From positions 434,001 through 498,000 of the forward strand of contig JAHHGX010000065.1 in the NCBI GenBank assembly GCA_019359675.1: a DNA stretch of 64,000 nucleotides, in the 5' to 3' direction. The position numbers and the translations under genes are program-made. The notes under the pieces are model-generated. The model did not search any database. It saw only the letters and a list, made by a program, of their open reading frames with translations, and was not told the DNA's origin. Position 1 is the stretch's first letter; the number at the start of each line of letters is the position of its first letter. The stretch is from Calothrix sp. FI2-JRJ7. Lineage in GTDB: Bacteria; Cyanobacteriota; Cyanobacteriia; Cyanobacteriales; Nostocaceae. Shown piece by piece: positions 1-64,000 of the stretch.

Positions 1-189
1 TTTGAGTGCATATCTCGGTTGATTTAAGTGAGCAAGTACAAGACTATCAGGTAAAGGTACGTATAAACTTGGTCAATTAAAATGGTTGAAGCTACGCAAT
101 TAAAAGCGTAAGCCTAAAATTATAAGCTGTGTAGTCTCCAATAATACGCCCTCTTAACCCAGTTTGCGCGCGTAATACTTAAAATTTGA

Positions 190-531
190 TACAGACTTTT
201 TTCTTTTCGTTAATCAGGTCAGTAATAATACGAAAATTACTCAGTAATTTGACAGATATTTGCTGAAAATTTCCCCACAAATAGCTTAATTAGAACTGTA
301 AAAGCCAACTTTTATAAAGACTCAGCAAAAAAGGTTTTTAGATATCGACATTTAATTTAATACTGAGCTATAAAGTATATATTAATACAAAAAAATTACG
401 GTTTTGTTGTAGATTTTGGTAAAGGAAACTTTAAAACAACAGCCGTACCCGAACCAGGAGCTATGGCTGCACTTCTAGGAGTAACAGGCGCCTCTCTATG
501 GTCACGTCGTCGCAAAAAACAAGTAGGATAG
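190..531 (+). pseudogene. decayed tandem copy of the downstream PEP-CTERM gene
   Basis: The frame open from about 367 to the TAG at 529-531 reads FVVDFGKGN, a short variable stretch, then VPEPGAMAALLGVTGAS and a basic tail RRRKKQ. This nearly repeats the last 45 residues of the intact PEP-CTERM gene just downstream. The bases before it (about 190-395) also resemble the 5' region of that gene (about 785-1010), for example the shared runs around TATCGACATT and ACAGATATTT. What remains is a promoter-side region joined directly to the 3' end, so most of the coding part has been lost by an internal deletion. There is no start codon or signal peptide, so no product is expected. Confidence 0.75.
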
Positions 532-1084
532 AACGGAAAGCCTGTCCCGGAGCGCTCTAACATATCTACATAAGATTTGCTGTAAAGCTGTAAAACAAGC
601 CTAGTTTCTTGAAACAGGCTTTTTATCATGCTGGGCAATGTTAGCTTGATAATTACAAATAACTGTAATGAAAAGTATTAAATCAGGACTTACGCAGAAA
701 ATGCTATAAACCGTATAAACCCGGTTTTTTAGGGTAAATTATATAAATAATAAGTTGATTTTTTAGAATAAGTCAGTGATACTGAAAATTTTACAGAGAC
801 TTTTGGCGTTTTCATTTATTAACTCAGCAATTGTACGAAAGCTTCTAAGTAATTCAACAGATATTTTGCAATTTTGTGCAGATAAATAGATAAAAATGAA
901 TCAGTAAGTCCTAGTGAATATAAAGACTCTGCAAAAAAGGGATTTAGGTATCGACATTCATTTTTACGGTGAGTTATCAAGTATGTATTGAAACAAAAAT
1001 TATTTTCAAAGAGAAAAATAAAAGTTAATTGTTTCAATAAACTCAAAACAAAGAAATTCAGTAAAACGAGAAGGATTTTAAATC

Positions 1085-1909
1085 ATGTTTAAGAAAGCTT
1101 TAACCGGAATTGCTGCTGCTGCAACTGTTGCTGGTTCTTTGGTTGCAATGGCGCCTGCACAAGCTGCTGGGTTGACTACCCCAATGCCCAAATTTGAGTG
1201 GAAAGACCTTAAAAATCACGAAGTTAAAGACCGTTCAACTGATACCTCCGGTTTCCAAGCCTTAATTCCTCAGTTTCAAACATATGTACAAAAAGAAAGA
1301 TTAGCTATCAGCGCAGAAAAACAAAAAGCTCAAGCATTAGACCCAACTAAGTTATTTATGAAATTTGACCACAACGTCCGCGTTTGGTTCTTAAATGAAG
1401 GTGCCGGTTACAAAAACCAATTAGGTTATCAAACCGTCAAAGATGGTCAAGAGACTAGTAAAGGTCAGATTTTCAATAACATTTCTTGCGATATCTCTGG
1501 TGGTAAAAACAGTGCTTGCCAACTAGGTAACAATGGTGATGGCGTTTTAGATATTGGTGATTATGTTGATATCGGTAAGGTTAAGGCTGGTACACAACTG
1601 AACTTCTTATTGAGGTCGGATGGATTTAACGGGGGACAAACGGTACTCGGTGGCGCCGATCCAAGCCAAAATATTGATAAGTTACAACATATGATGGCAT
1701 ATCAAGTTGGCGACTACTTGTTAATGGGGTTTGAAGACATCATTGGCGGTGGTGACTTAGACTTTAATGATGTAGTATTTGTGGTTGACTTCGGTAAAGG
1801 TAACTTGACTAATCAAGCAGTACCAGAACCAGGAACAATGGCTGCACTCTTGGGTGTAACGGGCGCGAGTATGTGGATGCGTCGTCGTAAAAAGCAAGCT
1901 TCAGCTTAA
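1085..1909 (+). CDS. PEP-CTERM sorted exported protein, DUF4114-like
   Basis: This 274-residue protein is probably exported and then processed at a C-terminal sorting signal. Residues 1-27 form a signal peptide (basic MFKK, Ala/Val-rich core, cleavage after APAQA). Near the C-terminus the run GDLDFNDVVFVVDF matches the acidic calcium-site-like motif of DUF4114 proteins. It is followed by VPEPGT, a hydrophobic helix and the basic tail MRRRKK, which together make a PEP-CTERM signal for exosortase-type processing. A ribosome site (AGAAGGA) lies about 10 bases before the ATG. In cyanobacteria such proteins are thought to be extracellular matrix or surface components, but the ligand is unknown. 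A broken duplicate lies upstream, so the locus has been tandemly duplicated. The family call is firm and the function is not. Confidence 0.85.
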   Translation: MFKKALTGIAAAATVAGSLVAMAPAQAAGLTTPMPKFEWKDLKNHEVKDRSTDTSGFQALIPQFQTYVQKERLAISAEKQKAQALDPTKLFMKFDHNVRVWFLNEGAGYKNQLGYQTVKDGQETSKGQIFNNISCDISGGKNSACQLGNNGDGVLDIGDYVDIGKVKAGTQLNFLLRSDGFNGGQTVLGGADPSQNIDKLQHMMAYQVGDYLLMGFEDIIGGGDLDFNDVVFVVDFGKGNLTNQAVPEPGTMAALLGVTGASMWMRRRKKQASA

Positions 1910-1961
1910 CTCCCAAGAAAGATGTTCTGTGGCGGAAGCAACTGGTTACAATTGAAGTATT

Positions 1962-4900
1962 ATGTCAGATACTAATACATCAAACCAGTTGACTTCCCAA
2001 TCTATCGCAGACCAACCCACGTTCATCCTCGTCGATGGACACTCACTAGCATTTCGTTCCTACTTTGCCTTCGCTAAAGGACGCGATGGCGGTTTGCGAA
2101 CCAAGTCGGGGATTCCCACTAGCGTATGCTTCGGTTTTCTTAAGTCCCTGTTAGAGGTAATTGCTAAGGAGCAACCCTCGCACATAGCTGTCGCATTTGA
2201 TTTAGGTTTACCGACTTTCCGTCACGAAGCGGATGATACCTACAAAGCTGACCGTCCAGGTACTCCCGAAGATTTTATACCCGACCTTAAGAATCTGCAT
2301 GAGTTACTGGATGCGCTCAATTTAAAAATATTGACTGCATCCGGTTATGAGGCAGATGACGTACTTGGCACTCTTGCTAAAAAAGCTTCTGATGCTGGTT
2401 ATCGCGTCAAAATTCTCACAGGGGACAGAGATTTATTTCAACTCGTTGACCCTGAAAAAGAAATTAAAGTATTGTATTTAAATAAAGAAGCGCTTCAACG
2501 TTCCTCAACATCAGGCCCTACCGAGTTTGGATTAGAAGAAGTTAAAAAGAAACTCGGTGTACTGCCATCACAAGTTATTGACTATAAAGCCCTTTGCGGC
2601 GATACATCAGATAATATTCCTGGAGTAAAGGGAATCGGTGACAAGACAGCAGTTGATCTGCTATCTAAATACGGTTCCCTTGATAATATTTATAATTCCC
2701 TAGATCAAATCAAAGGCGCCGCTCAAAAAAAGCTCGAAGCAGGTAAAGAAGACGCAGAAAAATCCCGCTATTTAGCCACAATAGTCCAAGACGTTCCATT
2801 ATCGGTAAATCTCGAAGAGTGTAAACTCCAAGGTTTCGACACAAACAACCTTACACCACTCCTCGAAAAACTCGAATTTAAATCCTTCTTAGGCAAAATC
2901 AACCAAATTCAAGAACGTCTCGGTGGCGCCACACAACAATCTCAGCAAGAAAACCAATCCTCTGGTAGAGACGTGATTAATCCCTCCGGGAAAACCTCCG
3001 GTTTACACGTCTCTACTTCGGACGTCTCTACTTCGGACACCTCCACTTCGCGTGTTTCTTCATCTAGTAGCGATTATGACTTATGGTTTTGGAGCGCAGA
3101 AGATACCGACGCATTTCAACAGCAAGAAAAATCAGAAATTCAACCGCGCATTATTACTTCTCAGTCTCAGCTAGAAGAACTAATTAATATACTTAAAAAA
3201 CATACTAGTGCCGAAACTCCTGTAGCTTGGGATACGGAAACAAGCGACTTAGAACCGCGCGATGCAAAACTAGTTGGTATTGGTTGTTGTTGGGGAACTA
3301 AGCCAGATCAAGTTGCCTACATTCCCCTCAACCATAGCAAAGGCGAAAATTTAGATTTAGAAACAGCACTAGATGCGCTGAAATCAATTTTAGAAAGCGA
3401 TAAATATCCCAAAACTTTCCAAAACGCTAAATTCGACCGCTTAGTTTTTCGTTGTCAGGGAATAAATTTAACTGGGGTTGTATTCGACCCAATGCTAGCA
3501 AGTTACATTATTAATCCTGATGCATCTCACAGTTTAAACGGAATCACCGAGCGTTACTTAAAGTTAACACTCACAAACTACCAAGACTTGGTGTCCAAAA
3601 CCAAAACTATTGGTGACATAGATATAAAGAGTGTAGCTGATTACTGCTGCTCACAAGTACACGCTACCTACCAACTCGTTCCTAAACTACGTGAAGAACT
3701 CAATAAAATACCAGATTTATCAAAGCTATTATTAGAAGTCGAGCAACCACTCGAACCAGTTTTAGCTGAGATGGAATATCAAGGTATCCGTATTGATAGT
3801 GATTATTTAAAAGAACTTTCCAACCAGTTAGAAACTGATTTAGCTAAGTACGAACAACAAGTCTATGACCTTGCAGGTGAAAAATTTAACTTAGGTTCAC
3901 CCAAAAAGCTCAGTGAAATTTTATTCACCAAATTAGGATTAAGCACCAAACACTCGCGTAAAATTCAAACAGGCTACTCAACTGATGCTGCAACATTAGA
4001 AAAGCTGCGCGAAGTCGATGATACAGGTATTATTGAAGCCATTAGCGAATTTAGAACACTTTCCAAATTAAAGTCAACTTATGTAGATGCACTGCCATTA
4101 CTAGTGCGTTCCGATACTCATCGCGTCCATACCAACTTTAACCAAACGGCAACATCAACCGGGCGCCTATCATCATCAAATCCCAACTTACAAAATATTC
4201 CCATACGTACAGCCTTCAGTCGTCAAATTCGTAAAGCCTTCATTCCCGAATCTGGGTGGTTACTAGTAGCAGCAGATTATTCGCAAATCGAATTGCGAAT
4301 TTTAGCGCACTTGTGCCAAGAACCCATACTAGTAGAAGCATACAAAAACAACGAGGATATTCACAGCGTTACCGCGCGCTTAATGTTTGAAAAAGACGAC
4401 ATCACCTCAGACGAACGTCGCGTAGCAAAAACAATCAACTTCGGCGTTATCTACGGAATGGGTTCATTAAGGTTTTCCCGTTCCACAGGTGTAGACAAAA
4501 ACTTAGCAAACGAATTCATCAAACGCTTTTATACTCGTTACCCCAAAATATTTGAATACTTAGAAGGAGTGAAAAAGCAAGCAATTAGCCAAGGTTACGT
4601 CGAAACAATCATTGGTAGGCGCCGTTACTTTGACTTCACAACAGACAGCTTACGTAAACTAAAAAACACCAAACCCGAAGACATCGACCTCAGCAAGCTC
4701 AAAAACCTCGGAAACTTCGACGCAGGACTACTACGTTCAGCCGCAAACGCCCCAATTCAAGGCTCAAGCGCCGACATCATCAAAATCGCAATGGTAAAAA
4801 TGCACCAACTCCTGCAAAACTACCAAGCGCGCGTACTCCTCCAAGTTCACGACGAACTAATATTTGAAGTCCCCACCAGCGAATGGGAAGAACTACAACC

Positions 4901-4994
4901 CAAAATTCAATCAGTCATGGAAAACGCCGTAAAACTAACTGTACCCCTACTAGTAGAAGCACGCGCCGGAGAAAACTGGATGGAAACCAAGTAA
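1962..4994 (+). CDS. polA: DNA polymerase I
   Basis: Replication and repair polymerase of 1010 residues. Order of domains: 5' nuclease (about 10-310, with FILVDGHSLAFRSYF and the helix-hairpin-helix DNIPGVKGIGDKTA), a linker, the 3'-5' exonuclease fold (about 395-600, with WDTETSDLEP and NAKFDRLVF), and the polymerase domain with motif A DYSQIELRILAHL, motif B RRVAKTINFGVIYGMG and motif C QVHDELIFEVP. Two things are odd. The linker carries an in-frame insertion (about residues 335-366) encoded by a 52-base palindromic element plus short tandem repeats. The exonuclease III motif reads YCCSQ where the Escherichia coli enzyme has YxxxD, so one metal-binding Asp is missing and proofreading may be weak. 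It starts 52 bases after the PEP-CTERM gene and is probably transcribed separately. Confidence 0.97.
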   Translation: MSDTNTSNQLTSQSIADQPTFILVDGHSLAFRSYFAFAKGRDGGLRTKSGIPTSVCFGFLKSLLEVIAKEQPSHIAVAFDLGLPTFRHEADDTYKADRPGTPEDFIPDLKNLHELLDALNLKILTASGYEADDVLGTLAKKASDAGYRVKILTGDRDLFQLVDPEKEIKVLYLNKEALQRSSTSGPTEFGLEEVKKKLGVLPSQVIDYKALCGDTSDNIPGVKGIGDKTAVDLLSKYGSLDNIYNSLDQIKGAAQKKLEAGKEDAEKSRYLATIVQDVPLSVNLEECKLQGFDTNNLTPLLEKLEFKSFLGKINQIQERLGGATQQSQQENQSSGRDVINPSGKTSGLHVSTSDVSTSDTSTSRVSSSSSDYDLWFWSAEDTDAFQQQEKSEIQPRIITSQSQLEELINILKKHTSAETPVAWDTETSDLEPRDAKLVGIGCCWGTKPDQVAYIPLNHSKGENLDLETALDALKSILESDKYPKTFQNAKFDRLVFRCQGINLTGVVFDPMLASYIINPDASHSLNGITERYLKLTLTNYQDLVSKTKTIGDIDIKSVADYCCSQVHATYQLVPKLREELNKIPDLSKLLLEVEQPLEPVLAEMEYQGIRIDSDYLKELSNQLETDLAKYEQQVYDLAGEKFNLGSPKKLSEILFTKLGLSTKHSRKIQTGYSTDAATLEKLREVDDTGIIEAISEFRTLSKLKSTYVDALPLLVRSDTHRVHTNFNQTATSTGRLSSSNPNLQNIPIRTAFSRQIRKAFIPESGWLLVAADYSQIELRILAHLCQEPILVEAYKNNEDIHSVTARLMFEKDDITSDERRVAKTINFGVIYGMGSLRFSRSTGVDKNLANEFIKRFYTRYPKIFEYLEGVKKQAISQGYVETIIGRRRYFDFTTDSLRKLKNTKPEDIDLSKLKNLGNFDAGLLRSAANAPIQGSSADIIKIAMVKMHQLLQNYQARVLLQVHDELIFEVPTSEWEELQPKIQSVMENAVKLTVPLLVEARAGENWMETK
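2965..3016 (+). repeat. 52-bp palindrome-ended element inserted in frame in polA
   Basis: The ends GTAGAGACGTG and CACGTCTCTAC are perfect 11-base inverted repeats. The interior, read with the gene, encodes DVINPSGKTSGLHVST. A copy differing at one base lies between genes at 10191-10242 in the opposite orientation, and another lies inside cobN. The element is followed at once by about two and a half copies of a 15-base unit (ACGTCTCTACTTCGG) up to about 3048, which encode the Ser/Thr-rich stretch STSDVSTSDTSTS. The reading frame of polA is kept throughout. Confidence 0.9.
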
Positions 4995-5041
4995 AAAATT
5001 TCCAAAAATTAAATTATCGGCACTTACAAAATAACATTCAT

Positions 5042-5070
5042 CTTGTGGAATGGGCATCCTTGCCCGTTCC
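5042..5070 (+). repeat. intergenic GGGCATCC..GCCC hairpin repeat, possible polA terminator
   Basis: The run GGAATGGGCATCCTTGCCC is an imperfect hairpin. Near copies occur at 27075-27105, 61631-61659 and, inverted, at 29540-29567, always between genes. It lies 47 bases after the polA stop codon and could end that transcript, but no T-tract follows it here. Confidence 0.6.
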
Positions 5071-5158
5071 ATATCAGCAAGTAAAGTTAGAGATACAGGA
5101 CAAGTAGTCACTATAAATATGCTAGTGACACCGAACCAGTGTAATATAATCTATTTTC

Positions 5159-5886
5159 ATGCGTTTTGATCATATTTACCTCGAAGATAAATTTGATAAC
5201 CCCACTCCTTCAACTCCCACACATAACCAAAATCTACTGATTCTTGGCTGCTGCCAACGCAAGAGTTTAGACTCAGGATTGTTAGCAGCTATCTCTAGAT
5301 ACAATGGTCCAACCTTTCAAGTCTGCGTAAATTTCTGAAGCAGCAGCCCCAAAATTTGAATTTTTTTAGTATTTATATATTATCAGCAGAGTTTGGTTTG
5401 ATTCCTCAAGATTTCCTCATCCCGTATTATGACCGACGAATGACACCAAGTAGAGCTATGGAGTTGCAATCAAATACGATAGAAAAATTAGGTGAGATCG
5501 CCAATTCTAGACCCTACAAAGGGGTTTTTATTTGCATAGGTCAAAGTTACTATCGAGCGATACAAGGATATGAGAAAATACTGCCTGCAAATTTAAATGT
5601 ACAAGTAGCCTCTGGTAGTTTGGGTAGAAAGTTAGGGGAATTGCATGAATGGTTGTATGGGAAACCACCACAGCTACCCCAAAGCTCTCAAAAAAAGATA
5701 GATTTAGGCAAAAACCTAACAATTAAAGGCATAGAAGTAGTACTGACTACACAGCAAGTACTTGATATTGCTTACCAGTCACTAGAGAAAAATAATCAAG
5801 AATTCGCTAACTTCCAATCTTGGTATGTTGTTGTAGGTAATAGGCGTGTGGCGCCTAAGTGGTTAGTAAATCAGATAACCGGATTA
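5159..5886 (+). pseudogene. DUF6884-like protein, frameshifted and 3'-truncated
   Basis: The first frame runs from the ATG at 5159 to a TGA at 5336 and includes NQNLLILGCCQRKSLDSGLL and a following YNGPTF. A shift of one base at about 5324-5326 moves to the frame that continues RKFLKQQPQNLNFFSIYILSAEFGLIPQDFLIPYYDRRM. Joined, they give the layout of DUF6884-type proteins: an N-terminal CC..RK motif, then ILSAxxGLI and a YD motif. The second part runs to about NQITGLP and then meets an unrelated ATPase tail, so the 3' end is missing too. A single missing base (for example in CAAGTCTTGCGT) would explain the shift. The biochemical role of the family is not known to me; it often sits in accessory regions. 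Confidence 0.65.
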
Positions 5887-5887
5887 C

Positions 5888-6142
5888 CTAGCCCTCGCTA
5901 TTGGTCAATATGCAGGACAAGGCGCACGTCACATTGAATCAGTGATCATCGATGAAGGCTTTGGTAGTTTGGACAAAAACGGGCGCGATGATATGATTCA
6001 AGAACTTAACGAATTACAACATCGACTAGCACGTATTATTTTAGTTTCCCACCTAGAAGATTTTTCATGTGCGTTTTCCAATGGTTATTCCATTGAATTA
6101 GTCAATCAAGCCTCAAAAGTCAGACCTTTGGAACATATTTAG
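5888..6142 (+). pseudogene. C-terminal fragment of an SMC/SbcC-type ABC ATPase
   Basis: About 84 residues are left. They read LALAIGQYAGQGARHIESVI, then IDEGFGSLDKNGRDDMIQEL, then IILVSHLEDF. These match the end of an SMC/RecN/SbcC-type nucleotide-binding domain: the helix after the signature motif, the Walker B/D-loop (IDEGFGSLD) and the H-loop His (VSHLEDF). The Walker A half, the coiled coils and a start codon are absent. The fragment begins exactly where the DUF6884-like sequence stops, in a different frame, so one deletion probably removed the 3' end of one gene and most of the other. It would not fold as an active ATPase. Confidence 0.7.
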
Positions 6143-6219
6143 TATATAAATACTATATTGTTAGTCATGAAATAGAGCTTCTGTGCAAAGCTAAATGAAG
6201 TTGCTTAGGTTGCCTGTTA

Positions 6220-7245
6220 ATGCAAATTGTTGCTGGTATCAGTCTGAAGGGAATCAAACCTCGCGTGTGGGATAAAAACTCTGCTTATTATCTTCCACAA
6301 TTGCGAGCAGTTATGGTTTCCTACGCCGAATTTCATCAAAGACCCGTGCTTCGACGTAAAGTTATGGAGCAAGGTCTTAGAGAATATCTTGGCATCCCAG
6401 AAGAAGTAAAGCTTTACCTTGACAATGGAGCTTTCTACTTTATTAGTCGTGGTGGGGAAATAGTAACAAACGACTATGAAGAATTTGTTCAAGGTGCTAA
6501 ACCTGATTGGTGTCCAATTCCTCAAGATTTTATCCCCACTCCAAAAATGTCATAGTCCGAGCAAAAACAATGCTTCGCTCGGACTATGAAAATGAATATT
6601 GCTTATAAAGATAATCAATTCATTCCTGTTATTCACGTTAGTAATTTTTTAGAAGAATATGTTGTAAAAATTAAGAAAAATAAGGCACTGAGACAAAAAA
6701 CAGGTATTGCATTGGGTGGTATTGTTCCCAACTTACTACGCGCACCAAAAGCCGTACCATACCAACAAATTTTGGATAATATTCAGTATGTCCGAGAAGA
6801 ATTTAAAGATAAAAAACTTCATGTATTTGGGATTGGAGGTACTGCAACACTACACATAGCCGCATTATTAGGAATTAACTCTGTAGATTCAAGCGGATGG
6901 AGAAATCGAGCAGCTCGTGGAATAATACAGTTACCTGGGACAGGGGAGCGAATAGTTGCTGAGTTAGGGAAATGGAGAGGTCGCAAACTAAGTGAGAAAG
7001 AATTTAAAAAATTAGATGAATGTCAATGCCCTGCATGTAAAATGTATGGGACAAAAGGTCTTCAAGAAAATGGTAGTATTGGCTTTTGGAATCGAGCTAC
7101 CCATAATTTATGGGTACTTATAGAAGAAGCTCGATTGATTGAAGAACATTTAACACTAGGTATTTATAAAGATTGGTATTCAAGCCATTTAGACAATACT
7201 ACTTATCGTCCTCTTATTAACAAATTAATTGAAATATGTTTATAA
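6220..7245 (+). pseudogene. tRNA-guanine-transglycosylase-like protein with in-frame amber stop
   Basis: Two adjacent open stretches, 6220-6555 and 6586-7245, lie in the same frame and are separated only by a TAG at 6553-6555. Together they make a protein of about 341 residues. The first half has YYLPQLRAVMVSYAEF, YLDNGAFYFISRGGE and PIPQDFIPTP. The second has IALGGIVPNLLRAPKAVP, HVFGIGGTATLHIAALLGI, VDSSGWRNRAARG and a zinc site CQCPAC followed by RATHN. This is the order of the TGT fold: base-recognition loop, GG-glycine motifs, nucleophile region (VDSSGW) and CxCxxC...H zinc knuckle. It differs clearly from the housekeeping Tgt and could belong to a DNA-modifying (DpdA-like) or other accessory branch, which I cannot settle by eye. 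Either it is dead or the amber codon is suppressed. Confidence 0.65.
6551..6588 (+). other. 12-bp perfect inverted repeat spanning the amber codon
   Basis: CATAGTCCGAGC at 6551-6562 is perfectly mirrored by GCTCGGACTATG at 6577-6588 with a 14-base loop. The TAG that breaks the transglycosylase-like gene lies in the left arm. The reading frame continues through the hairpin. There is no T-tract, so it does not look like a terminator. Confidence 0.7.
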
Positions 7246-7412
7246 AATTATATTACCATTAAGTCTTTAGCGGAGTTCGTAACGCACGTGTCTTTTTAAA
7301 AATAGTGCGTTACGTTGTCCTTAACATCCTACCTATATTTTCAAAAATCAAATCGGATTTCTATAGTGCAAGAACATAGTCGTACTAAAAAATATAATGA
7401 TATAGTAAATTT

Positions 7413-9416
7413 TTACTTTTTAGTACTATATGCCTGGTCGGGGTGGGTTAGTTTATCTGGGTATCGTAATTCTAATTGACCCATCTTTACCATTTTGCTA
7501 AGGTATCCGAGCCTTAGCGTATTATATGAGCGACCTAACAATTCTTGAAGTTGTTTATGGCTTAAAAATCTTCCTTCACAAACTTGGAGAATTGTTGCCT
7601 CCATAACTTGAGTTGATACCTTACTTTTATTTCTGACGGCACCAGCAATTGCTAAAAGCAATTCCCAATCATCAGAGCTGGGCGCCAAATCATCAGAGTT
7701 GGGCGCCAAATCATCAGAGCTGGGCACTAAATCATCAGAGCTGGGCACTAAATCATCAGAGCTGGGCACTAAATCATCAGAGCTAGGCGCCAAATCATCA
7801 GAGCTAGGCGCCAAATCGTCAAAAATTTCTTCTGGTATAATGCCTAACAATAATTCTTCGGGACTAGTTTTGTCAAAAAAATTATAATTTTGAGCTACTA
7901 GGTCAGCTTCCACATTAGGTGGCTCGCCAGGAAAAAAATAGAAAGTTCCACGAGCCATGCCGCTAGATTCAAGGAAGCCATCCCTTACAAGAGCAGACAA
8001 AGCTTTGGTTAAATCGTGTGGGTGAGCAACACTCATACACTTGAGTCGAGCGTGAGTAACTTTTCCCTCGAGAGCTACCGTTACTAAAGCAAGGCGTTGA
8101 TCGTATGATAACTCACGGAATTTTAAACCGAATCGTTCGTCAAGTTCCCTAAGAGTTTCTTCTGGCAGTAGGTTAATCATTAACATTGCTAGTAATGTTT
8201 GATCTGGCTCTAATTCTTCTGAAAAAGCAGGCAGTCGCCAATGTTGCCGACTCCAATTACGGTAAATTTTGGGAATACCAGAACCTGCCTGTTCTCCAAT
8301 ACCTACAAGCTGAAACATTTTCTGCAACTTGCGATTACGGCAATCACTTGTACCACCACGTAAAGCATCTTCTAGAGACAGCCTCATTATGCCAGGGTTG
8401 CGAAACACAAACATATCGGGGCGTTTAATAATCTGTATTGGTACTCGCCCTGTATAATCAGCGTGAATTATTGTGTTAATTAATGCTTCCCGCAATGCTT
8501 CATGTACGGGCGTTTCATCTACACGTTTTGCGCCTTTCAGCTTAAAGGGTACTTTCAGGTCAGAGAAAAGTTTTTGAATAACCCGACGATAAAAATCATA
8601 AAGGTTTCCTGACCACGTGCCATCTGTGGTAACACGATCTACCCATCTAGCCTCCATTCGTGGCTTCGGACGTTCTTGATAATCTACTATATAGTGAGGT
8701 ACTGCCTCAAGGATCGATGGAAGTTTACCAAACATTAACAAACCAGCTATAGTCAATCCTTCTTTGCCTGTTTGGCGATCGCGTAGCCAACCACCAATAG
8801 ATTGTAAAAATTCCTTATCATCTTGGTCGAGCCAAGGATGATCGGGTTTGGTAGCCTTAAATTGATTTCGATATGCCTTAAGGGTGTTTGGATCAACATC
8901 ATCAAAACCGTAGTTTTCGAGTAACCGGGCATCCCGTACTTCCTCTACCTGTTCTGCGAGCATACGTTTAACAGTTTCTTCATCGCATAAGTAATCACCC
9001 TCGTAGTTTCTACGATAAGTGCCTGTTAGAGGATTTTGTCCTACATAAACAGGTCGTTGCGACCGTCGCGCTCGTGGAACTTCAACACGAATAATTTGTT
9101 TACTCTGTACTTCAATAACTTCAACCATTTTGTCGGTAAGCAAATTAATACTTATCCGTTGGTGATTATTAAGTCCATCCCAAAGGGTTTTGAGAACGCG
9201 ATCTGGAACTGCGATACCTGTGGTGCTAAATTTTCCTTTAGGTTTCTCCTCAATGCCTAAAAAAATTACACCACCGTAGGTGTTAGCCATTGCAGAATAA
9301 GACTCAAAGAAGCTTTTAGGCAGTTCACCTTGCCCGTCTCTGCCGGATGCTTGTTTGGCTTCAATATCACAACCTTCTGCTAGTTCTTCAATATCCAGTA
9401 TCGATAGGCTTGCCAT
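7413..9416 (-). CDS. AlbA/Schlafen-type ATP-binding regulator, RecG-like C-terminus
   Basis: A 667-residue protein. Residues 10-150 form an AlbA_2/Schlafen-like domain (DIEAKQASGRDGQGELPKSF, then YGGVIFLGIEEKPKG), a nucleic-acid-binding module. Further on, HEALREALINTIIHADYTG and the later GIGEQAGSGIPKI mark the GHKL-like HATPase_c_4 region found in proteins annotated as RecG-like or putative transcriptional regulators. Near the C-terminus a linker has seven 7-residue repeats (DDLAPSS/DDLVPSS), followed by a winged-helix-like end (HKQLQELLGRSYNTLRLGYL). Such proteins are often linked to defence or to transcription control. It stands alone on the minus strand between two copies of the transglycosylase 3' end, which suggests that it arrived as part of the same island. 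Confidence 0.8.
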   Translation of the reverse strand: MASLSILDIEELAEGCDIEAKQASGRDGQGELPKSFFESYSAMANTYGGVIFLGIEEKPKGKFSTTGIAVPDRVLKTLWDGLNNHQRISINLLTDKMVEVIEVQSKQIIRVEVPRARRSQRPVYVGQNPLTGTYRRNYEGDYLCDEETVKRMLAEQVEEVRDARLLENYGFDDVDPNTLKAYRNQFKATKPDHPWLDQDDKEFLQSIGGWLRDRQTGKEGLTIAGLLMFGKLPSILEAVPHYIVDYQERPKPRMEARWVDRVTTDGTWSGNLYDFYRRVIQKLFSDLKVPFKLKGAKRVDETPVHEALREALINTIIHADYTGRVPIQIIKRPDMFVFRNPGIMRLSLEDALRGGTSDCRNRKLQKMFQLVGIGEQAGSGIPKIYRNWSRQHWRLPAFSEELEPDQTLLAMLMINLLPEETLRELDERFGLKFRELSYDQRLALVTVALEGKVTHARLKCMSVAHPHDLTKALSALVRDGFLESSGMARGTFYFFPGEPPNVEADLVAQNYNFFDKTSPEELLLGIIPEEIFDDLAPSSDDLAPSSDDLVPSSDDLVPSSDDLVPSSDDLAPNSDDLAPSSDDWELLLAIAGAVRNKSKVSTQVMEATILQVCEGRFLSHKQLQELLGRSYNTLRLGYLSKMVKMGQLELRYPDKLTHPDQAYSTKK
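7669..7816 (-). repeat. 21-bp tandem repeats in the AlbA_2 gene linker
   Basis: Seven 21-base units on the minus strand each encode DDL-A/V-P-S/N-S. Several copies differ only at the GGCGCC/GGCACT position, which switches Ala to Val. Copy-number change would keep the frame, so the linker length can vary. Confidence 0.9.
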
Positions 9417-10018
9417 CGTAAATCCTCAAACAGCCAAAATATAATCACACCACTTTCGAGAAAGTCTGTTAATTAATTTAACAGTGACGTGTTAAAAATT
9501 TTGTCAATTCTTGTAAATCTTTGATTGTTTTGACTGCTTTCAATAGTCATGCTAATAAATTTGATTATAAACCCACCGTATAAATTTTAACAATTATAGT
9601 GATAACTAATTAGTTAATGAACAAAACTTGTTGACAACAAAAATAATGCTTTAATCAAAGAACATTTAGCAATAACTATTTATAAATATTGGTATTTAAG
9701 CCATTTAGACTTATGCAAAACGGAGTTGCACGACTTTATGAAAACAGACAGTAAATATAACAGTTATATAATAACTCTAAAAAAATAGCTACAAAGCTTG
9801 CGGTGTAAGGATTTAATTAATTACACCTTCTCTTCCAGTCACATAACGTTCACATAAGAAAATTATGCCCAAAAACGAATATATTTAGCGTGTTTACGAG
9901 ATGTTCGGCGCCATTTTTCTAAACTAACACATTAACAATAATCACAATACTAATAGCTAGCCATGCACAACATAGGTTTTGTTACGTGTAATGTATTATA
10001 CGAGTAACTAAATAATTA
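9417..10018. other. long AT-rich intergenic stretch
   Basis: About 600 bases lie between the AlbA_2 gene and the tRNA. Apart from the transglycosylase remnant at 9640-9710 I see no coding frame with protein-like content, no clear hairpin terminator and no recognisable RNA. Confidence 0.5.
9640..9710 (+). pseudogene. second copy of the transglycosylase-like gene 3' end
   Basis: The bases from 9655 to 9710 align without gaps to 7139-7194 with only scattered differences and end in the shared run AAGCCATTTAGAC. Translated, it reads ALIKEHLAITIYKYWYLSHL against ARLIEEHLTLGIYKDWYSSHL in the longer copy. No other part of the gene is recognisable here. Confidence 0.7.
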
Positions 10019-10092
<74 letters not shown>

Positions 10093-10190
10093 GCATAGTT
10101 TTACTAGCCTATATTGCAGTGTACCACAAAGAAAGGGAAATGAGAGTGTAAAGTGCTGAGTGCTTAGTGATAACTCATAACTTCTAACTC

Positions 10191-10242
10191 GTAGAGACGT
10201 GTAAACCAGAGGTTTTCCCGGAGGGATTAATCACGTCTCTAC
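10191..10242 (-). repeat. 52-bp GTAGAGACGTG palindromic element, intergenic copy
   Basis: It has the same 11-base inverted ends as the copy in polA and differs from it at one interior base. Its upstream flank AAGTGCTGAGTG is also found next to the cobN copy, so the mobile unit may be slightly longer than the palindrome. It lies between the tRNA and lipA. Confidence 0.9.
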
Positions 10243-10298
10243 AACTTAATCACAACTTGCTACCATTAACTTTGTATATCTATATAAATGGGTAGAAG

Positions 10299-11177
10299 TT
10301 GATTGTGGCTGTAAAACCAGATTGGTTGCGGGTAAAGGCGCCTCAATGGGAGCGTGTCGGTAGTGTTAAAGAAATATTGCGGGATTTAGCTTTAAATACA
10401 GTTTGTGAGGAAGCGTCGTGTCCGAATATTGGTGAGTGCTTTAATGCAGGAACCGCGACGTTTCTAATTATGGGACCCGCTTGCACACGCGCTTGTCCTT
10501 ATTGCGATATCGATTTTGAGAAAAAACCCAAACCTCTCGACCCTACTGAACCCGAACGCTTGGCAGAAGCAGTGCGTCGCATGAAGCTTAACCATGTGGT
10601 AATTACTTCGGTAAACCGCGATGATTTACCTGATGGAGGCGCCTCTCAGTTTGTAAAATGTATCGAAAATATCCGCGCATTATCACCTCACACTACTATC
10701 GAATTATTAATTCCCGACTTGTGTGGAAACTGGGAAGCGCTAGAAATAATTCTCTCTTCACAACCCGAAGTTCTCAACCATAATACAGAAACCATTCCAC
10801 GCTTGTATCGTCGTGTGCGTCCCCAAGCAAATTACGAGCGCACCCTAGAATTACTCAAGCGCAGTCGTGAAATTGCACCTTGGGTTTATACAAAATCTGG
10901 CATTATGGTCGGACTCGGTGAAACCGATGAAGAAATTCGTCAAGTTATGCAAGATTTACGCGCAGTTGATTGCGATATTTTAACCATCGGGCAATATCTA
11001 CAGCCTAGTCAAAAACATCTACAAGTTAATGACTTCGTTCGTCCCGAACAATTTGATGCATGGCAAGCATTCGGTGAAGAAATCGGTTTTTTACAAGTTG
11101 TTTCATCACCATTGACACGCAGTTCCTACCATGCCGAACAAGTTCGAGAATTAATGCAGCGCCACCCACGCAAATAA
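10299..11177 (+). CDS. lipA: lipoyl synthase
   Basis: Radical SAM enzyme that inserts two sulfur atoms into octanoyl groups on lipoyl domains of 2-oxoacid dehydrogenases and the glycine cleavage H protein. The auxiliary cluster motif [12 protein letters not shown] (Cys 36, 41, 47) and the radical SAM motif CTRACPYC (Cys 62, 66, 69) are intact, and the C-terminal RSSYHAEQV supplies the conserved RSSYH serine. The length of 292 residues is normal. No ATG fits the start. The frame begins with TTG (10299), and a GTG two codons later is equally possible; both follow AGAAG. The gene is preceded by the palindromic element and followed by a hairpin shared with gpsA. Confidence 0.95.
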
Positions 11178-11179
11178 CG

Positions 11180-11239
11180 TAGGGGCGGGTTAACCCATAT
11201 CCTAAAATAAAAATAAAAATCTAACTAAACCCGCCCCTA
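11180..11239 (+). terminator. GGGGCGGGTT inverted repeat between lipA and gpsA
   Basis: TAGGGGCGGGTT (11180-11191) is mirrored by AACCCGCCCCTA (11228-11239) around an A-rich loop of 36 bases. A related pair flanks the P450 operon end at 46326-46379, so this is a dispersed intergenic repeat that may also slow or end transcription. The gpsA start follows at once. Confidence 0.5.
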
Positions 11240-11241
11240 TT

Positions 11242-12201
11242 TTGAACCACCCCAACCCACAACAATTAAAAATCCCAAATCCAAAATCAGTAGTTATCCT
11301 CGGCGCCGGCGCTTGGGGAAGCAGCCTAGCCTCCTTAGTATCAGCAAACGGTCATCAAGTAAATATCTGGTCGCGTCGCAGTGACTTACAACTCGCGTCT
11401 ACAGTTAGCGATGCCGATATTATTGTTAGCGCTATATCTATGAAAGGGGTGCCTGATGTCATTGCCCAACTTCAGCTTCTAAAGCTTCCAGATAAAGCAA
11501 TTTTTGTAACTGCTACAAAAGGTTTAGACACTCAAACTACCTGCACACCCTCACAAATTCTCCAAACAGCCTTTCCTTCGCATCCCGTTGTAGTGTTATC
11601 GGGTCCAAATTTATCTAAAGAAATAGAACTTGGTTTACCTTCTGCAACGGTAGTAGCAAGCCATTCGGGAACTGCGGCAGAATTTGTACAACTCGTTTTC
11701 TCCTCACCACGGTTTCGAGTTTACACAAATCTTGACCCTTTGGGCGTTGAGCTAGGTGGCACTTTAAAGAATGTTATCGCTATTGCAGCAGGCGCCTGTG
11801 ATGGTTTGCAATTAGGAACTAACGCTAAAGCTGCTTTAGTCACTCGCGGACTTACCGAAATGGTTCGTATCGGTGTAAGTTTAGGCGCCAAAGCTGAAAC
11901 ATTCTATGGTTTGTCAGGATTAGGTGACTTACTCGCAACTTGTAACAGTTCTCTTAGTCGCAATTACCAAGTCGGTTATCAGCTAGCTTGTGGCAAAACT
12001 CTTCCTGAAATTCTTACCCACTTACAAGGAACTGCGGAGGGGGTAAACACTTGCTCAGTATTAATTACGCACAGCTTAGGGCAAAATATCTCAATGCCCA
12101 TTACCGAACAAGTTTATCGTGTCCTGCAATCAGAATCCACACCCCGTCAAGCTTTAGAAGAACTGATGCTTCGTAACATCAAGCCTGAGTACCACGAATA
12201 A
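11242..12201 (+). CDS. gpsA: NAD(P)H-dependent glycerol-3-phosphate dehydrogenase
   Basis: Reduces dihydroxyacetone phosphate to sn-glycerol 3-phosphate for phospholipid and glycolipid synthesis. The nucleotide-binding motif VVILGAGAWGSSLASL lies near residue 20. It is followed by FVTATKGLD, LSGPNLSKEIELGLP and the substrate-site stretch GGTLKNVIAIAAGACDGL, then NAKAALVTRGL. The length of 319 residues is typical for cyanobacteria. The frame opens with a TTG (11242), and the next ATG-type start would remove the Rossmann motif, so a TTG start is favoured. Only 64 bases separate it from lipA, so read-through from lipA is possible despite the hairpin between them. Confidence 0.95.
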   Translation: MNHPNPQQLKIPNPKSVVILGAGAWGSSLASLVSANGHQVNIWSRRSDLQLASTVSDADIIVSAISMKGVPDVIAQLQLLKLPDKAIFVTATKGLDTQTTCTPSQILQTAFPSHPVVVLSGPNLSKEIELGLPSATVVASHSGTAAEFVQLVFSSPRFRVYTNLDPLGVELGGTLKNVIAIAAGACDGLQLGTNAKAALVTRGLTEMVRIGVSLGAKAETFYGLSGLGDLLATCNSSLSRNYQVGYQLACGKTLPEILTHLQGTAEGVNTCSVLITHSLGQNISMPITEQVYRVLQSESTPRQALEELMLRNIKPEYHE

Positions 12202-12775
12202 ATAATATATATATTTCTACTATATTTCTACAAGGCGCCTCAACATATCGGGGTTTAAGAGCAATCCTTAGAAAACACGAACAATACTTAACGCAAAATC
12301 AGTCTCTTCGCACACTGAAACCTTCAGGAAACTACAACTCGGTTCCTGTATATATAACCATGAAACAGATTAAAAAAATATTTCCACTTACTTCTACTTA
12401 ATTTATGATTATATTCCGTCAAAAAAGCTACCGTCAACATCTACGCTTATAAAAATCAAATTTAACACTGTAACCCAGAGCCTGAGTCATTTTTTACCTA
12501 AGACAAATCGAATGATTGAGCTGTCATAGCGGTCTGTACTCGCCAATAACACGTATTAAATAATACTAAAAAGGCTCTGAACTAGGAAATTTACCGCAAA
12601 AATCTTTTCAGCTGGATGTTAGTTTCTGTGAAATTGCGGGAATGATATCAACAGTTGATTATGCTGACCCTTTGTTGACCCTTTGGGTTCGCAGTTGCGC
12701 TTCGCGGACAACCTCCAACATGCGCGTGCTGCCCACCACAATCTATTGTTACCTGGAGCCATTGAGACGAGCCTT
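12202..12775 (+). other. long leader region upstream of sigC
   Basis: About 570 bases lie between gpsA and the chosen sigC start. A frame runs into sigC from 12683, but its first 31 residues have no counterpart in SigC as I know it. I see no clear promoter pair, riboswitch or hairpin; the region probably holds the sigC promoter and a long 5' UTR. Confidence 0.4.
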
Positions 12776-14026
12776 ATGCCAGCAACATCTTTTTACGCCG
12801 CAGATGCAGAAGAAGCCCAACAACCTAACCAAGCATTTGACCCAGACCTCGTAGTTGATGAGAATGAGTTGTCACAAGAAGATTTGGAGGAGCTGGAGAT
12901 GGTATCGCAAGACCCAGCCAGCTATGCTGTAACCCCTAACCGCCGCAGTACCGATTTGGTACGCTTGTATCTTCAAGAAATTGGGCGGGTTCGTTTGTTA
13001 GGACGTGATGAAGAAGTTTCAGAAGCTCAAAAAGTTCAACGCTATTTACGCTTACGGATATTGCTATCCAATTCTGCCAAGCAGGGCGACGATATTATTA
13101 CCCCCTACCAACGGATTATTGAAATCCAAGAACGTCTAACATCTGAATTGGGTCATCGTCCTTCGCTCGAACGCTGGGCAAAAACAGGTGATATGGATGT
13201 TTTTGAACTCAAGCAACTTCTTGCTAAAGGCAAACGTCGCTGGGCAGAAATTGCTAAGTTAGCTGTCGAAGAGTTAGAGCAAATTCAAAGCCAAGGACTT
13301 CAATCTAAAGAACACATGATTAAGGCGAATCTTCGTCTTGTTGTGTCCGTTGCCAAAAAATATCAAAATCGCGGTTTAGAGTTATTGGACTTGGTTCAAG
13401 AAGGTACTTTAGGTTTAGAGCGTGCAGTAGAAAAGTTTGACCCAACCAAAGGCTACCGATTTAGTACTTATGCTTACTGGTGGATTCGTCAGGGTATCAC
13501 TCGTGCCATTGCTACAAGCAGTCGTACTATTCGACTCCCTGTCCACATCACAGAAAAACTCAACAAAATCAAAAAAGCACAGCGTAAAATTGCTCAAGAA
13601 AAAGGTCGCACACCGACTTTAGAAGATTTGGCTATTGAACTCGAAATGTCACCAGCACAAGTTAGAGAAGTATTACTACGTGTACCTCGTTCAGTCTCTC
13701 TCGAAACTAAAGTTGGTAAAGACAAAGATACTGAGTTGGGTGAACTTCTTGAAACTGATGGTGTTACCCCAGAAGAAATGCTAATGCGCGAATCACTTCA
13801 ACGTGATTTACAGCACTTGTTAGCTGATTTAACCAGTCGCGAACGCGATGTTATTCTCATGCGCTTTGGTTTAGCTGATGGTCATCCTTATTCGTTAGCT
13901 GAAATTGGACGCGCTCTAGATTTATCTCGCGAACGAGTACGTCAAATCGAATCCAAAGCATTGCAAAAACTACGCCAACCTAAGCGTCGTAACTTAATTC
14001 GCGATTACTTAGAGTCTTTAAGCTAG
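12776..14026 (+). CDS. sigC: group 2 RNA polymerase sigma factor SigC
   Basis: Alternative sigma-70 of 416 residues. It has the cyanobacterial region 1.2 block STDLVRLYLQEIGRVRLLGR, core-binding region 2 (HMIKANLRLVVSVAKKYQNR, GLELLDLVQEGTLGLERAV, RFSTYAYWWIRQGITRAI) and region 4 with LAEIGRALDLSRERVRQIES. I start it at MPATSFYA because the SigC of Anabaena, as I remember it, begins almost identically. The longer in-frame extension from 12683 is not protein-like. The gene sits directly upstream of furA, as in Anabaena, where SigC serves nitrogen-step and stress responses. A short hairpin follows the stop codon. Confidence 0.93.
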   Translation: MPATSFYAADAEEAQQPNQAFDPDLVVDENELSQEDLEELEMVSQDPASYAVTPNRRSTDLVRLYLQEIGRVRLLGRDEEVSEAQKVQRYLRLRILLSNSAKQGDDIITPYQRIIEIQERLTSELGHRPSLERWAKTGDMDVFELKQLLAKGKRRWAEIAKLAVEELEQIQSQGLQSKEHMIKANLRLVVSVAKKYQNRGLELLDLVQEGTLGLERAVEKFDPTKGYRFSTYAYWWIRQGITRAIATSSRTIRLPVHITEKLNKIKKAQRKIAQEKGRTPTLEDLAIELEMSPAQVREVLLRVPRSVSLETKVGKDKDTELGELLETDGVTPEEMLMRESLQRDLQHLLADLTSRERDVILMRFGLADGHPYSLAEIGRALDLSRERVRQIESKALQKLRQPKRRNLIRDYLESLS

Positions 14027-14077
14027 TTTTTCACTCTTTCTGTACACTTTAGTGTGACCTTATGACTTATTACAATA

Positions 14078-14097
14078 CCCCTCCCTTTAGGGAGGGG
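14078..14097 (+). terminator. CCCCTCCC/GGGAGGGG hairpin after sigC
   Basis: CCCCTCCCT is mirrored by AGGGAGGGG with almost no loop, 50 bases after the sigC stop. No T-tract follows, so it may be a repeat that works as a weak terminator. Confidence 0.5.
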
Positions 14098-14460
14098 CGT
14101 AATAAAGCTAAACTAATTTACATATGAATCTATTGTTGAGACATTTACACAACATTTAATTTTTCGTTACAATATCGCTTTTTATCTCGATTGAAACTGC
14201 AAATGCTTCAAAATCACGACTAATAGCCAATAGTTTACAATAAACAAACACTATGATTTGTATATTATTTGTAACATTTTGGCAATCTATAGCAACAAAT
14301 TTGCAACTAATGCAATACTAATTCTCATAAAAACAGTTTGCAATAACTTGTAAACAGGGAAAGTCGTTTGTTTTATGCTTTCCCCTTCTCTCTTCCCCTT
14401 TTCCCTTTCCCCCCATTCCTCAATTAAGTACTTAAAATAATTCTCAATAACCTCTAATTG

Positions 14461-14515
14461 TTGCAACTTGCTCTGAATATTTGTTATATTCTCAATTGAC
14501 AGCCTTTATTGAGAA
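14461..14515 (+). promoter_or_regulatory. furA promoter and inverted repeat
   Basis: TTGCAA (14461-14466) and TATATT (14485-14490), with an 18-base spacer, form a plausible -35/-10 pair. Immediately downstream TTCTCAAT (14489-14496) is mirrored by ATTGAGAA (14508-14515), which overlaps the ribosome-site region. This could be an autoregulatory operator or a leader hairpin covering the Shine-Dalgarno. Confidence 0.5.
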
Positions 14516-14523
14516 AGATTAGT

Positions 14524-14979
14524 ATGTCTGTCTACACATCTGCTTCGCTTAAGGCAGAGCTTAATGAACGTGGCTGGCGCCTAACTCCCCAAAGGGAAGT
14601 TATATTACATATTTTCCAAGAACTTCCACAAGGTGAACATCTGAGTGCAGAAGACCTTTACGAAAGGTTAGAAGAACAAGGAGAAGGCATCAGCTTATCG
14701 ACTATTTACCGCACCCTCAAATTAATGGCGCGGATGGGGATTTTACGGGAATTGGAACTGGGAGAAGGACATAAACATTACGAAATCAACCAGCCATATC
14801 CACATCATCACCATCACTTAATTTGTGTAAGGTGTAACACCACGATTGAGTTTAAGAACGATTCAGTTCTTAAAATTGGCTCAAAAACAGCCCAAAAAGA
14901 AGGTTTTAGCCTTCTTGATTGTCAAATGACTATTCATGCTGTTTGCCCGAAGTGTCAACGTGCGTTAATGCCGTTATAA
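14524..14979 (+). CDS. furA: ferric uptake regulator FurA
   Basis: Fe(II)- and redox-sensing repressor of 151 residues. A winged helix (LKAELNERGWRLTPQREVIL, then ISLSTIYRTLKLMARMGIL) is followed by the His-rich dimerisation domain HHHHHLICVRC. Started at MSVYT, the cysteines fall at 101, 104, 133, 141 and 144, the set I know for Anabaena FurA, and Cys141 is followed by Pro, as in its haem-binding Cys-Pro motif. This supports both the identity and the start; a TTG five codons upstream is less likely. It lies downstream of sigC and convergent with a peptidoglycan-binding-protein gene, the same order as all1692-all1691-alr1690 in Anabaena, where the neighbour's transcript acts as antisense to furA. 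Confidence 0.94.
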   Translation: MSVYTSASLKAELNERGWRLTPQREVILHIFQELPQGEHLSAEDLYERLEEQGEGISLSTIYRTLKLMARMGILRELELGEGHKHYEINQPYPHHHHHLICVRCNTTIEFKNDSVLKIGSKTAQKEGFSLLDCQMTIHAVCPKCQRALMPL

Positions 14980-15041
14980 TTTCTTGGGTAAGTACTTGGG
15001 TAAGTTTTTTAGGGGAATCTGGAAAATATATGCTCACACAA

Positions 15042-15070
15042 AAATCCCACGCTGCTCCCGCGTGGGATTT
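15042..15070. terminator. bidirectional terminator between furA and the convergent gene
   Basis: AAATCCCACGC is perfectly mirrored by GCGTGGGATTT with a 7-base loop. A-runs on one side and T-runs on the other make it usable from both directions. It bears on whether an antisense furA transcript can read across this junction. Confidence 0.8.
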
Positions 15071-15118
15071 AGCCATCGTTGATAAATTTTAAAATCAATT
15101 AACGCGCTTGGCTATATC

Positions 15119-16273
15119 TTAATAGCGTCCAGTTGTTACATCATTAAGGCTAATGCCGTAAAACTCTTGTGCTTGTTTAATTGCACGCTTCGTATCGTTA
15201 CCCATTACGCCATTGAGTGGACCTTTATAAAAACCTCGTTCTCTCAACCGACGTTGAATTTCCAGCACATTAAATTCGTTACTGTCTCCATTGTTGGTGC
15301 TTGCGTATAACTTAGCACGTGTTGTTGGACCCGCAATTCCGCTGGCTGCTAAATAATTCTCTGCCTGAAAGCGTCTGACGGCATCTGCTGTAAATGGACC
15401 GTAGTAACCGTTTGGCTGACCTTCTAAGTATCCAGCTTTAATTAATTGTTCCTGTAATACTCGCACGGCTTCACCACGGTCGCCCAAACGAAGTTTATCG
15501 CTTCCTGAGCGGCGATTTTGTGCGTCTTCACCATAACCAACACCTACAGGAGGCAGTCGGCGCAATGTTGCAGGCCCAACTAATCCATCTGCCTCTAACT
15601 TATAAGCTTGCTGAAAGCGTTTAACTGCATCTTCGGTTATTGGTCCGAAAATACCTGTGGAATTGCCATAATAGTATCCCGCCACTCGTAACCGTTCTTG
15701 CAAATTACGAACTTCTTCTCCTTCGTCACCTTTACCAATAATTCCGGAAACGCGACGTTTCGGTACTGATGTTGCTTGCTGCTCGGTACGAGATTGGGCG
15801 TTAACAGCGCGTGGTCTCGAAGTCTGAGTATTGACTACGTTTTGCGCTTGTTGTCTGACTTGATTATTTCTAGCGACTGGGCGCCAGGTGTCTAATTTTC
15901 CAATAGTTGTGGGCCCTGCAATGCCGCTAACCTGCAAAGATGCAGCTTTTTGAAATCGTTTTACAGCATCTTCAGTACGAACGTCATATACTTGAGTGAT
16001 AGGAGCATTATAAAAACCTGCTCGCTTCAAGTCTTGCTGTAATTCGCGAACTGATGGACCCTGGTCGCCTTTTTGCAGTGCAAAAGCACTACTCATCGCA
16101 GTCATCATCGATAAAGTCAAAGCTAGGGGCAACATATAGCGCCAAGCTCGACTCGATAACTTCTTCCAGTCAGGTGATGTTCCCCGATTGACTAAAAAGC
16201 TAAATTTAGCTAACTCAATCGATGGGCAGTCTTCGTAATCGAAAGCTAGGTGTAAATACGCAAGGTTTTCCAT
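15119..16273 (-). CDS. secreted protein with four peptidoglycan-binding domains
   Basis: A 384-residue protein. A basic stretch (WKKLSSRAWRY) and a hydrophobic helix ending SSAFA at about residues 45-65 form a long N-terminal export signal. Four PG_binding_1 modules follow, each with the pattern GDxGxxVRxLQxxLxxAGYY...G.fG..T..AVkrFQ..., for example QKGDQGPSVRELQQDLKRAG and IGKGDEGEEVRNLQERLRVA. No catalytic domain is present, so it probably anchors to or organises the cell wall. Its position, convergent with furA, matches alr1690 of Anabaena, whose read-through transcript covers furA. The MEN start is an ATG with a possible ribosome site AGGAAA upstream. Confidence 0.85.
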   Translation of the reverse strand: MENLAYLHLAFDYEDCPSIELAKFSFLVNRGTSPDWKKLSSRAWRYMLPLALTLSMMTAMSSAFALQKGDQGPSVRELQQDLKRAGFYNAPITQVYDVRTEDAVKRFQKAASLQVSGIAGPTTIGKLDTWRPVARNNQVRQQAQNVVNTQTSRPRAVNAQSRTEQQATSVPKRRVSGIIGKGDEGEEVRNLQERLRVAGYYYGNSTGIFGPITEDAVKRFQQAYKLEADGLVGPATLRRLPPVGVGYGEDAQNRRSGSDKLRLGDRGEAVRVLQEQLIKAGYLEGQPNGYYGPFTADAVRRFQAENYLAASGIAGPTTRAKLYASTNNGDSNEFNVLEIQRRLRERGFYKGPLNGVMGNDTKRAIKQAQEFYGISLNDVTTGRY

Positions 16274-16361
16274 AGTTATTTTCCTAAAGTTTTCCTACAC
16301 CACTTTTTTTCGATGCCAGCAGCACCGACATTTATAAAAAATGCGGCGCCAATTGCTACGT

Positions 16362-19300
16362 TCAGTTAGACCCGAAAGGCACTGGCTGTTCGATAGCTGC
16401 TTCGGCTTGATGTACTAAGTTTCGCAGATTTTCCAATGTTTGTATATTTACATCCTGCCATAAACCACGCTTGTATGCTTCAAGTAATCTCTCAGCGATA
16501 TCACGCAGAGCATACGGATTTTTTTCTTCAAGAAATTTACAAACTCTTGAATCAAAAAGGTATGTCTTTGCAATTCCTTCATACATGTGGTCTTCTACAC
16601 ATCTAGCAGTAGCATCGTAAGCGAACAAAAAATCAACCGTAGCAGCCATTTCAAATGCACCCTTATAACCGTGACGCATCACTCCAGCAATCCATTTTGG
16701 ATTAATTACCCGTGAACGGTATACCCTGGCTATCTCCTCAGATAGTTGACGAACTCGTGGTTTTGCTGGAATTGAGTTATCGCCAAAATAAGACGAAGGA
16801 TTTTCCCCTCGAATCGAACGTACTGCTGCCATCAAACCGCCTTGAAATTGATAATAATCATCAGAGTCAAGCAAATCGTGTTCGCGGTTATCTTGGTTTT
16901 GCAGCACTACCTGCGTACTGAGTAAACGTTTCGAGAACGCTTCGGGTGCAGAGCGTCCATCGCTTTTTCTTGTATAAGCATAAGAACTCCAATTTATATA
17001 AGCGCGTGCTAGGTCGGAATCATCAGACCAATTTTGCGACTCGATTAACCCTTGGAGTCCAGCACCATATGCACCTGGTTTTGAGCCGAAAATTCGGTAG
17101 AGAGAGCGTTCTAAAGCTTCTGTTTCACTTAATCCAACTTTGTGCCAATACTCCATTTCTTCTAAAACTTGAGCGGCGAGTGGATTTAAGTCCTTCGGTT
17201 CATCCAATGCTGCCACAGCTTCTACAGCTTGGTCAAATAAGTTTATCAAATTTCCAAAAGCATCTCGGAAAAAACCCGAAACCCTTAATGTTACATCCAC
17301 ACGTGGGCGCCCTAGCACTTCTACTGGTAATATTTCTAAATCCACAACACGGCGTGCTGCACTATCCCACACTGGCTGTACACCGAGCAAAGCTAATGCC
17401 TGGGCAATATCATCACCCCCAGTTCGCATCGTCGCAGTTCCCCATAAAGATAACACTAGTGTCTTTGGATACTCTCCATGCTCTTGAGTATAACATTCTA
17501 TGAGTGTTTCTGCTGCTTTCCTGCCTACATCCCACGCCGATTCTGTTGGAACCGCACGAATATCAACTGAGTAAAAATTATTACCTGTTGGTAAAACTTC
17601 TGGGCGCCCGCGTGTAGGGGCGCCGGATGGTCCACTAGGTACATATCTACCATCTAACCCACGTAACAAATTAATAATTTCTCTATCGGTTTGTTTTAGA
17701 GCGGGTAGAAGATGCGATTTTATCCACGTGAGAGAAGTGCTGAGTGTAGAGACGTGTAAACCGAAGGTTTTCCCGTAGGGATTAATCACGTCTGTACAAT
17801 GAGTATTTTCAATTAGTTGTTCTACCAAATGTGCTGCGTGTTGTTCGAGTGCTTCGACTGCATCACCGATGGTGTGACAGGTGTGATGTGTTTTTTTGGC
17901 TAAAAGGTTAATTTGTGTTTCGTCGAGCTTCTGACTAAAATCATCTGTTAAAGGATTTATATCTAAACCCCAGTCAGTAGCGATGGCACAGGTAATACCA
18001 GTATGGCGCCGTGAAGGCTGTCTGGCTATGGCAATAATTAAATCACGAAGTTGCCGACCATCGGGACATTGCCCAAAGATATGTAACCCATCTCGAATTT
18101 GTGCTTCTTTGAGTTCACACAGATAACCATCTATTTTATTAATTGGGATTTCATCTCCCTTACCCATCCTAAAATCGCAACTTAGATTTTCTTGGGTGAC
18201 TAATTCGCTAATACGTGCGCTTATTGCAGGTAATCTGCTGGGGTTTAAACTTAGAGCTTCGTAATACTCATCAATCAGATTTTCTAAGTTTGAGAGCGAA
18301 CCGTAAAGTTCTGCACGGGTTAAAGGTGGTGTTAGGTGGTCTATAATTACCGCTTGTGCGCGTCGTTTGGCTTGAGAACCCTCTCCTGGGTCATTCACGA
18401 TAAAAGGATATAAATGTGGCATGGCACCTAATGCCACTTCTGGGTAACAATCACTAGATAATGCGATGCTTTTACCTGGCAACCACTCTAAGTTTCCATG
18501 CTTACCGACATGAACTACTGCATCAGCTTTAAAGTGTTGACGTACCCAGTGGTAAAACGCGAGATAGTTGTGAGTTGGTTCTAGGTCTGGGGCATGGTAA
18601 TTTAAACTGGGGTCAAGCTCATAACCGCGTGATGGCTGGATACCAATAAATATATTGCCGAGTTGGATACCAGAAATTGGAATTTGATTTTGAGTCTCTT
18701 CTCCCCAACGTTGACTTATTGCTTGTTGAACGGTTTCTGGTAATGATGTGAAATAAGTTTGATATTCTTCCCCTGAAAGGCTTTGGTAAATGGGACGTAA
18801 TTCTCTACCTTCGGGGTCGTTGGTAACTCCTTGGGTAAGCCAATGTATTAATTCATCACCACTTTGAGGAATGTCATCTAAGTTATAACCGTTGTCTTGT
18901 AAGGCTTTTAAAATTTCTACGCAACTGGCGGGTGTATCTAAACCCACTCCATTTGCTAACCGAGCATCGCGGGTTGGGTAGTTGGCTAAAATCAAAGCAA
19001 GGTGCCGTTCTGATGATGGTTTATTACGTAGTCGTACCCAGTTCGCTGCAAGTTCGGCAACAAAATCTATACGCGAAGCTATTGGTTCATAACCAACTAC
19101 ATCAGTTTCTAGGTCAGGATGGCGCCTAATTACTGCTTTAAACGAGACAGCACGACTTATAATTCTGCCATCAACTTCAGGAAGTGCCACATTCATCGCC
19201 ATATCACGCGGTGACAAACCCATCGAATCTGATTGCCACTGTTCTATAAAACCACCGCTCAAAATAACTTGCAACACAGGCACATCTAACTTTTGCCAGA

Positions 19301-20126
19301 GTTCAAGCTGCGGGGTTTCGGTTTCTAAACGCGCAAGTGAAAAGCTGGTTGTGTTGAGTAACAGGGAAATGGGAGAAGCAGAAGTTGATTGAAAAATAGC
19401 TTCTAGTTCAGCTTGAACATCTTTTTCTCGTAGCGAAGATACAAAAACGGGGACTGGCTCTAAATTTCGTTTAATCAAAGCTTCGCACAAAGCATCAATA
19501 ACTTTGGTGTTACCCACTAAATAGTGCGCTCGATAAAAAAGAATCCCAACTCTCGGCATTCCTCCTTCCCTTTTCCCCTTTGCCTCATATACTCCTACAC
19601 GCGGAACTGACACTACAGGAGGTGGGTTAAATGTGGTTGATAAACAGCAGTCAGAAATATATTGGAATGCGTGAACAATATTGGATACCCCACCTTCGTT
19701 AAAATAACGCCATATCCTGTTGACCTTGGTTTCGCCCAAGGTGGAATGAGATATTAAATAGGGGTCAAGAGCGTCGTCTCCTGGCATTACAATTAAATCT
19801 ATATGCTTACGTTGTACGAGTTCCAGCACAACTTCCAAGCCGTAAGTCCAATATGAGCGCCCCCCTAAAAGGCGTAAAATAATTACCGAAGCGAACTCTA
19901 AAACTTGTTCTGCGTATGTATCAATGCTAATTTGATGCTGCAATTGTAATAAGTTAGCAACTCGAAGCGCAGGAAAGTCCGGTAATAATGCATAAGCAGC
20001 AGCAATGCTTTGAATATCCGTATCTGCTGCCGTTAAGAATACAACTGGAGCAGGATTTTGTTCGACAAAAATAATGCCCTCAGATTGAGAAACAACGCCA
20101 ACCGATGTGGTATTAATACGATGCAT
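16362..20126 (-). CDS. cobN: cobaltochelatase subunit CobN
   Basis: Large chelatase subunit of about 1254 residues, expected to insert cobalt into the corrin ring during (pseudo)cobalamin synthesis with ChlI/ChlD-type ATPases. Recognisable blocks are VVFLTAADTDIQSIAAAYAL near the N-terminus, GILFYRAHYLVGNTKVIDAL, DAVVHVGKHGNLEWLPGKSI in the metal-site region (VGKHGNLEWLPGK), VLSLWGTATMRTGGDDIAQA and HGYKGAFEMAATVDFLFAYD. I start at MHRINTT, since the 17 residues before it are not family-like. An in-frame copy of the 52-base palindromic element adds about 18 residues near 777-794 (DVINPYGKTFGLHVST). ChlH is the main alternative, but the N-terminal sequence fits CobN. It is divergent from the histidine kinase gene. 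Confidence 0.92.
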   Translation of the reverse strand: MHRINTTSVGVVSQSEGIIFVEQNPAPVVFLTAADTDIQSIAAAYALLPDFPALRVANLLQLQHQISIDTYAEQVLEFASVIILRLLGGRSYWTYGLEVVLELVQRKHIDLIVMPGDDALDPYLISHSTLGETKVNRIWRYFNEGGVSNIVHAFQYISDCCLSTTFNPPPVVSVPRVGVYEAKGKREGGMPRVGILFYRAHYLVGNTKVIDALCEALIKRNLEPVPVFVSSLREKDVQAELEAIFQSTSASPISLLLNTTSFSLARLETETPQLELWQKLDVPVLQVILSGGFIEQWQSDSMGLSPRDMAMNVALPEVDGRIISRAVSFKAVIRRHPDLETDVVGYEPIASRIDFVAELAANWVRLRNKPSSERHLALILANYPTRDARLANGVGLDTPASCVEILKALQDNGYNLDDIPQSGDELIHWLTQGVTNDPEGRELRPIYQSLSGEEYQTYFTSLPETVQQAISQRWGEETQNQIPISGIQLGNIFIGIQPSRGYELDPSLNYHAPDLEPTHNYLAFYHWVRQHFKADAVVHVGKHGNLEWLPGKSIALSSDCYPEVALGAMPHLYPFIVNDPGEGSQAKRRAQAVIIDHLTPPLTRAELYGSLSNLENLIDEYYEALSLNPSRLPAISARISELVTQENLSCDFRMGKGDEIPINKIDGYLCELKEAQIRDGLHIFGQCPDGRQLRDLIIAIARQPSRRHTGITCAIATDWGLDINPLTDDFSQKLDETQINLLAKKTHHTCHTIGDAVEALEQHAAHLVEQLIENTHCTDVINPYGKTFGLHVSTLSTSLTWIKSHLLPALKQTDREIINLLRGLDGRYVPSGPSGAPTRGRPEVLPTGNNFYSVDIRAVPTESAWDVGRKAAETLIECYTQEHGEYPKTLVLSLWGTATMRTGGDDIAQALALLGVQPVWDSAARRVVDLEILPVEVLGRPRVDVTLRVSGFFRDAFGNLINLFDQAVEAVAALDEPKDLNPLAAQVLEEMEYWHKVGLSETEALERSLYRIFGSKPGAYGAGLQGLIESQNWSDDSDLARAYINWSSYAYTRKSDGRSAPEAFSKRLLSTQVVLQNQDNREHDLLDSDDYYQFQGGLMAAVRSIRGENPSSYFGDNSIPAKPRVRQLSEEIARVYRSRVINPKWIAGVMRHGYKGAFEMAATVDFLFAYDATARCVEDHMYEGIAKTYLFDSRVCKFLEEKNPYALRDIAERLLEAYKRGLWQDVNIQTLENLRNLVHQAEAAIEQPVPFGSN
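17746..17797 (-). repeat. 52-bp palindromic element inserted in frame in cobN
   Basis: It has the same ends as the polA and 10191 copies, with one mismatch in the right arm (TCTGTAC). Translated with the gene it gives DVINPYGKTFGLHVST, the same frame and orientation relative to the gene as in polA. The flank AAGTGCTGAGTG also matches the intergenic copy. Confidence 0.9.
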
Positions 20127-20235
20127 AGTCGTGTATAACCGTTTTAAACTATATAAACTATAAATATTGCTTAACAAAGATAAATAAAGATAAATAAAGC
20201 TAGATAAAGTTAAAGGCTATAACTCTCTTTGAATC

Positions 20236-22215
20236 ATGACCCCTCTCCCTGCCCTCTTACTCTCACAGATGAAAATGCTTAGTTCTCCAAATTTGGGCTT
20301 TTCTAGAACTTTACGTGTCGATACTTTTGATCAACTGGGGAAATTGCTAGAGCAAATGGCTTCTTCTGTGGAAAATAGAGCTTTAGTTTTGACAGAAGCA
20401 GTACTACAACGGATTCCACTTTCAAGCCAATGGTTGATAAAACGCTTTACGGTGGTAATTTCACAGGGTTTTAGTGCGTTGTTAACAGGGACGAGGCAAG
20501 TCAGTTCTGATGTTATAGTACAAAATAATTTAACATGCAATAATGATATTGATGATGATAATTACTTGCTAGATACAAGCATTACTTTTGATAGAGGTCT
20601 AATCAGTTCCTTCCTATTGGAACTAGGTGGGTTGTTTGGGCGCCATTCTGAAACATGCGAAGACTTGGAACACTACCGTGAGGTATTAGAGCCAAATAAT
20701 GCAGCGTTGCAAGAGAAGTTTACATTATTGCTATTAGAATGTCTATTAACGCAGCCTGAAGTTACACAGCCCGAAGAAAGTGATAATTTAAATTTTTCAG
20801 CATGTCACCATGTGGAAGATGCGCTTTCTAAGCAAATAGCTCAAGAAAGACTGTTAAATCGTGTCACAACGCAAATCCGTAAAAGTTTAGATTTATCTGT
20901 AATTATGACGACGGCACTCGCGCAGGTGCGTGAGTTCTTAGAATTAGACCGTTTGGTAATATATAAATTTGATGATTCAAATGTGACTCGTAATCATAGA
21001 ACTATACCGAATTTATCTTCCGCGTCCGCTTCAGTCACAGCAACTAAGCAGTACGTAGACTATAAGGGTTGTATTGTTTACGAAGTTCGCGCTAGTGATG
21101 CGATTCCATCAGTATTGAATTGTGAAGAAAAAAATTGTTTTACTCCGACTTCCGAGTGTTGGACTAAATTCCTGAAGGGTTTCACGCTGGCAGTCAATGA
21201 TGTTTACAAAACTTATGTTAGTGAAAGGTGTTTGCTTAACTTTTTGGAAGAGGTTAAAGTTCGTGCCAAATTAGTGGCGCCGATTATGTTTGAAAATAAG
21301 CTATGGGGGTTACTCATTGCTCATCAATGTTACAGCGCGCGTAACTGGAATGAAAGTGAGAAAAATTTTCTAGGCGCCGTTGCGGAACAACTCGCTATTG
21401 CCATTCACCAAGCAGAGTTAATGAAGTCGCTGACTCAAGAAAAGCAAAGTCTTGAACAACGGGTAATCGAACGCACAATGGCACTACATGACGCTTTGGT
21501 TGCTGCTGAAGCTGCAAGTCGTATACGTAGTGAGTTCTTAGCTACTATCAGCCATGAATTACTAACACCGTTAACTTACGTAATAGGAATGTCATCTACA
21601 TTACTACGTTGGTCGTTTGGAGAGTTATCGCAGCGTCAGCGCGATTATTTACAAACTATTCATGATAGCGGTGAACACCTGCTGGAAATGATAAACGATA
21701 TCCTTGATTTATCGCAAATTGAAGCTGGTAAAGCAGTACTAAATAATACAGAGTTTAGATTAAAAGAAGTAGCAGAATTAATAATTAACTCATTGCAAGA
21801 AAAAGCAACAACTCAACAAGTAGATTTAAAATTAGATATACTCATTGATGAAAATCGTCGCTTTTGTGCAGATGTACGGCGAGTGCAGCAAGTAATTAAC
21901 AATCTTTTAAGCAACGCGATAAAATTTACACCCGAAGGTGGAAGTGTGACACTGCGGTTATGGTGCGAAGATGGTAATGCGGTGTTTCAAGTCGAAGATA
22001 CAGGAATTGGAATACCTGAAGAACAATTACCACAATTATTTGAAAAATTTCATCAGCTTGATACTCCGTATCGGCGCCGTTATGGAGGAACTGGTTTAGG
22101 ATTAGCTTTAACTAAGCAACTCGTAGAAATGCATCGCGGTAGAATCGAAGTCGAATCAACAGTTGAAGTTGGCTCAATTTTTACAGTTTGGATACCTGAA
22201 CAACCTAATGATTGA
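20236..22215 (+). CDS. GAF-domain sensor histidine kinase
   Basis: A 659-residue soluble kinase. Residues 1-190 form an N-terminal sensory region that I do not name (FSRTLRVDTFDQLGKLLEQM, SSQWLIKRFTVVISQGFSAL). A GAF domain at about 205-390 begins RLLNRVTTQIRKSLDLSVIM and ends KLWGLLIAHQC. A coiled coil leads into the HisKA box FLATISHELLTPL (phospho-His), then an ATPase domain with N box QVINNLLSNAIKF, G1 VEDTGIGIPEEQL and G2 GGTGLGLAL. In the GAF domain SERCLLNFLEE falls where bilin-binding cyanobacteriochromes have Cys-His; here His is Leu, so bilin binding is uncertain. No receiver lies beside it, so the partner regulator is elsewhere. Confidence 0.88.
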   Translation: MTPLPALLLSQMKMLSSPNLGFSRTLRVDTFDQLGKLLEQMASSVENRALVLTEAVLQRIPLSSQWLIKRFTVVISQGFSALLTGTRQVSSDVIVQNNLTCNNDIDDDNYLLDTSITFDRGLISSFLLELGGLFGRHSETCEDLEHYREVLEPNNAALQEKFTLLLLECLLTQPEVTQPEESDNLNFSACHHVEDALSKQIAQERLLNRVTTQIRKSLDLSVIMTTALAQVREFLELDRLVIYKFDDSNVTRNHRTIPNLSSASASVTATKQYVDYKGCIVYEVRASDAIPSVLNCEEKNCFTPTSECWTKFLKGFTLAVNDVYKTYVSERCLLNFLEEVKVRAKLVAPIMFENKLWGLLIAHQCYSARNWNESEKNFLGAVAEQLAIAIHQAELMKSLTQEKQSLEQRVIERTMALHDALVAAEAASRIRSEFLATISHELLTPLTYVIGMSSTLLRWSFGELSQRQRDYLQTIHDSGEHLLEMINDILDLSQIEAGKAVLNNTEFRLKEVAELIINSLQEKATTQQVDLKLDILIDENRRFCADVRRVQQVINNLLSNAIKFTPEGGSVTLRLWCEDGNAVFQVEDTGIGIPEEQLPQLFEKFHQLDTPYRRRYGGTGLGLALTKQLVEMHRGRIEVESTVEVGSIFTVWIPEQPND

Positions 22216-22252
22216 TATTGGCAACGGATATAACGGATGTAACGGATAAATT

Positions 22253-22284
22253 GTAGGTTGGGTCTAGCGACAGCGTAACCCAAC
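22253..22284. repeat. GTAGGTTGGG...AACCCAAC intergenic repeat
   Basis: GTTGGG and CCCAAC arms flank a short centre. Related units lie at 30770-30798 and 56806-56834. It sits between convergent genes (kinase and csaB) and could serve as a weak bidirectional terminator. Confidence 0.6.
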
Positions 22285-22301
22285 ATCAACAAACTTTACA
22301 T

Positions 22302-23339
22302 CTAAGTTAAGGCATTTTCTAATATAGCTTTGTGGATTGATGCTCTATCGAGTAAAAATTGTATTTTATCTGGTGATAGCGGGTCGCCGTTCGCGTAGTG
22401 TTCAATCCAGGTTTTACTAATTACATTGGCATCATTGGGTAAATTTGCTAAATCCCAACCTGGCATATCAGTATCTTCCATTAAGCGGTTTACTTTTGGG
22501 TCGTAGCTGATGGCAAACGCGCGGCATCCTTCGCTTGCTGCCATAATTAGGCTATGTAACCGCATTCCTATGGCCATTTCTACACCACGAAATACACCTT
22601 TCAAAATTTGCGGTTCTTCAAAATGTAATATTTGACTAACGTCTTTAAGTGCAGGTTGAATAGCTTGAGCAATTTCATAATCTTGTGCTTTTTGGAATGG
22701 TAAAAGCACAATAAACGTTTGTGTCGCTTTTTGAAAGTCAACTAATGCGCGTGTTATTGTTTCTAAGCGTGGCGCCGTTAGTAGCGGATGTGACCTTAAA
22801 GTAACAGCTACCCTTGGCGCCGGCAAATCCCAAAGTCCTGGTGTTGGCTTTGACTCCATTGCCCATACAGGGTCTGGGGCAAGGAAATAAGGAATATTCC
22901 ACTCATTTAATAGTGCAGCACTCGCATTATCGCGCACACTCACTTTAGTACAATTAGCGAATGTTTGCCTTGCTACCCAACGCACTTGTGAACGTTTGAG
23001 TGGTCCAATACCTTGTGCCCATGCTACTGTTTTTAAACCCATTTTTTGTGCTAACGCCATTAAGCCAGCATAATAAAATGGACTTATGAAGCTTGTAGCA
23101 TCTTGAATTAAACTACCACCACCCCAAATAAACGCATCACACGAACGTAAAGCTTTAATAACGCTACTCATAGACATACGTTCATGTGCCTCAACACCAT
23201 AACGTTGACTCGTTTCATCAGGATTTCCTGACAAAACGACAGGTGTAACGTGTGATGGTAGCATTTGTAAAAGTGTAGCTAACAGTGCCTCATCGCCACC
23301 GTTGCCTTTACCGTAATATCCAGATAGTAACGCGCGCAT
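22302..23339 (-). CDS. csaB: polysaccharide pyruvyl transferase CsaB
   Basis: A 345-residue enzyme expected to add pyruvyl (ketal) groups to a cell-wall or exopolysaccharide sugar, as CsaB does for S-layer anchoring polymers. Diagnostic stretches are SGYYGKGNGGDEALLATLLQ at the N-terminus, AFIWGGGSLIQDATSFISPF, VAWAQGIGPLKRSQ and, in the C-terminal GT-B-like half, GMRLHSLIMAASEGCRAFAI. The length is normal and the ATG start coincides with the family start. It is convergent with the kinase gene and divergent from DUF2499. The polymer substrate cannot be told from the sequence. Confidence 0.92.
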   Translation of the reverse strand: MRALLSGYYGKGNGGDEALLATLLQMLPSHVTPVVLSGNPDETSQRYGVEAHERMSMSSVIKALRSCDAFIWGGGSLIQDATSFISPFYYAGLMALAQKMGLKTVAWAQGIGPLKRSQVRWVARQTFANCTKVSVRDNASAALLNEWNIPYFLAPDPVWAMESKPTPGLWDLPAPRVAVTLRSHPLLTAPRLETITRALVDFQKATQTFIVLLPFQKAQDYEIAQAIQPALKDVSQILHFEEPQILKGVFRGVEMAIGMRLHSLIMAASEGCRAFAISYDPKVNRLMEDTDMPGWDLANLPNDANVISKTWIEHYANGDPLSPDKIQFLLDRASIHKAILENALT

Positions 23340-23475
23340 AATAATTTTATATTTTATCTTGTAAACCCGTCCTTACAGGATTTTAGATTAGCAGCATTTA
23401 TCTAAACTGGGTATGCAGAGGGGATACACTATCAAAATAGCCCAACTCATAACTCATAACTCCTAACTCTTTTTT

Positions 23476-23784
23476 ATGCACGCTCTTTCGATTCCCACTT
23501 GGATAATTCACGTTTCTAGCGTTATTGAATGGATAGCAGCTATTTGGCTAATTTGGACTTATGGTGAATTAACTCAAAATAAAGCTTGGTGGGGATTTTC
23601 GTTTGCTATGCTACCCGCGTTAGTTAGCGCAATGTGTGCTTGTACATGGCATTATTTTGATAACTCTCCGTCTTTGGAATGGTTGGTTACACTTCAAGCT
23701 AGTATGACAGTATTAGGTAATTTTACTTTGCTATTAGCTGGATTCTGGATATGGCGCCATAGTACCAGCAATGCAAATTCTTAA
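23476..23784 (+). CDS. DUF2499 small membrane protein
   Basis: A 102-residue protein with three predicted membrane helices (around 10-27, 38-58 and 73-92) and a Trp-rich profile (WIIHVSSVIEWIAAIWLIW). It matches the DUF2499 family, which I know from cyanobacteria and photosynthetic eukaryotes. The gene is 33 bases before a DUF3593 gene, a pairing I recall as conserved, so the two proteins probably form one membrane complex. The function is unknown; a link to thylakoid or plastid biology is inferred only from phylogenetic distribution. Confidence 0.8.
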   Translation: MHALSIPTWIIHVSSVIEWIAAIWLIWTYGELTQNKAWWGFSFAMLPALVSAMCACTWHYFDNSPSLEWLVTLQASMTVLGNFTLLLAGFWIWRHSTSNANS

Positions 23785-23817
23785 ATGGCACCGTTTTAAA
23801 ATAATACTTTCTGTAAT

Positions 23818-24138
23818 ATGTCTAAAGAAACATTATTCGCACTTTCGCTGTTTCCCTATTTGGGTTTTTTATGGTTTATTACCCGTTCGGGACAAATGCC
23901 TAAGCTAGCTCTATATGGGTTTTATGGTACTCTTGTATTTGTAGCAGTTACGATTCCTGCTGGAATTTATGCTCAAGTCCACTACGGCACGTCTTTAGCC
24001 AATGTTGACTGGTTGCATGGTAGTGCAGAAGTTTTTTTGACACTGACTAATATATTAGTTGTGTTGGGTTTTCGACAAGCGATTATAGAAAAAAAACAAG
24101 TTTCAAAGGATGTTTCTATACCTGCTCAAGATATATAA
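23818..24138 (+). CDS. DUF3593 small membrane protein
   Basis: A 106-residue protein with three predicted membrane segments (LFALSLFPYLGFLWFI, LALYGFYGTLVFVAVTIPAG and a last helix around VFLTLTNILVVLGFRQA). It resembles DUF3593, the usual partner of DUF2499, and is co-directional with it, so they form a two-gene operon. Between the helices lies a conserved-looking acidic/His stretch (NVDWLHGSAEVF). No enzymatic motif is visible. Confidence 0.8.
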   Translation: MSKETLFALSLFPYLGFLWFITRSGQMPKLALYGFYGTLVFVAVTIPAGIYAQVHYGTSLANVDWLHGSAEVFLTLTNILVVLGFRQAIIEKKQVSKDVSIPAQDI

Positions 24139-24317
24139 CTAATTAGGTAGATAGTATTTTTTGAGATAAAAACATCCTCCAATCATACGATATTACCCTG
24201 GTAATGTGACACTTACGTAAGTTGAACATGAGGATTTTTCTAATAGGTAATATTCTCTAAACTATAGATAAGGAAGAAAACACATTTAGAAAACCTTAGT
24301 AAAGAGGTAGGTGCATA

Positions 24318-24722
24318 ATGAATCCTATTAAGAAAGCAATTCTACCAAGCTTAATGGCTACAAGCTTGTTCGGCGCCACATTATTACCAGCGCAACAAGC
24401 ATCAGCAGACGACCGAGTTTTACGTGATATTGGTGTAGGTGCTGCTGCTGGCGCCGCTGCTGGTTTAATTACTGGTCAAGGTTCGTTTTTAGGTAATGCT
24501 GTTAACGGTGGTGCTGCTGGTGCTGCTGTAAATGCGGCACAAGGTACTAGAAAACAAGGCGCAAGTAATAGATCTCGTAGAAAGAACCGCAACCCAGTTC
24601 TAGATATCGGTGTTGGTGCTGGTGCTGGTGTAGGAGCAGGGGCTGTTAGAGGAAATAGAAACACTGGTAATAACGCGATTACTGGCGCAGCAGCTGGTGC
24701 TGCAATTCACTTACTTAAGTAG
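24318..24722 (+). CDS. secreted glycine-zipper protein
   Basis: A 134-residue protein with a signal peptide (MNPIKKAILPSLMATSLFG, cleavage near ASA-DD) followed by two Gly/Ala-rich zipper segments (DIGVGAAAGAAAGLITGQG and DIGVGAGAGVGAGAV) joined by a basic linker (RKQGASNRSRRKNRN). Glycine-zipper (YMGG-like) repeats insert in or associate with membranes, so an outer-membrane or envelope role is likely. A good ribosome site (AAAGAGG) precedes the ATG. The GC content is raised by the Ala/Gly codons. The exact function is unknown. Confidence 0.75.
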   Translation: MNPIKKAILPSLMATSLFGATLLPAQQASADDRVLRDIGVGAAAGAAAGLITGQGSFLGNAVNGGAAGAAVNAAQGTRKQGASNRSRRKNRNPVLDIGVGAGAGVGAGAVRGNRNTGNNAITGAAAGAAIHLLK

Positions 24723-24741
24723 GTAATTAAATAGGTAAAAT

Positions 24742-24769
24742 GTAGAGACGTTACATGTAACGTCTCCAC
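24742..24769. repeat. GTAGAGACG palindrome, short form
   Basis: GTAGAGACGTTACAT meets its near mirror ATGTAACGTCTCCAC. It shares the GTAGAGAC ends of the 52-base element but lacks its interior. Short relatives lie at 27286-27311, 30729-30766 and 51248-51275. Confidence 0.7.
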
Positions 24770-24797
24770 GTGTCAGGTTTTTACCATAATCATCAAA

Positions 24798-24824
24798 AAC
24801 CCGTCTTCTTGCAGAAGGCGGGTT
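24798..24824 (+). terminator. hairpin terminator after the glycine-zipper gene
   Basis: AACCCGTCTTC pairs with GAAGGCGGGTT around TTGCA, followed by AATTTAT. It lies 75 bases after the stop codon and before yjbQ. Confidence 0.7.
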
Positions 24825-24862
24825 AATTTATATAGATTAAATTTAAAATAAAAAACATTCTT

Positions 24863-25279
24863 ATGATTCATCAACAACAAATAATCGTCTCAACAAAAGG
24901 TCATGGTGATATGCATGACCTCACCGAACAAGTTAATCAAGTTGTTAAAAAATCTAGTATAAAATTTGGCATGGTAAATGTATTTAACGTAGGTAGTACA
25001 GGAGTAATTGGCGCCATCGAATTTGAGCCAGGTTTGGAACAAGATTTACCAGCTATTTTGAATAAATTAATTCCTCCTAGCCGAGACTATAAACATGAGC
25101 AAACCTGGCATGATGGGAATGGTCATTCGCACCTTCAAGCTACTTGGTTGGGACCATCTTTAACCGTTCCTATTCAAAATGGAGAATTAATTTTGGGAAC
25201 TTGGCAACAAATTTTCCATTTGGAGTGTGACGTTAAAACCCGGCAAAGGCAAGTAATGATAACCGTTTACGGTGAATAG
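24863..25279 (+). CDS. YjbQ family protein (UPF0047)
   Basis: A 138-residue protein of the YjbQ/UPF0047 family, a conserved small beta-rich fold with a His/Glu metal-like site. The family signature is seen in GMVNVFNVGSTGVIGAIEFE, HEQTWHDGNGHSHLQATWLG and LGTWQQIFHLECDVKTRQRQ. Family members can show weak thiamine-phosphate-synthase activity when overproduced, but the physiological role is not settled. The length is normal. It is convergent with metG, 29 bases apart. Confidence 0.9.
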   Translation: MIHQQQIIVSTKGHGDMHDLTEQVNQVVKKSSIKFGMVNVFNVGSTGVIGAIEFEPGLEQDLPAILNKLIPPSRDYKHEQTWHDGNGHSHLQATWLGPSLTVPIQNGELILGTWQQIFHLECDVKTRQRQVMITVYGE

Positions 25280-25308
25280 TAGGGTGGGCTTCGGCCCACC
25301 ATACATTG

Positions 25309-27009
25309 TCAACTACCAAATTTTATTGACAAAGCTTTAATTTCTTCATCTTCTAATTTTCTAAACAGAGGTGGAATCAAGTCAAATTTATTACCTGGTT
25401 CCATAGCTTCAAAGTTAACGCTTTCGCTAATATTGGTTATTCTGTCTGTATCTAGTAGATATAACGCATCAAATAACTTTGCAGATGTAAATGGAAGGAT
25501 AGGCGCCTGTACAATTGCATAAATTCTGATTAAATTTATACATGTTCGTATTACTTGCGCTGCTTCATCACGATTGGTTTTAATTAGTTTCCAAGGCGCC
25601 TTTTCATCAATATACTGGTTGCCGAGTATCCATAAAGAATAGAGTGTATCTATTGCTTTACGAAATTCTAAATTACTTAAACAATCGCAATATTTACTAA
25701 CTAACCGCGTGCAGCTATTTTCTAACTCTTGTTCTCTTTGTCCTGCAATTCCTCCTTCGGGAACAGTAGAATCAAAATGCGTTGCAGCAAATTTTAAAAT
25801 ACGGTTGACAAAATTACCAAAAGTATCTGCGAGTTCTTTATTTACCTTGACTTGGAATAATTCCCAAGTAAATGTAGAATCGGCAGATTCAGGAATCATT
25901 GACAATAAACTATATCGCCAATAGTCCGCAGGTAAAATCTCTAACGCTTGGTCTAAGAATATACCGCGCTTGGAGCTAGTAGAAAATTTACCACCGTAAT
26001 AGTTCAGCCAATTGAATCCTTTGATTTCGTCGGCAAGTTTCCAATTTTCTCGCGTTCCCAAAATCATAGCTGGAAACATAATTGTATGGAATGGCAAGTT
26101 GTCTTTTGCCATGAATTGGACGTATTTGGTATTTTCAGTATCTTGCCACCAAGTTTCCCAATCTTGAGAATTTTCTACACCCCATGCTTGGGTTGCGGCA
26201 ATATATCCAATTGGTGCGTCAAACCATACATAAAATACTTTGTCCTCAAAACCAGGACGAGGAACGGGAACTCCCCAACTAAGGTCACGAGTAATACACC
26301 TGTCTTGGAGTCCTTTGTTTAACCATCCAAGTGCTATTGATTTAGTTAAGTTTGACCAGTTGGGATGTTGTTCTACCCAATTTCTAACTTCATGACTGAG
26401 TGCAGAAAGTTTTAGGAATAAATGTTTGGTTTTGCGAACTTCTAATTTTGTGCTTCCTGATATTGCTGAACGTGGTTCAATTAAATCAGTAGGGTCTAGT
26501 ACAGATGTGCAATTTTCGCATTGGTCTCCTCTTGCTGACTGATAACCACAATGCGGACAAGTCCCAATTACGTATCTATCAGGTAGGAACCGTGCGTCAT
26601 CAAGAGAATATACAAGATTTATTTGGCGTTCTTCGATATAACCGTTTTTATCAAGCAATTGATAGAAATTTTGGGTTAATTCGTGGTTATAGTTGCTAGA
26701 GTTGCGACCAAAATAATCGAAAGATAAACCAAAGCTTCGATAAATATCTAATTGGATTTGATACATGTTTTGGCAGAACGAAGCGGTATCGAGTTTAGCT
26801 TCTGATGCTGCGAGTTCTGCGGGTGTTCCATGTTCGTCGGTGGCACAAATAAATAGAACTTGTTCACCGCATTGCCTTAAAAAGCGCGCGTATACATCTG
26901 CTGGAAGCATTGAACCCACAAGGTTTCCCAGGTGCTTGATTCCATTAATGTACGGTAGTGCGCTAGTGATTAAATGTTTGATTTGATTGCGTTGAGGCGC
27001 CTTATGTAT
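25309..27009 (-). CDS. metG: methionyl-tRNA synthetase, no standard start codon visible
   Basis: Charges tRNA-Met. The class I HIGH motif is encoded as LPYINGIKHLGNLVGSML, with zinc ligands in CPHCGYQSARGDQCENC, the KMSKS-equivalent KFSTSS, and an anticodon-binding helical domain. The first standard initiator in frame is a GTG at 26919, which lies after HLGN and would cut off half of the active site. Upstream the frame stays open through QRNQIKHLITSALPY to a TAG at 27058-27060, with no ATG, GTG or TTG. I place the start tentatively at an ATA (27009), which could be a mutated ATG. Either a non-standard start is used or the gene is damaged; a second metG elsewhere in the genome would make loss tolerable. 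Confidence 0.8.
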   Translation of the reverse strand: MHKAPQRNQIKHLITSALPYINGIKHLGNLVGSMLPADVYARFLRQCGEQVLFICATDEHGTPAELAASEAKLDTASFCQNMYQIQLDIYRSFGLSFDYFGRNSSNYNHELTQNFYQLLDKNGYIEERQINLVYSLDDARFLPDRYVIGTCPHCGYQSARGDQCENCTSVLDPTDLIEPRSAISGSTKLEVRKTKHLFLKLSALSHEVRNWVEQHPNWSNLTKSIALGWLNKGLQDRCITRDLSWGVPVPRPGFEDKVFYVWFDAPIGYIAATQAWGVENSQDWETWWQDTENTKYVQFMAKDNLPFHTIMFPAMILGTRENWKLADEIKGFNWLNYYGGKFSTSSKRGIFLDQALEILPADYWRYSLLSMIPESADSTFTWELFQVKVNKELADTFGNFVNRILKFAATHFDSTVPEGGIAGQREQELENSCTRLVSKYCDCLSNLEFRKAIDTLYSLWILGNQYIDEKAPWKLIKTNRDEAAQVIRTCINLIRIYAIVQAPILPFTSAKLFDALYLLDTDRITNISESVNFEAMEPGNKFDLIPPLFRKLEDEEIKALSIKFGS

Positions 27010-27074
27010 ATTGTTGCTGAAGTTGGTCTTCCTGTTTTGTAGATAAGTTGTATTCTTCTATATTACAACATGTA

Positions 27075-27105
27075 TTGTGGAACAGGCATCCTGCCTATTT
27101 TTTTT
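27075..27105 (+). terminator. AGGCATCCTGCCT hairpin with T-run
   Basis: AGGCA/TGCCT is followed by nine T residues. It belongs to the same dispersed GGGCATCC repeat family as 5042-5070, but here it has a proper T-tract. It could end plus-strand transcripts, although no gene precedes it on that strand. Confidence 0.5.
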
Positions 27106-27202
27106 ACAATCATTCAGTTAAATCACTGAGTGCAAAAGTATATAACTTAAGCAATCCTATGTATTGAGGGTAAGACTAAAATTATTTTATATCTAATCAT
27201 TT

Positions 27203-27440
27203 ATGCTACGAGCTTTAAATATTCCGGGTTATGAACTGCATGAAGTAATACCGTTTCTCGATGAAGATGCGCTTTATCCCTGACTGTAGAGATTGACATG
27301 TCAATCTCTACGGGATTTATTTGGCGCAACTTTATGCAGAATTGGTATAAGTAATGGCGCCAAAAATTGCTTGACTTGCTGGGTGATAGTGAACAGCTAA
27401 TAATAGAAGTGATTCCAGAGCTTGAATTAATTAATCTATA
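27203..27440 (+). pseudogene. remnant of an HstK-type Ser/Thr kinase
   Basis: The 27203-27283 frame begins MLRALNIPGYELHEVI, like the entry into the kinase domain of cyanobacterial HstK multidomain kinases. Just before the next gene another frame reads LLGDSEQLIIEVIPELELI, like the IIEVIPELELIIG stretch of the AAA region of the same family. Everything between is gone and a 26-base palindrome lies in the gap. The pieces are short, so the assignment rests on two motifs in the right order. Confidence 0.4.
27286..27311. repeat. 26-bp perfect palindrome GTAGAGATTGACA|TGTCAATCTCTAC
   Basis: Every base of the 13-base half is mirrored. It shares the GTAGAGA/TCTCTAC ends with the other palindromic elements and lies inside the kinase remnant. 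Confidence 0.85.
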
Positions 27441-27455
27441 AAAGCAAATCAAAAA

Positions 27456-27935
27456 ATGAAATTAAAAATATTTTTCCTTGCCACTTTACTAACCCTCTCC
27501 ATCACCGCACCCTCGAACCAAGTTTTAGCGCAAACTAAAACCAAACGAATAGAAAATCAAATTCAAACTCTCAAACAATCAGAAAAACGCTGGATACTAG
27601 TTGATATATCCAAGCAAACATTAACAGCTTGGGAAGGAAGCAACCCTGTTTATGCAGTCAAAGTTTCGACAGGTAAGAAAAAGACTCCAACTTTGATAGG
27701 AGCTTTTAATATTCAAACCAAACACCGTAAAGCGAGAATGCGCGGCACCGACTATGATGTTCAGAATGTGCCATATGTAATGTATTATGATGGCGGTTAT
27801 GGAATACATGGTGCCTATTGGCATCGTAGTTTTGGCACACCTGTTAGTCGTGGTTGTGTCAATGTGGCGCCTAATCATGCAAAATGGTTATATGATTGGG
27901 CAACAGTAGGGACTCCTGTAATTGTTCAAAAGTAG
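27456..27935 (+). CDS. L,D-transpeptidase (YkuD) family protein
   Basis: A 159-residue exported enzyme. A signal peptide (MKLKIFFLATLLTLSITAPS) is followed by a YkuD domain: WILVDISKQTLTAWEG, KTPTLIGAFNI and the catalytic block GIHGAYWHRSFGTPVSRGCV, where His and Cys of HGxxx..SRGCV are intact. It should form 3-3 or lipoprotein cross-links in peptidoglycan in the periplasm. It is a short, single-domain version without a binding module. The ATG follows AATCAAAAA with no strong Shine-Dalgarno. Co-transcribed partners are absent. Confidence 0.9.
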   Translation: MKLKIFFLATLLTLSITAPSNQVLAQTKTKRIENQIQTLKQSEKRWILVDISKQTLTAWEGSNPVYAVKVSTGKKKTPTLIGAFNIQTKHRKARMRGTDYDVQNVPYVMYYDGGYGIHGAYWHRSFGTPVSRGCVNVAPNHAKWLYDWATVGTPVIVQK

Positions 27936-28007
27936 GGTGCGATCAGGCTACCAACAAATTTCAACGTAGTTATATAACTTGTAGCCTATCGCACCAGCGA
28001 CTTAACG

Positions 28008-28285
28008 TTTACCACAGAGACACAAGCTTAGTTCACAGAGCAAGACCAAACTCTGAAATCTGGACTTATGTAACATCTGGGCTTATGTCATGCGCTCGTA
28101 TTAAATGCAACGAATTTTGAGCTTACGGCAATAAGTAATATATAAATATTAAATTGATAAGTAGAGTTTACTTACCAGGCGCCTCAAAGTAACTCTCTTA
28201 ATCTGTGTGGACTCTGTGTCTCTGTGGTAAATATTCAAAGTAACTCTCTTAATCTGTGTGGACTTTGTGTCTCTGTGGTAAATAT
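28008..28285. repeat. inverted and tandem TCTCTGTGGTAAA repeats
   Basis: Two 51-base direct copies (28184-28234 and 28235-28285) differ at one base (GGACTCTG versus GGACTTTG). The 18-base end TTGTGTCTCTGTGGTAAA of the second copy is perfectly inverted at 28008-28025. I see no coding frame inside. It separates the transpeptidase gene from the RsbR-like gene. Confidence 0.8.
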
Positions 28286-28379
28286 ATATTTTCGCCTTTT
28301 TTCGTGCCATTCGCCTATGGTGTAGGGCTTCTTACTGTATTAAGCTAATGAAGGTGGTTGCCCTTACCTTATAGGAACG

Positions 28380-29078
28380 ATGAGCCAAAGTAAAATACCA
28401 CAGATTCTGGAAGCCTTCGAGGCTGATTTGTTATCTGAGTGGATGACTGAGTTAGCCGCTATTAATATTCGCAGAGGTTTGATTAAAGAAGTCCAGTTAA
28501 AGGAGGAGTGCCAGGAATTTCTTAGCTTGTTTCGGGTTGCTGTTGGGCAGGGCAACTTGACGAATATTCAGGCAGCAGCGTGGCAGGAGATGCGCTCGAT
28601 GCTGACTAGCATTTCTCGATCACGATCACAAAAAGGCTTCACACCGTCTGAAACGGCTACATTCGTTTTTTCGTTCAAGCAACCCCTCTTCAACCGGATG
28701 CGTCAGCAATTGAAAGACTCTATTGAGTTGGGTGAAGAAATTTGGCTAGCCACAAACTTACTAGATCAGCTGGGATTGCTGATTATGGAAGCGTATCAAA
28801 AGGCGCGCGAAGAGGTGATTTTGCGACAGCAGGAAGAGTTGATGGAGCTATCTACACCAGTGGTTAAACTCTGGGATGGTATTTTGGCATTACCCATTAT
28901 CGGCACCCTCGATAGTGCCCGCACTCAAATAGTGATGGAGTCGTTATTGCAAAAGATTGTGGAAACCGGGTCAGAAGTTGCCATCATTGACATTACTGGG
29001 GTTCCCACTGTCGATACCCTTACCGCTCAACATCTGCTTAAGACCGTTACTGCTGCCCGTCTTATGGGCGCCGCATGA
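28380..29078 (+). CDS. RsbR-like STAS protein, 3'-truncated
   Basis: A 232-residue protein. The N-terminal globin-like RsbR helical domain (about 1-150, EFLSLFRVAVGQGNLTN) leads into a STAS domain (ELSTPVVKLWDGILALPIIG, then AIIDITGVPTVDTLTAQHLL). The phosphorylatable Thr/Ser positions typical of RsbR lie in the TGVPTVDT stretch. The family normally continues past ARLMGA with another 30 to 40 residues; here it ends after ARLMGAA because the sequence changes at a GGCGCC into a histidine-kinase fragment. The STAS fold therefore lacks its last strand and helix and is probably not functional. Stressosome-type signalling is the likely origin. GTTGCCCTTACCTTATAGGAACG precedes the ATG, with AGGAA as ribosome site. 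Confidence 0.7.
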   Translation: MSQSKIPQILEAFEADLLSEWMTELAAINIRRGLIKEVQLKEECQEFLSLFRVAVGQGNLTNIQAAAWQEMRSMLTSISRSRSQKGFTPSETATFVFSFKQPLFNRMRQQLKDSIELGEEIWLATNLLDQLGLLIMEAYQKAREEVILRQQEELMELSTPVVKLWDGILALPIIGTLDSARTQIVMESLLQKIVETGSEVAIIDITGVPTVDTLTAQHLLKTVTAARLMGAA

Positions 29079-29191
29079 GCCATGAGTTTCGCACGCCGAT
29101 TAACTCGATTTTGTCGCTTTCTCGGATGTTGCTGGCACGAATGGATGGCGATTTGGGCGCCGAGCAGCTTCCTCAGCTAGTAAAGCTTTAA
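29075..29191 (+). pseudogene. histidine kinase H-box fragment
   Basis: A 38-residue frame that overlaps the RsbR stop by ATGA reads MSHEFRTPINSILSLSRMLL, the phospho-acceptor box of a hybrid histidine kinase, and then stops. The ATPase domain is missing. It begins and ends next to GGCGCC hexamers. Confidence 0.7.
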
Positions 29192-29196
29192 ACAGT

Positions 29197-29445
29197 TTGG
29201 AGCAAGCAAAATTTGATTTGCTAATTAGCGATATTGGTATGCCCGATATGGATGGCTACACACTAATTCGTCAAATTAGAAACCAGGTGCCTGAGCAGGG
29301 CGGAACAATTCCAGCTATCGCCCTCACTGCTTATGCAGGAGAAATTGATCAACAACTTGCACTTCTTGCCGGATTTCAACAACATATTTCAAAACCAATT
29401 GATCCAGAGGTACTAATACGGGCTATTTTGACTATAGTCGGATAG
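29197..29445 (+). CDS. response-regulator receiver fragment
   Basis: About 82 residues hold the second half of a receiver domain: FDLLISDIGMPDMDGYTLI with the phospho-acceptor Asp, AIALTAYAG with the switch Thr, and KPIDPEVL with the conserved Lys. The first strand with the acidic pair that binds magnesium is absent, and the open frame before the TTG start reads only ASSASKALNS. It is most likely the end of a hybrid kinase whose middle was deleted together with the H-box fragment upstream. Confidence 0.6.
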   Translation: MEQAKFDLLISDIGMPDMDGYTLIRQIRNQVPEQGGTIPAIALTAYAGEIDQQLALLAGFQQHISKPIDPEVLIRAILTIVG

Positions 29446-29539
29446 CTAACCAATTAGAAATAGGGTCGGATTGGAAAGTTTATTATCAACAAATTAACTA
29501 CGATATATGGGCGCCATATACTCCAATATTTAAATATTA

Positions 29540-29567
29540 GGACGGACGAGGATGCCCATCCCACAAG
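29540..29567 (-). repeat. GGATGCCC hairpin repeat, inverted copy
   Basis: It matches the reverse complement of the 5042 and 61631 repeats (CTTGTGGGATGGGCATCC on the minus strand). It lies between the receiver fragment and the alpha/beta hydrolase, which are convergent. Confidence 0.6.
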
Positions 29568-29612
29568 ACTTAAAGTAAATAAGTGGAGATTTTTTGATTT
29601 GGGAGTCTCTGA

Positions 29613-30461
29613 TTAGGTTTTTGAAAGCCACTCTAAAAGTTGTTGGTCAAAAAGCTCTGGTTCTTCAAAATGTGGGGCATGACCGCTTTGCTCAAATATA
29701 CGAATAGTCAAATCGCTGAAATGCCCTCTAACACTTTCCCATAGGTAGGCTGGAGGCACAAGGTAATCATAACGACCCAAGGCAAGAAAGACTGGGACTT
29801 TCAACTTATCTAAGTTTTTTGTAATATCGATATCTCGAAAAACCTCACCCCAAACGTAGTCAAACATAGCCATGTTAACTTCGACGCCTTCCCAAAGATT
29901 TTTTGCATCATAATTATAGTTGAACCAGCTTTTGGGTCCCATTAGTAAACAGTACGTTATAAAAGCTTTATCAGGTACTTTCTCGATTTCTTGGGGTAAT
30001 CTGGAGAGATTAAGAGCGAGTGCTGCTTTGCGTTCTGGACAAACTGACTCTTCTAAATATTGTTCTGCTTTATGGCGCCCTGCATCTGAGTAATCTGGTG
30101 ATACACACATCATGACCAGGTACTCAACATTGGTCGGGTATTTCTTGGCATACTCTAAAGCCATAAATGCATGACCTGAGTGACCAATCATAATAAATTT
30201 CTCAAATCCAAGTTCTTTTCTCAACAACTCAATATCATCGACCAATATATCCAGTTGATATTTTTTGATGTCTTTACAATTGTTTGATGTCGCAAAACCA
30301 CGATGGTCTATAAATGCCATTCTTAGCTTGGTACGAAGTGAATTTGAAAACGTTCGCGCGTAATAAAGCGAGCTGCCTACAACGATAGCAGGCGCCCCTT
30401 GGCCATCGACAATGTACTGTAATTTAAAGTTATCTGAATATACATAACCACTTTTGTACAT
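29613..30461 (-). CDS. alpha/beta hydrolase
   Basis: A 282-residue alpha/beta-hydrolase-fold enzyme. The oxyanion and Arg-containing block MAFIDHRGFATSNN is followed by the nucleophile elbow MIGHSGHAFMALEYA (Ser of GHSGH), the acid in LGRYDYLVPP and the His in EQSGHAPHFEEPE. The catalytic triad is complete. I start at MYKSGYV because a strong AGGAGGAAGATA ribosome site sits directly before it; an upstream ATG eight codons earlier lacks one. The substrate is unknown; proline iminopeptidase-like or haloperoxidase-like assignments are possible. It is isolated, with remnants on both sides. Confidence 0.85.
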   Translation of the reverse strand: MYKSGYVYSDNFKLQYIVDGQGAPAIVVGSSLYYARTFSNSLRTKLRMAFIDHRGFATSNNCKDIKKYQLDILVDDIELLRKELGFEKFIMIGHSGHAFMALEYAKKYPTNVEYLVMMCVSPDYSDAGRHKAEQYLEESVCPERKAALALNLSRLPQEIEKVPDKAFITYCLLMGPKSWFNYNYDAKNLWEGVEVNMAMFDYVWGEVFRDIDITKNLDKLKVPVFLALGRYDYLVPPAYLWESVRGHFSDLTIRIFEQSGHAPHFEEPELFDQQLLEWLSKT

Positions 30462-30502
30462 TATCTTCCTCCTATATGCTATCAAGTATGTACCTTATTT
30501 TT

Positions 30503-30709
30503 CTATATTGTTAGCTGAAAATTTTTTAATTGATAGTAAGCATTACCACGGTTAATATAAGCAAAGGTATAATTTGGAAAAAAATTAATGGTTTGGTTGT
30601 AGTCTTGGATTGCTTGCTGATTATTGCCTAATTTGTAGTAAACATCACCTCTGTTGTTGTACGCAAGAGCATATCTAGGGCTAAAGTTAATAGATATATA
30701 ATTAGGGCC
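30503..30709 (-). pseudogene. TPR-repeat protein remnant
   Basis: On the minus strand an open frame reads SPRYALAYNNRGDVYYKLG, then QQAIQDYNQTI, then FAYINRGNAYYQL, ending in TAG at 30503. These are nearly two consensus tetratricopeptide units (A.AY.NRG..Y..LG....AI.DY..AI). No start codon or preceding repeats remain. It is a leftover of a larger TPR gene. Confidence 0.65.
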
Positions 30710-30728
30710 GAACTAACATAACTTATGC

Positions 30729-30766
30729 ATTAGTAGAGACGCGATTGAATCCTCGTCTCTACTAAT
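30729..30766. repeat. ATTAGTAGAGACG...CGTCTCTACTAAT inverted repeat
   Basis: 13-base perfect arms flank a 12-base centre. It is another GTAGAGACG-ended unit of the dispersed palindrome family. Confidence 0.8.
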
Positions 30767-30769
30767 GAT

Positions 30770-30798
30770 GTTGGGTTCCGTTCCTCCACCCAACCTAC
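30770..30798. repeat. GTTGGGTTCCG...CCCAACCTAC intergenic repeat
   Basis: It matches the reverse complement of 56806-56834 almost exactly and is related to 22253-22284. It directly abuts the preceding palindrome and lies downstream of the Hsp70-like gene. Confidence 0.7.
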
Positions 30799-30858
30799 AG
30801 GCTATACAAACTCTTGTGAGATGGGTGTCAAAGCCCGTCCCAATATATAAAGAATACC

Positions 30859-32463
30859 TCAACTTAGCTGTGCAACTAGTTGATTTTCTAGTAGGGTTTC
30901 GTTAGTTAACAAATCCTCTACGGTAATTCGTAAAAACCGTTGTTTATCGACTTGAAAGTATATTTTAACTCTATCACTACCAGGAAATCCTGGAGGTGTG
31001 AGATTTGCAATAGTTCTGGCGCCTTCTGTGTCATTAAGGGGTTTAACGCTAGTTGCACCGCTATCAAGGCGCCTAGTTATTAACCTGTCACCGTCAAAAA
31101 ATACTTCGGTACCACCAGTTTCGGCGCCGAGTTCGCCCATAATTAATTCTATGCTAGGTTGATTTTCTAGCGAGGCGCCTAATAATAATTCTATTGGTTG
31201 ACTCATTGGGTAAGGTTGTCCAGATTTGACGATGGGGTGCCAACTGTGACGACTGTTACGTTTATCCCAATAGCGAATACCGTAGCTGTGATATAAGAAA
31301 TCTTTAATTTCTACACCTTGCGTTAATTGTAAGGCGCCGATTGCAATTGCTTCAAACGGACGCTCGCTCTTGATTTTACTTGTATCAAAATAATTTTTTA
31401 TCCATGTTTGCACTGCTGGTAGCTGCGATGTTCCACCTACCAATAATACCGAGTTAATATCTGTAGCCTCGATACCCTGGCGCCGTGCTTGTTGGAGTAA
31501 ACTTGTCATTGAGTCATCGAGACGTTCAAAAAATGCGTGTTCTCTAAGAATATTCTCGAACATCTCCCGGTTTAAATCGAGTGCATAGGTTTCAAACGTT
31601 TGGTCATTAAAATACACTTCGCTTGCAGTTGTTTGCGTCGAAAGCTGAATTTTGACTTTTTCTGCCAAACGGGTAGTTAAGGGACTTGCAACTAAACCTG
31701 TGTTTTTAACAAAATAATCTACTACCCAGTTATCAATATCGGTACCACCTAAGTTTTGCCCAGCTTTTGCTAGTACACGCGCGGTTTTGACTTTCTGCTT
31801 AGAGTCAGAAGCTAAAGACTTGTTACCAAACTTTAATAAAAATCCTAATGGTTTGCTGTTGGGTTGCTGTGCGCTTTTATCTAACCGTACCAATGACAAA
31901 TCGAGTGTACCACCACCAAAATCGATAACTAATAATATATCTTGGTCGGCAATTCCATAACCTAGTGCTGCTGCGGTTGGTTCATCTAACATCCGCACTT
32001 CTTGCACTGCTAAGTCTTGACAAACGCTTCCTAACCAGTGACGGTATGCTTCAAAGCTATCGACGGGTACTGTTAATACTAATGAATTAGCAACTTCGGG
32101 TTGTGCTGCACTCAATTGTGTAATGACTTCCGTCAAAAACCATTTCCCTACCTGCTCAAACGTGACATTTTGTCCATCAAGTTCAGGCATAAATCCTTGA
32201 ATATTGGCGCCGATACCACGTTTGAAACTGCGAAAAAATCTTGGCTCGTTCGATAAGTCTAAACCTTTATCACGTACTTGTTGCCCAACTAATACTTGAC
32301 TTTTGGCAGCATCCTCTACATATACCAAGCTGGGAATTAGCGGTGGGTTCAAGCTTTGCTGAATCGATAAACCTGGTATACTAAGGGTCTCCGGTTGCTG
32401 TGTGACAGGATTCCAACGCGCGATGACGGTGTTACTGGTGCCAAAATCGATTGCTATTGTCAT
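30859..32463 (-). CDS. Hsp70-like chaperone protein
   Basis: A 534-residue protein with a full Hsp70/actin-type ATPase: phosphate 1 loop TIAIDFGTSNTVIARW, connect/phosphate 2 LLVIDFGGGTLDLSLVRLD and the adenosine motif LLVGGTSQLPAVQTW. The C-terminal part (about 380-534) is short and beta-rich and lacks the long helical lid of DnaK, as in HscA/YegD-like divergent Hsp70s. The start is a clear ATG at MTIAIDFG. It lies 258 bases downstream of the GTPase/TIR operon on the same strand, so it may be read from it or stand alone. Divergent Hsp70s recur in bacterial conflict gene clusters, so membership is possible but unproven. Confidence 0.88.
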   Translation of the reverse strand: MTIAIDFGTSNTVIARWNPVTQQPETLSIPGLSIQQSLNPPLIPSLVYVEDAAKSQVLVGQQVRDKGLDLSNEPRFFRSFKRGIGANIQGFMPELDGQNVTFEQVGKWFLTEVITQLSAAQPEVANSLVLTVPVDSFEAYRHWLGSVCQDLAVQEVRMLDEPTAAALGYGIADQDILLVIDFGGGTLDLSLVRLDKSAQQPNSKPLGFLLKFGNKSLASDSKQKVKTARVLAKAGQNLGGTDIDNWVVDYFVKNTGLVASPLTTRLAEKVKIQLSTQTTASEVYFNDQTFETYALDLNREMFENILREHAFFERLDDSMTSLLQQARRQGIEATDINSVLLVGGTSQLPAVQTWIKNYFDTSKIKSERPFEAIAIGALQLTQGVEIKDFLYHSYGIRYWDKRNSRHSWHPIVKSGQPYPMSQPIELLLGASLENQPSIELIMGELGAETGGTEVFFDGDRLITRRLDSGATSVKPLNDTEGARTIANLTPPGFPGSDRVKIYFQVDKQRFLRITVEDLLTNETLLENQLVAQLS

Positions 32464-32721
32464 TGGTTCTCAACAAGCACTTGTTAACTAATTAACAATC
32501 CGGTTTTGTAATTACCGGCATTTATACAAAAGCGACTAATACCTTATTATATTACAACACATCTTGACAGAAATTTTTACCATGTAAATCGTTTTTACTA
32601 GTATTCCTGACAACGGATTATATACGGATGTAACAGATAAACGCTTGATTTATTGATTTTTGAGGATTTTGCGTAGAAACCGGGTTTATACAGCGTTAAT
32701 GCAAGTAGTGCTGTTACTAAT
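32464..32721 (-). other. intergenic region between the SUMF1 gene and the Hsp70 gene
   Basis: It contains one AGAAACCGGGTTT unit (32674-32688) of the dispersed AGAAACCCGGTTTCT repeat. I see no strong terminator hairpin, which leaves read-through into the Hsp70-like gene possible. Confidence 0.4.
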
Positions 32722-33783
32722 TTAACTATTATGCTTAGATAAAGCCAATCTAAATCCTACATCTTTGCGGGATTTTTTAGGAGATAACTTATCACGATAT
32801 GCACATCGTGCTGTCCGTTTCTGTGATGAGAAGGAGCCACCGCGAATAATACGTAAAATATGTGATGGTGCATCAATTGCTTCACGTCCGTCTTTTGGAT
32901 TATATGGGTATAAAAATTGTGGTTCTTTATTGTCATTACCCCATAAGCTACTCGTCCATTCAAAGACATTCCCTGCCATATTTAGTATATTATAATGACT
33001 TTTTGCTTCTGGAAATTCATTTACTGCTACAGTTTTATAGCCAGTTTTATGGCGATTGTATTCATTTGTATTAGCATAGTCATCTTTCCACTCGTTGCCC
33101 CAAGGAAAAATTTGACCATTTACCCCACGAGCAGCTTTTTCCCATTCAGCTTCGGTCGGCAAGCGGTAGTGTTCTTTTGTCAAGCCCCTCAGCCAATTAC
33201 AAAACTTAATTGCGTCCTCCCATGAGACATCAACAACTGGATGATTGTATATTGCTTGAGGTGGTATACTATTTTGCCAGAAGTCTGGTGGATTGTGTCC
33301 AGTGTTAATAGTAAATATCGCGTATTGAATATTTGTAACAGATGTGATAGCAATATAATAGGCATCTAAATTAACGACGTGTAAAGGTTGTTCATCTTCT
33401 AAGGCGCCAGCGTCTAAGGCGGGTGGACGGCTACCCATGATAAAAGGTTCTGGGGAAATAAAGCTCATCTCTGGCTCTTGGAATTCGCGCCAAATTCTTT
33501 CTTGAAAACTTGGCGATTTTTGTTCTATTATAATTGGAGAAGGATTACTAAGTTCGTTAAAAGTTTTGTTAATTGTTTCTAGTGCTAGCTCATTAATAGA
33601 ATCTATAATTTTGTTACGAGTTGAGCGATAATTTTCACTATCACCATATGATTCTACATATTTAATATTTTCCAGCAATTGACTCTGATAATTGATAGCT
33701 TTTAGATACATTGGATGTTTTTTACCAAGTGTATCAAGAAAATTTCTCATGCCAATTTGATAACGCATAAAGTTCGTACTCAT
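32722..33783 (-). CDS. SUMF1/FGE-sulfatase domain protein with effector-associated-like N-terminus
   Basis: A 353-residue protein, last gene of the GTPase operon. Residues 1-75 are a helical module (HPMYLKAINYQSQLLENI, YGDSENYRSTRNKIIDSINE, ETINKTFNEL) that matches the C-terminus of the TIR protein at the other end of the operon. Residues 110-350 form an SUMF1/formylglycine-generating-enzyme fold: FIMGSRP, YRLPTEAEWEKAARG, GNVFEWTSS, IIRGGSFSSQ and DVGFRLAL. Only one Cys lies near the expected active site (ARCAYRD), so sulfatase-activating chemistry is doubtful. In conflict systems this fold is often a binding or regulatory module. It follows the last GTPase by 16 bases. Confidence 0.85.
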   Translation of the reverse strand: MSTNFMRYQIGMRNFLDTLGKKHPMYLKAINYQSQLLENIKYVESYGDSENYRSTRNKIIDSINELALETINKTFNELSNPSPIIIEQKSPSFQERIWREFQEPEMSFISPEPFIMGSRPPALDAGALEDEQPLHVVNLDAYYIAITSVTNIQYAIFTINTGHNPPDFWQNSIPPQAIYNHPVVDVSWEDAIKFCNWLRGLTKEHYRLPTEAEWEKAARGVNGQIFPWGNEWKDDYANTNEYNRHKTGYKTVAVNEFPEAKSHYNILNMAGNVFEWTSSLWGNDNKEPQFLYPYNPKDGREAIDAPSHILRIIRGGSFSSQKRTARCAYRDKLSPKKSRKDVGFRLALSKHNS

Positions 33784-33799
33784 TTTGTTTAGTAATATA

Positions 33800-35452
33800 T
33801 TAGATTTCTGGAGTTATATTTATATACGATATTATAGTTTCTAGCTGTTGATGGATATTTTTTATATTATGGTTGTGCTGATTAATTATGTGTAAGCGTT
33901 GCTGAAGTTTATCGTGTTGTTCGTTAATTAGTAGGATTTGTTGGTCTATCATCTGCTCGTAGTGCTTGACTACTCGATTAATGCTAGCTTCTAGATATAA
34001 GTATAAGCTTTCTACCCAGTCTCTAAAAAAGCTTCCTGATTGATTGCCGAGATTTAATTCTGTTGTATCTAAAACGTCGGGAAGCAATATTAATGGTAAT
34101 TCTTCCAGCGCCACCATCGGTTGAGATTTAATATCCCATATAATCTGTGATAGAAAAAAATTAATAATATTTTGTAACAACTGAACATTATGCATAAATA
34201 TAGACTTACGTTCTGTTAGTGGAGAAATTCCATCAAGTAGTCTTTGTTCGAGTTCTTGGGTTTGTGCTTTTAGCAAGAGGCTTAAGTCGCACTTGGATAA
34301 TTCAATGTTGTTAAGCTTTGATACTAATTTTTCTTTAGCTTCTGTAAGCTGTGCAATTTTACTGCTTAAGTCACCAAGTTCTCGCTGGATATCTTGCTCA
34401 AGCCAAAGGTGATAAGTGTTAGCAGAACAATACAATTTTAACAGGCGCCCTTTGCCACTCGAACAGGAAATAAATTTATCTAACGCCTTAATAAGCTGAA
34501 TAATACCACTTTTGTGGTACTGATTGTCTTGAACAGCAGCGATAGCGGAAATTGGATACAAGGTAGGGTTATTTAATTGAACCTGATTTATTAATACTGA
34601 GCGCGTAAAATCGATTGCCTTATCAATTGCTTGGTGCGGATTATTTTCTTTTTCCGCTAAGTCAATTTTGGTAAGAACGAATAAAAAGCGGTTAACATAC
34701 TCTCGTAACGAAGCAAGAAAGACCTGTTCGCCTTCTCCAATTAAAGCGTTAAACTGAGTTAGAAATAAAACTGCATCCATTTGTGGGATAGCGTTGTACG
34801 TGATGACCTGGTGACTATCAAAGATTGAACCCAAGCCAGGAGTATCGATTAATTCGTATCCCCGCAGCTTCAAAAACTCGGATGGAACCCAAACATGCAC
34901 TCCTTCAATTTGCTCGGCTAGCGATTTTTTATCACCCCGTAAAAGCGCTTCGTATTTTTCCTCATCCATTCCACCATCACTAGTATAACCTTCCAAGTCT
35001 GCCGCAAGATTTTGCGTACTGATGTCGAGCGGCTCTAAACCAGTGCTATCAAAATATCTGACTCGGATGTGAGGTATTGTTCCATATTTGAGTATGGTAG
35101 ATGTGGCAGTGTTCGGGCGCCTGTCTGAGGTGAGTACCTCTTGTTCTAAAAGCGCATTTAATAACGTCGTCTTGCCGCGCGTAAATTCACCCACAACAGC
35201 GATGCGGAAAGGTTTATATGCTTGCCTAATCTCTTCGTCAACAATGGATCTTAAAGTTAATTGATGCAATGTATCTGTATTGCCAACAATATAACTTGTG
35301 GGTATTAAACCATCAATATACTTATCGGCGATAATAGTTAGACTACGTTGCTGGGAAAGCTTTGCGAGTTCGTCAAGCAACATTATTAAACTGTTGCGTA
35401 ATTGGTAATATTGTAAAAGTGATTCGTGCGGTGGTAGTTGTGTCATTGGCAA
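33800..35452 (-). CDS. dynamin-like GTPase I (soluble)
   Basis: A 550-residue dynamin-family GTPase. G1 is GEFTRGKTT (residues 89-97), the G2-like stretch RPNTATST, G3 DTPGLGS (203-209) and G4 TKID (261-264). The C-terminal 250 residues are helical (ELGDLSSKIAQLTEAKEKLV and onward) but, unlike the next paralogues upstream, show no long hydrophobic segment, so this member may depend on its partners for membrane contact. It starts 9 bases after the neighbouring GTPase ends and 16 bases before the SUMF1 gene. Bacterial dynamin-like proteins reshape or fuse membranes and some protect against phage lysis. Confidence 0.88.
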   Translation of the reverse strand: MPMTQLPPHESLLQYYQLRNSLIMLLDELAKLSQQRSLTIIADKYIDGLIPTSYIVGNTDTLHQLTLRSIVDEEIRQAYKPFRIAVVGEFTRGKTTLLNALLEQEVLTSDRRPNTATSTILKYGTIPHIRVRYFDSTGLEPLDISTQNLAADLEGYTSDGGMDEEKYEALLRGDKKSLAEQIEGVHVWVPSEFLKLRGYELIDTPGLGSIFDSHQVITYNAIPQMDAVLFLTQFNALIGEGEQVFLASLREYVNRFLFVLTKIDLAEKENNPHQAIDKAIDFTRSVLINQVQLNNPTLYPISAIAAVQDNQYHKSGIIQLIKALDKFISCSSGKGRLLKLYCSANTYHLWLEQDIQRELGDLSSKIAQLTEAKEKLVSKLNNIELSKCDLSLLLKAQTQELEQRLLDGISPLTERKSIFMHNVQLLQNIINFFLSQIIWDIKSQPMVALEELPLILLPDVLDTTELNLGNQSGSFFRDWVESLYLYLEASINRVVKHYEQMIDQQILLINEQHDKLQQRLHIINQHNHNIKNIHQQLETIISYINITPEI

Positions 35453-35461
35453 TTATATAGT

Positions 35462-37567
35462 TCACTGATTTTGATGTGATGATAATGCTACAAGGTTCGT
35501 TTCAAGCTTGCACATCTGTTGCTGTAAATTTTGCAGTTGCTCGTACTGACTGCGGTATATCTCGACTTTGTTTTTTAGGTCTGTCTCACTAGTTTGTTTT
35601 TCTAACTCCTTAATTTGACGCTCAAGTTGGTTCAACCGCGCGTTAACGTTCTTGTTCACCAAATTATTAATACGTCCCTGAAGCTCTTTCCCCCAATCTT
35701 GAAATGTCATTTCAATAACATCGCGTACACCACTAACTTTTTGACCGTTGTTATTTATATAACCGTGTATCATCGCATCATAAGCATTTTTTCCTTCTAC
35801 GACTTCGGTTAGCAAACACAAACACACTTTTTGTCTAGCTTTTTCTAAGCGTTCATTCTGATGAGATTTTGGCTGTCCAACCAAAGCACCAAAAAAATTT
35901 TTGACACTGCTGGCAACTTGTAACCCAACATCGAATAAACCGCCAATTAAATCTGCCACAATGCCTGTAATTCTCATTGATGCCAGCATTTTGACGATAT
36001 CGTTACCAATACTAGTACTAATGATATTACTGGTGCTGATAGGAGAATTTAATTGAATCTCGAAGTTGCGGTCGAATATCTGCTGCTCGCGAACAGTTTG
36101 AATGTCACCTAGCATTTCCTTCACTTCTTGCTTAACGCGGTTATTAAGTCTATTCATTTCGTTCTCAAAACTTGTTTGATTTTCCCGTAGCCAAGAGACT
36201 ACAGTATCTTTGAACACTGGTTGTAAATACTCGTCTGCATCTTTGAGTTGTTGTAAATTTAAAGTGTTTATCCGTTGTTCAACGTTTTTACGAATCTTAA
36301 TAGCAACAGATTCAAGCCCTTCCAAAGCTTGAAGAATAATCTCTTCTGTACGGGTATCGACTGTATTTATAAGTTCTTCTTTATGAAGCTTAATTTGGCG
36401 CCCAGCAAGCTGAATTTTTTGGCGTTGGTCATATAGTTCTCGGAGCGATTGATTTTGGGCTTCAATATCGTTTTCTACATAAATGGTCATCTGGTCGCAG
36501 TAACCTAGACCAAAACGAACTGCATTTAACAACCGACTAATACCACTGCTTTCGACTAAAAACCGCTGTAAAGAAACTAAAAACGCAGAAAATCCACTCT
36601 CATCCCAATTACCGCGTAATGCATTCAGCGCTGATACTGGATAGATATGTTCAGCCGGAAAACCGACTGTGTTTTCAATCACGTCCCTGATAAAGTCTAT
36701 AATTTCCGGTATTTCATGCTTTGGAACTTGATCTGCTTTAGTCACAACAAAGAAGATGTTGCCAACTTGCTCTTTAATCAGTTCGATAAATGCTGCTTCT
36801 CGTTTACTAATACCAGGGTCAGGCTGAACTACAAATAATGTCGCATCTACCTGGGGAATGATATTTAGCGTAACTTGTTTATGTTCTTTAAAAACCGAAC
36901 CTAAACCAGGTGTATCAATAATTTCGGTTTTGTTTGAGTTGAGAAACTCGCTGTCGCACCATACCTCAACAAGATCAATTAGCTGTGCGAGAGACTCTTC
37001 CTTTCCTTGCATTAAGTCTATATATTTTTGTGTATCTGCACTTACCTCAAGATTTTTATTTAAATCAATATCAGAATTAACTGCCGCATCACTTGTGAAC
37101 TGAGCTAGCGATGAAGCTAAATCGTCTTTTGACTGAACCCAGTATTCCTTTGACTGCTTACCAGATTCGGGCTTGAAAGTAACGCGCAAACGTTCTTGTT
37201 TTCCATAACGTAATATTGTACTAGTTGCTGTATTCGGTCGCAAATCACCTGTAAGCAACTGACGATTAAGCATTGCATTAATTAGCGTACTTTTGCCTCG
37301 GCAGAAATGACCGACAACAGCTAGACGAAATTCTGAATCTAAGCTTAATGCCTTTTTCTTTAGCACCTCGCTTAGTACTTCAACATTTAGCTTCACAGAA
37401 TCAGCATCATATGTGTCTAAATCATTGGTATGCAGCATTTCGCCACGCATATCAGCAATGAGGGCAAGTGACTTAAGCAAACTCCCAATTGTGAGTTTCA
37501 ATTGCTTGTACTGTCCTAAATTTAATGTTCTTGCTTGTGTTGGCTTTGTTGCATTTGATAATTCCAT
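35462..37567 (-). CDS. dynamin-like GTPase II
   Basis: A 701-residue dynamin-family GTPase. G1 GHFCRGKST (86-94), G2 region RPNTATST, G3 DTPGLGS (218-224) and G4 TKAD (276-279). Long helical stalk segments follow. A weakly hydrophobic stretch (MRITGIVADLIGGLFDVGLQ) near residue 530 could be a membrane paddle. A C-terminal block (YDAMIHGYINNNGQKVSGVR, later FQDWGKEL) is shared in pattern with GTPases III and IV (YQAVVEGYMDD... and FEAIVEGYLDK...), so the three are paralogues. The last 40 residues form a coiled coil (LNQLERQIKELEKQ). It is 34 bases from its upstream neighbour, within the operon. Confidence 0.88.
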   Translation of the reverse strand: MELSNATKPTQARTLNLGQYKQLKLTIGSLLKSLALIADMRGEMLHTNDLDTYDADSVKLNVEVLSEVLKKKALSLDSEFRLAVVGHFCRGKSTLINAMLNRQLLTGDLRPNTATSTILRYGKQERLRVTFKPESGKQSKEYWVQSKDDLASSLAQFTSDAAVNSDIDLNKNLEVSADTQKYIDLMQGKEESLAQLIDLVEVWCDSEFLNSNKTEIIDTPGLGSVFKEHKQVTLNIIPQVDATLFVVQPDPGISKREAAFIELIKEQVGNIFFVVTKADQVPKHEIPEIIDFIRDVIENTVGFPAEHIYPVSALNALRGNWDESGFSAFLVSLQRFLVESSGISRLLNAVRFGLGYCDQMTIYVENDIEAQNQSLRELYDQRQKIQLAGRQIKLHKEELINTVDTRTEEIILQALEGLESVAIKIRKNVEQRINTLNLQQLKDADEYLQPVFKDTVVSWLRENQTSFENEMNRLNNRVKQEVKEMLGDIQTVREQQIFDRNFEIQLNSPISTSNIISTSIGNDIVKMLASMRITGIVADLIGGLFDVGLQVASSVKNFFGALVGQPKSHQNERLEKARQKVCLCLLTEVVEGKNAYDAMIHGYINNNGQKVSGVRDVIEMTFQDWGKELQGRINNLVNKNVNARLNQLERQIKELEKQTSETDLKNKVEIYRSQYEQLQNLQQQMCKLETNLVALSSHQNQ

Positions 37568-37601
37568 AGATATGTATATATAGTGCTATATTTGAAACTC
37601 T

Positions 37602-39722
37602 TTAAATTTCGTCACTTTCACTACCATCATTTATGTCATCAACAGACAGTTTTTCGATGATAGTTTTAAGTTCAATCAACTGCTTTTCTGTCTTCAACAA
37701 AGCTTCGTTTTGCTGGTTATACGTTTTTATGTTAGCTTCGCGATTCCATCCACCTCGCTCTTCATCCCAAATACGCTTATCTAGAGATTGCGTATATCTA
37801 TCTATATTATTAGTAACAATTAACTCAACATTTTCTTTAAGCTGATTTCCCCAACCATTAAATGACTCGGTAAGTATTTGACGCATTCCCAATTGTCGAT
37901 TGCCTTTATCATCCATATACCCTTCGACAACTGCCTGATATACATTGACGGAGTTGTGGGGTATATTTTTAACCATTGCGTCTTTGATATTAGTACATAG
38001 CTTCTTCTTGAATAAAAAAGTTTCTTGTACAACTGTACGTGCGGTAAGCAACAAAGGGATTAACACTAATATAGGAGCGGCAACCATGACCACATTGGAG
38101 GCAAGAATGAAGTCAAGCATTGGTGCAGTACCAATAGAAAATATTAAAGCGCTTAAAGTTAAACCTGTTGAGAAAGAAATTCCAGTGTTTACGGCGGCAG
38201 ATTGAGTAAACTTAAGCACTCCTTTGGTAAAGGCGCCTTTAACTTGAGGAGTAACTATATCGGTACGTTCATTTTGGTTATCAGAAGAAGTAGTGCTTTG
38301 TATAGTTTCTAAAATTACACGTAAATCCTCTTCTATACGTCTATATAGCAACTGCGCTTTATTTTGAAAACGCTTCTCTTTCTCTGTAATCCATTCATCT
38401 ATTTTTCCTTTGATAATAACAGGTACGCGCTTGTCAACCTGAAATAATTCCTTTAAATTGTATGAATCAACTTGCCTTTCGACTGCCATTTGAATTTGGG
38501 TGTTTAGTAAGTCGATGCCATGTGTTGCATCTTCATGCATATCCTTAATAGTATCATGGATATACCTCATCAAATCTTGCTTGCGTTGATTAATATGCTG
38601 CTTTTGTCGGTCTAATTCTTCTTTTTCTTCTTGAACTTTTTTAAGCGATTTATTTGCTAGCTCAATATCACGCTCAACACTTTGCTGCAAAAGTTTCCAG
38701 TTTAATTCGGCAACTTGTAACGGTATTTGCAAGCGTGCTGTCCCGCTAGATTTAATTAGAAAATGCTCTAGCGCTTGTTTGAATTCTGCGAAGCCACTTT
38801 CTGAGTCGTTTCCATGCAAAACAGTGATTGCTGAAACTGGGTAGATCTTTTGGATATTGATTTTTTCCACAGAAGCCATAATTGCTTTGCGATTAAAGCT
38901 AAGTTTATCTTCTAATTCTTCTTTATCGCGTGCATAATCTATTTTTGTCATGACAAAGAGCATTTGATTTACGTATTCACGCAAAAATTTCAGGAAAGAA
39001 ATATGCTCTTCGCCAACTCCATCAGATGATATGAGAAATAAAGTTGCATCAACTTCGGGAATTAATGAGTATGTTACGGTTTTATGAGCTTCATAAATAG
39101 ATCCTAAACCAGGAGTATCAATGATTTCAATTTCAATTTCCTGCTCGCGTAAAAAATCTGCATTACACCACACTTCAACTTCCTTAATTTTTTCTGCTAA
39201 TGAAACCTCTTTACCTGTTAAAATTGCTTGCCCATTGTCGTTACATTGTGCTGGGTCACTAGTGTATTTTGCAATGTCGTTAAAGAGGTCTGTCGAGTTT
39301 TGTAAGATTGTTGGATGTTGTGTCTGGTACTGAGGTAAATAAGTGACGCGAAATTGCTCGGATTCGCCATAACGTAGAGTTGTGATTGTAGCAGTTGTTG
39401 GTTGGCGCCCGTCAGATAGTACCTTTTTACGCAGTAAGGCATTTATCAATGTACTTTTTCCAACATTGAACTCACCTACAACAGCGAGCCGGAAGGCACG
39501 TTTTTTACGTACATTTTCAGCACGTTCACGTAAAATGTCTGCTAGAAAGCGCCGATTTATATCTTGGTTTGTATTCAGGTTTTCATAAAAACTTGTGTCA
39601 ATACCGACATCTGTAATATCTGTAATCGTTGTTTCTCGCCGTTCTTCAGCAACGCGCGCGAGTTGGTTTAAAACTTTATAAAGACGGTCACGAGTTTCTT
39701 GGAATATTCGGAAAGATGACAT
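37602..39722 (-). CDS. dynamin-like GTPase III with membrane segment
   Basis: A 706-residue dynamin-family GTPase. G1 GEFNVGKST (83-91), G2 region QPTTATIT, G3 DTPGLGS and G4 TKID. After a long helical part with coiled coil (LANKSLKKVQEEKEELDRQK) there is a strong hydrophobic segment at about 510-560 (STGLTLSALIFSIG and VVMVAAPILVLIPLLL), which fits a membrane paddle or double helix as in bacterial dynamin-like proteins. The C-terminal motif YQAVVEGYMDDKG...NGWGNQL links it to GTPases II and IV. The gene starts at an ATG 78 bases after GTPase IV. Confidence 0.88.
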   Translation of the reverse strand: MSSFRIFQETRDRLYKVLNQLARVAEERRETTITDITDVGIDTSFYENLNTNQDINRRFLADILRERAENVRKKRAFRLAVVGEFNVGKSTLINALLRKKVLSDGRQPTTATITTLRYGESEQFRVTYLPQYQTQHPTILQNSTDLFNDIAKYTSDPAQCNDNGQAILTGKEVSLAEKIKEVEVWCNADFLREQEIEIEIIDTPGLGSIYEAHKTVTYSLIPEVDATLFLISSDGVGEEHISFLKFLREYVNQMLFVMTKIDYARDKEELEDKLSFNRKAIMASVEKINIQKIYPVSAITVLHGNDSESGFAEFKQALEHFLIKSSGTARLQIPLQVAELNWKLLQQSVERDIELANKSLKKVQEEKEELDRQKQHINQRKQDLMRYIHDTIKDMHEDATHGIDLLNTQIQMAVERQVDSYNLKELFQVDKRVPVIIKGKIDEWITEKEKRFQNKAQLLYRRIEEDLRVILETIQSTTSSDNQNERTDIVTPQVKGAFTKGVLKFTQSAAVNTGISFSTGLTLSALIFSIGTAPMLDFILASNVVMVAAPILVLIPLLLTARTVVQETFLFKKKLCTNIKDAMVKNIPHNSVNVYQAVVEGYMDDKGNRQLGMRQILTESFNGWGNQLKENVELIVTNNIDRYTQSLDKRIWDEERGGWNREANIKTYNQQNEALLKTEKQLIELKTIIEKLSVDDINDGSESDEI

Positions 39723-39800
39723 ATTATATCCACCTATTTACTGTGTTGATTATTTCTTTCTTGATTCATACGGCAGGAGGCTTACATCATCCATCAGCCT

Positions 39801-41867
39801 TTAATTAGTGTTAGTATCACTCATAGATAAAATAGCCACTTTTAAATCAGCTATTTCATTGCTAATCATTTTCAAGCTATTTAGATGCTTATCGTGAGTT
39901 GCAAGTCTTTCTTCTCTATCGAATTTATTAGTTACCTTGTCATTGATTTGCTTTTCAATTTGAGTTAGTTGAGTAGCAATCAAATTGGCTACAAAGTCGT
40001 TAATTTCCGATTTAAGGTTATTACTCCATTCGTCAAAGTGTGTTTTTAAGGTTTCACGTAATCCAGGATGCTTTTTACGTTCTTTATCAAGATACCCTTC
40101 GACAATAGCTTCAAACATAGTAACTTGGTTGCCAGGGATAGGTTTACTCAACTGTTTCTTGATATCACTGCGAATGCGCTGCTCACCATAAGCAAGATCG
40201 CCAACTACTGGAATTAAAGCCGGAAGCAGTAATAGAACAGGAAAAGCCCACATCAATGACCATGCTGTAGCTAGTATAGGAAGCAGTGTAGGTATCGCCG
40301 CCGAACCCACTGCATAATAACTAAGAGCTGCCGCTCCAACTCCAACTGTTAAGGCGCCACCCGCCTTTTTCGCAGTGTTTAAAACTAAACGGGCGCCGCG
40401 TCCATTTGCTACTATCGATGTATCCAGGGCGTTGAGATTATCAGCTTGGCGATCAGAAAACTGCAAACGTGTTGTATCGTCGATGAGTTGAACATACTTT
40501 TTAAGTTCATTCTCCACAATGTCTTGAAGCGCTTGGGTTTGAATAATAAAACTCTCATTTTTTGTCTTAACCCACTCTTCTACTGTGTCATTGATAATAG
40601 ACTGGATTTTAATATCCGCCTTTTTAAGCGATTCCTTATTAAATTCATCAAGGGCTTTGTTTACAGCTTTTTCAATTCGCAAAGGCAAATAGTCAATTCC
40701 ATCTAGCGCATTAATCGCCATAATTCCCATTTGCTTTTGAATTATATTAAATAGATTTTGTTTACTTTTCTCGACCTCTTGTTGGACTTCTTCAAGTCGT
40801 TTCAACTCTTCACGCAATGACTCTACATCATTATCAATACGTTGAATATCAAGCTGGGTATTTTTGATCAGGTTTTCACACTGCGTTTGTGCAACAGTAA
40901 ATGGAATTTCTAACCGCGCGACACCACTCGAACCAACAAGGAAGGACTCTAACCTTTCCAGAAATACGTTAAAACCACTTTCATCTGTATATCCCTCAAT
41001 CTTACGTTGTGCTGACACACCATAAACACGGTCTACTGGAATTTTAATGATGTTTTCAATGGCATCTTTGGAAAAGCTTAACATCTCATCTCGCTCGTGG
41101 GGTTGTAAGCGGTCAGTCTTTGTCATCACAAAGAGTAACTGGTTAATATACTGACGAATGAAATTGAGTAAATCCACCTCCTTCTCACCTAAACCTGGGT
41201 CGCAAGGAAATAGAATTAGCGTGGCATCCATTTCCGGAATTAGGTTGTAGGTTACGGTTTTGTGTTCCTCAAAAACCGACCCTAGTCCAGGAGTATCGAC
41301 AATTTCTGTCTCATCACGGTCTAAAAATTCAGACCTGCACCATACTTCAACTTGCTTAATTTGCGCTGCCACAGATTCGCTTTTGCCTTTGATTAAAACA
41401 TTAGCATCGTCACTCGTGACTTCTTCAATGTCCTTGGCAAGATTGTTTGTATAAATTATATCAGTATTCTTAGCAGCGTACCGTTCGTTGTAAGTAACCC
41501 GGAAAGCGTCTTTTTGTCCATAGCGCAGAATAGTTTTGGCAGCAGTCTTCGGTTTATAGCTCGTCGATAAAATGGGATATCCTAGCAAAGCATTAATTAA
41601 AGTACTTTTACCAGAGTTGAATTCTCCTATAACTGCCAACCTAAAAGCGGTTTTTTGTAAGACGCTTTGGGAACGTTCCTTGAGCATGTCTGCCAATAAA
41701 CGCCGAAAGTCGCCACTTCTATTGGCTATCTTAGCTGCGGCACTTTGGTTATCAATAATTTCATCACCACGCTGTTCTGCAACTGCTGCGAGTTGTTGAA
41801 GGATAGTGCCAAGTTGCGCGCGTGTATCTTTAAAGAGTTGAATCGATGTATAATTACTGACCGCCAT
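39801..41867 (-). CDS. dynamin-like GTPase IV with membrane segment
   Basis: A 688-residue dynamin-family GTPase closely similar in layout to GTPase III. G1 GEFNSGKST (81-89), G2 region KPKTAAKT, G3 DTPGLGS and G4 TKTD. It has a coiled coil (SLREELKRLEEVQQEVEKSK), then a long hydrophobic region (GALTVGVGAAALSYYAVGSA, TAWSLMWAFPVLLLLPALIP). The C-terminal FEAIVEGYLDKERKKHPGLR and DEWSNNLK motifs are shared with II and III. I start at MAVSNY because AAAGGAG lies 10 bases before it; the ATG 14 codons upstream has no such site. Paralogues with and without strong membrane segments suggest a hetero-oligomer. Confidence 0.88.
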   Translation of the reverse strand: MAVSNYTSIQLFKDTRAQLGTILQQLAAVAEQRGDEIIDNQSAAAKIANRSGDFRRLLADMLKERSQSVLQKTAFRLAVIGEFNSGKSTLINALLGYPILSTSYKPKTAAKTILRYGQKDAFRVTYNERYAAKNTDIIYTNNLAKDIEEVTSDDANVLIKGKSESVAAQIKQVEVWCRSEFLDRDETEIVDTPGLGSVFEEHKTVTYNLIPEMDATLILFPCDPGLGEKEVDLLNFIRQYINQLLFVMTKTDRLQPHERDEMLSFSKDAIENIIKIPVDRVYGVSAQRKIEGYTDESGFNVFLERLESFLVGSSGVARLEIPFTVAQTQCENLIKNTQLDIQRIDNDVESLREELKRLEEVQQEVEKSKQNLFNIIQKQMGIMAINALDGIDYLPLRIEKAVNKALDEFNKESLKKADIKIQSIINDTVEEWVKTKNESFIIQTQALQDIVENELKKYVQLIDDTTRLQFSDRQADNLNALDTSIVANGRGARLVLNTAKKAGGALTVGVGAAALSYYAVGSAAIPTLLPILATAWSLMWAFPVLLLLPALIPVVGDLAYGEQRIRSDIKKQLSKPIPGNQVTMFEAIVEGYLDKERKKHPGLRETLKTHFDEWSNNLKSEINDFVANLIATQLTQIEKQINDKVTNKFDREERLATHDKHLNSLKMISNEIADLKVAILSMSDTNTN

Positions 41868-41919
41868 TATTTTTTCTCCTTTGTAATTCGTCGTTAAGTT
41901 TGCGCTCATTGAAAGTAGA

Positions 41920-43575
41920 CTATTTAATAATTTCTTGGAGTTGTGAAATTATTTTGGTGAGTTCATCGCGCGCTAAATCATCTTCTGGACTAAATGAAGA
42001 TGATGAAGTTTGAGCATTGTTTATTGCTTCCGTAAATGCACTTCCAACTAGCTTGGAAAGACGGTTCGTATTATGACGTACATTACGTTCAAATTCAGGT
42101 ACAATTGCGTCTGCAAGGTTTGGGATTACGTCACGCGAACTGGATGTCAGCAAATTATCAGCAAGCAACCAAGCACCTACAGCAACGGCGCCTCCAACTG
42201 TGAATGAGATCAGTATACGTCCACCTAAAAGTAGCCATGATGCTACTGCGCTAACTGTTCCTGCACTAACACTAGAGAAATGTCTATATTCTGTGAATAA
42301 AGATTTAGTTTGTGAAGGGACATTCATTTCTTCAACTGCACTGACGCGAATTTCTTCCAGTTCAACGTTCAAACTATGCCTTTTACCAACAGCGTGGTTG
42401 GTATCATCGAGAATACTTCTGAAATGGCGTTCCAAACGTTGCTTTATCCGCTGTTGCTCATGTTCCAACCAGCTTTGCAAGTCAGATTTGATCGATTGAG
42501 CTTTTTTACGATGCGCGCGAATGTCTTTTTCAATCTGGAATGTTATAGCTTCTAAGCTATCTTGAAGTGTCTTTAAAATATCTCGTTCCTGGTCTTGAAT
42601 AACGTCTTGAATTAACTTTTGTGTGCGTTTTAGTTCATCAATCTTACTTACATTGTTATCATTTAATGTTCTTTTTACTACGTTAATTTGTTTTGCCCGC
42701 AATTTAAAAAGCAAATTTTCAGCAGATTCAAGCAATCGAGTCGCTTGCAATTTGATGATATTTTTATCATTGCCATCCTCTTCTTTCGTTGCTGTTATAG
42801 GCGCCTCAGCCAATTGTACTATTTTTTGTATTAACTTTTCCCAATCAACGGTTAACTGAGAATTAGTCCTATTAGTCAGGGATATTTTGAATACATCGAC
42901 TGGTATATCTAACTCTAAAATTTTGATTTGGTCTATGATTCGCTTAACTTGTTCTGATTGAGAAGAGGTATCAGTAATATCAACCTTATTTGCAGCAACA
43001 ATGATGTAACGAATGTTTCTTGGTAGTGATTGAAGAAACTCTATCTCCCGCTTACTTAAACTTAAATTAACATCAACTAACAAAATCACATTGAAAACTT
43101 GTTCAAGAATTAATTTAGTTCGGGTGTCAAAATCAACACTGCCAATGCTCGGTGTTTCTATTAATCGAAAACCTTGAGGAAGTATAGAAAATGGCGCCTG
43201 AATTTCGATAAACTCAAGTTTGGTGTCACACGCTTCTAACTCAAGCTTATCAATAGCTTGTGGTTCTACATTTTCGACAGCGCCGTTTTTAAAATGCGCT
43301 CGAATTAAAAATGGCGTTGTATTAGTTAACTGTATATGGTACTGCCTCAACGCTGATATGTTTGGAGCAACATCAACAGGTAGAAGGTTATTGGCAAGAA
43401 TTGCATTCATAAAAGAAGATTTTCCACGACCAATCATACCACATACAGCAACAGCATTCTGAAAATGCGAATCTGAAATAAGTCGCTCAGTATTGATTGC
43501 CTCAATTGTCTGCCCAAGCTTGGCAGCAACACCCTGTAATTGATTCTGGATAGCAAATAATTTTTGCGAGGACAT
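41920..43575 (-). CDS. divergent dynamin-like GTPase V
   Basis: A 551-residue member with unusual GTPase motifs: G1 GMIGRGKSS, G3 ETPSIGS in place of DTPGLGS, and G4 NKVD in place of TKxD. It keeps the helical stalk (IQDVIQDQERDILKTLQDSL) and a two-helix hydrophobic segment (VASWLLLGGRILISF and GGAVAVGAWLLADNLL). The altered G3 may slow hydrolysis, so it could be a regulatory or switch subunit. I start at MSSQKLF because GAGGTTGAAT precedes that ATG and the 13-codon longer form would run into the TIR gene. It lies 26 bases after the TIR gene stop and is the second gene of the operon. Confidence 0.82.
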   Translation of the reverse strand: MSSQKLFAIQNQLQGVAAKLGQTIEAINTERLISDSHFQNAVAVCGMIGRGKSSFMNAILANNLLPVDVAPNISALRQYHIQLTNTTPFLIRAHFKNGAVENVEPQAIDKLELEACDTKLEFIEIQAPFSILPQGFRLIETPSIGSVDFDTRTKLILEQVFNVILLVDVNLSLSKREIEFLQSLPRNIRYIIVAANKVDITDTSSQSEQVKRIIDQIKILELDIPVDVFKISLTNRTNSQLTVDWEKLIQKIVQLAEAPITATKEEDGNDKNIIKLQATRLLESAENLLFKLRAKQINVVKRTLNDNNVSKIDELKRTQKLIQDVIQDQERDILKTLQDSLEAITFQIEKDIRAHRKKAQSIKSDLQSWLEHEQQRIKQRLERHFRSILDDTNHAVGKRHSLNVELEEIRVSAVEEMNVPSQTKSLFTEYRHFSSVSAGTVSAVASWLLLGGRILISFTVGGAVAVGAWLLADNLLTSSSRDVIPNLADAIVPEFERNVRHNTNRLSKLVGSAFTEAINNAQTSSSSFSPEDDLARDELTKIISQLQEIIK

Positions 43576-43601
43576 ATTCAACCTCTTTTTAATTTTACTT
43601 T

Positions 43602-44363
43602 TTAGGCGCCACACATTTCATTAAAAGTGTTATCCAAATGAATCAACCCAAAGCGATTTAACTGGTAAACAATACGGTTGCGTTCATTACGGACAGTTTC
43701 TGATGAGCCAAACAACTTCTCGTCACGAATATTTTCCTGTAACCTCGCGTTTAAACTCTCAAATGCTAACCGAGTATCAATATCAACAGTCAAGAGTTGC
43801 TTCTTCATTACTGCTAAACCTTGAAGGTAGTTAAAATCTCCACCAATGTCATATGCTCGATTGGATGCTTTTGTAGAGGTTGGTCTAACGTCTGATTCTT
43901 GGCGCGAAATTTCTTGCACTCCACAAGTATTATTAATGTTGTTTATTAACCGTCTCAGTTGCAAATCAAACTCACCTGGGTCTGTCAAGTCGAGATATGT
44001 CAACATTTCTAGACGTTTGGGTAATTCTGTCTTGATGACCATTAACGGTAGAATACGTCGTGCTTGTGCAGCAGGGTCACTAGTTTGTACGAGCAACGTT
44101 TCAAAATTAGTCCATTGGCTGTTTAACCATGATGGAGTTAGTACAAGTAGAGTTTTGCGACTTTTTTCAACAGCTTGCTCAATATTCGTCAAGGTTGGAA
44201 CCCCGATTTCAAAATCACGATAATCTATGCAAGCCTTCAACCCGCCAGTTTCCAGGGCAGTTAGCAATTTGTCGTTAACCCAGTCACGGTCGCGGCTACT
44301 GTAGCTAATAAACGCATCAAATGTAAAATTTTCATAATCCTTTGATTTCACTGAGCTTTGCAT
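43602..44363 (-). CDS. TIR-domain protein with effector-associated-like C-terminus
   Basis: First gene of the operon, 253 residues. The TIR domain begins FDAFISYSSRDRDWV and has the DYRDFEIG (box 2-like) loop and SWLNSQWTNFETLL, where the Trp and Glu fit the catalytic WxxxE-type pair of NADase TIRs. The last 75 residues (RLAFESLNARLQENIRDEKL, SSETVRNERNRIVYQLNR, NTFNEMC) match the N-terminal module of the SUMF1 protein at the operon's far end. Such shared helical modules recruit effectors to activators by like-like binding. The start at MQSSV has AAGGA upstream. I infer that it is an NAD-depleting or signal-making effector under GTPase control. Confidence 0.85.
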   Translation of the reverse strand: MQSSVKSKDYENFTFDAFISYSSRDRDWVNDKLLTALETGGLKACIDYRDFEIGVPTLTNIEQAVEKSRKTLLVLTPSWLNSQWTNFETLLVQTSDPAAQARRILPLMVIKTELPKRLEMLTYLDLTDPGEFDLQLRRLINNINNTCGVQEISRQESDVRPTSTKASNRAYDIGGDFNYLQGLAVMKKQLLTVDIDTRLAFESLNARLQENIRDEKLFGSSETVRNERNRIVYQLNRFGLIHLDNTFNEMCGA

Positions 44364-44640
44364 GGATATATCCTTACTCCTGAAATTCACAATTAATTAA
44401 TCACTACATGTTGGCCAGATTCCGCAAAATTACTTAGGCATTTACAAAATCCTTTTGCTGTACTTGTTTTAAGCCTGACTTGATTTGCAGGGCAAAGGAA
44501 AAAGCTGAAGAACTTGACCTTATGTGTTATTACTAGGTGTGAACGAGATCAAGTTATGCATTTTTGAGAAAAAAACACTTAAAAATTGGTAAAGTTTTTT
44601 TACAATCACCACACTTCAGCGTACTACTTTTTGTTCTAAA
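44364..44640. promoter_or_regulatory. divergent promoter region of the TIR/GTPase operon and the CHAT-TIR gene
   Basis: About 280 AT-rich bases separate the two divergent genes and must hold both promoters. I cannot mark a convincing -35/-10 pair, and I see no strong inverted repeat that would be an operator. Confidence 0.5.
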
Positions 44641-45699
44641 ATGAGTCCCAACATGTTTATTAAAAGAATTTTGATACTGGCTGCCAACCCGATAGCTACT
44701 TCTCGATTGCGACTAGATGAGGAGGTTCGAGAAATTCATAATGGCTTACAAAGAGCAAAAAAGCGCGACCAATTCAGGTTAGAACAGAGATGGGCAGTGC
44801 GAGAGAAAGATTTGTACCGCGCAATTCTAGATTTATCACCTCGAATAGTTCACTTCAGTGGTCATAGTACACAAGAAGATGGCATTGTTTTAGAAGATGA
44901 GAATGGTCAACCCGCATTTATGGGCACAGAAGCACTTTCTCGTACTTTTAAACTATTTGCAGAAAAGGGAGTTGAGTGTGTATTACTAAATTCTTGCTAC
45001 TCAGAGTTACAAGCGTCGGAAATAAGCCACCACGTCAAATATGTTATTGGTATGAGTCGCAAGATTGGGGATAAGGCAGCTATAAATTTTGCTGTAGCTT
45101 TTTACGATGCTTTAGGCGCCGGAGAAGACATAGAGTTTGCTTTCAGACTAGGTTGCTCTCAACTAATTGGTTTAAAAGAAGATGAAACACCTATACTAAA
45201 AATCAATCCAACGATAAATCAGCAAGAGCCAAGTTCGACTACTCCTCAAGCGTCGATTGAGGATAATTTTTGTTATGACACCTATATTAGCTACAGCGAT
45301 AAAGAGCCAGATACGACTTGGGTCTGGAATACTTTATTGCCTCGATTAGAAAGTGCTGGTTTACGAATTGCAGTTTCCGGAGATGTTGAAGTACCTGGCG
45401 TAGCCCGTGTAGAGAACATCGAGTCTGCAATTAATCAGTCTAGGCGTACTATTATCGTACTTTCAGAAGCATATTTAATAGACAACATGGCTAATTTCGA
45501 GAATGTACTAGGGCAAACTATGGGCATTCAAGAAGGTACCTATCGATTACTACCCTTAAAATTAGCACCTATTGAAGAAAATAAATTACCCACACGCATT
45601 AGTATGTTAACAATATTAGACTTAGCTCATCCTGTCCGTGCCGAACGAGAATTTAATCGTCTCGTGCAGGCTCTGCAAAGACCATTACCTCGAAGGTAA
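44641..45699 (+). CDS. CHAT protease-TIR fusion protein
   Basis: A 352-residue two-domain protein. Residues 5-190 form a CHAT (caspase-like) domain: ILILAANPIATSRLRLDEEV at the N-terminus, catalytic His75 in VHFSGHS and Cys119 in VLLNSCYS. Residues 208-350 form a TIR domain (YDTYISYSDKEPDTTWVWN, FEN with Glu287 at the catalytic position); the usual Trp before it is Met, so activity may be reduced. Its TIR tail resembles that of the operon TIR protein (TRISMLTILDLAHP against KRLEMLTYLDLTDP). It is divergent from the GTPase operon, which suggests co-regulation. Fusing a protease and a TIR in one chain fits a signalling adaptor or a two-headed effector. Confidence 0.85.
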   Translation: MSPNMFIKRILILAANPIATSRLRLDEEVREIHNGLQRAKKRDQFRLEQRWAVREKDLYRAILDLSPRIVHFSGHSTQEDGIVLEDENGQPAFMGTEALSRTFKLFAEKGVECVLLNSCYSELQASEISHHVKYVIGMSRKIGDKAAINFAVAFYDALGAGEDIEFAFRLGCSQLIGLKEDETPILKINPTINQQEPSSTTPQASIEDNFCYDTYISYSDKEPDTTWVWNTLLPRLESAGLRIAVSGDVEVPGVARVENIESAINQSRRTIIVLSEAYLIDNMANFENVLGQTMGIQEGTYRLLPLKLAPIEENKLPTRISMLTILDLAHPVRAEREFNRLVQALQRPLPRR

Positions 45700-45754
45700 T
45701 AATCTTTACCATCAAAATCATTGACATAAAATACTACCGTCGTTATGCAAAAAA

Positions 45755-46300
45755 TTAAACAATAACTAAGCAGTCACTTTTAACTTTGGTGAGCATATCT
45801 TGGAATGCGTTTGTGTAACATCCCTGGTCATCAACGACTCTACGAAGTGTATACTCGCCAATACGAACAGTCCCACCGAACCATAGGTTCTTTCGCTGCC
45901 ATGTATCTCCGTTGTTACTGTTTGTATCTTGGTACATTGTGGCATTTACGAGCCATTTTGGTATTGGTATTCCAAACCATAAAGGTGTAATTTGCGCGCG
46001 TTGTAGTGTGTTGTCTTCAAATTGAATTTTATAGGTAAATCGCGATAATTGGGCGCCAATAAGTAATATCCATCCAGGAATTGATTTATGAAATGTCCAT
46101 TGGAGCGGAGCAGAGACGGGTAAAAATAAAACTAGGTTCTTTTCGTCCCATTCTAGGTTGTGCATGGTAATGCAATGGTCTGGAAGGGGGTTGCCGTCCA
46201 TGAAGTATACACCTTTTAGAACGGTTGGTAAGTCAGTTGGTCTAATTGGAACCATCCAGGTTGCAATATCTGTTAGTTGTCGTGTTTCGATTGTTGTCAT
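45755..46300 (-). CDS. uncharacterised protein of the lipoxygenase/P450 operon
   Basis: A 181-residue protein I do not recognise. It has no signal peptide or membrane helix. The sequence is rich in aromatic residues and beta-prone (PGWILLIGAQLSRFTYKIQF, TPLWFGIPIPKWLVNATMYQ, KNLWFGGTVRIGEYTLRRVV), which suggests a small barrel or lipocalin-like fold. As the last gene after lipoxygenase and P450 it might handle or cyclise a fatty-acid oxidation product, in the way allene oxide cyclases do, but no motif proves this. The ATG is 88 bases after the P450 stop. Confidence 0.6.
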   Translation of the reverse strand: MTTIETRQLTDIATWMVPIRPTDLPTVLKGVYFMDGNPLPDHCITMHNLEWDEKNLVLFLPVSAPLQWTFHKSIPGWILLIGAQLSRFTYKIQFEDNTLQRAQITPLWFGIPIPKWLVNATMYQDTNSNNGDTWQRKNLWFGGTVRIGEYTLRRVVDDQGCYTNAFQDMLTKVKSDCLVIV

Positions 46301-46325
46301 TATTTCAAATATATAAGAGGTAGGG

Positions 46326-46379
46326 GGGCGGGTTTAGATGAATTTTTCGTTGTTAACTAGGATGTGACTTAACCCGCCC
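46326..46379. repeat. GGGCGGGTT inverted repeat, intergenic
   Basis: GGGCGGGTT and AACCCGCCC flank 36 bases. It has the same family and layout as 11180-11239. It lies between the P450 gene and the unknown protein gene, so it sits inside the operon. Confidence 0.6.
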
Positions 46380-46388
46380 GTACAGGTA

Positions 46389-47738
46389 TTATTCGTGTTG
46401 TTGAGTAAAACCTTGTAAAATTAAGTTATTTGGGGTAACTGCGGTTACTTTTTGAAAATCCCATTTAACTTCTGTAAAAGATTCCCAGTGATATTTCTTG
46501 AACAGGTATAAACAAAACATCTTGATTATACCAACCGATAAAGACCTACCGGGACACACGCGCTCATGTTCGCTACCGTTCCAAGATAAAATATCTGAAA
46601 AGTCGCGCTCTATGTTGAAGCTATCTGGATTTTCGTATTTTTTCGGGTCGTGATTTGCTGTGAAGATTGAGCCAAGTAGTCGTGTACCTTTTTGAAATGG
46701 GCATTTTTGGCTACCAATTGTAACTTCACCTGGTTGTTTTGCTAGTTGACTAACAAATCTTACTGGTGGATAGAAGCGCGCAGTTTCTAGAATGACTTTA
46801 TCGACAATTGCTAATTGTTCTAACGCACTTCCTTCTGGTGTTTGCTCTCCATTCCAAACAGCGTTAACTTCTGATATTACATTATTTCTTAGGGTCTTAT
46901 CTAAACATAAAACCCCTATTACAGACCCTAGTAGTGCGCTTGTACCTGCTGTTCCAGCAATGTGAATTGTATCAAAAAGACTGTTGGCTATTTGGTGTTC
47001 GTTTAATTGGTATTCGGCGCCTGTTTCAAGATAAGCTTTCCATTTAGGTGATTGTTTGTATTTCTCTATTAAGCGCTTACGATGTTGGATGATTGGTCTA
47101 GTTTTAAAAGCAAGGAGTGTTTTACTAATAAAATTGGGAAAAGATGAAAGAGGCAATCCTTTAACATACCCTGCTGATGCGATAGTTTCTTCTTTTGATA
47201 ATGATATATCAAAAACAAGTTTGTGCAGAATCCAAACCATCATTCTGGGCAAGTCCTCTCCAACATGCAATTTACCTTCTGTTGCAGCGTCTGCCAAAAC
47301 TTTATCGACTAAATGCGCTAATACATCTGCTTTTTCAATTGGGTTTGGTAAGGCTTGTAATATTACAGCACGACTTCCTGTATGTTCCAAACCGTTCATT
47401 CCCAATGTTAAAGGATTGCCAAGCATGTAACTAGGAGCTAATATTCTAATAATGCCTAAATCATTTCCTCGCCATTGAGGTTCTGTTTGCATTAATTGTT
47501 TTACATCAGCATGAGAAGCGTGCATTATTGCTTGGTCTACTGCGTAAAATTTGTCGCCAATATTTTGCTTGCGGACGTTGAGAACATCTGTCCATGCTCT
47601 AAGTATAAGTAAGCCATCTGTGTAATAAACCCATAAGCGTAGAAGTTTACCAACAGGGCTATTATAACCAACTTTGGCGATAATACGTGAAAGCCAAAGT
47701 TGACGGTCGTGTGCTTTAAGTATTTTTTTTGGTTCCAT
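46389..47738 (-). CDS. cytochrome P450, possibly fatty-acid hydroperoxide processing
   Basis: A 449-residue haem-thiolate protein. Visible are the I-helix AGTAGTSALLGSV, the K-helix ETAR (VILETARFYPPVR) and the Cys ligand loop SWNGSEHERVCPGRSL near residue 400. The haem loop has extra residues before Cys, and the I-helix lacks the usual acid-Thr pair; both features occur in CYP74-like enzymes that rearrange hydroperoxides without oxygen. With a lipoxygenase 36 bases upstream, an allene oxide synthase or hydroperoxide lyase role is likely. I start at MEPKK, since the frame's earlier initiator is a TTG. No membrane anchor is seen. Confidence 0.8.
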   Translation of the reverse strand: MEPKKILKAHDRQLWLSRIIAKVGYNSPVGKLLRLWVYYTDGLLILRAWTDVLNVRKQNIGDKFYAVDQAIMHASHADVKQLMQTEPQWRGNDLGIIRILAPSYMLGNPLTLGMNGLEHTGSRAVILQALPNPIEKADVLAHLVDKVLADAATEGKLHVGEDLPRMMVWILHKLVFDISLSKEETIASAGYVKGLPLSSFPNFISKTLLAFKTRPIIQHRKRLIEKYKQSPKWKAYLETGAEYQLNEHQIANSLFDTIHIAGTAGTSALLGSVIGVLCLDKTLRNNVISEVNAVWNGEQTPEGSALEQLAIVDKVILETARFYPPVRFVSQLAKQPGEVTIGSQKCPFQKGTRLLGSIFTANHDPKKYENPDSFNIERDFSDILSWNGSEHERVCPGRSLSVGIIKMFCLYLFKKYHWESFTEVKWDFQKVTAVTPNNLILQGFTQQHE

Positions 47739-47774
47739 AATATTTACCAAGTGTTGTAGATTTAAATGTTTATA

Positions 47775-49661
47775 CTAAATATTTATGCTTTGAGGAATTC
47801 GAGAAGGGAGCAAATATTCGTAAGTTGGACGGTGCAAATTACGGTCATTGATAATTTCTTCAATTTGGATAAGATTTTGATGGAACTTATCCAACAATGG
47901 TGTTACCTGTGCTGGAAAGTGTCCTGGTGAATAATTACCCAGATTTTTGTAATAAATAGAACCAAGTAAAGTCAGTACGTTTAGTTGTCTTTGAGCTTGT
48001 TCTAGAGGTGGTAGTAAATTCAGATAGTCTTGTTCTGTAACCTCACCTTTTAGTGTCGAAGCTGGCATATAACCTGCTAGCGGCGCCGCAGGTGCATAAC
48101 TCATCAAATCTTTTTGTGGATAGTTGACGGCGCCATGTTGTGCAGTTGCGGTAAAAATAATCAGCGTCGCAGCATCTATTAAGTAATTAAGCGTTTGGAT
48201 ACTACCATTCTCACCAAAATCTGGTACACGTCCCCCATCAAAAGCTTGAACTTCTGTTGCCCATGCTTGAAGGGCTGTATCATTTTGAACGTCTTGATTT
48301 GTTGAGTAGTAAAGGCTTAAGTAATCAGATACCCATTGATGAATGGCATTCCAAATTAAGAGTGCATCATCTCGATAAGGATAAACAGGCAGTAAGTTGG
48401 GGTCATCTACTCCTCGTTGCTTGAGTTGTTTCGGTAACATGGCGCCATTAAAACCATAGCTTCGTAACCCAAGTGCTACTAAAACCCGTGAGTTATCAAT
48501 AGTTGAACCGAGTAATTGATCGACTGCACCACCGGGTGCAATTAAAAGTCGTTGAGCAGCATCGTTAATTGCTAAAGTGCCTTCAAAATGCGGACGCAAA
48601 AGTATGCTTAGGGGATGATTATCTGGAAGTTGCCGTCTCGTCGCTAGGACAAAAGCACCGACAAATAAGTGAGTTCGCCCAAGATGACTAACTGCTTCGT
48701 GGTAATTGGCGTCTGCTATAGTAACAATTGTTCTGGCAAATAACCAGGCATATTTATTAGACTTGGGTGTAATAATTGGATGGGCGCCTGGATTTTGACC
48801 GCATTGAATAGCTACTGCTTGCAGTGAGCGATTGGAATTTGCAGCTTTAGGAACAGCAAAAAGCGCTATGGGAGCATAAAGGTACTTTTGATATCTTGAA
48901 TAAGTACTATTGACTGCATTGTCTAAAATTTTATAGTCAGCTAAATAAAGTCTTCCTTCCTTGAGCGCTACTTCCAATGAATCGTCACTTCCCATTACTG
49001 CCTGATAATGAGAATCTTCGATGGGAAAGTTGGCGCTAAAACTAGATACTCGTTCAATCATTAGCGGGTTAAAGCCAGCTACCTGCATGTAGGCAAAGCT
49101 TTCATCTTCAAGGAAAGTATTAGCAAATTGAGGTATATCAAGTACTGGTAATAATTTACTGTAATCGTTAAGACTACTTACATGTCCGGTGGGATGTCCC
49201 CTTTCTAAACGGGTATTAATGCGACCTAACAAGTCTCTAAAAATAGAGAGTCCACAGTCTTTAATAACCGAAAGCAACAACTCGTCAACTTCGTGGTAAT
49301 CTTTGGACATCCTAGCAAGCAGCAACTGAGGTGCAATTTGTAGAACTCGACCCAAGATATTAAGCTGAGTTGGAAGTGCTTCTTCGCGTACTGACTCAAA
49401 AATAAAATTTCTAATATCATCACGCAATGACTTAGAACCGCGATTACCTCGGTTAGTAATTAAGGTGTTGACGAAAATAATTTTTAATTGCTTAACTAAC
49501 AGACGATACCAAGCTATGGAAAAGTCTTCCTTTGCAGGAAGGGTATCAACCATCGCTAAAGGTGGAATGCGCGTATAGTTGTATTGATACTCGTGCTTTG
49601 TATGGTCTACATTGTTAGTAGTCAGGGGATTGTGCAAGTTAAAGTGTGGTAAAGTAGGCAT
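47775..49661 (-). CDS. lipoxygenase
   Basis: A 628-residue non-haem iron dioxygenase for polyunsaturated fatty acids. The iron-site helix HEAVSHLGRTHLFVGAF is followed by HPLSILLRPHFEGTLAIN, the later His in FTATAQHGAVNYPQ and the C-terminal Ile of PQSINI, the canonical last ligand. There is no N-terminal PLAT domain, but an unrelated helical N-terminus (about 1-130). It is the first gene of an operon with P450 and an unknown protein, so its hydroperoxide probably passes to the P450. The product position (9 or 13) cannot be told by eye. Confidence 0.9.
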   Translation of the reverse strand: MPTLPHFNLHNPLTTNNVDHTKHEYQYNYTRIPPLAMVDTLPAKEDFSIAWYRLLVKQLKIIFVNTLITNRGNRGSKSLRDDIRNFIFESVREEALPTQLNILGRVLQIAPQLLLARMSKDYHEVDELLLSVIKDCGLSIFRDLLGRINTRLERGHPTGHVSSLNDYSKLLPVLDIPQFANTFLEDESFAYMQVAGFNPLMIERVSSFSANFPIEDSHYQAVMGSDDSLEVALKEGRLYLADYKILDNAVNSTYSRYQKYLYAPIALFAVPKAANSNRSLQAVAIQCGQNPGAHPIITPKSNKYAWLFARTIVTIADANYHEAVSHLGRTHLFVGAFVLATRRQLPDNHPLSILLRPHFEGTLAINDAAQRLLIAPGGAVDQLLGSTIDNSRVLVALGLRSYGFNGAMLPKQLKQRGVDDPNLLPVYPYRDDALLIWNAIHQWVSDYLSLYYSTNQDVQNDTALQAWATEVQAFDGGRVPDFGENGSIQTLNYLIDAATLIIFTATAQHGAVNYPQKDLMSYAPAAPLAGYMPASTLKGEVTEQDYLNLLPPLEQAQRQLNVLTLLGSIYYKNLGNYSPGHFPAQVTPLLDKFHQNLIQIEEIINDRNLHRPTYEYLLPSRIPQSINI

Positions 49662-49752
49662 ATATACTTCGTATTCGTAATATTTTAATAAGAGTTTGTA
49701 TTTACTATTGCGCTATCACATAGCTACAATCTGGACTTTTGCAATTACGGAA

Positions 49753-49819
49753 AGAAACCGGGTTTCTACGCAAAATCCTTCTTTTGATCACAATTTATCA
49801 ATAAAGAAACCCGGTTTCT
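49753..49819. repeat. two AGAAACCCGGTTTCT palindromes upstream of the lipoxygenase gene
   Basis: AGAAACCGGGTTTCT (49753-49767) and AGAAACCCGGTTTCT (49805-49819) are near-perfect palindromes of one dispersed family. Single units lie near 720 and 32674 and three units at 55993-56088. Here they sit in the divergent space between lipoxygenase and the transporter gene. Confidence 0.75.
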
Positions 49820-49949
49820 GAATACAACATAACCTTTGATTAATCAAAGTTTAACTATGTAAATATAACTATTGTAGTAAAAGGCCTGTTCATAAAAGTC
49901 TTAAAGTGGTACTTGCAGAATAAAAACGTAGGAATCCCAAGGAGTTAAT

Positions 49950-51221
49950 ATGTTTTTTTTAACAAGGCTCAATAGAAAGTTTTTTACGTATTTGAGTATT
50001 GCTTTCTTTGTAATTACGTTAGTTTTCTATCCCTCTGTGTTAGGGCGCCTACCAATAATCGGCTCACTTACTGAGGAGATTAGTGTTGTCCAAGCGAAGG
50101 CGCCTCTTGGTACATCAACTGTACAATTTGAAATTGCTCAAACTCCACCTCCACCTGGAGACTCAGAAAAAAAAGACACGAAGAAAGAGGAAGATGGTGT
50201 CCTTGACTTCTTTCAAATGGCGATGGGCGCCTTGGCAGGTTTGGTACTGTTTATCTTTGGTGTCACCCGTCTGGCTGAAGGGCTAGAAGATTTAGGCACA
50301 GAGCGCATGAAAAGTCTTCTAAGCAAATTCACTACAAATCGCTTTGCTGGTGTGTTAACTGGAGCAGTGGCAACAACGCTGCTAGAGTCCTCTTCAGTGA
50401 CAATTATCATGGTGATTGCGATGGTAAGTGCTGGGATACTAAATTTTGTGCAATCTCTTGGTGTAGTACTAGGCTCCAACATTGGTACAGCAGTTGGGGC
50501 GCAAATTATCTCTCTTAATATTGAATTGTACGTTCCCATCTTGATGTTTAGTGGGATGTTGCTGTTTTTTGTAGGAAAAACACATCGTCTCAAAACCATC
50601 GGTCTTATTATCTTAGGATTTGGGCTAATGTTCTATGGGCTAGAGGCAATTGACGAAGCGATGAAGCCTTTCCGAAACTATCAGCCGTTCATTAGTTGGA
50701 TGAAAACTTTGGGCAATAATCCTATTCTGGGTGCTTTAGTGGGCGCCATTTTTACCGTCATCATTCAATCTTCTTCTGCAACGGTTGCGATTGTAGTTAC
50801 CCTAGCAAGTTCTGGCTTAATTGCTCTGCCTGCGGGGGTAGCAATTATGTTAGGCGCGGAGATTGGCACTTGTGCTGATACCCTACTAGCTACTATTGGT
50901 CGCGGAAGGGCAGCTTTACGAACAGGTGTTTTTCACCTTCTGTTTAATCTGTTCAGTGTCACTGTCGGAATTCTTTTTGCGCCTCAACTCGTCCAACTAG
51001 CTCAAGCAATCTCTGGTGGAGCAGGAGTAGGAAGACAAGTTGCTAATGCCCAAATGCTGTTTAATATTTTGGGTGTTGTCATTGTAATTGGTTTCTTACC
51101 TATGATTGCTCGCCTCTTAGAAAAGCTTATTCCTGAGACAAAAGCTGACCAGGAACGTCGGAAGAGACAGGAAGAAAAGCACAGAAAGCCCTTACATGAG
51201 CGTGTTGGCGCGAATGTTTAG
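49950..51221 (+). CDS. Na/Pi cotransporter family protein
   Basis: A 423-residue membrane protein. An N-terminal membrane helix (LSIAFFVITLVFYPSVLG) and a Pro/Lys-rich linker precede a NptA/YjbB-type core with about eight helices. The two signature repeats are TLLESSSVTIIMVIAMVSAG and FTVIIQSSSATVAIVVTLAS, where E/Q-SSS forms the sodium/phosphate site. Position ESSS in the first repeat differs from the usual QSSS. The C-terminal PhoU domain of longer homologues is absent; it ends in a charged tail. AAGGAG precedes the ATG. A short palindrome after the stop can terminate it. Confidence 0.88.
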   Translation: MFFLTRLNRKFFTYLSIAFFVITLVFYPSVLGRLPIIGSLTEEISVVQAKAPLGTSTVQFEIAQTPPPPGDSEKKDTKKEEDGVLDFFQMAMGALAGLVLFIFGVTRLAEGLEDLGTERMKSLLSKFTTNRFAGVLTGAVATTLLESSSVTIIMVIAMVSAGILNFVQSLGVVLGSNIGTAVGAQIISLNIELYVPILMFSGMLLFFVGKTHRLKTIGLIILGFGLMFYGLEAIDEAMKPFRNYQPFISWMKTLGNNPILGALVGAIFTVIIQSSSATVAIVVTLASSGLIALPAGVAIMLGAEIGTCADTLLATIGRGRAALRTGVFHLLFNLFSVTVGILFAPQLVQLAQAISGGAGVGRQVANAQMLFNILGVVIVIGFLPMIARLLEKLIPETKADQERRKRQEEKHRKPLHERVGANV

Positions 51222-51247
51222 AGGCAATGAGATATAATCAAACACCT

Positions 51248-51275
51248 GTAGAGACTAAACATGCTTAGTCTCTAC
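51248..51275 (+). terminator. GTAGAGACTAA/TTAGTCTCTAC hairpin
   Basis: 11-base perfect arms with a 6-base loop lie 27 bases after the transporter stop, followed by ATTTTTACAATTTTTC. It belongs to the GTAGAGAC palindrome family and is well placed to act as a terminator. Confidence 0.6.
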
Positions 51276-51304
51276 ATGAACATTTTTACAATTTTTCTAA
51301 TTAT

Positions 51305-51456
51305 CAGGCTGTAGCTTTGATGTTTTTCTTTTTTTGCTCAAGCTGGTGCCATTCGAGAGCAATTTCTTTAAATTCTTCTATTTCCTCAAAATCCACTTGT
51401 ACAAACGCATTTTTAAATTCTACACCTAACGCTTCACGCTCCGTTAAGCACTTCAC
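51305..51456 (-). CDS. small unrecognised ORF, possibly a remnant
   Basis: A GTG-initiated frame of about 50 residues contains TEREALGVEFKNAF, QVDFEEIEEFKEIALEWHQL and a Lys-rich end. It is acidic and strongly helical and reads like the C-terminus of a real protein. The frame stays open about 10 codons further up to a TGA, so an older, longer gene is possible. No ribosome site is seen. I cannot name a family. Confidence 0.3.
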
Positions 51457-51649
51457 TCTTTTTGAAAAAAAAAGTTCCCAAAATCAAAAAATGGCTTAAC
51501 ACATAACTGTTTGGTGCGTTTGGCGCCTATAATAATCCCAAAATTGCATAAGTTTACTTTGCTTACACCTATTAATACATAGCGGTTCTCAATCAAATGA
51601 GATATATAGCAATCCGTGCCGCAATTGTAACAAATTATATTTAAAGTAA

Positions 51650-52039
51650 ATGAAAATTATATTAAATAAAAGCTATGCTCTCACTTCTTATATGCTCCTA
51701 GCATTGATGAGTGGATGTTCGATTAGTCAATTATCTGCTGCACCTCAAGCAACTCAGTCTGATGCTGCAAAAAAAGTTGACAGAGCGACTAATACCCAAA
51801 TTCAGCAATATATAAAATCGTTGGCAGCACAAGGATTTCCTAAACCAGAAGGAAAACTCGCTAGTCTCAACGAAAAGAAAGATGCTTCAGGAAAAAACCT
51901 AGAGTATTTCCGTACTCAGCAAGATAATCTGTTGCAGAGTTTTGTACAAAAGTGGGGAGCTGTTAAAGACCAACCAACTCAGTTAAAGCCTAACCCAACA
52001 AGAAATACTAAAACTTCTTATAGTGAAATAGTTAAATAG
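51650..52039 (+). CDS. putative lipoprotein
   Basis: A 129-residue exported protein. The N-terminus (SYALTSYMLLALMSGC) ends in a lipobox LMSGC, so Cys23 should be lipidated. The mature part is helical and charged (VDRATNTQIQQYIKSLAAQG, EYFRTQQDNLLQSFVQKWG) with a Pro/Asn-rich tail. No domain is recognised. The ATG follows AAAGTAA without a strong Shine-Dalgarno. Confidence 0.65.
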   Translation: MKIILNKSYALTSYMLLALMSGCSISQLSAAPQATQSDAAKKVDRATNTQIQQYIKSLAAQGFPKPEGKLASLNEKKDASGKNLEYFRTQQDNLLQSFVQKWGAVKDQPTQLKPNPTRNTKTSYSEIVK

Positions 52040-52161
52040 TATTAACCTGAGTTCGACAGATGTAAAAACCTCTCTCCAAACCTCTCCCCTCGTAGGAGAG
52101 AGGCTTTAAAAGTTTGATGTTTCCGCTCAAAACTAGGAATATTTCTGCCCCTCTACCTTTG

Positions 52162-52545
52162 CTATTCCCCATCTTCCAAAAGACGACAAAATACCCTCTC
52201 CCCCATTACTGCATTGCGAGGATTATCGATTAATCCTGTATCTAACAAAAGAACACCAAAAAGTATCGCCCATCCCTTGGCTCGTTGCAGCGTGGCTTCA
52301 GAAATATCTCCATATTCTTTAATTACTTGTTCGCGCGCACTCGCCCTAGAAAACAACATCCAAATCGCAGCTAAATCGGTGGCAATATCCCCTTTGGTAA
52401 TATCACCCCAATCGATAATACCTGTAATATTTTGGACTAATTTAAATTCATCTATAGATAAAATGGCTTTGTGCTTTGGACAATTATTAAATATACCTCT
52501 TAAAGCAACTCTAATTTCTACGAAATTGCAAAACGAATTAAGCAA
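52162..52545 (-). pseudogene. aminoglycoside-phosphotransferase-family remnant
   Basis: The frame holds GIIDWGDITKGDIATDLAAI, the metal-binding DFG-equivalent of APH/choline-kinase-like enzymes, and the family's C-terminal helices (RAKGWAILFGVLLLDTGLID, GERVFCRLLED). The catalytic loop HGDLxxxN that should come before it is absent, and the first 30 residues are not family-like. So only the C-terminal third survives. Confidence 0.7.
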
Positions 52546-52813
52546 AGAATTACCTCAAATTTCTTACAATCATATTGATAAAATTGGAACTCGTAAGAAA
52601 GCGCATAAATCTGTTGTGGATGCTTTATTTAGTGCGGCTCACAAAGGTGAGTGGGATAAATCAGCAGAAAATTTGTTACAAGCGATTGTTGAAAGAGGCA
52701 AAAATCCTCATTACCAACTAATTAAGCACTGTCGAGTAATTTCTAAGGCAAGAACTATACAGGCATCGGTGTTGGAGGAAAAAGCATCTTTGTTAATCAG
52801 TACTGAAAATTAG
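52527..52813 (+). pseudogene. 3' fragment of an unrecognised gene
   Basis: About 95 residues ending ASVLEEKASLLISTEN read like genuine protein (KIGTRKKAHKSVVDALFSAA, SAENLLQAIVERGKNPHYQL). The frame continues upstream only into sequence antisense to the phosphotransferase remnant, so the true start is lost. On the other strand, overlapping its last bases, a short frame (52797-52922) reads FDTLKGSWRRRMLPAVNIVI and looks like another scrap. I recognise neither family. Confidence 0.4.
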
Positions 52814-53196
52814 AGCGTTCACTTTGACAAACGGCACCTTTATATAACGCTTGTTCTATCACAATATTAACTGCTGGTAACATCCGCCGACGCCAACTCC
52901 CCTTGAGTGTGTCAAAGCTATTAGTTCATTGCGGGATGTATGGCGCCATTAACATTACCATTAGCTTGGGGGGTAATGGCGTCTGGAGATATGGTAAACC
53001 AGCTTTTCTGCTTCATTAGTACAGTACAAATGTAGCAACCGATTTTAAAGATGAAACGAAATAAAAATTACACAGTATCTAGATATATATTCGTATTTAA
53101 CTTATTTATGTAAATCAATTTTTGAAATAAAAATTTGATTAGAGAAGTAAACACTTGGTATACTTAGTAGTCAGATAAAATAAACAAAGCCTGTAA
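52814..53196 (+). other. intergenic region upstream of the ECF sigma gene
   Basis: About 380 bases. The first 110 contain the minus-strand scrap described above. The rest is AT-rich and presumably carries the sigma gene promoter; I see no clear -35/-10 pair. Confidence 0.4.
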
Positions 53197-53751
53197 ATGG
53201 ATTGCCGACCTGTATCCGATGATGCGCTGCTAAGTAAAATCGCCAAGCATGACCAGACTGCTTTGTCTGAACTGTATAATCGCTATGCGAAAATTATTTA
53301 TTCGGTTGCCTTTAGCAGTTTGAAATCAGTAGAGGAAAGCGAAGAAGTTGTACTAGATGTTTTTTCTCAAGTATGGCGAATCGCTGAACGTTATGATACT
53401 ACTAAAGGTAGAGTCGATACTTGGGTTTTTATGCTAGCCCGCAGTCGGATTTTAGATAAACTTCGCAAACTCCAGCGAAATCAATTCTCATCCCCTGTTT
53501 TAACAAAACTTTTAGAAATTGAAACATCGACAACTATAGACCCAACAGAGAATGTAGCAATTTACTCGCGGCGCTTGCGCGTTAGTGATGCGCTACGACT
53601 TCTACCTTCTGAGCAGCGTCAAGTAATTGAGCTAGCTTATTATCATGGTCTAAGCCATAGCCAAATTTCTGTTCAAACCGGTATCTCTTTGGGAACCGTT
53701 AAAACCAGAATTCGGTTAGGCTTAAATAAGTTAAAATCGGCACTTGAATAA
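53197..53751 (+). CDS. ECF sigma factor
   Basis: A 184-residue extracytoplasmic-function sigma factor. Region 2 reads DQTALSELYNRYAKIIYSVA, then ESEEVVLDVFSQVWRIAERY and DTWVFMLARSRILDKLRKLQ; region 4 has ALRLLPSEQRQVIELAYYHG and SQISVQTGISLGTVKTRIRL. The gene is followed after 27 bases by a cupin anti-sigma gene, the arrangement of RpoE-ChrR pairs that respond to singlet oxygen or peroxides. The ATG of MDCRPV is preceded by AAAGCCTG with no strong ribosome site. It probably drives its own operon. Confidence 0.9.
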   Translation: MDCRPVSDDALLSKIAKHDQTALSELYNRYAKIIYSVAFSSLKSVEESEEVVLDVFSQVWRIAERYDTTKGRVDTWVFMLARSRILDKLRKLQRNQFSSPVLTKLLEIETSTTIDPTENVAIYSRRLRVSDALRLLPSEQRQVIELAYYHGLSHSQISVQTGISLGTVKTRIRLGLNKLKSALE

Positions 53752-53778
53752 CACCCGTACACTCAAACTAAACTTCCA

Positions 53779-54393
53779 ATGGCTATTGAAAATAACTGTT
53801 TCTGCGAACTAGTTCCACTATATGTACTAGATTTACTAGCCGACTCAAAGCGGGTTTGGGTCGAGCGAGAAATTCAACAATCTCCAGAACTAGCCGAAGA
53901 ACTAGCTTATTACCAAACAGCCGCAACGGCAATTCCTTATAGCGCACCCGTTGCACCAATGGCTCCAGATTTAAAAGACCGACTATTCGCTCGCTTACAA
54001 CTGGCGCCACCATCTCAACCCCCACAGCCAGAAAATACCGAGAAATTTTTAACAGCAATACGCTTTCAAGATTTGGAATGGCAACCTTATTCCATCCCAG
54101 GTGTAGAAATTGCGAATTTAAATATAGATAACACCAAACGCGAAGTTGTTGGAATATTACGCGCGCAAAGCGGTGTTTGTTATCCTTTGCACGGTCATGC
54201 AGAAGGAGAGGAAATTTTTATGTTAGAAGGTGATTTGGTAGTTGATAATAAAGTTTATGGCGCCTTCGACTACATCCGCTGTGAACCAGGTTCCAGCTAT
54301 ACTCCTCATACAATAGGTGGTTGTATGTTCTTCATTCGCACTTCAATTGATGATGAGTATGTTACTCAGAATAGTGGTATCGACAAGCAATAA
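53779..54393 (+). CDS. ChrR-like cupin anti-sigma factor
   Basis: A 204-residue partner of the preceding sigma factor. The N-terminal 100 residues resemble an anti-sigma helical domain (CELVPLYVLDLLADSKRVWV), but the zinc motif HxxxCxxC typical of ZAS domains is not evident. A Pro-rich linker follows. The C-terminal ChrR-type cupin has YPLHGHAEGEEIFMLEGDLV and DYIRCEPGSSYTPHT, with the His, Glu and His metal ligands in place. The metal-bound cupin probably senses an oxidant and releases the sigma factor. Its 3' end overlaps the convergent yoeB gene by 32 bases. Confidence 0.8.
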   Translation: MAIENNCFCELVPLYVLDLLADSKRVWVEREIQQSPELAEELAYYQTAATAIPYSAPVAPMAPDLKDRLFARLQLAPPSQPPQPENTEKFLTAIRFQDLEWQPYSIPGVEIANLNIDNTKREVVGILRAQSGVCYPLHGHAEGEEIFMLEGDLVVDNKVYGAFDYIRCEPGSSYTPHTIGGCMFFIRTSIDDEYVTQNSGIDKQ

Positions 54394-54412
54394 TCGTTAC
54401 ATACTCATCATC
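54349..54412. terminator. 14-bp inverted repeat spanning the 3' ends of the cupin and yoeB genes
   Basis: GATGATGAGTATGT (54349-54362) is perfectly mirrored by ACATACTCATCATC (54399-54412). Each arm encodes DDEYV, in the cupin gene on the plus strand and in yoeB on the minus strand. It may act as a two-way terminator made of coding sequence. Confidence 0.7.
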
Positions 54413-54628
54413 CACCGCATAAACTAACCGATTCGTATCATCAATTCGCCGCGACCAAAAACCAGCCAAATTCTCCAAGAGTGCTTCTGATCTTCCGATT
54501 CCCTCAAACGGTAGTCGCATGGTTGCCTCAATCAGCTTGTTAATTCGTTTCAAAGTCTTCTTATTCTGTCCTTGCCAATATAAATAATCTTTCCAAGCTT
54601 CCGAAGTCCACGCTAACTTTCTACTCAT
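54362..54628 (-). CDS. yoeB: YoeB toxin (Txe/YoeB mRNA interferase)
   Basis: An 88-residue ribosome-dependent endoribonuclease. The family pattern is clear: LAWTSEAWKDYLYWQGQNKK, INKLIEATMRLPFEGIGRSE, LLENLAGFWSRRIDDTNRLV and the C-terminal ACRYHYSE, with Glu and Arg of the active site and the terminal His-Tyr. The start overlaps the antitoxin stop by 8 bases, so translation is coupled. It runs convergently into the ChrR-like gene and shares 32 bases with it. The toxin is complete, so the module should be active. Confidence 0.93.
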   Translation of the reverse strand: MSRKLAWTSEAWKDYLYWQGQNKKTLKRINKLIEATMRLPFEGIGRSEALLENLAGFWSRRIDDTNRLVYAVDDEYVTIIACRYHYSE

Positions 54629-54884
54629 CCAACAAATCTCGCTCCACTACTTTCCCTTGCTTGAACTGAGCAATAGAACGCTCTAAATGGGCAGCATTAG
54701 CGGGAGATTTAAGTAAATGTACCGTCTCTAACATACTATTAAATACATCTAGAGACATCACCACAGTATCCGCCGCATCTCTTCTGGTGATAATCGTATA
54801 GTCTGCATCTTCCACTACTCGGTCTAAAACATCCTTGAGATTATTTCTCGCTTCGCTAAAAGACACAACTTTCATTTGTTTCAT
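54621..54884 (-). CDS. yefM: YefM antitoxin (Phd/YefM family)
   Basis: An 87-residue antitoxin. The N-terminal DNA-binding half is VVSFSEARNNLKDVLDRVVE followed by YTIITRRDAADTVVMSLDVF; the C-terminal half (HLERSIAQFKQGKVVERDLL) wraps the toxin. Start at MKQMKV (54884) or at the second Met three codons later; both are next to the operator. It represses its own promoter together with YoeB. The pair order antitoxin-toxin and the overlap are standard. Confidence 0.93.
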   Translation of the reverse strand: MKQMKVVSFSEARNNLKDVLDRVVEDADYTIITRRDAADTVVMSLDVFNSMLETVHLLKSPANAAHLERSIAQFKQGKVVERDLLDE

Positions 54885-54887
54885 ACT

Positions 54888-54905
54888 TGTACAATAACTT
54901 GTACA
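54888..54905 (-). promoter_or_regulatory. yefM operator with two TGTACA motifs
   Basis: TGTACA occurs at 54888-54893 and 54900-54905, 12 bases centre to centre, within TACTTGTACAATAACTTGTA and the following bases. The Escherichia coli yefM-yoeB operator, as I recall it, has two TGTACA-core repeats with the same spacing. It lies only 4 bases before the antitoxin start codon, so it may also affect translation. Confidence 0.8.
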
Positions 54906-54953
54906 AGTATGACAGCCGCAAATATATTTAGCAATCCCTTCGGAGTTGCACGC

Positions 54954-55979
54954 CTAATCTACGTCAATCCACCACTCGCGCAGATTTTGAATTGCGTCTT
55001 CTTTTTGCTTGGCTTCAACCTCAATCCAAGGCGCCTCTCGGTACACTTCGGGCATAGAATTAATTAAATCACTATGCTTTCTATCTTTAAACGCTTCTTC
55101 TCCGTTAGAAATATGTACTAATTGCCAATCTGGATTTTCCCAAGTTTCACGTGCAGCATAAAACATTTCTGTAACGCTAGGGTCATCATACGAATCTAAA
55201 TTTTCGTGACATACATGGTGGTGCGCGTCAAACACCATTGGCACTCCAGTACGTTGACACACTTCTAATATCTCACTGCTACTATAAGCGTGTTCGTCGT
55301 TTTCAAACGTCAATCTATTTTTTATATTGTCAGGTAACTGCGAGACTACATTAACTAAATTATCTGTACGCTGCGATTTTCCACCGTGAATATTCATTAA
55401 TGCCCAAGGTGACTGAGGTAAACCCATTAAATCGAAAGTATGCGCGTGTCCTGTTAAGATTTTGATGCTTGATTCAACAATTAACGGTGAATCTGAACTT
55501 AACACAACAAATTGGTCGGGATGCAACACGACTCTTACACCCAATTTTGTAGCTTTTTGTCCAACCCGCGCTAACTCGGTGCCCATATTCTCTAATATAG
55601 TGGCACCAATATTATCTTCCCAGTCACTAAGTGGGAATAACCCTGAAGACATACGATAAAGTTTTATCCCACGCTTATGACAATACTCTAATCCAATATG
55701 CAGGCGCCGTAAGTTCTCACGATAAAGCTCTTCAAGAGTACGTACTTTTAAATTCTCTGTTAGCTGTAAATAACGTGTGCGCGTAATTGTCTTAAAACGT
55801 ACATCTTTGGAGAACGTAATACAAACCAATCCTAATTGTGGCGTAATATCCTTACGTCTCGCCTCCTGTGTCGGAATTTTGATTTGAGTTGCAGTCATAA
55901 TCAGGTTCTGTGATTGAGTGGCGCCGTTCAATTCTACTTTTACAAACCCAGGCGCCACACAATCAGTATCTAAAGACAT
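54954..55979 (-). CDS. uvsE: UV damage endonuclease (UvsE/UVDE)
   Basis: A 341-residue TIM-barrel endonuclease that nicks DNA 5' of UV photoproducts. Family blocks are QLGLVCITFSKDVRFKTITR, LENLRRL-like helices (ENLRRLHIGLEYCHKRGIKL), YRMSSGLFPLSDW, VRVVLHPDQFVVLSS, LMNIHGGKSQRTDNL, LTFENDEHAYSSSEILEVCQ, MVFDAHHHVCH and VHISNGEE. These supply the His/Asp/Glu ligands of the three-metal site. The first 27 residues before MTATQIK are not conserved-looking and the shorter start is possible. The end lies 70 bases upstream of the yefM start, and the two genes point the same way. Confidence 0.92.
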   Translation of the reverse strand: MSLDTDCVAPGFVKVELNGATQSQNLIMTATQIKIPTQEARRKDITPQLGLVCITFSKDVRFKTITRTRYLQLTENLKVRTLEELYRENLRRLHIGLEYCHKRGIKLYRMSSGLFPLSDWEDNIGATILENMGTELARVGQKATKLGVRVVLHPDQFVVLSSDSPLIVESSIKILTGHAHTFDLMGLPQSPWALMNIHGGKSQRTDNLVNVVSQLPDNIKNRLTFENDEHAYSSSEILEVCQRTGVPMVFDAHHHVCHENLDSYDDPSVTEMFYAARETWENPDWQLVHISNGEEAFKDRKHSDLINSMPEVYREAPWIEVEAKQKEDAIQNLREWWIDVD

Positions 55980-55992
55980 AACCTAAAGTTAT

Positions 55993-56088
55993 AGAAACCC
56001 GGTTTCTTTTCAAAGTTCCCATAGAAACCGGGTTTCTTTCCAAAGACTTGTAATGAAAATAACAATTTCCTATAGAAACCCGGTTTCT
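55993..56088. repeat. three AGAAACCCGGTTTCT palindromes
   Basis: Units at 55993-56007, 56023-56037 and 56074-56088 share the core and a TAGAAAC...TTTCTTT context and differ only at the central base. They lie just upstream of uvsE. Confidence 0.8.
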
Positions 56089-56482
56089 TTCCAGTTTCTT
56101 AAGATTTGTTACGAAAATTGTTACATTGGTAACACCAAGTCAGAGTACCAGTGATTACAATGGCATCAAAAAAGTACTACCTGGGTGCAGTATACAAATT
56201 ACTCCGACTCTGGGTTTCAGCTTGGCTGTAAAGGTGAAAAGCCTTATGTAGCCTAGATAAATTGCTTTGGCGCCTATTCGTGCGAACAATAAACTATCCC
56301 AAAGGCATAGCCGGGAATAAATCCACATGTACCTGGGGGTAGTGATGTCAAGTAAGTAAAATATTTATTAATATAAGTACATACTTGGCAACAAACGTAT
56401 TGATTTATGTTAAGGAGATTAATTTTATCAATTGAGTCTAAATAGTGCGATTTTGCCAACTTATACGAAAAAATAGGAAATT
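56089..56482. other. intergenic region without recognised content
   Basis: About 390 bases between the palindromes and the small membrane protein gene. I see no coding frame of quality. One GGCGCC lies at 56269. AAGGAG around 56412 is not followed by a start codon at the right distance. Confidence 0.4.
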
Positions 56483-56713
56483 ATGAATAATCAGCAATCG
56501 AGCGACTCGAATGAATTTGTAGGAAACCTTAAGAATGGGATATGGCTTTTTGGTGTATCGTCTTGGGTGTTCGGCATAACCGATAGAAGCATTGCTTCAT
56601 TTTCCGATGGCTATTTATCTGCATTAGACTTGACGCAATTATTTACAGCAGCAACTTTCTTTGTTGCGTGGATATTTTTAAAGCCACCTACTAAAAAAGT
56701 ATCGAAAGTTTAA
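56483..56713 (+). CDS. small membrane protein, unknown
   Basis: A 76-residue protein with two hydrophobic segments (GIWLFGVSSWVFGI and LFTAATFFVAWIFL) and a Lys-rich end (KPPTKKVSKV). Polar N-terminus (NNQQSSDSNEF). No family is recognised. It is followed by a clear hairpin, which supports its being a transcribed unit. Confidence 0.55.
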   Translation: MNNQQSSDSNEFVGNLKNGIWLFGVSSWVFGITDRSIASFSDGYLSALDLTQLFTAATFFVAWIFLKPPTKKVSKV

Positions 56714-56765
56714 AATTGCCAACGCTTGTAGGTCACGGAGGATGCTTTCGTCTAATGTTTCAGTA

Positions 56766-56793
56766 AGCCTGGTTTCACCTTGAAAACCAGGCT
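56766..56793 (+). terminator. AGCCTGGTTT/AAACCAGGCT hairpin
   Basis: 10-base perfect arms and an 8-base loop lie 53 bases after the small membrane protein gene. The following GTATTGTAAT is only partly T-rich. Confidence 0.6.
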
Positions 56794-56805
56794 GTATTGT
56801 AATAT

Positions 56806-56834
56806 GTAGGTTGGGTAGAGGAACGGAACCCAAC
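56806..56834. repeat. GTAGGTTGGG...CCCAAC intergenic repeat
   Basis: It is almost the exact reverse complement of 30770-30798 and lies between convergent genes. Confidence 0.7.
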
Positions 56835-56847
56835 GCCAACACCATAA

Positions 56848-58503
56848 TTAAAAAACAGTTAGTCTATACGTTCCCCTCTCACGCGCAATAGCAGAAATAA
56901 CTACCACATAATAAATATCATCTTGAGGCAATCTAACCCGGTCAATTAAAGCACTGTATCTACCATCTTTATCATTATCCCTTGCAACAACCTCCCCTCT
57001 AGAATTTAAAAGTACAACATAAGGAGAAAAATCTTCAAAAACACTATCTGCACGTATACTTACAAGCTGGTCTCTTCTACCTTGAAACTTAGAAACACTA
57101 TAAGGACTGCCATTTCTTCTAATAGTAGAACTTTGCGTAGTCAGCACACCAGATTTATCTAAAGCATAACTAGCTCTGTCGTTCCGTAAAGCCAAACTAT
57201 AACGACCACTATCTCGTGGGTTACGACTAGTTACTGCAATTGTATATTTACCTGTAGCAGGAAGTCGAACGAATGCAAATGCACTTTTAACCCTTCCACT
57301 AGCTTGCCCATTACTTAATTCGTTGCTACCTCTAGTTAAAATAACTCGATTATTTGAGTCTAGTAAAAACATAACGGGGTCTAAACTCAAGTTATTGGAA
57401 CGACGCTTATCTATACTTCCAGTCAATCTAACTTCAATAAGTTGATTTTCTGTACCCTCAAATTGGTAGAAATGAAAATACCTACCTTGTGACTGGAAAT
57501 CACCTCTTTTTAAAACTCCAATTTCTACATCTACAAAGTTAATATTTCTATAATTACCAGACGAAGAAATAGGTGATTTTGTTCTTTGCTGCTGATTTCT
57601 CTGTCTTTGAGGTATTTTATTAGATTCAATATTTTCAGAAGGTATTGATTCTATTCGTTGAGGTACAGGTGTAGATTGACGCTGTGGTTGTGGCGCCGCT
57701 TGTCTCGGTGTCGTAGGAGTTACATTTGGTTGCGGTGTTTGACGACGTTGCACTGGTATAGGTTGTGGCGCCGTTTGTCGAGGTGTTGTAGGAGTTACAT
57801 TTGGTTGCGGTGTTTGACGACGTTGCACTGGTTTAGGTTGTGGCGCCGTTTGTCGAGGTGTTGTAGGAGTTAGATCGGGTTGCGGTGTTTGACGACGTTG
57901 CACTGGTTTAGGTTGTGGCGCCGTTTGTCTTGGTGGTGTTGTAGGAGTTACATTTGGTTGCGGTGTTTGACGACGTTGCACTGGTTTAGGTTGTGGTGCC
58001 GTTTGTCGAGGTGGTGTTGTAGGAGTTACATCTGCTTGAGGTTGCGGTGCTGTAGTAGGGGTTACGTCAGGTTGTGGAGTCGGCGCCGTTTGTGTTGGAG
58101 TTGTAGTAGGTGTTGGTTCGGGGTCGGGTGTTGAAGTTACGGGTGATGGTGTAGGAGGTAAAGGAGATTTTATTGGCTGTTTGGGTTCTCGTTGTTGCGG
58201 TATTTCAGATGTCGGAATTTTTTCAATACCTTGTTCTACTGCTTCTGGTTGTCTCTCATCTGGTGGTTTAGCGAGTAAAAATTGTTTTGAGTTAGAATTT
58301 GTTGGATTTGAAGAGTTTGTGTCCAGAGAATTTATACTTCGGGAATTTGGACTTACTGAATTTACGGTTAAAGACTTTGCTGATGCTGCGAGAGACAAGC
58401 CATTACTTAATACTAATACACTGCTGCTTATCCAACTCGCTAAAATTAGCTTTATTTTTTCTTGATTATTTTTTGGATAATATTTATTCTTCTTGTTTGC
58501 CAT
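56848..58503 (-). CDS. exported proline-rich protein with two PPC domains
   Basis: A 551-residue protein. A signal anchor (LILASWISSSVLVLSNGLSL, then AASA) follows a Lys/Asn-rich head. Residues about 125-300 are Pro/Gln/Thr-rich, with five near-identical units of about 24 residues (TPQPNVTPTTPRQTAPQPKP and variants). The C-terminal 220 residues hold two bacterial pre-peptidase C-terminal (PPC) beta-sandwiches, each with a GRY/GTY ending (RDSGRYSLAL, RERGTYRLTV). I start at MANKK because GAGGAG lies 7 bases before it, and that site would be inside a GTG-started longer form. No catalytic domain is present; a surface or periplasmic binding role is likely. Confidence 0.78.
   Translation of the reverse strand: MANKKNKYYPKNNQEKIKLILASWISSSVLVLSNGLSLAASAKSLTVNSVSPNSRSINSLDTNSSNPTNSNSKQFLLAKPPDERQPEAVEQGIEKIPTSEIPQQREPKQPIKSPLPPTPSPVTSTPDPEPTPTTTPTQTAPTPQPDVTPTTAPQPQADVTPTTPPRQTAPQPKPVQRRQTPQPNVTPTTPPRQTAPQPKPVQRRQTPQPDLTPTTPRQTAPQPKPVQRRQTPQPNVTPTTPRQTAPQPIPVQRRQTPQPNVTPTTPRQAAPQPQRQSTPVPQRIESIPSENIESNKIPQRQRNQQQRTKSPISSSGNYRNINFVDVEIGVLKRGDFQSQGRYFHFYQFEGTENQLIEVRLTGSIDKRRSNNLSLDPVMFLLDSNNRVILTRGSNELSNGQASGRVKSAFAFVRLPATGKYTIAVTSRNPRDSGRYSLALRNDRASYALDKSGVLTTQSSTIRRNGSPYSVSKFQGRRDQLVSIRADSVFEDFSPYVVLLNSRGEVVARDNDKDGRYSALIDRVRLPQDDIYYVVVISAIARERGTYRLTVF
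57683..58025 (-). repeat. tandem 72-78 bp repeats in the PPC gene
   Basis: Five units encode TPQPxxTPTTPxRQTAPQPxPVQRRQ-like segments (listed in consensus). Four of them contain GGCGCC at the same place, and one has drifted to GGTGCC. Units differ by a six-base insertion (PPR versus PR). Confidence 0.85.
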
Positions 58504-58746
58504 CACTCTACTCCTCACGGTTTATTTTAAAATTTGATGGTAAAATTACATTGATGAAATTAGGTGTAATAATAATTACAGCATAATCATAATTCTTGTG
58601 AAATCAATTACTTAAGTATAAGTATTATATAGCGATTCTAGCTATATAATTTACAAGAATGTAGTAAATATTGTTTAAGTAAAATCCGGTTGTTAAATTA
58701 GTAAGGTATGGCTGAATAATTACTTAAGCTGGACACGAATACCAGT

Positions 58747-60750
58747 ATGCTCTGTTGCCTAAATCCCGATTGCTCAAATCCTTTGAACCCTGATGGTGCC
58801 AGTCATTGTCAGGAATGCGGTACACCTTTGATACCTTTACTTCGGGGTCATTATCGTATTATTAAAGTTCTATCTAACGAGGGAGGTTTTGGCAAAACTT
58901 ATCTAGCTTCCGACGTAGATAAGTTAGATGAGAAGTGTGTTGTTAAGCAGTTGGCGCCAAAAACTCAAGAGCCAATGGTTATCAAGAAAGCAATCGAGCT
59001 ATTTAAACAAGAAGCGAACCAACTACAGCAGTTAGGAGAACATCCGCAAATACCTTCGCTATACGCTTACTTTGAGGAAGACAATTATTTATACTTGGTG
59101 CAACAATATATTGATGGCATGAATTTGCTCAAAGAACTACAGATACAAGGAATTTACAGAGAAAGTAAAGTTCAAGAACTGTTGTTAGATTTATTACCTG
59201 TATTAAGTTATATTCACGAGCGTGGGGTAATTCACCGAGATATTAAATTACAAAATATTATTCGCCGTTCGAGTGATGGAAAATTTGTACTTATCGATTT
59301 TGGCGCCTCGAAGCAACTGAGTGAAACAGTACAGACTAAAGTTGGTACAGCTATTGGGTCACATGGTTATAGCGCACCAGAACAATTACAACATGGGCAA
59401 ACTTACCCAGCAAGTGATTTATATAGTTTAGGTGTAACTTGCTTTTACCTGCTAACAGGCATTTCTCCATCTAAACTTTGGATGGAACAAGGTTTTAGCT
59501 GGACTAACAACTGGCGGCGCCATCTTATAGTAAAGAGTGTATTACCAAGCCAGGAATTAGGCAACTTTTTAGACAAGCTGTTAGTAGCTGACATTCAAAA
59601 ACGCTACCAATCTGCCTCAGAAGCTTACGCGCACTTAACACACAACACTTCCAATCACACCTCGATTAATGAACCTCTTCAAACCAAGTTAACACACCGA
59701 ACTCAACTAGATAACCTACTCAAGAATCAACTACTGTTGTATAGTATAATAACTTTGTTAACTTTAGGTATTGGTTGGTATTCTAAACAATCTCAAAATA
59801 TTCAACCTCACCAAAACGAGCAAGCAAACAGATTCAAATTGGCGCCTAAAACTTTAAGTGGACATTCAAGTGATGTAAATTCTGTGGCATTTGCTCCTAA
59901 TGGTAAAATACTAGCGAGTGCGAGTGATGACAAAACTATTAAATTATGGAATTCAGCCACAGGGCAAGAAATTCGCACCCTTACAGGACATACCAATTGG
60001 ATTTGGTCTATAGCTTTTAGTCCTAACTCTAAAATACTAGCAAGTTCCGGCGCCGATAAAACCATAAAACTGTGGGATGTGGCAACAGGAAATTTAATCA
60101 ACACATTAAAAGGACATACGCAAGGTGTTAGCTCTGTAGCTTTTAGTCCTAATGGAAAACAGTTAGCTAGTAGCAGCTTAGACAAAACTATCAAAATATG
60201 GGATGTTGCAAACGCAAAAGAAATTCGCACAATAAAAGGACATTCTCAAGCAGTCGATAACATTATTTTTAGTCCCGATGGTGCAACACTAGCTAGTGCA
60301 AGTTGGGATAAAACTATTAAATTATGGAATTTAGTAAACGGTCAAGAAATCCGCACACTTAAAGGACATTCAGATATTGTCCTCTCCATTGCCTTTGATG
60401 CCAGAGGTGTTATGTTAGCTAGCGGTAGTAAAGATAAAACTATTAAACTATGGAACTTGCTAACAGGAGAAGTAATCCGTACCATAGAAGGACATACCGA
60501 AAAAGTTAATTCTGTTGCCTTTGCATCTGGTGCTAAATATAATCAAGCTTTAGATATAAATGAAATTTTAATTAGTGGTAGTAACGACAACACTATCAAA
60601 CTATGGAATCCAGTTACTGGAAAAAAACTTAGTACTTTAAAAAAAGACTCTGGCTTTATTTATACTATCGCCGTTAGTCCAGATGGGCAAAGTGTTGCTA
60701 GCGGTGGTAGCGCAGGAAATAATCTAAAAATATGGCATATTCCTTTTTAA
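58747..60750 (+). CDS. Ser/Thr protein kinase with seven WD40 repeats
   Basis: A 667-residue protein. Residues 1-30 form a zinc ribbon (CLNPDCSNPLNPDGASHCQE, C-x4-C ... C-x2-C). The kinase domain at about 35-300 has the Gly loop SNEGGFGKTYLA, VVKQLAP with the lysine, HRDIKLQN with the catalytic Asp, IDFGASK and the activation segment GTAIGSHGYSAPEQ. One membrane helix (LLLYSIITLLTLGIGWY) leads to seven WD40 repeats (GHSSDVNSVAFAPNGKILAS and on), six ending KTIKLW or a close variant, which close a propeller. The kinase should be cytoplasmic and the propeller on the other side of the membrane. Cyanobacteria carry many such kinases and the target is unknown. Confidence 0.92.
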   Translation: MLCCLNPDCSNPLNPDGASHCQECGTPLIPLLRGHYRIIKVLSNEGGFGKTYLASDVDKLDEKCVVKQLAPKTQEPMVIKKAIELFKQEANQLQQLGEHPQIPSLYAYFEEDNYLYLVQQYIDGMNLLKELQIQGIYRESKVQELLLDLLPVLSYIHERGVIHRDIKLQNIIRRSSDGKFVLIDFGASKQLSETVQTKVGTAIGSHGYSAPEQLQHGQTYPASDLYSLGVTCFYLLTGISPSKLWMEQGFSWTNNWRRHLIVKSVLPSQELGNFLDKLLVADIQKRYQSASEAYAHLTHNTSNHTSINEPLQTKLTHRTQLDNLLKNQLLLYSIITLLTLGIGWYSKQSQNIQPHQNEQANRFKLAPKTLSGHSSDVNSVAFAPNGKILASASDDKTIKLWNSATGQEIRTLTGHTNWIWSIAFSPNSKILASSGADKTIKLWDVATGNLINTLKGHTQGVSSVAFSPNGKQLASSSLDKTIKIWDVANAKEIRTIKGHSQAVDNIIFSPDGATLASASWDKTIKLWNLVNGQEIRTLKGHSDIVLSIAFDARGVMLASGSKDKTIKLWNLLTGEVIRTIEGHTEKVNSVAFASGAKYNQALDINEILISGSNDNTIKLWNPVTGKKLSTLKKDSGFIYTIAVSPDGQSVASGGSAGNNLKIWHIPF

Positions 60751-60904
60751 AGTAGCACAGGCATACGAACTACAAGCGTAGTGATTAACTTGAATATGGT
60801 TACGGCGCCACATCAGATGATATATTTTTAGACGTTTGAGATGCTTCGGTAATCTTGATTTAGAATAGTTGTATTAATTCCATATTTTTACATAAGTATT
60901 ACCG

Positions 60905-61597
60905 ATGAAGGCTGTTACAAAAATTTTCCAAAATTGTGGTTTGGGTATTGTGTTACTCGGCGCCTCTCTACTAAGCAATTATACTTTGGTTGCTGTAGCC
61001 CAGGATAAAGCTGTGTCAAGTCAGCAGCAGGTAGAAGAAGTTGCACAGCGCTTGGAAGGTATAATGGATACTTCGGCACGAGCGCGCGTAAATCCCAAAG
61101 CTGCAAATGTGAGGATGACTGCTTGCCGTGTTAATTTAAATGATAATGCTCAAGCTACAAACAAATCTAACAACCCAATACTTTTGTATCAAGAGCAAGC
61201 GTTATCAAGCGAACTGAACAAACCCTATCGGCAACGCTTTCTAAAAATATCTTCGGTAAATAACGGTCGAACCGTGCGGTCACTATCTTACAAGCCAGCT
61301 AATGTACAATCTGTTATTAACCTCTGCAACAAACCAGTTTCTGAACGAGTAGTTACATCAACTGACCTTGGTAAACCGGTTTGTAGCGTTTATCTTACAC
61401 GTTCAGGTGAAAACTATATTGGTGTAACACCAAATCAAGGTTGCCCCGCTAACGTTCAAGGCGCCGTGAAAATCACAAACACAATTGTATTAAGCAAAAC
61501 AGGAATGAATACTTGGGATAGAGGCTTTGATGCCAACGGCAAACAAGTTTGGGGCGCCAAAGCTCAATCATACGAATTCCGTAAAATCACTCAATAA
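60905..61597 (+). CDS. exported CpeT/CpcT-like protein
   Basis: A 230-residue protein. The N-terminus (GLGIVLLGASLLSNYTLVAV-AQD) is a signal peptide. The rest follows the CpeT/CpcT phycobiliprotein-lyase-type barrel: ILLYQEQALSSELNKPYRQR, RSLSYKPANVQSVINLC, CSVYLTRSGENYIGVTPNQG and WDRGFDANGKQVWGAKAQSY. True bilin lyases are cytoplasmic and lack a signal peptide, so this paralogue probably does something else, for example binding a lipid or pigment outside the cytoplasm. Extra cysteines (Cys in TACRVN, LCNKP, PVCSV, GCPAN) could form disulfides. The gene is monocistronic and followed by a hairpin repeat. Confidence 0.78.
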   Translation: MKAVTKIFQNCGLGIVLLGASLLSNYTLVAVAQDKAVSSQQQVEEVAQRLEGIMDTSARARVNPKAANVRMTACRVNLNDNAQATNKSNNPILLYQEQALSSELNKPYRQRFLKISSVNNGRTVRSLSYKPANVQSVINLCNKPVSERVVTSTDLGKPVCSVYLTRSGENYIGVTPNQGCPANVQGAVKITNTIVLSKTGMNTWDRGFDANGKQVWGAKAQSYEFRKITQ

Positions 61598-61630
61598 AAC
61601 CAAAGTCCTGTAATACATCTTATAAAGAAT

Positions 61631-61659
61631 CTTGTGGGATGGGCATCCTTGCCCGTCCC
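61631..61659 (+). terminator. GGGATGGGCATCC...GCCCGTCCC hairpin
   Basis: GGGATGGGC and GCCCGTCCC pair with one mismatch, followed by TTATATATTTTTTTTT. It is the copy of the 5042 repeat family that looks most like a working terminator and sits 34 bases after the CpeT-like gene. Confidence 0.75.
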
Positions 61660-61796
61660 TTATATATTTTTTTTTACAAACAAAGTATATTTACCGACTT
61701 AATAGATAAAAACTTTAAATTTTTGATTTTACTTATATTTTGGATTGACGATAACACAAATGTTATGCCAGTTTGTAGAAGTAATACAACTGGAAT

Positions 61797-61920
61797 TTAA
61801 TCCCCCCAATCCCCCTTATTAAGGGGGGCTTTAAATCATAATATTGTTCCCTCTTCCTTCATAAAAAAGCTTCAAACACCACTCTTATTTCCCCCTTATT
61901 AAGGGGGGGCTAGGGGGGAT
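61797..61920. repeat. two CCCCCTTATTAAGGGGGG repeats
   Basis: Near-palindromes at 61811-61829 and 61891-61909 share CCCCCTTATTAAGGGGGG and extend with AATCCCCCC/GGGGGGATT flanks. They lie between genes and are typical of dispersed cyanobacterial intergenic repeats. Confidence 0.8.
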
Positions 61921-61952
61921 TTCCAATCTTAAAAATAGGACAAAATCAGAAA

Positions 61953-62396
61953 ATGCTACGTAAAATTATTTTATCAAACATTGTAGTTGCAGGTTTAATG
62001 CTCACCACATTCCCAGCAACAGCAAGCACCAACGTTAATAAAACACCATCTTCACCAACCTCAACGCTACTAGCGCAAGTAGTCGATCAAGAAGCACTCT
62101 ACAAAGCAGGCAACGCATTAGAAAGAGCAGCAAACGCAATGCTCGCAACCCAAACTGCAAAAAGTACACAACAAGTGCAACTGCATTTTGACACAGCATT
62201 AGCAGCAATGGAAGAATCAGCAAGTTTATTAGAAAAAGCTGGTGTTCCTGAAGGCGCCAAAGCAATGAACCGCGCGCTTGCATTAGTACAAGCTGCGGTC
62301 AATGCTGAGTCTGATGCTGAAGCAGACAACTTCATCAAAGAAGCAGGTAAAGCTTTAGATGATGTAATTGCAGCAATAGAAAAAGCAGCTAGTTAG
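61953..62396 (+). CDS. exported helical protein, unknown
   Basis: A 147-residue protein. A signal peptide (LSNIVVAGLMLTTFPATAS) is followed by an all-helical Ala-rich mature part (YKAGNALERAANAMLATQTA, FDTALAAMEESASLLEKAGV, EADNFIKEAGKALDDVIAAI), likely a three- or four-helix bundle. No family name comes to mind. It is convergent with the DAHP synthase gene and overlaps its stop by three bases. Confidence 0.65.
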   Translation: MLRKIILSNIVVAGLMLTTFPATASTNVNKTPSSPTSTLLAQVVDQEALYKAGNALERAANAMLATQTAKSTQQVQLHFDTALAAMEESASLLEKAGVPEGAKAMNRALALVQAAVNAESDAEADNFIKEAGKALDDVIAAIEKAAS

Positions 62397-63268
62397 GCTA
62401 CTAATTGAAAAGGGGTAGATGTCTGACGACCCACCCCTACGGTATTTGTTGATATTTTGCGTCCGACTGCTGCGGCAACTGGTACTAATGTGTGAACTAA
62501 ATCAATCATTTCTTCTAAAGAGAGTGCTTGTTGTGCATCGGAAACTGATTTTTCTGGGACTGGATGACACTCAATTATTAATCCATCGGCGCCACATGCA
62601 ATTGCGGCACGTGATAATGGTGCTATTAGTTCGCGTCTGCCAGCAGCATGTGATGGGTCTACAATAACTGGTAGATGTGTAATTTGTTTGAGTGCTGCTA
62701 CGGCGCCTAAGTCTAATACGTTACGAGTATAGTTATCGAAACTGCGAATACCACGTTCGCACAGTACTACATCAGAATTACCGTGACTTAAAATATATTC
62801 TGCTGCCATGACAAACTCTTCAATTGTGGCAGCTAAACCGCGTTTAAGTAGAATTGGTTTACCCGCTTGTCCAAGTTCTTTGAGTAAATCAAAGTTTTGC
62901 ATGTTGCGACTGCCTACTTGCAGCATATCAGCATGAGCAGCTATAACTTCGATTTGTGAAATCGCCATTACTTCTGTAACTACAGGTAGATTATATTTGT
63001 CTCTTACTTCTGCTAGTACTTTCAACCCAGTTTCACCCATACCTTGAAATGCGTAAGGAGATGTGCGAGGTTTGTAAACTCCACCACGTAATGCTTTTAC
63101 AGGGAAATTATGGAGTTTTTCTGCTACGGTTTCCATTTGTTCGTAACTTTCTACCGCACAGGGGCCACCAATAATAATTATTTCTTCGGCGCCGAAGATT
63201 ACATTATCAGAGATTTGGACTAAAGATTGTTCTTGGTTTGATTTAGCAGCAAGTTTAGCGTTATTCAT
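62393..63268 (-). CDS. 3-deoxy-7-phosphoheptulonate (DAHP) synthase, type I beta
   Basis: First enzyme of the shikimate pathway, joining phosphoenolpyruvate and erythrose 4-phosphate; 291 residues from MNNAKL. Motifs: IIIIGGPCAVES, ALRGGVYKPRTSPYAFQG, GLKVLAEV, LQVGSRNMQNFDLL, ILLKRGLAATIEEF, CERGIRSFDNYTRNVLD, VIVDPSHAAGRRELIAPLSR and DGLIIECHP. These supply the PEP-binding Lys/Arg and the Cys/His/Glu/Asp metal site. There is no ACT or chorismate-mutase extension, so allosteric control is probably limited and expression control matters more. The chosen start lies about 30 bases after a terminator at the end of a Trp/Phe/Tyr-rich leader ORF, which indicates attenuation. A longer in-frame start would place codons inside the terminator. 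Confidence 0.93.
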   Translation of the reverse strand: MNNAKLAAKSNQEQSLVQISDNVIFGAEEIIIIGGPCAVESYEQMETVAEKLHNFPVKALRGGVYKPRTSPYAFQGMGETGLKVLAEVRDKYNLPVVTEVMAISQIEVIAAHADMLQVGSRNMQNFDLLKELGQAGKPILLKRGLAATIEEFVMAAEYILSHGNSDVVLCERGIRSFDNYTRNVLDLGAVAALKQITHLPVIVDPSHAAGRRELIAPLSRAAIACGADGLIIECHPVPEKSVSDAQQALSLEEMIDLVHTLVPVAAAVGRKISTNTVGVGRQTSTPFQLVA

Positions 63269-63298
63269 TGCAAGATGTTGTTTATATGTGTGAAAGTC

Positions 63299-63328
63299 AA
63301 AAAAAACCCGGAGTGTTAATACTCCGGG
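63299..63328 (-). terminator. attenuator terminator ahead of the DAHP synthase gene
   Basis: On the minus strand CCCGGAGT pairs with ACTCCGGG around ATTAAC and is followed by eight T residues. It ends 30 bases before the DAHP synthase start codon. Its left arm CCGGAG can pair instead with CTCCGG at the end of the leader ORF (about 63361-63366). Confidence 0.88.
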
Positions 63329-63352
63329 CAAAAGTTTGTCGTCATGACGCGC

Positions 63353-63505
63353 CTATTGCTCCGGAGGATATCCGAACCAAAAATAAAATCCGTAAAACCA
63401 GCTTGTAAGGTATGTCATGACGAACAAATTAATAGAAGTACAAAAAAACAAAAACCGCAGAACATGTAGTCTGCGGTTCACTGGGTGATTTCCATGTGGA
63501 AACAT
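63353..63505 (-). CDS. aromatic-amino-acid leader peptide for the DAHP synthase gene
   Basis: A frame of 50 codons starts at an ATG (63505) with GGGAG seven bases before it. An internal in-frame ATG (63418) would give a 21-residue peptide. Both end with WFYGFYFWFGYPPEQ and a TAG at 63353. In the last 21 residues there are two Trp, four Phe and four Tyr. The final codons for Pro-Pro-Glu contain CTCCGGAG, the sequence able to disrupt the terminator. A ribosome stalled at the aromatic codons would leave it free for antitermination, and one reaching the stop would cover it. This is the logic of the trp and phe leaders of Escherichia coli. Confidence 0.8.
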   Translation of the reverse strand: MFPHGNHPVNRRLHVLRFLFFCTSINLFVMTYLTSWFYGFYFWFGYPPEQ

Positions 63506-63524
63506 AATTCACTCCCAGTGAACC
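63453..63524 (-). promoter_or_regulatory. competing hairpins in the DAHP synthase leader
   Basis: On the minus strand GGTTCACTGGG pairs perfectly with CCCAGTGAACC and encloses the leader's Shine-Dalgarno and ATG. AACCGCAGA pairs with TCTGCGGTT and is followed by TTTGTTTTTTT, a second terminator-like hairpin. The two stems share AACC, so they exclude each other. The region therefore can switch between hiding the leader start and forming an early terminator. Confidence 0.75.
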
Positions 63525-63832
63525 ACCCGACGCCAAAAATAAAAATAGCTAATTGTATGTATCATTGATTAGATTGCTGGAAAAACTTATAATAATCCTA
63601 TCCTTTACAATTTAACAGGGTATAACAGCAAAGTCAATATATGAGCATCATTAAAAAAAATAGTGTTTATTCTGTAAAGTACGGCTTACTGAAGTAAAGC
63701 TTTATAGATAATAGGTAGTAGTCAATCGGCAACCACCAGGGTAAGCATGATATGAAAGAGCATCGATTGAGTGGAAAGCGCGGCGCCTATTAACCATCTA
63801 TTGCACAACGTTATCGACGCATCGACTTATAT

Positions 63833-64000
63833 ATGAAGCCCAGTTCCAAACTTTTATCAACATCATTTAACTATCACGGTGCTTATCCCTGTCCGGTTTG
63901 TCGTGTGGGTAAAATTACTCATATGCCCATGATGGAGGCAATGTCTTGTGATTTTTGTCAACAAATCTTCACTGTCAATATAGAACAACAGCAACTAAAA
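63833..64000 (+). CDS. zinc-ribbon conserved hypothetical protein, partial
   Basis: The window ends inside this gene; 56 residues are visible. It begins MKPSSKLLSTSFNYHGAYPC and has two Cys pairs, CPVC and CDFC, that form a zinc ribbon, with KITHMPMMEAMSCDFCQQIF between and after. I recall this N-terminus from a widespread cyanobacterial protein with later membrane helices, but those are outside the window. The ATG follows TTATATAT without a strong ribosome site. Confidence 0.7.
   Translation, partial: MKPSSKLLSTSFNYHGAYPCPVCRVGKITHMPMMEAMSCDFCQQIFTVNIEQQQLK

Follow-up and report, generated by a model that had tools for sequence, protein, structure and literature searches.

Probable tandem leader-peptide attenuators, both carrying codons for Trp, Phe, and Tyr, ahead of the DAHP synthase gene aroF in Calothrix and other Cyanobacteriia

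Ribosome-mediated attenuation is a known kind of mechanism. The trpL and pheL leaders of E. coli are laid out so that an antiterminator and a terminator compete, and the ilv leaders of the same species jointly sense Ile, Leu, and Val, which are among the end products of a branched pathway. Given the ilv leaders, one leader sensing several amino acids is not new in itself. An aromatic counterpart is the aroR leader of Corynebacterium glutamicum aroF, reportedly the subject of a 2014 study by Neshat and colleagues. As far as the accessible parts of two reports go, this leader carries Phe-Tyr-Phe codons, and stalling under Phe limitation raises readthrough (PMC11802643, PMC4046766), while the availability of Tyr is without effect (PMC11802643). 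Since that leader is deaf to Tyr, the presence of a codon is no proof of sensing. In Acholeplasma, the uORFC-13-1 motif combines a predicted upstream ORF holding one or more Phe codons with a terminator before aroF; the available sections of PMC8632094 give 24 representatives, confined to Acholeplasma and environmental sequences. Tandem attenuation is represented by the mgtCBR leader of Salmonella, whose units answer different signals, ATP and proline, and which is called a singular example in the portion of PMC3641672 at hand. For the enzyme concerned here, control is described from E. coli in the section seen of one review (PMC7997468), and little is known about how entry into aromatic synthesis is controlled in cyanobacteria.

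We analyzed 64,000 nucleotides of Calothrix sp. FI2-JRJ7 (contig JAHHGX010000065.1, positions 434,001 to 498,000; hereafter the window). All features discussed lie on the minus strand of this window, where two leader-peptide attenuator units stand in series between a promoter-like site and aroF (62393..63268), which encodes a type I-beta DAHP synthase of 291 aa (NF006421 and TIGR01361 above their cut-offs). We put the probability that two serial transcription attenuators, both ribosome-mediated, control aroF at roughly 0.88; a serial leader-peptide attenuator at this place is very probably real and conserved. Unlike the ilv leaders, which are single units for branched-chain amino acids, the Calothrix element has two units and an aromatic code. 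It resembles trpL and pheL in pitting an antiterminator against a terminator in leader-peptide attenuation, but those leaders, as presented in the available part of PMC11802643, are single-amino-acid leaders with one attenuator each, and in Calothrix the stop codon lies no more than 3 nt behind the antiterminator arm. Like aroR, it places an aromatic-codon leader peptide before a DAHP synthase gene; aroR, however, belongs to another phylum and is one leader, with no Trp codons mentioned in the text consulted, whereas Calothrix has two leaders, each with codons for Trp, Phe, and Tyr. The uORFC-13-1 motif shares the leader and terminator before aroF but is a single unit for which only Phe is discussed in the sections available (PMC8632094). 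As in mgtCBR, insofar as it is described in the portion of PMC3641672 at hand, one leader RNA holds tandem attenuators and two short ORFs, each with its own terminator. Instead of reading different signals, however, both Calothrix units appear from their sequence to carry the same three-amino-acid code, and they precede a biosynthetic gene.

As far as the literature searched goes, what would be new is a series of two units that share one three-amino-acid code and are conserved throughout the class. No leader-peptide attenuator of a cyanobacterium was among the matches listed in open-licence literature, by which this would be the first described in the phylum; papers behind subscription, supplementary files, and databases that predict attenuators could hold other cases. 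An attenuator table in PMC1173090, which covers tyrA operons only, contains no cyanobacterium in the part seen. Rfam returned only a tRNA for the whole window at gathering score and, for the element alone at a lax threshold, eight matches that were all far below gathering scores; no T-box or other riboswitch or leader family was matched at its gathering score. With its wide spread in the class and its presence in strains from culture collections, the element offers a control point that is concrete and testable. It would also be a case in nature of attenuators that follow one another and share a single code, and it could be put to use in engineering the production of aromatics.

Unit 1 contains leader peptide 1, MIHTISYFYFWRRVVHWE, at 63509..63565, identified by sequence and conservation and closed by a stop codon. 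Its final codons, GTG GTT CAC CGG, contain GGTTCACCGGG, the partner of CCCGGTGAACC, which has AACC (63478-63475) in common with terminator 1 (AACCGCAGA/TCTGCGGTT). The 5' arm of antiterminator 1, GGTTCACTGGG, thus lies within the end of the leader ORF (63514..63524), its 3' arm, CCCAGTGAACC, occupies 63475..63485, and intrinsic terminator 1, with the stem AACCGCAG/CTGCGGTT and a T-tract, spans 63442..63479. An alternative three-way junction (63484..63527) would consist of helices P1 (63527-63523/63488-63484), P2 (63522-63518/63512-63508), and P3 (63502-63498/63493-63489). Unit 2 contains leader peptide 2, MTYLTSWFYGFYFWFGYPPEQ, at 63353..63418, likewise closed by a stop codon and identified by sequence, conservation, and codon pattern. 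Its Pro-Pro-Glu codons hold the 5' arm of antiterminator 2, CTCCGGAG (63359..63366). Intrinsic terminator 2 (63299..63329) has the arms CCCGGAGT (63328-63321), which doubles as the 3' arm of antiterminator 2, and ACTCCGGG (63314-63307), followed by T8 (63306-63299), which ends 30 nt ahead of the aroF ATG (63268). The run's final Trp codon is separated from the antiterminator arm by 8 nt in unit 1, in both consensus and window, and by 9 nt (consensus) or 10 nt (window) in unit 2. In the window, leader 2 lacks a clear Shine-Dalgarno site. Upstream of both units, the position of a sigma-70-like candidate, TTGACT-17-TAAATT (63609..63637), weakly suggests a promoter; the region has two promoter-like sites on both strands together, compared with 1.6 expected from shuffles.

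The sequences at the start of leader 2 (63423-63414, TCGTCATGAC) and past its stop codon (63348-63339, GTCATGACGA) could pair perfectly in the window, and GTCATG is frequent at both places in relatives. In alignment A2, a stem between the leader-2 start (GTCATGAC) and the post-stop sequence was paired in 77.6% of cases against 76.8% after shuffling, with 48 of 500 shuffles as high, and so showed no convincing covariation.

An earlier note on this DNA had caught leader 2 and both terminator stems and missed leader ORF 1 (63565-63509). Its count of ten Trp, Phe, or Tyr codons in the final 21 of a 50-codon ORF (MTYLTSWFYGFYFWFGYPPEQ) was verified on the minus strand, and the sequence agrees with its placing of CTCCGGAG (63366-63359) in the Pro-Pro-Glu codons CCT CCG GAG, able to pair with the left arm of a terminator that ends in T8, 30 nt ahead of aroF. 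The upstream stems it described, GGTTCACTGGG/CCCAGTGAACC and AACCGCAG/CTGCGGTT, do share AACC and are mutually exclusive, the second having a T-tract, but they are the antiterminator and terminator of unit 1, and not, as it had supposed of one, a device that hides the leader Shine-Dalgarno. The 50-codon reading was dropped: relatives outside the window's clade conserve only the part from ATG 63418, which makes this ATG the more likely start of leader 2. The core of its proposal, a DAHP synthase attenuator that reads Trp, Phe, and Tyr codons together, is supported by the comparison of relatives that it recommended, in which the aromatic ORF and terminator are conserved and the competing stems covary; the Shine-Dalgarno device and the 50-codon start fell away.

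Each unit combines a run of Tyr, Phe, and Trp codons, 8–10 nt further on an antiterminator 5' arm, and within 3 nt of it a stop codon. In the mechanism we propose, the ribosome would run on to the stop codon and cover the arm whenever the tRNAs for Trp, Phe, and Tyr are all amply charged; the downstream intrinsic terminator would then fold and RNA polymerase would halt. Were any one of the three charged tRNAs scarce, the ribosome would stall in the aromatic run and leave the arm free, the antiterminator would fold, and polymerase would pass. Two gates before aroF would give a steeper response and a lower repressed level than one, and both would open if a single one of the aromatic amino acids ran short. 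Translation of the leaders, stalling for lack of charged tRNA, termination, and the multiplying of gates are the steps that we infer. When the window's complete unit 1 is folded at equilibrium with no ribosome present, the antiterminator is predicted to be favored. A leader that is not translated would therefore let polymerase pass, and termination in this model needs translation.

Conservation was assessed in a family set of 110 aroF loci (80 named and 30 others, some genomes being in both), from which the paralog loci L002 and L003 were excluded; upstream sequence was too short in three (L022, L038, L048), leaving 107. By aroF, the closest named relatives are Calothrix strains and Dulcicalothrix desertica, at 91–96% identity. 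The aromatic ORF of leader 2, typically MTYFSSWFYGFYFWPRxSSG, is present in all 107 loci, and leader 1, typically MFSSNSYFYFWFRVVHRG with the pattern M...YFYFWF..VHR.*, was found by script in 106; the sole exception (L029) reads YLYFWSRVVHRE (YLYFW). These figures are a recount, the first leader patterns having mislabelled or missed a few rows (L028, L055, L070, L074). Three loci (L016, L035, L111) have extra DNA between the units and retain both leaders, and the units therefore behave as separable modules. In L035, it is a short array of direct repeats (GATGGGCATCCCTGCCCGTCC-like) that separates them.

Beyond the family, we searched with R1, a covariance model built on unit 1, using stricter filters under which weak matches are lost. 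Among 291 genomes of the order it had matches in 85, and among 291 of the class in 107, once per genome. aroF itself was found at E up to 1e-100 in 106 of the 291 sampled Cyanobacteriia genomes; 102 genomes had both and 180 neither. In all 102, the match lay on the same strand as aroF, 112–360 nt (median 217) upstream. The four genomes with aroF and no R1 match have, by eye, divergent tandem aromatic leaders (L245, L246, with uncertain start codons, and L247) or a single leader (L248), and in the five with R1 and no scored aroF, the gene is truncated (G028) or cut by a contig end (G509, G555, G572, G685). The model of unit 2 (R2) matched 85 of the 291 class genomes, in 82 of them 20–177 nt upstream of the same aroF genes (G459, G507, and G596 included); the remaining three matches were in contig-end genomes with no full aroF scored (G555, G572, G685). 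Within the window's own genome, R1 found no further locus even at E up to 1. Tandem leaders occur across the class; the element is spread over many of its families, and the culture-collection strains that carry it include Fischerella thermalis PCC 7521 (L074) as well as Chlorogloeopsis fritschii PCC 6912 (L070). A sample of the phylum (292 genomes) gave 31 unit-1 matches, two of them outside the class (G803 and G847, E 0.0014 and 0.006), which are weak and were taken as chance.

Some loci have one unit only: unit 1 in L182, L210, L218, L229, and L249, and unit 2 in L248. In G028 (L166/L148), the terminator and unit 2 have been lost, and what remains of unit 1 is fused to the truncated aroF; decay of leader and gene goes together there. 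Two loci (L193 in G373, L196 in G249) keep a degenerate unit 1 with its terminator before an ORF that by eye resembles a DNA methylase, with no aroF match, and one (L185 in G447) has both leaders and terminators, no aroF match in 2 kb, and an ORF resembling only the start of aroF. Among 208 distinct leader pairs, the script found leader 1 in 202. The other six are a decayed remnant (L166), four whose lone leader of the unit-1 type was scored as leader 2 (L182, L218, L229, L249), and one (L223) in which both leaders are visible by eye.

The geometry was examined by placing a ribosome footprint in silico and computing the probability (P) that the left arm of terminator 2 pairs with the arm at the end of the ORF. 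This was done in 196 of the 208 distinct pairs, a set slightly contaminated, as in the tail counts and aromatic-string test below, by the misassigned rows; in the other 12, the terminator was not found by script or the arm was not relocated. Pairing had P > 0.5 in 190 loci with the footprint mid-run and in 189 with it at the first aromatic codon, was kept in 153 at the last aromatic codon, where part of the arm is covered, and occurred in none at the stop codon, by construction, as the arm is masked. When the ORF tail was shuffled, free-arm pairing fell from 189 to 69 of 196 loci. In silico, then, a stalled ribosome frees the arm and a finishing ribosome covers it. In the window, P mid-run was 0.93 for unit 2 and 0.76 or 1.0, depending on arm definition, for unit 1, and at the last aromatic codon 0.20 and 0, respectively, which suggests that the aromatic codons are not all equally good sensors.

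Aromatic-rich ORF tails also arise by chance. Three tails in the window have at least 6 aromatics in the last 16 codons, all of Trp, Phe, and Tyr, and an ATG, and two of them are leaders 1 and 2. Forty dinucleotide shuffles of the window gave 122 such tails, or about 3 per window. Most of these (93) have exactly 6, so leader 1 does not stand out by its aromatic count alone; a count of 9, that of leader 2, appeared once in the 40 shuffled windows. What rules out chance is the conservation of the leader sequences, and not the counts within the window. All of Trp, Phe, and Tyr are present in 198 of 208 leader-2 tails and 197 of 202 leader-1 tails from the distinct pairs, which were chosen for aromatic richness. 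When every distinct aromatic string is counted once and residues are redistributed, 73 of 82 strings of leader 2 contain all three against 55.6 expected, and 55 of 60 strings of leader 1 against 40.6, each with 0 of 2000 shuffles as high; the looser branch of the leader-1 picker required Trp, which tilts its Trp result somewhat, and the leader-2 picker required only six aromatics of whatever kind. By this sequence measure, composition alone does not account for the presence of Trp, Phe, and Tyr together in both leaders. Constraint is also visible at the codon level. We chose 115 leader-2 cores by their residues, W-F/Y-F/Y-x-F/Y-F/Y/C-F/W-W. Their third positions have T:C ratios of 81:34 in the third codon and 33:82 in the sixth, and the residue class is kept despite this variation. 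A length change in leader 2, from WFYGFYFW to WFYFYFW, is in frame.

It is likely, from these sequences, that each of Trp, Phe, and Tyr is sensed by the leaders. A true attenuator pair could nevertheless have one effective signal, for example Phe, with the other aromatic codons as passengers. Phe codons are the most numerous in the leaders, the position in the run alters pairing, and C. glutamicum aroR, with its Phe-Tyr-Phe codons, answers Phe limitation and not Tyr in the part of PMC11802643 available. The retention of Trp, Phe, and Tyr in both leaders beyond composition argues against such a restriction, which we regard as possible and rather unlikely.

In nascent-chain arrest of the TnaC type, the leader peptides, and not tRNA charging, would halt the ribosome upon binding of a small molecule, such as an aromatic amino acid in free form. 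The family strongly conserves the order WFYGFYFW with a small fourth residue (mostly Gly, otherwise mostly Ser), which exceeds the needs of codon counting. However, aromatic order varies widely across loci, with 82 and 60 distinct strings, and the conserved C-terminal residues are accounted for by the RNA arm they encode. Arrest by bound product would moreover free the arm and raise expression at plenty, the wrong sign for biosynthesis, and we consider this explanation very unlikely.

Covariation supports the antiterminators and terminators of both units. In the class-wide alignment A4 (102 rows), 94.1% of the cells of antiterminator 1 are paired; double-change cells number 66, where shuffling gives 18.7 and came as high in 0 of 500 runs, although A4 was fitted to the fold with terminator and three-way junction. 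That fold, toward which A4 accordingly leans, has 127 double-change cells against 36.9 (0 of 500), and the stem of terminator 1 is paired in 97.3% of cells in the same rows. In some rows, such as L170 and L226, all arms of unit 1 have changed together. In unit 2, the leader end AGTTCCGGG (CTCCGGAG in the window) pairs with the left arm of terminator 2; alignment A5 (92 rows) has 54 double-change cells for antiterminator 2 against 21.0 (0 of 500) and, for terminator 2, the stem to which it was fitted, 55 against 18.0. The alignment rows are related and not independent, so the shuffle counts are not probabilities; A4 and A5 were built from 100 and 98 chosen sources, a subset of the loci, and A4 includes two marginal rows, which are the window's unit 2 and that of L169. 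The column counts for antiterminator 2 (54 against 21.0) are a better test than energies at swapped loci, where medians were -17.4 for the own arm, -15.4 for a swapped locus, and -8.2 after shuffling, and in 148 of 180 cases the median swap did not beat the own energy; a shared CCGGG core makes the swap a weak control. Each unit thus has a short ORF with conserved end-product codons, an intrinsic terminator between this ORF and the next unit or gene, and a covarying antiterminator that overlaps the ORF and excludes the terminator.

The family alignment A3, made after the misplaced row L007 of A1 was removed, contains little covariation by itself because unit 1 hardly varies in the family. Across its columns 107-133, the stem of terminator 1 is the same in every one of the 35 rows with letters (the L004 row ends before the terminator does). 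This invariance is a stronger constraint than a terminator alone needs. Together with the ability of unit 1 to form a three-way junction, its near-invariance would suit an RNA that binds a metabolite or protein, with the ORF incidental and unit 2 the sole leader-peptide attenuator. Yet divergent lineages keep the aromatic run of leader 1 and the stop codon close behind the arm, P1 and P3 are paired in 69–82% of class-wide cells against 94% for the antiterminator, and Rfam gives no match at gathering score, all of which makes a binding RNA highly improbable. Constitutive terminators that yield a small RNA from untranslated frames would fit two strong terminators ahead of one gene, but they give no role to the aromatic runs, conserved frames, and covarying antiterminators and are barely credible.

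The gene behind the serial attenuators encodes a catalytic domain only. PF00793 is present in the aroF product, and the ferredoxin-like domain of DAHP synthases, PF18152, had no match in it at E 0.01 and is present in both aroF paralogs of the window's genome. Its best PDB matches carry the name 2-dehydro-3-deoxyphosphoheptonate aldolase, and the top match, 1zco, is a 262-residue chain without a ferredoxin-like domain. That domain is the seat of allosteric control in type I-beta DAHP synthases. The attenuated isozyme may therefore be controlled at the level of the gene in place of the enzyme. By a criterion similar to that of the window scan (6 aromatics in 16 codons, with Trp, Phe, and Tyr, and an ATG), an aromatic leader preceded none of 23 other DAHP-synthase-like loci in 18 genomes, of which 21 are relatives at about 50% identity and two (L290 and L291) at about 30%. 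On balance, we lean slightly toward an ancient, class-wide feedback circuit in which an isozyme lacking the ferredoxin-like domain is governed by two serial three-tRNA gates, genetic feedback replacing allosteric feedback. One of the paralogs with a ferredoxin-like domain in the window's genome (L002, contig C25) adjoins an ORF that by eye resembles the tryptophan synthase beta chain, and its neighborhood is perhaps the extra trp/aro cluster that the part seen of PMC1173090 describes from Nostoc and Anabaena.
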